Below, in pieces: positions 1-6,107 of a stretch of 6,107 bases of DNA. The position numbers and the translations under genes are program-made. The notes under the pieces were generated by a model. It did no database searches, was not told the origin of the DNA, and saw only the letters and a program-made list of their open reading frames with translations. Each line of letters opens with the position of its first letter. Positions within the stretch are counted from its first letter, which is position 1. The stretch covers positions 1 to 6,107 of the forward strand of contig CABUHP010000111.1 of NCBI GenBank assembly GCA_902491415.1. The letters run 5' to 3'. This stretch comes from an uncultured Collinsella sp. GTDB taxonomy: Bacteria; Actinomycetota; Coriobacteriia; Coriobacteriales; Coriobacteriaceae.

Positions 1-2
1 TA

Positions 3-18
3 ATATGAGAAAGCCATT
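3..18 (+). repeat. Left copy of 16-bp inverted repeat bracketing the IS
   Basis: ATATGAGAAAGCCATT reads inward here and is exactly the reverse complement of bases 1564-1579. The identity stops on both sides of the 16 bases. In transposase orientation this is the right-end (downstream) copy. The most likely role is a subterminal inverted repeat of the IS110/IS1111-type element. A split palindromic target is the alternative. Confidence 0.7.
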
Positions 19-39
19 GTCAATAGGCGTGTTTGTTCG

Positions 40-69
40 AGCCCGGTTTTAAACCGGGCTTTTTCGTTT
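40..69 (+). terminator. Rho-independent terminator reading rightward
   Basis: AGCCCGGTTT (40-49) pairs perfectly with AAACCGGGCT (51-60), giving a stable GC stem whose A/T centre opens into the loop, followed by TTTTCGTTT (61-69). The T-rich tail is only on the plus strand, so it stops transcripts entering from the left of the window. If the element extends to base 3, this terminator is IS-borne and would insulate the element from outside transcription. Otherwise it belongs to an upstream host gene; the TAA at 1-3 could be that gene's stop codon, but this cannot be shown. Confidence 0.8.
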
Positions 70-320
70 CCCGTCGGGAGGGCCCGCGCACGCTGCACGT
101 TTAGTCGACGCTTGCCTGGCAAGCTAATATCCGCGGGCTCTTGCGGGCGCGCTGCCGGCGGTCAGCCCGGTATGTCCGCGCACCCCACCGCATTTCGATT
201 CTCCGTCCGGCGCGCTCGTCCGAAACCAGTCTTGTTCACGGGCGCGGCCCTTGGGCTGCCCAAAAAGGGCTCGTGAACGCGCGCCGGCGATGCGTCGAGG
301 CGCGGGCCCTCCCGGCGGGA
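69..320 (-). ncRNA. Candidate structured RNA (bridge-RNA-like) beside the transposase
   Basis: This non-coding stretch begins 20 bases after the transposase stop and has nested complementarity. Bases 300-320 and 69-89 are inverted copies matching at 20 of 21 positions and could close the whole region. Inside, 279-287 pairs perfectly with 207-215 (9 bp) and 272-278 with 234-240 (7 bp). These two stems abut on one side and leave an 18-nt one-sided loop (216-233) on the other. Further arms are 134-139 with 164-169, and the dyad GCTTGCC-T-GGCAAGC at 110-124. IS110 recombinases use an element-encoded bridge RNA with internal loops that base-pair to donor and target DNA; in the IS1111 group it lies downstream of the gene, as here. 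RNA identity, strand and ends are inferred. DNA-level binding repeats are the alternative. Confidence 0.4.
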
Positions 321-322
321 GG
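308..322. repeat. Short GC hairpin just after the transposase stop
   Basis: CCTCCC (308-313) and GGGAGG (317-322) form a perfect 6-bp stem with a 3-base loop, 18 bases beyond the transposase stop codon. No T-tract follows on the minus strand, so it is not a convincing intrinsic terminator. It overlaps one arm of the long 69-89/300-320 inverted repeat, so the local and long-range folds would compete. Confidence 0.45.
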
Positions 323-339
323 CTTGTTGTCCGACGGGG

Positions 340-1449
340 TCAGCCGAGGGTCCCCTCCGCCCGGCGCCCGATCTCCCAGACCCAGCAGGCGAGCTCGCGC
401 GCGACGGCGGCGTTTGCCTTGCACGAGCTCTTGCCCGCCGCCGCCAGCGCCTCGCGGCGGCGGCAGAGCCTGGCGGTGCAGTCGTCGGCGCGCGCCCGGA
501 TCGCCGCGGGGACGTCCGCGCCGGGCGCCGGGGCCTTCGGGCGGGGCGTGCACGTCAGGTAGTGCCACGCCGACTCCACCAGTGCCGTCCTGGCGAGCCG
601 GTTGCCCGTCTTGGTTATCCCGCCGCGCCGCTCGGTCTCGCCGCTCGAGCGCTCCGACGGGACCAGCCCGCACCAGCTCGCGAAGGCCGGGGCCGTCCGG
701 AACCTCGTGAAGGAGCCCGCCTCGGCTGCGAGCCTGAAGGCCGTCAGGGTGTCGATTCCCTTGATGCAGGAGAGCGCCTCGACGGCCGGGCGCCACCGGT
801 CGGTCCGGGCGAGGGCGAGCACCTTCTTCTCGAGCTGCCGGCGGTCCGACTCCGCGCACCTCGCGGCCGTGACGTAGTACTCGAGCACGTCGCGCTGGGG
901 CCCCTCGAGCCTGATCCCGGATATCCACCTCCAGTGGGCGCGCGTCCAGGATCCCCTCCTCGTCCCGCCGGCGTTGCGCTCGTCCCAGACGTGGCCCAGC
1001 CTGATCAGGAACATGTTGAGGCGCTGCCTGGCGCGGCGGTACTCCACCGTGGCGTCGTCGAGGGCGCGGTCGAGGTCCCGGGCGGCCTCGACGGCCGCAT
1101 CGGGCAGCGGGACCTCCACGATGTTGTGGGTGGCGAGCATGCGGGCGATGAACTCGGCGTCGCGCCGGTCGTTCTTGCGGCGCGCGTCCGCCGCCGGCCT
1201 CTGCATCTTGGAGACGGCGGCCACGGCGCAGTCGAGGCCGAGCGCGCGCAGCTCGCGCGCCATGTGGAAGCCGGTGGGGCCGCTCTCGTAGCAGGCCCTG
1301 GGCTCCTCGAACCCGAGGGCCCACTCCGCGATCTCGGCGGCGTCCGTCCCGAAGTCACGGTGCACCACCTCGCCGGTGAAGGGGTTGAACGCCGCGGCGG
1401 CGACCGATCGCGCGTGGACGTCCAGGCCGATGGAGGTAACATGGGGCAT
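340..1449 (-). CDS. IS110-family transposase (DEDD recombinase)
   Basis: This 369-residue protein is the recombinase of the element. IS110 enzymes combine an N-terminal RuvC-like DEDD domain with a C-terminal Tnp domain carrying a serine nucleophile. The acidic tetrad is visible as D10 (GLDVHA), E55 (YESGPTGF), and D94 and D97 (KNDRRDAEF). A charged middle stretch (roughly 117-215) fits the family's coiled-coil linker. The C-terminal domain shows CIKGIDTLTAFRLAAEAGSF (228-247) and then LVPSERSSGETERRGG (262-277), where S268 or S269 is the likely nucleophile. Length is close to the usual 340-400, and no frameshift or internal stop is seen, so it looks intact. The ATG is preceded by GGGGAGGAGG with a 6-base gap. 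The same family includes Piv, a DNA invertase. Family assignment is firm; activity is inferred. Confidence 0.95.
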   Translation of the reverse strand: MPHVTSIGLDVHARSVAAAAFNPFTGEVVHRDFGTDAAEIAEWALGFEEPRACYESGPTGFHMARELRALGLDCAVAAVSKMQRPAADARRKNDRRDAEFIARMLATHNIVEVPLPDAAVEAARDLDRALDDATVEYRRARQRLNMFLIRLGHVWDERNAGGTRRGSWTRAHWRWISGIRLEGPQRDVLEYYVTAARCAESDRRQLEKKVLALARTDRWRPAVEALSCIKGIDTLTAFRLAAEAGSFTRFRTAPAFASWCGLVPSERSSGETERRGGITKTGNRLARTALVESAWHYLTCTPRPKAPAPGADVPAAIRARADDCTARLCRRREALAAAGKSSCKANAAVARELACWVWEIGRRAEGTLG

Positions 1450-1469
1450 GGGAAGCCTCCTCCCCGCAG

Positions 1470-1490
1470 GTGCGGTAAGGGCTACCGCAC
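1470..1490 (-). other. 8-bp perfect hairpin in transposase 5' region
   Basis: GTGCGGTA (1470-1477) and TACCGCAC (1483-1490) form a perfect stem with a 5-base loop, ending 5 bases before the GGGGAGGAGG ribosome site of the transposase. It could limit transposase translation or transcription from outside, or be part of an element-encoded RNA. It has no T-tract. The stem is certain; the role is inference. Confidence 0.6.
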
Positions 1491-1495
1491 GGGCC

Positions 1496-1580
1496 GATAC
1501 TCAAAGCCCATTGTGGCATCCCGAGCCCGCGGAAAGAAGCTGCGCCGCGGGGGAGGCGACCCAAATGGCTTTCTCATATC
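1496..1580 (-). other. Nested stem-loop at the transposase-proximal IS end
   Basis: GATA (1496-1499) pairs with TATC (1577-1580), AAAGCC (1503-1508) with GGCTTT (1567-1572), and ATT (1510-1512) with AAT (1564-1566), with one bulged C and a small internal loop. Further in, CCCGCGG (1526-1532) pairs with CCGCGGG (1545-1551). Between the lower and upper stems are two facing unpaired strands of about 12-13 bases (1513-1525 and 1552-1563). A stem with a two-sided internal loop is the general shape of bridge-RNA guide loops, so this is a second candidate region for an element-encoded RNA. It also carries the right-hand 16-bp repeat and overlaps the first codons of the downstream LuxR-type gene. Confidence 0.4.
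1564..1579 (-). repeat. Right copy of 16-bp inverted repeat bracketing the IS
   Basis: AATGGCTTTCTCATAT is the exact reverse complement of bases 3-18. It contains the ATG (1565) used by the LuxR-type gene, so that start codon is probably part of the mobile element. In transposase orientation this is the left-end (upstream) copy. Confidence 0.7.
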
Positions 1581-2752
1581 GTCTTGCGCGGCGTTTTGCG
1601 CAGACGCCCTGCCTGGCGCGCGCCGCCGCACTTTCCTATGCCATGGGCGTTCTGGTACAGGTGATCAACCACATGGTGATGCCTGTCGGTATTCCTCAGC
1701 AGGCTGTTCTGGTCGTCTGTGCGATCGCGCAGGTGGCGTTGCTCCACGGTGCCCGACGCGCCAAGCTGCGCGACGAGTCCGATCCCAACTTTGAACCCAG
1801 TGCTGCCGGGCTTTCGGTAGATGCTCTGGAATATGGCGCCAAGTGGCATGACGATCCCGAGGCAAAGGCGGCATTCCGTCGCGCCGTAGTTCGCCTGACC
1901 GTGGCGACGGCGTATCTTTCCAGCGTATTCGCCGCTCTCAACGCGGGCTTCACGACCCTGCATGCTGTCGGAGCCGTCGATTTGGGCGATTGGCCGCGCC
2001 TGCTGCTTGTCGTGAGCTCGTTGGTCGCTGGCGCACTATTTGACCTGCACGGCCGCTCGTATATGAATATCGGCATGACATGTGCCGCCATACTGTCCAC
2101 GCTTTCGTTCTTTGTGCTCATCGTCGATGGCAATGGCGGCAACGAGCTTGCTGCCACGATCATCTTTTATCTGGGCTCGGGCTTTTTCGTGGTGTTCTTT
2201 ACCACAAAATATGCCGCCGTCTCGCTCTATGCGCGCTGGTCATATTTTTGGCCGTGCATGGGTCGCGTCGTCAACAACGTGTGCTCGATGTTCGTGACGG
2301 CGCCGGCAGTGGCGATTATCTCGAGTCAAAATGTGCTGGCTGCGGTCGGTGCGGCGCTCGTGATGTTTGTGGGCATTGCGATTACGCTGCTGGGGCAGTT
2401 GGGGCAACGAGCCGATGATGCCGCGATGCGGGACGGACTGCCGCTTGCCACCGACGATCTTGGTGCAGATCTTGCGTCTGCATGCTCCGACCCCGAGCCC
2501 GTGGAGGCAGCGGAGCTCACGCCCGATGAGCGCCTCGATGCCTTCGTCGCCACCTTTGGGCTTACAGAGCGCGAGCGCGATATTCTTGAGGTCTTGGTCG
2601 TTTCGGACCAGAGCGTTCAGGACATCGCCACAACGCTCTTTCTTTCGCGCTCCACGCTCTATCGCCACATTTCCTCGATCAACAAAAAGGCCGGTACCGC
2701 CTCGCGCGTGGCTCTCATCAACTTCTTCTGGTCCTGGACACCCAAGGACTAG
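1565..2752 (+). CDS. Membrane-bound LuxR-family regulator, probably 5'-truncated by the IS
   Basis: This 395-residue frame encodes hydrophobic helices followed by a cytoplasmic DNA-binding domain. I count about eight membrane segments: near 18-40, 45-62, 109-134, 144-162, 166-187, 193-222, 236-253 and 256-277. A polar loop lies at 63-108 and a linker at 278-330. The C-terminal domain is LuxR/GerE type: LTERERDILEVL (333-344), then the helix-turn-helix SDQSVQDIATTLFLSRSTLYRHISSI (347-372). Coriobacteriia have many proteins of this plan, normally with twelve MFS-like helices. Here the polar loop resembles the link between MFS halves and is preceded by two helices instead of six, so about 110 residues seem missing. 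The ATG at 1565 has GGGGAGG eight bases upstream, but both lie in IS sequence. The ligand and target genes are unknown. Whether the remnant is made or works is uncertain. Confidence 0.85.
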   Translation: MAFSYRLARRFAQTPCLARAAALSYAMGVLVQVINHMVMPVGIPQQAVLVVCAIAQVALLHGARRAKLRDESDPNFEPSAAGLSVDALEYGAKWHDDPEAKAAFRRAVVRLTVATAYLSSVFAALNAGFTTLHAVGAVDLGDWPRLLLVVSSLVAGALFDLHGRSYMNIGMTCAAILSTLSFFVLIVDGNGGNELAATIIFYLGSGFFVVFFTTKYAAVSLYARWSYFWPCMGRVVNNVCSMFVTAPAVAIISSQNVLAAVGAALVMFVGIAITLLGQLGQRADDAAMRDGLPLATDDLGADLASACSDPEPVEAAELTPDERLDAFVATFGLTERERDILEVLVVSDQSVQDIATTLFLSRSTLYRHISSINKKAGTASRVALINFFWSWTPKD

Positions 2753-2766
2753 CTAATCTCCCAATA

Positions 2767-2833
2767 AGTTGCGGTGGAATAGTCCCTAAATTAAAGTCAC
2801 GGGGCTTTAAACAGGAACTATTCCACCGCAACT
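2767..2833. repeat. Two-stage palindromic element between convergent genes
   Basis: AGTTGCGGTGGAATAGT (2767-2783) and its exact reverse complement (2817-2833) form a 17-bp perfect stem. Inside the 33-base loop, CCT (2785-2787) pairs with AGG (2813-2815) and TTAAAG (2791-2796) with CTTTAA (2805-2810), leaving an 8-base apical loop. It starts 14 bases after the regulator stop and ends 100 bases before the mgtA stop. There is no T-tract on either strand, so it is not a classical terminator, although the fold could still block or stabilise 3' ends of both convergent transcripts. Its shape and placement are those of a REP- or MITE-like dispersed repeat. Confidence 0.85.
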
Positions 2834-2850
2834 GCTGGGGGGATAGACTG

Positions 2851-2911
2851 CGGCGGCGGCAGAGGCAACGGCAGCGGCGTTGGCAGCTGTGGTAGTGGCA
2901 ACGGCAGCTGG
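2851..2911. repeat. GGC-rich low-complexity tract
   Basis: The tract is made of GGC-type triplets with substitutions. GGCAACGGCAGC occurs exactly twice, at 2864-2875 and 2897-2908. In one plus-strand frame it would read as alternating glycines (G-x-G-x), but there is no start codon or ribosome site in support, so it is unlikely to be translated. It lies downstream of the mgtA stop, in its 3' untranslated region. Confidence 0.6.
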
Positions 2912-2933
2912 CGGGGTGCTTTCCGTCTACTTG

Positions 2934-5702
2934 CTACAGCAGCTCGCCGTGGCGGGCAATGTAGCGGCGCTTTGCCAGCTGGGTGAGCGCGATATAGGCG
3001 GTAACGATGCCAATGAGCAGCCCAAAAAAGCTCGTGGGCAGCGGCATGAGGCCGAGCGCATCGGCGATGGGGCTTGCCGGCAGCCAGGTGACGAGCGCCA
3101 GACCCAGCACGGTGAGAACGCACAGTGCGGGCGCGGCGTGGTCGCGCGGGCGCGGCAGATGCGGGGAGCGCAGCATGTGGACCACGAGTGTCTGCGACCA
3201 CATGGACTCGACAAACCAGCCGCTCTGGAAGAGTGCGGCAAAGGTCGCCATACCCGCGACGTCGCCCGCGGCGGCAAGCTCGGGCCAGCTTGCGTCCACG
3301 GCGGCGGGGCACACGACAAAGAAGAGCGCGGCGAAGGTCACGATGTCAAACAGCGAGCTCACGGGGCCCAGCTCGAGCATAAAGCCCTTGATGGACGCGG
3401 CGTCCCAGGCACGCGGGCGGGCAGTCCAGGCGTCATCGACGGTGTCCCACGGCAGTGCGATGCACACGATCTCGTAGACCAGCGACAGCAGTACCAGCTG
3501 CAGGGCGCTCATGGGCAAAAACGGCAAGAACAGGCTCGCGACGGTCACGGACAGCACGTTGCCAAAGTTGGAGCTCACCGTGGTCTTGAGGTACTTGAGC
3601 AGGTTGCCGTAAGTGCGGCGGCCTTCGATGATGCCGCGCTCGAGCACGCCCAGGTCCTTCTGAAGCAAGATGATATCGGCGGATTCCTTGGCAATATCGA
3701 CGGCCGAATCGACCGAGATGCCGCAATCGCTCGCACGCATGGCGGCGGCGTCGTTGATGCCGTCGCCCATAAAGCCCACGGTGTGGCCGAGCATCTCGCG
3801 CATGACACGTACCAGGCGCGCCTTCTGCAGCGGCGAGAGCTTGGCGAAGAGGTGGGTTTTCTCGGCGCGCTCGGCAAGTTCGGCGTCATCGAGCGCATCG
3901 ATCTCGGAGCCGAGCAAGACGTTGCTCGCATCGATACCAATCTGCTCGCAGACGGTGGCGGCGACGCGGTCGTTGTCGCCGGTTAGGACCTTGACCGCCA
4001 CGCCCTTGGCCTCGAGGGTGGCGACGGCGCCCGCGGCACTTGCTTTGGGCGGATCGAGGAAGGCCAAAAAGCCCATCAGCACCATGTCGCACTCGTCGGC
4101 GATGCCAAACTCGCCCACGCAGCGCGGATTGGTCTTCTGCGCCACGGCAATTACGCGTAGGCCCTCGGCGTTAAGTCCGGCGATCTGCTTGCGAATCTGG
4201 GCGAGCTTCTCGTCGGTGAGCGGCTGAGCGATGCCATCGATCTCGACAAAGGAGCAGATCTCGAGCATTTCCTCGGCAGCGCCCTTGGTAACCATCTGGG
4301 TTTTGCCTTGGGCGTCGGCGACAACTACGCTCAGGCGACGGCGCGAGAAATCGAAGGGAACCTCGTCGACCTTGGTGTAGCGGTCGCGCAGGCTCTGGCC
4401 CAGCATGGAATCGGGTGCGACGGTCGAGGGCGTCACATCGGCACGGTCGATTACGGCCAGGTCGATAAGATTTTTGAGGCCGGTCTGGAAGAAGCTGTTC
4501 AAAAACGCATGGCGCAGCACGCGCGCGTCCTCGTTGCCATCGGTGTTGAGGTAGCGCTCGAGCACGATGCGGTCTTCGGTGAGGGTGCCGGTCTTGTCGC
4601 AGCACAGGACGTCCATCGCTCCGAGGTTTTGAATCGCCGGCAGCTCCTTGACGATAACCTGGCGACGGGCGAGGTCCTTGGCGCCCTGCGACAGGCTCGT
4701 GGTCACGATGACGGGAAGCATCTGCGGCGTGATGCCCACGGCCACGCTCGTGGCGAACAGCAGCGCGTCGATGACGTTGCCCTTGGTGGCGGCGTTGATG
4801 GCAAAGACGGCCGGCGCCATAACGAGCATCAGGCGCACCAGCAGCATGGAGACGCTCGAGACGCCGCGGTCAAACGCGCTCTTTTCGCCGCGCCCGTTGA
4901 GCATCTTGGCGATGCCACCCAGGTAGGTGTCCGAGCCGGTGGCAACGACAAGCGCCATGGCGGCGCCGTTTTGCACGGAGGTGCCGGTAAAGACGATGTT
5001 CTTGCAGGCAGAGAGTGGCAGTGCGGAGCCGTCGGCGCCCTCGACGACGGTGACGGCGGTGGTCTTCTCGACGGCCTCGCTCTCGCCGGTGAGTGCGGAC
5101 TCGATCACAAACAGGTCGCGCGCGGTGATGATGCGGGCATCTGCCGGCACCATATCGCCGGCAGAGAGACGGATTACATCGCCGGGGACGAGCTCGTCGA
5201 AGGGGATCTCGATGCGCTCGCCGTCGCGCAGGGCGGTGCAAGTGTTGGAGACCAGGTCCTTGAGGGCCTCGGCCGCATTGCCGCTGCGGGCTTCCTGGAT
5301 AAACTTCATGCCGCCCGATACCAGCAGCATGGTGCCGATGACGATGACCGTGGAGGGGTCGCGCTGCGGTTCGGGCACGGCGAGCACGTCGATGTAGAGC
5401 GAGACCAGTGCGAGCGCGGCGAGGATGCCGGCGAAGGGATCGATGAACGCGTCGGCGATGCGGCGGGCGAGCGTTTTGGTCGTTGCCTCGATGGTGTTGG
5501 GGCCGACGGCGTTCAGGCGCTCAGTTGCCTGCTCGACGGTGAGGCCGTTTGCCGTGGCGTCAAGCAGTACGAGGGCGTCCTCGGCACTATGGGTGGCGGC
5601 GAATATGGTGTTCTTGGACAGGCCGGTATGAGCGGCAGGGCGCGCCGTGCGGCGGCGCTTGGAGATGGCTTCGAGTACCGTGACGGTTTTGAGCATCAGC
5701 AT
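2934..5702 (-). CDS. mgtA: Magnesium-importing P-type ATPase, MgtA/MgtB (P3B)
   Basis: This 922-residue inner-membrane pump uses ATP to bring Mg2+ into the cell when the ion is scarce. The order of parts is complete: cytoplasmic N-terminus, M1-M2 (about 88-135), actuator domain with TGES (205-208), M3-M4 (about 285-335), phosphorylation site DKTGT with D369, nucleotide-binding KGA (473-475), TGD (574-576), GDGIND (646-651), then M5-M10 from about 708, including SSNFGNV and FQSGWFV. Similarity to E. coli MgtA runs end to end. Two intramembrane positions differ: the M4 motif reads TPQMLP (Q327) where E. coli has TPEMLP, and M6 reads VYEIVCIALPWD (E744) where E. coli has LYDVSQVAIPFD. The stretch before FQSGWF (about 798-822) is longer than in E. 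coli. The ATG at 5702 has AGGAGG five bases upstream; the second Met (M3) is spaced too far. Family identity is firm. Confidence 0.96.
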   Translation of the reverse strand: MLMLKTVTVLEAISKRRRTARPAAHTGLSKNTIFAATHSAEDALVLLDATANGLTVEQATERLNAVGPNTIEATTKTLARRIADAFIDPFAGILAALALVSLYIDVLAVPEPQRDPSTVIVIGTMLLVSGGMKFIQEARSGNAAEALKDLVSNTCTALRDGERIEIPFDELVPGDVIRLSAGDMVPADARIITARDLFVIESALTGESEAVEKTTAVTVVEGADGSALPLSACKNIVFTGTSVQNGAAMALVVATGSDTYLGGIAKMLNGRGEKSAFDRGVSSVSMLLVRLMLVMAPAVFAINAATKGNVIDALLFATSVAVGITPQMLPVIVTTSLSQGAKDLARRQVIVKELPAIQNLGAMDVLCCDKTGTLTEDRIVLERYLNTDGNEDARVLRHAFLNSFFQTGLKNLIDLAVIDRADVTPSTVAPDSMLGQSLRDRYTKVDEVPFDFSRRRLSVVVADAQGKTQMVTKGAAEEMLEICSFVEIDGIAQPLTDEKLAQIRKQIAGLNAEGLRVIAVAQKTNPRCVGEFGIADECDMVLMGFLAFLDPPKASAAGAVATLEAKGVAVKVLTGDNDRVAATVCEQIGIDASNVLLGSEIDALDDAELAERAEKTHLFAKLSPLQKARLVRVMREMLGHTVGFMGDGINDAAAMRASDCGISVDSAVDIAKESADIILLQKDLGVLERGIIEGRRTYGNLLKYLKTTVSSNFGNVLSVTVASLFLPFLPMSALQLVLLSLVYEIVCIALPWDTVDDAWTARPRAWDAASIKGFMLELGPVSSLFDIVTFAALFFVVCPAAVDASWPELAAAGDVAGMATFAALFQSGWFVESMWSQTLVVHMLRSPHLPRPRDHAAPALCVLTVLGLALVTWLPASPIADALGLMPLPTSFFGLLIGIVTAYIALTQLAKRRYIARHGELL

Positions 5703-5974
5703 AGGGTCCTCCTTGTTGAGGGGAGTTAGCGTACGTGTCGTATTTGCTTCAAAAAACCTAGATGTCGCTCACGTCAAGCTCTTGAGCCCACAAAGGGTGC
5801 AGCGCGCCTTTGCGGTGGTTTTGGCGATCTGCCGGTGGCGTTTATGCGTGTGCGGAGTCCTCGCGGCGTGCCGAGGGCGACATGCAGGTTTTTCGACTAG
5901 GACTGCCTTCCATGGCACACCTCCTAAAGGCTGAGCGCAGCGCGCTTTGGGTATCTCGTACCCCTTTTTAATCC
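5703..5974 (-). promoter_or_regulatory. Long mgtA 5' leader with leader peptide
   Basis: From the predicted start site near 5974 to the mgtA ATG is about 270 nt, far longer than a ribosome site needs and similar to the regulatory leader of enterobacterial mgtA. It holds a 23-codon frame (5913-5842), then about 140 nt with competing short stems. One is 5783-5787 with 5767-5771 (GCTCA/TGAGC in transcript sense), followed 10 bases later by a run of six Ts (5756-5751), a weak possible attenuator. Another is CCC-TTTGT-GGG just upstream of it. I could not recognise the conserved elements of an M-box (ykoK) riboswitch. Regulation by Mg2+ through leader translation is inferred by analogy. Confidence 0.5.
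5842..5913 (-). CDS. 23-codon leader peptide upstream of mgtA (MgtL-like position)
   Basis: The frame begins MEGSPSRKTC and continues with MSPSARRED to a TAA at 5844-5842. AGGAGG (5925-5920) lies 6 bases before the ATG, as good a ribosome site as that of mgtA itself. It sits about 60 nt into the predicted transcript and ends 139 nt before mgtA. In Salmonella and E. coli the 17-codon MgtL peptide occupies the same place; its acidic and proline codons make ribosomes fail in low Mg2+, altering leader folding and letting transcription continue into mgtA. The frame here also opens with an acidic residue (E2) and has prolines at 5 and 13, but the sequence is not MgtL. The open frame and ribosome site are seen; expression and role are inferred. 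A chance short frame remains possible. Confidence 0.5.
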   Translation of the reverse strand: MEGSPSRKTCMSPSARREDSAHA

Positions 5975-6076
5975 GCCCGTATTCTTGATGAGGGGGTTTG
6001 ACATGTCAACCCCATTGTTCGGAAAACCATTCCCCCTGACAAAGCCTTTACAGAATGCCGTGGCCCCAAAGCGCGC
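5940..6076. repeat. 12-bp inverted repeat flanking the mgtA promoter
   Basis: GCGCGCTTTGGG (5940-5951) is the exact reverse complement of CCCAAAGCGCGC (6065-6076). The two arms enclose 113 bases that include the whole predicted mgtA promoter and its palindrome. GC-rich 12-mers repeat by chance fairly easily in 6 kb, but not often this close together. No recombinase gene specific to it is seen nearby. Confidence 0.4.
5981..6009 (-). promoter_or_regulatory. Predicted mgtA promoter overlapping a palindrome
   Basis: On the minus strand a perfect -35 TTGACA (6009-6004) is followed after 17 bases by AAGAAT (5986-5981), which matches the -10 consensus at four of six positions. The -35 is half of the perfect 12-bp palindrome TTGACATGTCAA (5998-6009), flanked by G-runs and C-runs that nearly extend the symmetry. 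A dimeric regulator bound here would cover the -35 element and most simply repress. The regulator is unknown. Confidence 0.6.
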
Positions 6077-6107
6077 CCGCATCGACGCTTCGCCTGCGCT
6101 AAACTGG
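6010..6107. other. Right-edge sequence without recognisable gene
   Basis: No open frame with a ribosome site and no convincing plus-strand promoter was found. Apart from the 6065-6076 repeat arm, nothing stands out. It is probably intergenic DNA ahead of a gene beyond the window. Confidence 0.4.

Follow-up and report, generated by a model that had tools for sequence, protein, structure and literature searches.

Bridge RNA systems have been in print since 2024. The bridge RNA of IS621 was described for the IS110 group (Durrant et al. 2024, PMC11208160; Hiraizumi et al. 2024, PMC11208158) and seekRNAs were reported for the IS1111-family elements ISEc11, ISPa11 and ISKpn4 (Siddiquee et al. 2024, PMC11187229). 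The accessible parts of the two IS621 papers also describe IS1111 orthologues with donor nucleotides located in a multiloop. Elements of the IS1111 type are recognised by subterminal inverted repeats, usually of 11-13 bp, with short asymmetric extensions. Stem-loop insertion sites are discussed for the name-giving IS1111 of Coxiella burnetii, as they are below for an element of Collinsella; unlike for the latter, neither a guide RNA nor terminator targeting was found in the accessible part of the Coxiella paper (PMC2104537). What is new in the system described here is the lineage, the natural changes of the guides and the targets at terminator edges.

The window, that is the whole stretch of DNA analysed here, comprises 6,107 nucleotides from an uncultured Collinsella sp. 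(contig CABUHP010000111.1). It starts exactly at the right end of an insertion element, and the right flank of the element is therefore not visible. The element has the following features:

1-1584, minus strand: whole element of putative IS1111 type (1,584 bp), right end at 1 and left end at 1584
3-18, plus strand: right subterminal inverted repeat, a perfect 16-bp pair with 1564-1579
1564-1579, plus strand: left subterminal inverted repeat, a perfect 16-bp pair with 3-18
18-23, minus strand: -35-like TTGACA in the right end
41-64, plus strand: terminator-like hairpin with a T-run, within the right end, read from the sequence
340-1449, minus strand: DEDD transposase/recombinase of the IS110 family, 369 aa, with Pfam domains PF01548 and PF02371 and NCBIfam NF033542 above cut-off

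The ends were set by comparing copies of the element and by the empty site in relatives of one copy, the Collinsella aerofaciens locus L004, to the genomes of whose genus the left flank of the window is 97-98% identical. On the minus strand the right end reads ...CATATTA / ...TTGACAATGGCTTTCTCATATTA and the left end AGACGATATGAG... / AGACGATATGAGAAAGCCATT.... The L004 site is uninterrupted in eleven relatives as left flank, A and right flank (GACGACA-A-GTGGGC in ten, GACGCTA-A-GTGGTC in one), out of 13 matches besides L004 that include the divergent L147 and, without an aligned junction, L148. This empty site fixes the insertion point of the element. It follows that there is no target duplication and that the terminal A of the element is common to target and donor, the insertion chemistry being read from this one well-aligned empty site. 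When ATGAG is taken as the start of the repeat, the terminal extensions can be read as 7 bp on the left and 3 bp on the right, the values of the IS1111 family, and in relatives such as L010 and L012 the letters of the subterminal repeats vary together at both ends. TTGAC is present in every right end kept, but it belonged to the search pattern. In a circle closed with a single A, TTGACA would be 17 nt from GACGAT (1578-1583, left end), and the two could form a junction promoter at the joined ends, as described for related elements. The hairpin at 41-64 holds AAAAAGCCC on the transposase strand, near the element's own target; by eye, other elements have a hairpin of different sequence at the equivalent spot of the right end.

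The residues D10, E55, D94 and D97 of the transposase are invariant among 11 sequences, as are G261, L262, P264, S268 and S269, and the GL-P----S(T)G motif of the IS1111 family is found as GLVPSERSSG. A profile of the 11 sequences matches parts of the IS621 and ISCro4 chains; a single-protein query of solved structures gave no match at E 0.001. NF033542 denotes the IS110 family as a whole, and 369 aa compares with 330-350 aa typical for IS1111. The probable assignment to the IS1111 type is based on the subterminal repeats, the downstream non-coding region, the GL-P----S(T)G motif and the duplication-free insertion.

Relatives of the element occur in Collinsella and its neighbours. They were collected as 24 loci from named genomes and by genus, family and order searches of further genomes; with one row kept per flank pair, 56 insertions with 43 distinct non-coding regions were obtained, window included. 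No relative was encoded on viral contigs, where two stretches fit a peptide pattern, and among plasmid records seven gave short matches, covering at most 9% of the query.

The non-coding region downstream of the transposase gene corresponds to 1-339 (minus strand). Stop codon and TTGAC are 252-380 nt apart in 42 of the 43 distinct relatives; the exception, L015, has 528 nt and a stop in its transposase frame. The initial annotation of this region had listed an inverted repeat (69-89/300-320), two abutting stems (207-215/279-287 and 234-240/272-278) with an 18-nt one-sided loop at 216-233, a stem at 134-139/164-169, a dyad at 110-124 and TAATAT at 125-130, and had suggested a structured RNA. 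All of these repeats are present, the outer one being 95% complementary over 21 nt and the one-sided loop reading 5'-AAGACTGGTTTCGGACGA in the RNA. The RNA corresponds to the transposase strand, here the minus strand, on which 69-320 has a folding energy of -141 kcal/mol versus -119 +/- 5 in 200 shuffles (z -4.3). Conservation is the stronger test of the fold, and covariation across homologues, named beforehand as a check, was found in 17 aligned relatives. The consensus is made up as follows:

69-320, minus strand: core of the predicted bridge RNA (seekRNA), structure with covariation across 17 homologues, z -4.3
300-308, minus strand: P1 5' arm, pairs with 81-89, 5 of 9 pairs changed on both sides
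81-89, minus strand: P1 3' arm, partner of 300-308
279-298, minus strand: P2 5' side, closes the target loop (279-287 with 207-215), 6 of 16 helix pairs changed on both sides
195-215, minus strand: P2 3' side, from the consensus fold of the 17 homologues
240-261, minus strand: P3 hairpin within the target loop, 3 of 8 pairs changed on both sides
188-192, minus strand: P4 5' arm, pairs with 132-136, almost invariant
132-136, minus strand: P4 3' arm, pairs with 188-192
145-185, minus strand: P5 variable hairpin (176-185 with 145-152), 7 of 8 pairs changed on both sides
110-124, minus strand: P6 hairpin beside the donor guide, one-sided changes only

The consensus comprises 59 pairs, 25 of which are changed on both sides, with the pair kept, in at least one sequence. 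With shuffled partners, a control that leaves the relatedness of the homologues in place, this number was 12.3 +/- 1.9. Paired cells amounted to 97.1% in the 17 homologues versus 88.6% after shuffling, and partners slid by 1-3 columns gave 35-42% paired cells and 2-9 pairs changed on both sides. The weakest of five measures was the number of further pair types (44 versus 38.8), reached in 5 of 500 shuffles. In the window P1 continues into the outer inverted repeat (309-320/69-80). A small 5' hairpin has double changes in 3 of 5 pairs. Since P4 and P6 are nearly constant, covariation neither supports nor contradicts them. The target loop is retained in 11 chosen, more distant elements, where 12 of 41 pairs have both sides changed, a count without a shuffle control, and their donor part is predicted to fold differently. 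The structured RNA stands, and two of the listed arms do not belong to its conserved part: the stem 134-139/164-169 requires CGGGCT, found in 5 of 17 rows, the consensus pairing 132-136 with 188-192 instead, and the stem 234-240/272-278 requires CGTGAAC, found in 3 of 17 rows, and overlaps both target guides. Compensatory base pairs and indels among the homologues speak against a protein-coding reading of 69-320, which was set aside. Rfam gave no match at 69-320 up to E=1 and two chance matches elsewhere in the window.

The loops of this fold hold the segments compared with the insertion sites and element ends:

262-271, minus strand: right-target guide, RNA 5'-AGCCCUUUUU, the complement of the right flank's top strand (A-tract, then G/C)
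233-236, minus strand: left-target guide, RNA 5'-AACA, letters equal to the left flank, from the comparison of 45 insertion flanks
229-232, minus strand: AGAC after the left guide, identical to the opening bases of the left end (AGACG)
125-130, minus strand: left-donor guide, RNA 5'-AUAUUA, equal to the right end ATATTA, variable letter in 43/43 and six letters in 40/43

On its 3' side, the internal loop between P2 and P3 reads NNNN-AGACT in 48 of 53 rows. The left flanks read NNNN-AGACG, with AGACA in one distant group and AGAAG in L052; left ends were located by these three patterns, and the anchor of L088 was set by hand. The AGAC at 229-232 may represent handshake bases. Over 45 insertions the guide letters agree with the flank in 41, 31, 24 and 23 cases at -1, -2, -3 and -4, respectively. 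Summed over -1 to -3 this is 96 of 135 in register, against 21-46 in 15 other registers. Permuting the 18 left-guide types among groups gave p=5e-5 for -1, for -2 and for the sum, p=0.006 for -3, p=0.05 for -4 and nothing beyond. A natural guide switch can be followed in the clade of 58-59% identity, where all nine copies with the guide CACG are inserted at G, the one with CACA (L050) at A, the one with CAGC (L072) at C and the one with CTCA (L082) at CTCA. Letter -1 is mismatched in four of the 45 insertions (L064, L080, L081, L086). Two of these, L080 and L081 in genome G022, have a CTCA guide and are located at ATG/ACG sites that fit the CACG majority; they could have moved by an RNA supplied in trans, or the guide region could have been exchanged later.

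Such agreement would also arise if the compared letters belonged to the end of the element and were inherited along with the RNA, instead of reflecting a choice of target, and letter -1 is indeed nearly fixed per RNA type (G in 11 of 12 G022 insertions). Against this reading, which we hold to be extremely improbable, the eleven relatives without the L004 copy already have its flank letters, and these are therefore host DNA. Moreover, the agreement drops with distance from the end, and the right flanks vary between copies (50 distinct of 53, so that some repeat).

The right-target guide occupies the 5' side of the internal loop, which is rich in T. Here 50 insertions with 27 guide types gave a mean local score of 5.98; permuted guides scored 5.24 (p=2e-4) and the opposite strand 3.77. 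The longest shared word had a mean of 5.76 letters, against 4.93 for permuted guides (p=5e-5) and 3.50 in random G022 DNA, and within clade A alone (17 insertions, 11 guides) the association had p=0.008. The best matches were AAAAGAGGCC in L002, AAAAGGGC in L001, AAAATTA in L094, AGCGAAA in L055, L060, L061 and L069, and eight letters in L092 and L093. The fit is poor in L010, L041, L053, L065 and L087, with words of three letters, and in eight more with four. A separate IS110 group of about 40% identity (L053, L055, L060, L061, L065, L069) has the ends ATATGA / AGACACTATG, the left guide CGAC and, in four of six, the AGCGAAA match in the right flank; the same pairing rules are seen there. In these four right flanks, copies of this 40%-identical element have landed at a long structured repeat starting GCGAAA, for which no Rfam match at the gathering threshold was obtained in the three flanks scanned (L055, L060, L061).

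Loop bases and insertion-site flanks, the comparison put forward in the initial annotation, are thus related for both guides. The one-sided loop 216-233, together with 234-236, carries the left-target guide, and the T-tract at 262-271, in the neighbouring hairpin arm, is the right-target guide. In the RNA the right guide, the complement of the top (transposase) strand, precedes the left guide, so that segments for both target strands are found in the order of the IS1111 family.

TAATAT at 125-130 had been taken as a weak hint of a donor guide, and this hint has gained considerably. Beside P6 the RNA reads AUAUNA and the right end ATATNA, with N identical in all 43 distinct elements (T in 35, G in 5, C in 3), TGA and TCA lineages included. 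A letter other than T is found in L018, L052, the L053 group (four rows), L088 and L094, and the full six-letter match fails in L021, L086 and L096. N alone counts as evidence for the donor guide, since most other letters are fixed by the search patterns. For a right-donor guide the candidate is CGTC, the complement of GACG in the left end, which occurs in the 11 distant elements as well as in the window but is missing from part of clade A.

Based on these comparisons of sequences, the region is very probably the bridge RNA (seekRNA) of an IS1111-type element, likely to guide the recombinase by pairing with the target DNA and the joined element ends. The reading follows from a fold conserved with compensatory changes and from loop letters that track the flanks and the right end, and it supports the guiding of target and donor choice proposed at the outset. 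A region that is highly structured and directly downstream of the gene could instead be a conserved 3' untranslated region or attenuator of the transposase mRNA, acting on expression or stability and not as a guide. We regard this as very improbable, as it leaves unexplained both the agreement of loops and flanks (p=5e-5 and p=2e-4) and that with the element's right end (43/43).

In the proposed mechanism, the bridge RNA would be made from the transposase strand and bound by the recombinase. The joined ends of the excised circle (LD...ATATT-A-GACG...RD) would pair with the donor loop, and a target of the form NNNN-A-AAAAGG with the target loop; for a guide of the G022 type, the predicted target is CACG-A-AAAAGGAC. 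In the sequences compared, a multiloop segment follows the right end of the element, and one internal loop holds both target segments. The likeness to the IS1111 seekRNA systems, as far as the accessible part of that report goes (PMC11187229), extends to the subterminal inverted repeats, the non-coding region downstream of tnp, the GL-P----SG motif, the top-strand complement located 5' of the bottom-strand match, the target duplication not being seen and guides naturally changed among relatives. On the other hand, the predominant seekRNAs reported there are 82-96 nt (longer forms exist), whereas the conserved fold here is about 250 nt; the transposase exceeds the typical 330-350 aa; and a short A-tract/G target, often with terminator-like hairpins, takes the place of attC, REP and other seekRNA targets. 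With the bridge RNA of IS621, in the accessible parts of the two papers (PMC11208160, PMC11208158), the predicted RNA has a two-guide target loop, a donor guide and a comparable overall length in common. Unlike in IS621, it is located downstream instead of upstream, the guide order is reversed, a single A is common to target and donor instead of the CT core, and no right donor guide is assigned. The elements add a well-supported, naturally varied set of bridge RNAs from gut Actinobacteria, in which guide and target can both be read from genomes, and a compact system with single-A crossover, useful for testing programmable insertion.

Many right flanks open with an A-tract that leads into a G/C stem. 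AAA occurs within the first nine letters (the terminal A plus eight) in 46 of 53, and 16 of 53 have a perfect stem of at least 8 bp that begins within the first 14 letters. Such stems were found at 2.9% of 4,000 random positions of G022, a background from one genome for insertions from many genomes, in 0.4% of shuffled flanks and at 8 of 49 plain AAAAAG[GC] motifs in 400 kb of G022; by Fisher's test the excess has p=3e-12 versus random and 0.11 versus the motif. The threshold matters, as stems of at least 6 bp are found in 42% versus 24% of random positions and those of at least 5 bp in 72% versus 60%. Of 53 right flanks, 13 have a tRNA gene no more than 250 bp away, in every case on the opposite strand, compared with none of 46 left flanks (p=1.5e-4); random positions gave 4 of 1000 and the motif 3 of 49 (p=0.014). 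Two further right flanks, L015 and L080 from different genomes, adjoin an SRP RNA gene (16 loci scanned), and 26 of the 53 have a long stem, a tRNA gene or an SRP RNA gene.

The excess of long stems over random G022 DNA, together with the stem-loop target sites discussed in the accessible part of the Coxiella IS1111 paper (PMC2104537), may suggest that the recombinase recognises the shape of a hairpin, as DNA cruciform or terminator, rather than a sequence, and that the guides matter little. We consider this unlikely. The plain motif already yields stems at a rate not clearly different (p=0.11), the excess is small with laxer stems, the mean folding energy of 12 G022 targets (-20.5) is close to random (-19.2) and 14 of 53 flanks are without a stem of 5 bp. 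A strict hairpin requirement was rejected as unproven on the same motif comparison, laxer stems and folding energy. The A-tract motif alone accounts for much of the enrichment of stems and tRNA genes. Most naturally, the T-rich guide would pick A-tract/G sites, often terminator edges in a genome of 65% GC, and selection would remove insertions within genes. With guide RNA pairing as the preferred reading, elements would tend to settle by terminators of convergent genes, including those of tRNA and SRP RNA, because the right guide (T-tract plus G/C) resembles the U-tail of an intrinsic terminator. Targeting of terminator edges is a tendency only, and the window's own site lies within a gene. 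A literature search, with subscription journals largely outside its reach, found no description of terminator targeting by the IS110/IS1111 family, and the accessible parts of PMC13174815 and PMC9208149 gave no directly relevant result. Tentatively, and with somewhat more doubt than confidence, we propose that in the lineage of Collinsella and its neighbours a guide styled on the terminator U-tail serves as a generalist 'safe-harbour' guide, one RNA recognising the terminators of many genes, above all those of tRNA and SRP RNA, with letters drifting so that sister elements prefer different terminator edges. If a guide of about eight informative letters marks terminators in a GC-rich genome, an RNA-guided transposon may be generalist and mostly harmless.

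Two further sites bear on individual matches. At the site of L002, 14 relatives have the same terminator; L121, L126, L130 and L131 align over the whole left flank of L002, and their A-tract is uninterrupted and of slightly different length. All 14 have AAGGAGGCC where L002 has AAAGAGGCC, and one letter of the L002 match may therefore postdate the insertion. The perfect guide match of L002 holds for the DNA adjoining the element and may not hold for the original target. The window's own site was inferred from nine relatives (L149-L157), seven of which read CTCGCA-A-AATTTGC and two CGCGCA-A-AGTTTGC; its match to the right guide is limited to AAA or AAG. The site is located inside the reading frame of a LuxR-type gene, which was open about 97 codons further upstream in the three relatives checked (L149, L150, L155). 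The LuxR-type regulator gene of the window (1565-2752) is interrupted by the element, the left end of which provides an in-frame ATG (MAFSYRL-ARRFAQTP...); a shortened protein may therefore still be made.

Further along the window, a 32-nt inverted repeat (84%) at 2756-2844 lies between the regulator and a P-type ATPase gene. Its Rfam match to mir-7910 was far below the gathering score. Part of it, GGAACTATTCCACCGCAACTG, recurs in the Collinsella intergenic regions L123-L125, L132 and L134, changed in L124 and cut in L132 and L134, and therefore looks like a dispersed palindromic repeat. Short GGCAGC/GGCAAC-like repeats follow at 2846-2930, between the inverted repeat and the ATPase gene. The latter (2934-5702) encodes a P-type cation-transporting ATPase by its Pfam domains, is open over 922 aa and is unrelated to the predicted RNA.
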